A stretch of 5,649 nucleotides of DNA from an uncultured Flammeovirgaceae bacterium (GTDB taxonomy: Bacteria; Bacteroidota; Bacteroidia; Cytophagales; Cyclobacteriaceae), in contig CAMPJM010000297.1 of assembly GCA_946886805.1 (NCBI GenBank), positions 1-5,649 on the forward strand, read 5' to 3'. The notes under the pieces were generated by a model. That model had not been told where the DNA came from and made no database searches. It saw only the letters and a program-made list of their open reading frames with translations. Position numbers and translations under genes: made by a program. This document shows positions 1-5,649 of the stretch, piece after piece (the stretch's first letter is position 1; every line of letters begins with the position of its first letter).

Positions 1-2511
1 ATTGCTTCTGTGAATTCGCTCATAACTTTCTGCTAATACTGTCTTGATCCCTAACAAAAAGGTTCCTTTTGCCGCCCAGTCTCGGGAAGAGCCACTGCCA
101 TATTCTTTTCCCGCAAGCACCACGAGCGGGACACCAGCTTCTTTATATTTGACGGAAGCATCATAAACAGACATTTCCTCACCATCAGGCAAATATCGGG
201 TATAGCCGCCTTCTTTGGTTGCCAGCTTATTTTTTATGCGCACGTTGGCGAAGGTACCACGAACCATCACTTCATCATTTCCGCGGCGGGATCCATAGGA
301 ATTAAACTCTTCCTTCGGGGTGCCCCTGCTGATTAAATATTGTCCTGCTGGGGAGTTCTCATTAAATGAGCCTGCCGGGGAAATATGGTCAGTAGTGACA
401 CTGTCTCCTAACATAAGAAGGCACCTGGCCTCTTTTATATCTTCAAAAGCTGCCGGTTGATCTGAAATATTGTGGAAGAAGGGTGCTTCTTTAATGTAGG
501 TGGAAGATTCATCCCAGGCATATAATTTGTCTTGTGGGATCTCCAGATTTCTCCAGATCTCATTTCCTTCAAAAATTTCACCATAGTTTTTAGCAAAATC
601 ATCAGGGGTTAATACCTTGTTCATTATCTCTAATATCTCCTCATTTGAAGGCCAAATATCTTTTAGAAATACGGGTTCCTGATTGGGATCATAGCTGATT
701 GGCTCATTGATAAGGTCTATATCCACTCGACCAGCAATGGCATAGGCCACCACCAGCATGGGAGACATCAGGAAGTTCATCCTTACCTGTGGATGTATTC
801 GGGCTTCAAAATTCCGGTTGCCGGAAAGTACTGACGTTACCACCAGATCATTTTCATCCACCGCCTGGGCAATATGTGCAGGCAAGGGACCGGAGTTTCC
901 TATACAGGATGTGCAACCATAACCAACCAGGTGAAACCGCAGTGCCTCCAGGTCATCCAGCAGGTCTGCTTTTATGAGATAATCAGTCACTACCTTGGAG
1001 CCTGGAGCCAAAGAAGTTTTTACCCACGGTCTTGAATCCAGTCCTCGTGCCTTTGCTTTTTTAGCTACCAGCCCGGCTCCCAGCATCACATAGGGATTGG
1101 ACGTATTGGTGCAGGAAGTGATAGCGGCAATCACTACAGCGCCATCAGAAAGTAAGTATTTTTTGGTGCCGACTGTGACCTGCGCCACCTTCAGCCCATT
1201 TTTTTCTTTGGTTTCCACGGATGTTTCTTGCGCGCTGGGAAAAGGCGCAGGCATAATCGGCTGACTACCACCCTCACCAGCCCAACGGACAATTTGTCTT
1301 TCTTCCGGGGCTATGTATTTTCTACCATAGGCTTCATCTAAAAGATCTATGAATTTGGGCTTAAAGTTTTTGAGCAGGATCTTGTCCTGCGGACGTTTCG
1401 GGCCGGCTACAGTAGGTTCTATGCTGGATAAATCAAGTTCTACTACATCGGTATAAGTGATTTTCTCCTCGTCGGTTCGCCATAGCATATTTGCTTTGCA
1501 GTAATCTTCTACCAATTGTATCTGATCCTCAGTTCGATTGCTTTTGCGCATGTATTCCAGCGTTTTATCATCGATAGGGAAATAGGTGATGGTACAGCCA
1601 AATTCTGGTGACATATTACCAATAGTTGCCCGGTCCGGCACCGTAAGATGCTGTAATCCTTCTCCAAATACTTCTACAAACTTCCCTACCACCCCGTATT
1701 GTCTTAGTTTTTCCGCAATGGTCAACACGAGATCAGTTGCAGTGGTGCCCAAAGGCATTTCACCCGTCAATTTCAAGCCGATCACCTCGGGCATGATAAA
1801 ATAGATTGGTTGCCCAAGCAAAGCTGCTTCAGCTTCGATACCGCCCACGCCCCAAGCCACAACACCAATACCATTCACCATGGGGGTATGGCTGTCAGTA
1901 CCTACCAAAGTATCGGGGAAAGCTTCTCCGTTTCTGGCAATTACGCCTTGTGACAAATATTCAAGATTTACCTGATGGCAAATACCCATGCCGGGCGGTA
2001 CCACACTAAAATTATTAAATGATTTTTGTGCCCATTTTAAAAACTGATAGCGTTCTTTATTTCGTTTATACTCCTCGTCAATATTGCGTTGGTAGGAATA
2101 GTCTGTTCCAAAATAATCTACCTGCACCGAATGATCAATAACGAGGTCGACCGGCACCAAAGGATTAATGGAATTGGGATCTTTGCCTTTTCTGGCTATT
2201 TCTGCTCTCAGGGAAGCGATATCCACCACAGAAGGAACTCCTGTAAAGTCCTGCATCAGTACCCTAGCTGGTTTAAATGGGATGTCTTTATCAGAAGCTT
2301 TTGGCCGCCAACCAAGAATGGTCTCTATGTTCTCTCTTGTGATTGCAAAATCATCAAAATTTCGCAAAGCGTTTTCTAACAAGATTCTGATGGAAAAAGG
2401 CATTTTTTCAATTTCATATCCCTGCTTTACAAGCTCGGGGAGGCTGTAATAGGTAAGAATGCCTTTTTTGGAATTTAATGACTGTTTAACTTTAAAAGGA
2501 TCTGTGACCAT
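1..2511 (-). CDS. acnA: Aconitate hydratase, AcnA/IRP type (C-terminus beyond window)
   Basis: This enzyme isomerises citrate to isocitrate via cis-aconitate in the cytoplasmic TCA cycle, using a [4Fe-4S] cluster. The frame is open for 837 codons from the ATG at 2511 to base 1. Three cluster cysteines are visible: Cys467 in SCTNTSNP, and Cys533 and Cys536 in GYGCTSCIGNSGP. Their 66- and 3-residue spacings match E. coli AcnA. Other landmarks are TDSHTPMVNG (about 205-214), GDSVTTDHISPAG (from 702) and the swivel-domain substrate-binding loop GSGSSRDWAAKG (805-816, Arg810). The sequence stops at YERIHRSN, just before the usual LVGMGVLPLQF stretch, so roughly 80-90 residues lie outside. The length and three-cysteine layout fit AcnA rather than the shorter mitochondrial type. 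AcnD of the methylcitrate pathway is related, but no prp gene is seen. The start lacks a Shine-Dalgarno sequence, as is common in Bacteroidota. It is divergent from the CMD-NDH-2 pair and shares their upstream spacer. In other bacteria, apo-AcnA binds mRNA; that is untested here. Confidence 0.96.
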   Translation of the reverse strand, partial: MVTDPFKVKQSLNSKKGILTYYSLPELVKQGYEIEKMPFSIRILLENALRNFDDFAITRENIETILGWRPKASDKDIPFKPARVLMQDFTGVPSVVDIASLRAEIARKGKDPNSINPLVPVDLVIDHSVQVDYFGTDYSYQRNIDEEYKRNKERYQFLKWAQKSFNNFSVVPPGMGICHQVNLEYLSQGVIARNGEAFPDTLVGTDSHTPMVNGIGVVAWGVGGIEAEAALLGQPIYFIMPEVIGLKLTGEMPLGTTATDLVLTIAEKLRQYGVVGKFVEVFGEGLQHLTVPDRATIGNMSPEFGCTITYFPIDDKTLEYMRKSNRTEDQIQLVEDYCKANMLWRTDEEKITYTDVVELDLSSIEPTVAGPKRPQDKILLKNFKPKFIDLLDEAYGRKYIAPEERQIVRWAGEGGSQPIMPAPFPSAQETSVETKEKNGLKVAQVTVGTKKYLLSDGAVVIAAITSCTNTSNPYVMLGAGLVAKKAKARGLDSRPWVKTSLAPGSKVVTDYLIKADLLDDLEALRFHLVGYGCTSCIGNSGPLPAHIAQAVDENDLVVTSVLSGNRNFEARIHPQVRMNFLMSPMLVVAYAIAGRVDIDLINEPISYDPNQEPVFLKDIWPSNEEILEIMNKVLTPDDFAKNYGEIFEGNEIWRNLEIPQDKLYAWDESSTYIKEAPFFHNISDQPAAFEDIKEARCLLMLGDSVTTDHISPAGSFNENSPAGQYLISRGTPKEEFNSYGSRRGNDEVMVRGTFANVRIKNKLATKEGGYTRYLPDGEEMSVYDASVKYKEAGVPLVVLAGKEYGSGSSRDWAAKGTFLLGIKTVLAESYERIHRSN

Positions 2512-2582
2512 AGGTATAAAAGTTTTAGTGCTTAACAGGATTAGCTAGTAATATTCTTACGGTTTAGAAAAAATAAAGATTT

Positions 2583-2588
2583 ATTATA
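2583..2588 (-). promoter_or_regulatory. Possible -10 element (TATAAT) for acnA
   Basis: Read on the minus strand, the spacer contains TATAAT about 71 bases before the aconitase ATG. No convincing partner element at -35, and no clear Bacteroidota-type TAnnTTTG box, was found. If it is real, the palindrome at 2609-2634 would sit about 20-45 bp upstream of it, in the -35 region. The spacer is very AT-rich, so this hexamer could occur by chance. Confidence 0.25.
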
Positions 2589-2608
2589 ACCAATACAAAA
2601 TGCCAACG

Positions 2609-2634
2609 TATAAAAGACTAAATAGTCCTTTATA
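2609..2634. promoter_or_regulatory. Palindromic operator, copy A (acnA / CMD-ndh spacer)
   Basis: A 26-bp inverted repeat with left arm TATAAAAGACTA, a central AA, and right arm TAGTCCTTTATA. The 12-base arms pair with one mismatch. It ends 11 bases before the ATG at 2646. Copy B at 5002-5027 matches it at 24 of 26 positions when one copy is reversed. The core GACT-N4-AGTC with flanking ATA/TAT resembles the type 1 sites of the Rrf2-family Fe-S sensor IscR, which use GACT-N5-AGTC. It could act on the plus-strand operon, on the divergent aconitase gene, or on both. A role as an mRNA hairpin in the leader is the alternative, but near-identical recurrence before another gene favours protein binding. 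Confidence 0.7.
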
Positions 2635-2645
2635 AAATATACAAA

Positions 2646-2987
2646 ATGAATAATCAACATGTTTTCCCTGTAGTAACAAGAGAAATTGCTGAGAAAAGAG
2701 CTTCTCTTGCACCCGAAGCGATAGAAGCTTTTCGGAATTTCAGTAGAACAGTTTTTAAAGAAGGAGCGCTTTCGGAAAAGACCAAGCAGTTGATTACTGT
2801 TGCTGTAGCACATGTGACCCAGTGTCCCTCTTGCATCCGTGGACATACTTCTCAAGCCATAAGAAAGGGGGCAACTCAGGAAGAAATAATGGAAGCCATT
2901 TGGGTGGCTTCTGAAATGCGGGCGGGTGCTGCTTATGCACATTCTGCTTTGGCTATCGATGAAATGGCCAAAACCCAAAAAAGCTGA
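2646..2987 (+). CDS. Carboxymuconolactone decarboxylase / AhpD-like small protein
   Basis: A 113-residue, mostly helical cytoplasmic protein of the CMD/AhpD superfamily. The diagnostic stretch is KTKQLITVAVAHVTQCPSC at 45-63, followed by IRGH, giving Cys60-x2-Cys63-x3-His67. In AhpD the equivalent cysteine pair and histidine form the peroxidase/disulphide-reductase centre. The family helix continues through KGATQEEIMEAIWVASEM. The length is normal for the single-domain form. The glutamate that usually lies 12 residues before the first cysteine (AhpD proton relay) is Gln48 here. It is the first gene after operator copy A, and an NADH dehydrogenase gene starts 25 bp downstream, which suggests one transcript. 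I infer thiol-based redox or peroxide chemistry; decarboxylase activity is unlikely for CxxC members. The exact substrate is unknown. The start at 2646 gives the normal N-terminus for this family. Confidence 0.88.
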   Translation: MNNQHVFPVVTREIAEKRASLAPEAIEAFRNFSRTVFKEGALSEKTKQLITVAVAHVTQCPSCIRGHTSQAIRKGATQEEIMEAIWVASEMRAGAAYAHSALAIDEMAKTQKS

Positions 2988-3012
2988 TTATAAGAATTTA
3001 AGTTTTGAAGAG

Positions 3013-4350
3013 ATGAAAAATTACAAAAAGCATATCGTTATTGTTGGTGGTGGTTTTGGCGGTATTTCAGCTGCCAATGAACTGAAGGGAAAGGAAGTGG
3101 ATGTCACGCTCATTGATAAGACCAACCATCATTTATTTCAGCCGCTATTATATCAGGTGGCTACTGCTGCTTTATCCCCGGGTGATATAGCAACGCCTAT
3201 CCGTTCGATTGTGGGGAAAGATTCCGGAGTCCGGGTGATATTGGGAGAGGTAGAGAAAATTGAAGCAGCAGAGAGAAAACTAACTATGCTGGATGGACGC
3301 ATTATTTCTTACGACCAACTAATCATAGCTGTTGGTGCTAAATACAATTATTTTGGTCATAACGAGTGGGAGGATAATGCACCCGGTCTTAAAACTGTCA
3401 GTGATGCGCTTCAGATAAGGGAGCGGATTCTATTATCCTTAGAGGAAGCGGAACAAATTCCGGATCCCGAACAACGCAAGCCCTACCTTACCTACGTGAT
3501 TATTGGTGGTGGTCCTACCGGCGTAGAAATGGCGGGTGCGATAGCTGAAATTACCAAACGCAATATAAAGCTGGATTACAGTAATATCAGCAAAGAGGAA
3601 ACGCGCATTGTGCTGGTTGAAGCAGCACCGGGAATTTTGAATGGCTATCCTGAATCTTTATCATTGAAGGCAAAGGAAATGTTGGAGGAATTGGGCGTGG
3701 AGGTAATGCTGAATAAGCCAGTAACAAAAATTGAGCGTGGCAAAATATCTTTCGCCGATGGTGCCATTGAATCACCGAACATCATCTGGGCTGCAGGAGT
3801 GGTTGCAAATCCTCTGATAAATTCTCTGGGAGTTGCACATGACCGCAGTGGAAGGGTAATGGTAAATGGTGACCTGAGTTTGCCCGACTATCCGGAAATT
3901 TTTGTCATCGGTGATGCCGCTCATTATAAAGATGAAGCAGGAAAACCGCTTCCATCGACAGCATCGGTGGCCATGCAGCAAGGCCGGTTTGTCGGGAAGG
4001 CATTAAGGAGTGAAAAGCAAATGGATCGAGCCCCATTTAGATACGCAAACAAAGGATCAATGGCCACTATAGGAAGGGCAAAAGCAATAGCGGATATCAA
4101 CGGACTAAAACTCAGTGGATTTCCTGCGTGGATATTATGGTCAGTTGTACATATACTGTTTCTGATAGGCTTTCGAAACCGGTTCCGTGTTTTTGTAGAG
4201 TGGGTATGGTATTACTTTACGTATAAGCGAGGCGTTAAGCTCATTACTGACCGTTCGGGTTGCCAACATTGCAGTTCGTTCGAAAAGCCTTTAGGGCAAA
4301 CAGATAATATTCGTGATATTTTATACAGCGAGCTCCAATTACAGGCTTAA
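3013..4350 (+). CDS. ndh: Type II NADH:quinone oxidoreductase (NDH-2)
   Basis: A 445-residue FAD enzyme that passes electrons from NADH to the quinone pool without pumping protons, bound to the inner face of the cytoplasmic membrane. The FAD-binding loop GGGFGG is at 12-17, followed by the family signature NHHLFQPLLYQVATAAL (38-54). A second dinucleotide fold, IIGGGPTGVEMAGAIAE (163-179), binds NADH. Glu203 at the end of its second strand favours NADH over NADPH. VIGDAAH (298-304) contacts FAD, and ASVAMQQG (317-324) corresponds to the quinone-site AQxAxQ motif, with Ser in place of the first Gln. The hydrophobic, aromatic tail (about 370-410) is the membrane anchor. The tail also carries Cys417-x2-Cys420. 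I chose the start at 3013 because family members begin just before the first beta strand; starts at 2926 or 2959 would overlap the CMD gene. It is probably cotranscribed with that gene. Confidence 0.93.
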   Translation: MKNYKKHIVIVGGGFGGISAANELKGKEVDVTLIDKTNHHLFQPLLYQVATAALSPGDIATPIRSIVGKDSGVRVILGEVEKIEAAERKLTMLDGRIISYDQLIIAVGAKYNYFGHNEWEDNAPGLKTVSDALQIRERILLSLEEAEQIPDPEQRKPYLTYVIIGGGPTGVEMAGAIAEITKRNIKLDYSNISKEETRIVLVEAAPGILNGYPESLSLKAKEMLEELGVEVMLNKPVTKIERGKISFADGAIESPNIIWAAGVVANPLINSLGVAHDRSGRVMVNGDLSLPDYPEIFVIGDAAHYKDEAGKPLPSTASVAMQQGRFVGKALRSEKQMDRAPFRYANKGSMATIGRAKAIADINGLKLSGFPAWILWSVVHILFLIGFRNRFRVFVEWVWYYFTYKRGVKLITDRSGCQHCSSFEKPLGQTDNIRDILYSELQLQA

Positions 4351-4379
4351 CTGTTTAAAGCTTAAAAATAACTGTAATA

Positions 4380-4511
4380 TGAGTTCGAATCGAGATTGGC
4401 CTGAACTATATTGGGGAGCGTCAATGAGATACCGGAAAATAAAGATTTTTGAAATATAAATCTTTATTTTCCGGTATGACGTTCAAATTTGATACCCGAA
4501 CTCAATTTTTT
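4380..4511 (+). terminator. Candidate terminator after ndh: long hairpin plus T-run
   Basis: Thirty bases after the ndh stop, TGAGTTCG (4380-4387) is complementary to CGAACTCA (4497-4504), and six T residues follow at 4506-4511. Between them lies a long imperfect stem capped by a perfect 20-bp hairpin. The outer stem followed by a T-run could end transcription of the CMD-ndh transcript. The element is much longer than a usual intrinsic terminator and the upper stem is AT-rich, so this role is uncertain. Confidence 0.35.
4429..4477. repeat. Perfect 20-bp inverted repeat within a larger palindromic element
   Basis: The left arm (4429-4448) begins ATACCGGAAAAT and the right arm (4458-4477) ends ATTTTCCGGTAT. 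All 20 bases pair, around a 9-base loop, TTGAAATAT. Outside it the complementarity continues imperfectly: TGAAC (4402-4406) with GTTCA (4481-4485), CGTCA (4419-4423) with TGACG (4477-4481), and the outer TGAGTTCG/CGAACTCA ends. The left flank carries extra unpaired blocks. This could be a terminator, a MITE-like non-autonomous element or another structured spacer element. No target-site duplication is evident. Confidence 0.75.
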
Positions 4512-4532
4512 AAAATTTAAATAAAATGTGTT

Positions 4533-4799
4533 ATGAACTTAATAGAAAATTTAGTTAGCTTTTTCAATAAACCAGCATCAGAGACAGAAGTAGCAAGTCC
4601 TGATGGATTATGTTCCCTTTGCTGGGGGCATCAAAAATACGATCATCAGATAAGGGAGATCTACAAAGACAAACAAATAGATGTAGAAAACCATCAGGCA
4701 AAATATACACTTATCCAGGATTTTATGGTCAATCAGCTTGATGGTATCAGACTTAAAAAGGAAGATGAGCATATTCATGAATGTCCTACGTGTGGATGA
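4533..4799 (+). CDS. Small protein with paired CxxC motifs, zinc-ribbon-like, unknown function
   Basis: An 88-residue protein that I do not recognise by name. Its N-terminus (MNLIENLVSFFNK) is a short amphipathic stretch, without a signal peptide or a full membrane segment. Cys27-x2-Cys30 sits in GLCSLCWGHQKYD, and Cys84-x2-Cys87 ends the protein as HECPTCG. Two CxxC knuckles about 54 residues apart suggest a single tetrahedral Zn site joining the two ends, with a charged helical middle (about 38-80). Small cytoplasmic proteins of this CxxCWG type seem familiar from Bacteroidota, but no function can be assigned. An earlier ATG at 4526 is in another frame and soon stops, which leaves 4533 as the start. 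It stands alone, separated from ndh by the inverted-repeat element and from the next gene by 252 bp. Codon use resembles the neighbouring genes. Confidence 0.75.
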   Translation: MNLIENLVSFFNKPASETEVASPDGLCSLCWGHQKYDHQIREIYKDKQIDVENHQAKYTLIQDFMVNQLDGIRLKKEDEHIHECPTCG

Positions 4800-5000
4800 G
4801 GGTAGGTTGGTAAAGTTTCACCCCGGATTCTGGGAGGCAGCGGAACATTAATCCTGTCCAGAAAAATGGGAAAGTCTCTATTTGGGCACGGGTTTTACTA
4901 TTGAGATGTGCCTGTTCCAAAACACCCTCCTCAACAGAAATTTCAAACTTATAAAAAAGATCTAAATGATGAACCTTTATTGAATCCTCAACGTATAAAG
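4800..5000. other. Spacer with GC-richer block of unknown origin
   Basis: The first 130 bases after the small CxxC gene are about 48% GC by count, well above the other spacers. On the plus strand, frame 4801 reads VKFHPGFWEAAEH, then a TAA at 4849, then stays open to a TAA near 4965. The minus strand is open from 5013 to 4786. Neither reading has a recognisable domain or a plausible start context. It may be a decayed gene fragment, a dispersed repeat or a long 3' untranslated region. From about 4935 the sequence becomes AT-rich and leads into the promoter region of the next gene. Confidence 0.4.
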
Positions 5001-5001
5001 T

Positions 5002-5027
5002 TATAAAGGACAAATTAGTCTTTTATA
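5002..5027. promoter_or_regulatory. Palindromic operator, copy B (upstream of DUF6448 gene)
   Basis: The arms TATAAAGGAC and GTCTTTTATA flank AAATTA. They pair at nine of ten positions, and one further T/A pair extends the outer end (5001/5028). It ends 24 bases before the ATG at 5052. Compared with the reverse complement of copy A, it differs only at two central positions. The 11-mer CAACGTATAAA lies just upstream here (4989-4999) and also at copy A (2604-2614), where it runs into the palindrome. I infer that both genes answer to the same DNA-binding dimer. Confidence 0.7.
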
Positions 5028-5032
5028 AAAAA

Positions 5033-5048
5033 CATTTAAACATTTAAA
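5033..5048 (+). repeat. Tandem CATTTAAA pair in the leader
   Basis: Two back-to-back copies of CATTTAAA lie between operator copy B and the ATG at 5052. They leave only GAC before the start codon, so there is no Shine-Dalgarno sequence. The repeat may be simple AT-rich leader sequence with no function of its own. Confidence 0.5.
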
Positions 5049-5051
5049 GAC

Positions 5052-5649
5052 ATGAAAAACATAAAATTTAATCCAACACGGAGTTTTAAGGATATTAGAA
5101 AGATTTTCCTTGCAGGCATATTTATGCTGTTGTTGATCATTCCTCAAACCGCGTCCGCCCACTGCGATTCTTATGATGGACCAGTGATAAAAGACGCCTT
5201 AAAAGCCTTTAATAATAACAAAGTGGAGCTTGTCCTGAAATGGGTAGAAGAAGAACATGAAACTGAAATTAAAAATCTGTTTGCAAAAACCTATGCCTTG
5301 AAAAATGCAGATACAGAAATATACCAGATTGTAGAGAAGCATTTTTTAGAAACGCTGGTACGATTGCACAGAGAAGGTGAGGGCGCTCCTTATACTGGAT
5401 TAAAGCCTGCGGGATCTACCACTGCCATTATTCAGATGGCTGATGAGGCTTTGGCTGAAAAAGATATCAAGGCGCTTTCTACAAAATTGAATGCCCATAT
5501 AGCGCAGGTAGTGAAAGAGAAATATGAGAAAGCAGCAGCCTTAAGTAAGGTAAAAGATGCGTCGGTGGAACAGGGAAGAGCTTATGTAGCAGCTTATGTT
5601 GATTATACGCATACACTGGAAGGTATCCATGCTGTATTGGAACATGGAG
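5052..5649 (+). CDS. Exported DUF6448-family protein (C-terminus beyond window)
   Basis: The frame is open for 199 codons and runs off the right edge. Residues 1-36 form a Sec signal peptide: a basic start, the hydrophobic core FLAGIFMLLLII (about 19-30), then PQTASA, with probable cleavage after Ala36. The mature chain would begin HCDSYDGPVIKDALKAF, which I recognise as the start of the DUF6448 family; the central HFLETLVRLHREGEGAPYTGLKPAG elements (97-121, given in part) agree. The remainder is predicted helical and rich in Glu, Lys and His. Candidate ligands are His37, Cys38, Asp39, His97, His106, Glu108, His187, Glu190 and His193. No catalytic function is established. Cys38 is not a lipoprotein cysteine, because the preceding residues (TASAH) lack a lipobox. 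The protein probably acts in the periplasm. Operator copy B upstream suggests coregulation with the CMD-NDH-2 operon. Confidence 0.75.
   Translation, partial: MKNIKFNPTRSFKDIRKIFLAGIFMLLLIIPQTASAHCDSYDGPVIKDALKAFNNNKVELVLKWVEEEHETEIKNLFAKTYALKNADTEIYQIVEKHFLETLVRLHREGEGAPYTGLKPAGSTTAIIQMADEALAEKDIKALSTKLNAHIAQVVKEKYEKAAALSKVKDASVEQGRAYVAAYVDYTHTLEGIHAVLEHG

Follow-up and report, generated by a model that had tools for sequence, protein, structure and literature searches.

IscR is a regulator with a palindromic operator. Clade II nitrous oxide reductase, like partial denitrification, is carried to a large extent by Bacteroidota. For NsrR, an Rrf2-family repressor that senses nitric oxide, the available parts of the published work give the motif gATGyAT-N5-ATrCATc, from a reconstruction covering proteobacteria, Bacillus and Streptomyces (PMC1274295), and describe sites that vary between distant species and a set of cysteines (Cys-93, Cys-99 and Cys-105) in the S. 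coelicolor protein (PMC4432287). The available part of a further report describes an enrichment of Rrf2 regulators in clade II nos scaffolds, as detected with Flavobacteriales Rrf2 queries (PMC6264515).

The window (i.e., the whole stretch of DNA analysed, 5,649 nucleotides that look like a metagenome fragment) contains two near-identical palindromes, copies A and B, that are likely to be operators of a single Rrf2-family, NsrR-like regulator belonging to a separate Bacteroidota branch with its own motif; this reading comes from sequence comparison. The features concerned are the following.

1..2511, minus strand: aconitase A gene (TIGR01341 above cut-off), running off the window and divergent from copy A.
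2568..2599, minus strand: promoter-like pair TTTG-N20-TATTTTTT upstream of aconitase, from a promoter-pair scan; one mismatch from the Bacteroidota promoter consensus.
2609..2634, no strand: candidate operator copy A, TATAAAAGACTAAATAGTCCTTTATA; 22.5 bits with the Rrf2-promoter matrix.
2646..2987, plus strand: gene for a CMD (AhpD-like) protein of 113 aa (PF02627, TIGR00778), presumed to open the operon that follows copy A.
3013..4350, plus strand: type II NADH dehydrogenase (NDH-2) gene (PF07992, PF22366 NDH2_C), second gene of the presumed CMD-NDH-2 operon.
5002..5027, no strand: candidate operator copy B, TATAAAGGACAAATTAGTCTTTTATA; 26.4 bits with the Rrf2-promoter matrix.
5052..5649, plus strand: DUF6448 gene (PF20046, 190 bits), behind copy B and running off the window.

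The initial annotation described this pair accurately. Both palindromes lie at the coordinates it gave; copy A and the reverse complement of copy B are identical at 24 of 26 positions (22 of 26 in direct comparison), and the only two differences, at positions 14 and 16, fall in the central spacer. Nine of ten arm positions pair in copy A, and likewise in copy B; the odd pair, at positions 7 and 20, reads A/C in copy A but G/T in copy B, and is the same in both once B is reversed. Each copy lies, as claimed, less than 25 bp from a start codon, copy A standing 11 nt before CMD and copy B 24 nt before DUF6448. Copy A is also 97 nt upstream of the divergent aconitase gene and 9 nt upstream of its promoter-like pair, which makes aconitase a possible target. 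The scan that found this pair detected no plus-strand equivalent before CMD or DUF6448. With up to three mismatches allowed, the pattern TATAAARGAC-N6-GTCYTTTATA matches copies A and B only in the window, and nothing across 200 dinucleotide shuffles of it; palindromes of the same shape with nine of ten arm pairs number two in the window versus a mean of 0.21 in 100 order-1 resampled windows.

An independent line of evidence comes from the promoters of Rrf2 genes, in which a motif was sought without input from the window. A de novo palindrome search of the 160-bp upstream regions of 30 Rrf2 loci (29 after removal of near-copies) returned a single motif, ATAAArGAyAAATTTrTCyTTTAT, in 23 of 29 promoters, with a log-likelihood of 199.9 versus 43.3–55.7 in 12 shuffled sets. 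The resulting matrix ranks B (26.4 bits) and A (22.5 bits) as the top two sites in the window, the third scoring 1.8 bits; the best of 300 shuffled windows reaches 15.8 bits. With five extra Rrf2 loci included, a site is found in 28 of 35 promoters, and in 26 of these 28 it sits 37–43 nt from the start codon. Site-bearing promoters cluster on the Rrf2 protein tree (10 changes versus a shuffled mean of 17.1, with 0 of 500 shuffles as low), a tree in which deep branching is not resolved, the frame was apparently chosen wrongly for at least three rows (L028, L034 and L038), and row L151 carries a wrong label owing to a wrong start.

The motif was then followed across genomes. The relaxed pattern ATAAARGAY-N6-RTCYTTTAT, matched exactly, gives 23 sites in 17 of 296 Bacteroidota genomes, while the pattern read backwards occurs in two genomes. 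Sixteen of the 17 fall among the 36 genomes with a strong Rrf2 homologue (150 bits or more; hypergeometric P 1e-15, a value that is overstated because the genomes are related), and the strong Rrf2 gene lies within 15 kb of 19 sites, within 5 kb of 13 and within 1 kb of seven. Genes near the sites include Rrf2, qNor, CuNIR, norCB-like and RIC genes; 15 of the 17 site loci in this sample contain an NsrR-like, qNor, CuNIR, NorB/C-like or RIC gene. An additional pattern match precedes a flavohemoprotein gene (L026; NF009805, 504 bits, cut-off 432).

A search of genome contigs from all genomes found the exact 26-mer at 17 loci, nine of them in Bacteroidota. Five of these nine precede (i) norC-norB-like genes (two cases), (ii) nrdG-nrdD followed by a norC-like gene, (iii) an Rrf2 gene, or (iv) a run ending in nosZ. 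The cultivable Christiangramia gaetbulicola DSM 23082 (L012) carries the exact motif ahead of its nos run. The clustering before respiratory, Fe-S or stress genes that the initial annotation had proposed to look for is thus found in Bacteroidota, at nor-like, nir, nos, nrd and Rrf2 genes. The other 12 of the 17 loci are not clear N-oxide promoters. The annotation had named occurrence inside genes, or absence at the orthologues of close relatives, as evidence against itself, and this came true in part: three of those 12 lie inside open reading frames, and the orthologues examined, none from a close relative, have no good copy. A fourth exact 26-mer (L011) was flagged as lying inside a frame only because the Rrf2 frame had been extended to an upstream TTG. 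No match to the 26-mer was found in viral contigs.

The three copies inside reading frames could also suggest chance likeness, a dispersed repeat or a terminator, as could the longer symmetric, hairpin-element-like flanks of some exact 26-mers (L003, L014 and L017). We reject this explanation as vanishingly improbable, given the empty shuffles, the independent matrix that places A and B first, and the position of both directly before genes. A second possibility is that the palindromes act as RNA, forming 5'-leader hairpins that govern translation or stability. They lie suitably close to the start codons, and are predicted to fold at -5.2 and -8.4 kcal/mol. However, the copy A stem contains an A-C mismatch, and of the two variable pairs one is non-complementary at 8 of 23 sites in relatives and the other at 19 (A-C in 6 and 10; sites not oriented by transcript). 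Such non-complementary, often A-C, pairs are unlike an RNA stem, and Rfam, at gathering scores, has no match in the window; the RNA reading was rejected on these three grounds as highly improbable.

Which Rrf2 regulator might bind these sites was examined in the proteins of relatives. PF02082 is above cut-off in all nine of the 17 exact-motif genomes that belong to Bacteroidota, and rrf2_super in six of eight Rrf2 proteins, the other two scoring 60.9 and 68.8 versus 73.3. Cysteines C92, C99 and C105 are invariant in five of five rows, as the three cysteines of NsrR would lead one to expect. All eight proteins nevertheless fall below the NsrR equivalog (NF008240, NCBIfam; 27.1–42.8 bits versus a cut-off of 182), and the known NsrR motif is not matched by the one found here. 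Sites before NO detoxification, denitrification and regulator genes, also expected of NsrR, occur in relatives only; those of the window precede CMD-NDH-2 and DUF6448. Plain NsrR membership was rejected on the low NF008240 scores and the different operator.

The sites might instead belong to another Rrf2 regulator, IscR-like or SUF-regulator-like, that responds to Fe-S status, iron or oxidants, with NO genes sharing the motif only in relatives. In a Mollicutes MAG (L005), an exact 26-mer stands 41 nt before sufC, with a sufS-type gene further on; copy A is flanked by the gene for the Fe-S enzyme aconitase, which is also found near CMD in L132, L133 and L165 (by reading, also in L164); and a second Rrf2 subgroup (L030) has a weak site of 15.4 bits. 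Against this, no Fe-S assembly gene was seen on reading the 17 site loci, 15 of which carry the NO, denitrification or NsrR-like genes listed above, and all eight Rrf2 proteins score far under the SUF-regulator NCBIfam model and the IscR equivalog TIGR02010 (36.4–54.8 bits versus 207.55; 25–55 bits for two IscR models together, cut-offs 207.6 and 275). These scores and the N-oxide target genes led us to reject IscR membership, and we consider an Fe-S or oxidant regulator of this kind unlikely.

The evidence for the common regulator that the initial annotation had proposed for the two units is thus strong, and it points more narrowly to a member of the Rrf2 family that probably responds to nitric oxide. 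Since the palindromes match sites found before NO-defence, denitrification and Rrf2 regulator genes, nitric oxide probably induces the CMD-NDH-2 and DUF6448 units jointly. Four points are inferred here: the window's genome encodes the regulator, the regulator binds A and B, it acts as a repressor, and its signal is NO. A regulator dimer whose three conserved cysteines presumably hold an Fe-S cluster would occupy the palindrome, which ends 11 nt before the CMD start and 24 nt before the DUF6448 start, and would keep the genes from being transcribed. Damage to the cluster by nitric oxide would release the protein from the DNA, and CMD-NDH-2 (perhaps with aconitase) would come on together with DUF6448.

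No good site was found among 30 DUF6448, 13 CMD and 30 NDH-2 loci, which include no close relative of the window (best CMD identity 73 %); the protein searches list closer relatives of CMD, at up to 89 %, and of DUF6448, at up to 84 % besides the window's own protein. The best scores at the loci, 10.1, 7.3 and 9.6 bits, are below the 15.8 bits of shuffled windows, and the top two sites at DUF6448 loci (10.1 and 8.6 bits) stand before nirK rather than DUF6448. None of the 25 DUF6448-bearing genomes in the 296-genome sample has a strong Rrf2 homologue. Core N-oxide genes are present at nine of 30 DUF6448 loci versus 0 of 77 control loci (16 of 30 if cytochrome-oxidase-like companions are counted; the corresponding core count for Rrf2 loci is 16 of 30), RIC counts excluding DUF2249-only proteins (three near DUF6448), which matched via a fusion in the RIC reference. 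The claim that the link is not evident from the proteins holds only partly: in other genomes, CMD relatives lie near RIC, aconitase, NDH-2-type and DUF6448 genes. Within the order that includes Pedobacter soli, no CMD orthologue was found in 111 genomes (best identity among the matches listed, 44 %), and no DUF6448 in 101, a search in which control genomes gave no match either. DUF6448 occurs in 47 plasmid records; the five examined comprise one clear NO cluster (Pelobacter propionicus), one hemerythrin neighbour, one Crp/Fnr gene, one with neither and one unannotated. Contigs of equal size recur across the protein searches (CMD/DUF6448: 8219, 7424; DUF6448/NDH-2: 68519, 5468, 5944; CMD/NDH-2: 7018, 1977), with offset controls for contigs above 4 kb averaging 0.12–0.32 coincidences and reaching 2–3; this is a hint, of little weight, that the three genes share contigs in relatives. 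A literature search found no paper under the name DUF6448.

More broadly, and tentatively, at odds just short of even, Bacteroidota may sense NO through a distinct branch of the Rrf2 family that uses an operator of its own, and the window's lineage may have recruited CMD-NDH-2 and DUF6448 to it. If so, the DUF6448 proteins, an exported and widespread family without a name, would act in nitrosative stress or denitrification, and CMD-NDH-2 would be a module for respiration and repair that NO induces. A defined operator would make the Bacteroidota NO regulon readable from sequence, give DUF6448 a testable function, and connect NO stress with an NDH-2 and a CMD protein.

The proposed system resembles NsrR regulons, as described in the available parts of PMC1274295 and PMC4432287, in its three-cysteine Rrf2 regulator, its palindromic operator, a site at the regulator gene, and targets of the kind hmp, ytfE/ric, norB and nirK. 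It differs from them in its operator (ATAAARGAY-N6-RTCYTTTAT), in relatives' regulators that score below the curated NsrR cut-off, and in CMD-NDH-2 and DUF6448, which are apparently new members. With IscR it shares the Rrf2 superfamily and a palindromic operator; the targets here are N-oxide genes. Finally, an association of Rrf2 regulators with clade II nos clusters is described in the available part of PMC6264515, while the operator, the regulon and the link to CMD, NDH-2 and DUF6448 are, as far as that part goes, particular to the present analysis.

The window contains the following genes:

1–2511, minus strand: aconitase A gene
2646–2987: gene for the AhpD-like protein CMD
3013–4350: type II NADH dehydrogenase (NDH-2) gene
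4533–4799: small open reading frame of 88 aa
5052 onward: DUF6448 gene

The named database matches of these proteins are mostly from Bacteroidota or Balneolaceae, with a few lacking a phylum in the name. The initial annotation placed a shared palindrome before CMD (copy A, 2609–2634) and before DUF6448 (copy B, 5002–5027); both positions, and the identity of 24/26 bases in opposite orientation, were confirmed. With up to three mismatches allowed, the pattern TATAAARGAC-N6-GTCYTTTATA occurs in the window only at A and B, and in none of 200 shuffles. The CMD start codon lies 11 nt from copy A and the DUF6448 start codon 24 nt from copy B.

Three further features of the window were observed. Firstly, the 11-mer CAACGTATAAA is found at 2604–2614, overlapping the left arm of A, and at 4989–4999, ending 2 nt before B; its presence at both palindromes suggests that it may be a promoter element. 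Secondly, a perfect inverted repeat (4429–4477; 20-bp arms, 9-nt loop, RNA folding energy −24.3 kcal/mol) lies between the NDH-2 stop codon and the small open reading frame, and may serve as a terminator or as an additional regulatory element; its AAAATAAAGATTT recurs at 2570–2582, before aconitase. Thirdly, the small open reading frame encodes one CxxC near residue 27 and a second at the C-terminus, and has no match in Pfam or NCBIfam at E 0.001.

The exact 26-mer pattern was found at 17 loci of a genome contig collection (nine in Bacteroidota, eight outside), and had no match in a viral contig collection. Judged from the flanks and, for some of the genes, by family models, the pattern marks a promoter of N-oxide genes, or of genes linked to them, at five of the nine Bacteroidota loci. 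The pattern precedes (i) norC-norB-like genes in two Saprospiraceae, (ii) nrdG-nrdD, then a norC-like gene, in Altibacter, (iii) an Rrf2 regulator gene in Myroides, and (iv) a gene run with nosZ last in Christiangramia. The names NorC and NorB come from reading the sequences rather than from family models, which report cytochrome c and COX1 for one such pair (L201) and, for another (L002), no match for NorC and a weak match to cbb3 subunit I for NorB. The other four Bacteroidota loci are hairpin-like or without gene assignment. Outside Bacteroidota, three of the eight loci are located within open reading frames, and a fourth precedes sufC in a Mollicutes MAG. In that MAG the 26-mer (L005, 540–565) is 41 nt 5' of sufC, and a sufS-type gene follows at a greater distance. 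This suggests that a related Rrf2 operator serves Fe-S assembly.

Rrf2 genes are present in the nine Bacteroidota genomes with the exact 26-mer. Five of their Rrf2 proteins, three of them encoded by genes with the motif in front, were aligned into a profile and searched against 296 Bacteroidota genomes; the 30 top-scoring loci were taken, one per genome, with protein score as the sole criterion. A motif search constrained to palindromes in the upstream regions, performed without input from the window and with near-copies removed (29 promoters), returned one motif in 23/29, far above 12 shuffled sets. In a separate run with the five aligned loci added, the motif was found in 28 of 35 promoters, 26 of these 28 at 37–43 nt from the start codon. 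When the matrix from the 29 promoters was run over the window, B ranked first (26.4 bits) and A second (22.5 bits), followed by a third site at 1.8 bits; the best score among 300 shuffled windows was 15.8 bits.

The relaxed pattern ATAAARGAY-N6-RTCYTTTAT gave 23 sites in 17 of the 296 genomes, while the same pattern read backwards, as a control, was found in two. Sixteen of the 17 belong to the 36 genomes with an Rrf2 match of at least 150 bits (P = 1e-15, which overstates independence because the genomes are related), and 19 of the 23 sites lie within 15 kb of the Rrf2 gene. The genes at the 17 site loci were read and then searched locally, some also with family models; an NsrR-like, qNor, CuNIR, NorB/NorC-like or RIC gene is present in 15, the two without being L196 and L210. 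A fasciclin-like gene stands right behind the site in L197 (PF02469 by model), L198 and L210 (both by reading; 42 nt behind in L210), and another, by reading, within the nos run of Christiangramia; these genes are candidate further members of the regulon. In 19 of the 23 sites the halves are asymmetric, one GAC and the other GAT; the window copies have GAC in both.

Independently of the operator, gene context also places the window's genes in an N-oxide neighbourhood. DUF6448 is present in 33 of 394 Bacteroidota genomes, and 9/30 of its loci have a core N-oxide gene within ~3.4 kb (qNor 5, CuNIR 2, NosZ 1, RIC 1), or 16/30 if two cytochrome-oxidase-like companions are included; no control locus has such a gene (0/30 NDH-2, 0/47 other CMD; Fisher P 4e-6). 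In Pelobacter propionicus the gene order is hcp, PAS gene, ric, flavorubredoxin NO reductase, DUF6448, ferredoxin; the N-oxide context is less clear in four other plasmid neighbourhoods. Across 40 aligned DUF6448 proteins, HCDSY—directly after a signal-peptide-like stretch—and H106, E110 and H187 are invariant. DUF6448 is thus putatively an exported, all-helical and possibly metal-binding protein; fold comparison gave no clear match.

Likely CMD orthologues, set apart by a gap in identity, were found in 5/296 genomes (59–69 % identity), and eight more (63–73 %) among 248 genomes of another draw. DUF6448 is also present in four of the first five (one a fragment; P 2e-4), and their wider loci contain, near CMD, RIC (3), an NDH-2-type gene (3), aconitase (2) and DUF6448 (2). 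Aconitase adjoins the CMD orthologue, or lies within ~5 kb, in L164 (from reading a fragment), L165 (directly 5' of CMD), L132 and L133, so the window is not alone in having aconitase and CMD as neighbours.

No good operator site was found at relatives of the target genes (30 DUF6448, 13 CMD and 30 NDH-2 loci), and none of the 296 genomes has both DUF6448 and a strong Rrf2 homologue. The operator link to DUF6448 and CMD–NDH-2 is hence drawn from the window only, and these genes may have been recruited recently in its lineage.

The regulator would act as a repressor bound at A and B; sites only 11 and 24 nt from the start codons suit a block of transcription. A plus-strand promoter scan before CMD and DUF6448, using the Bacteroidota consensus, gave no match. 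The variable arm pairs are non-complementary in 8 and 19 of the relatives' 23 sites, which fits protein half-sites (RGAY) rather than an RNA stem. NO is the probable signal, judging from the kind of target genes.

The relatives' Rrf2 proteins score 27–43 bits against the curated NsrR model, below its cut-off of 182, and also fall under the IscR and SUF-regulator cut-offs; the PDB chains matched by the profile, all weakly, include Rrf2 regulators, CymR, IscR and NsrR. Among the literature matches listed, covering titles, abstract beginnings and passages, with subscription journals mostly outside, the operator is not described in Bacteroidota. Cecembia is a Bacteroidota genus. In the accessible part of PMC13386854, nsrR stands beside NO dismutase genes, those of Cecembia calidifontis included, so a regulator of the NsrR type had already been recorded in Bacteroidota. 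According to the passages available from PMC6264515, clade II nos scaffolds show an enrichment of Rrf2 regulators, and existing knowledge is confined to Proteobacteria and Firmicutes. The published NsrR reconstruction covers, in the portion consulted (PMC1274295), gamma- and beta-proteobacteria, Bacillus and Streptomyces, and its motif differs from the operator described here. Three cysteines are conserved among the relatives' Rrf2 proteins, at positions similar to those of the probable ligand cysteines of S. coelicolor NsrR (PMC4432287, in excerpt). Overall, while not assigned to the NsrR family proper, the system would appear to work like an NsrR regulon.
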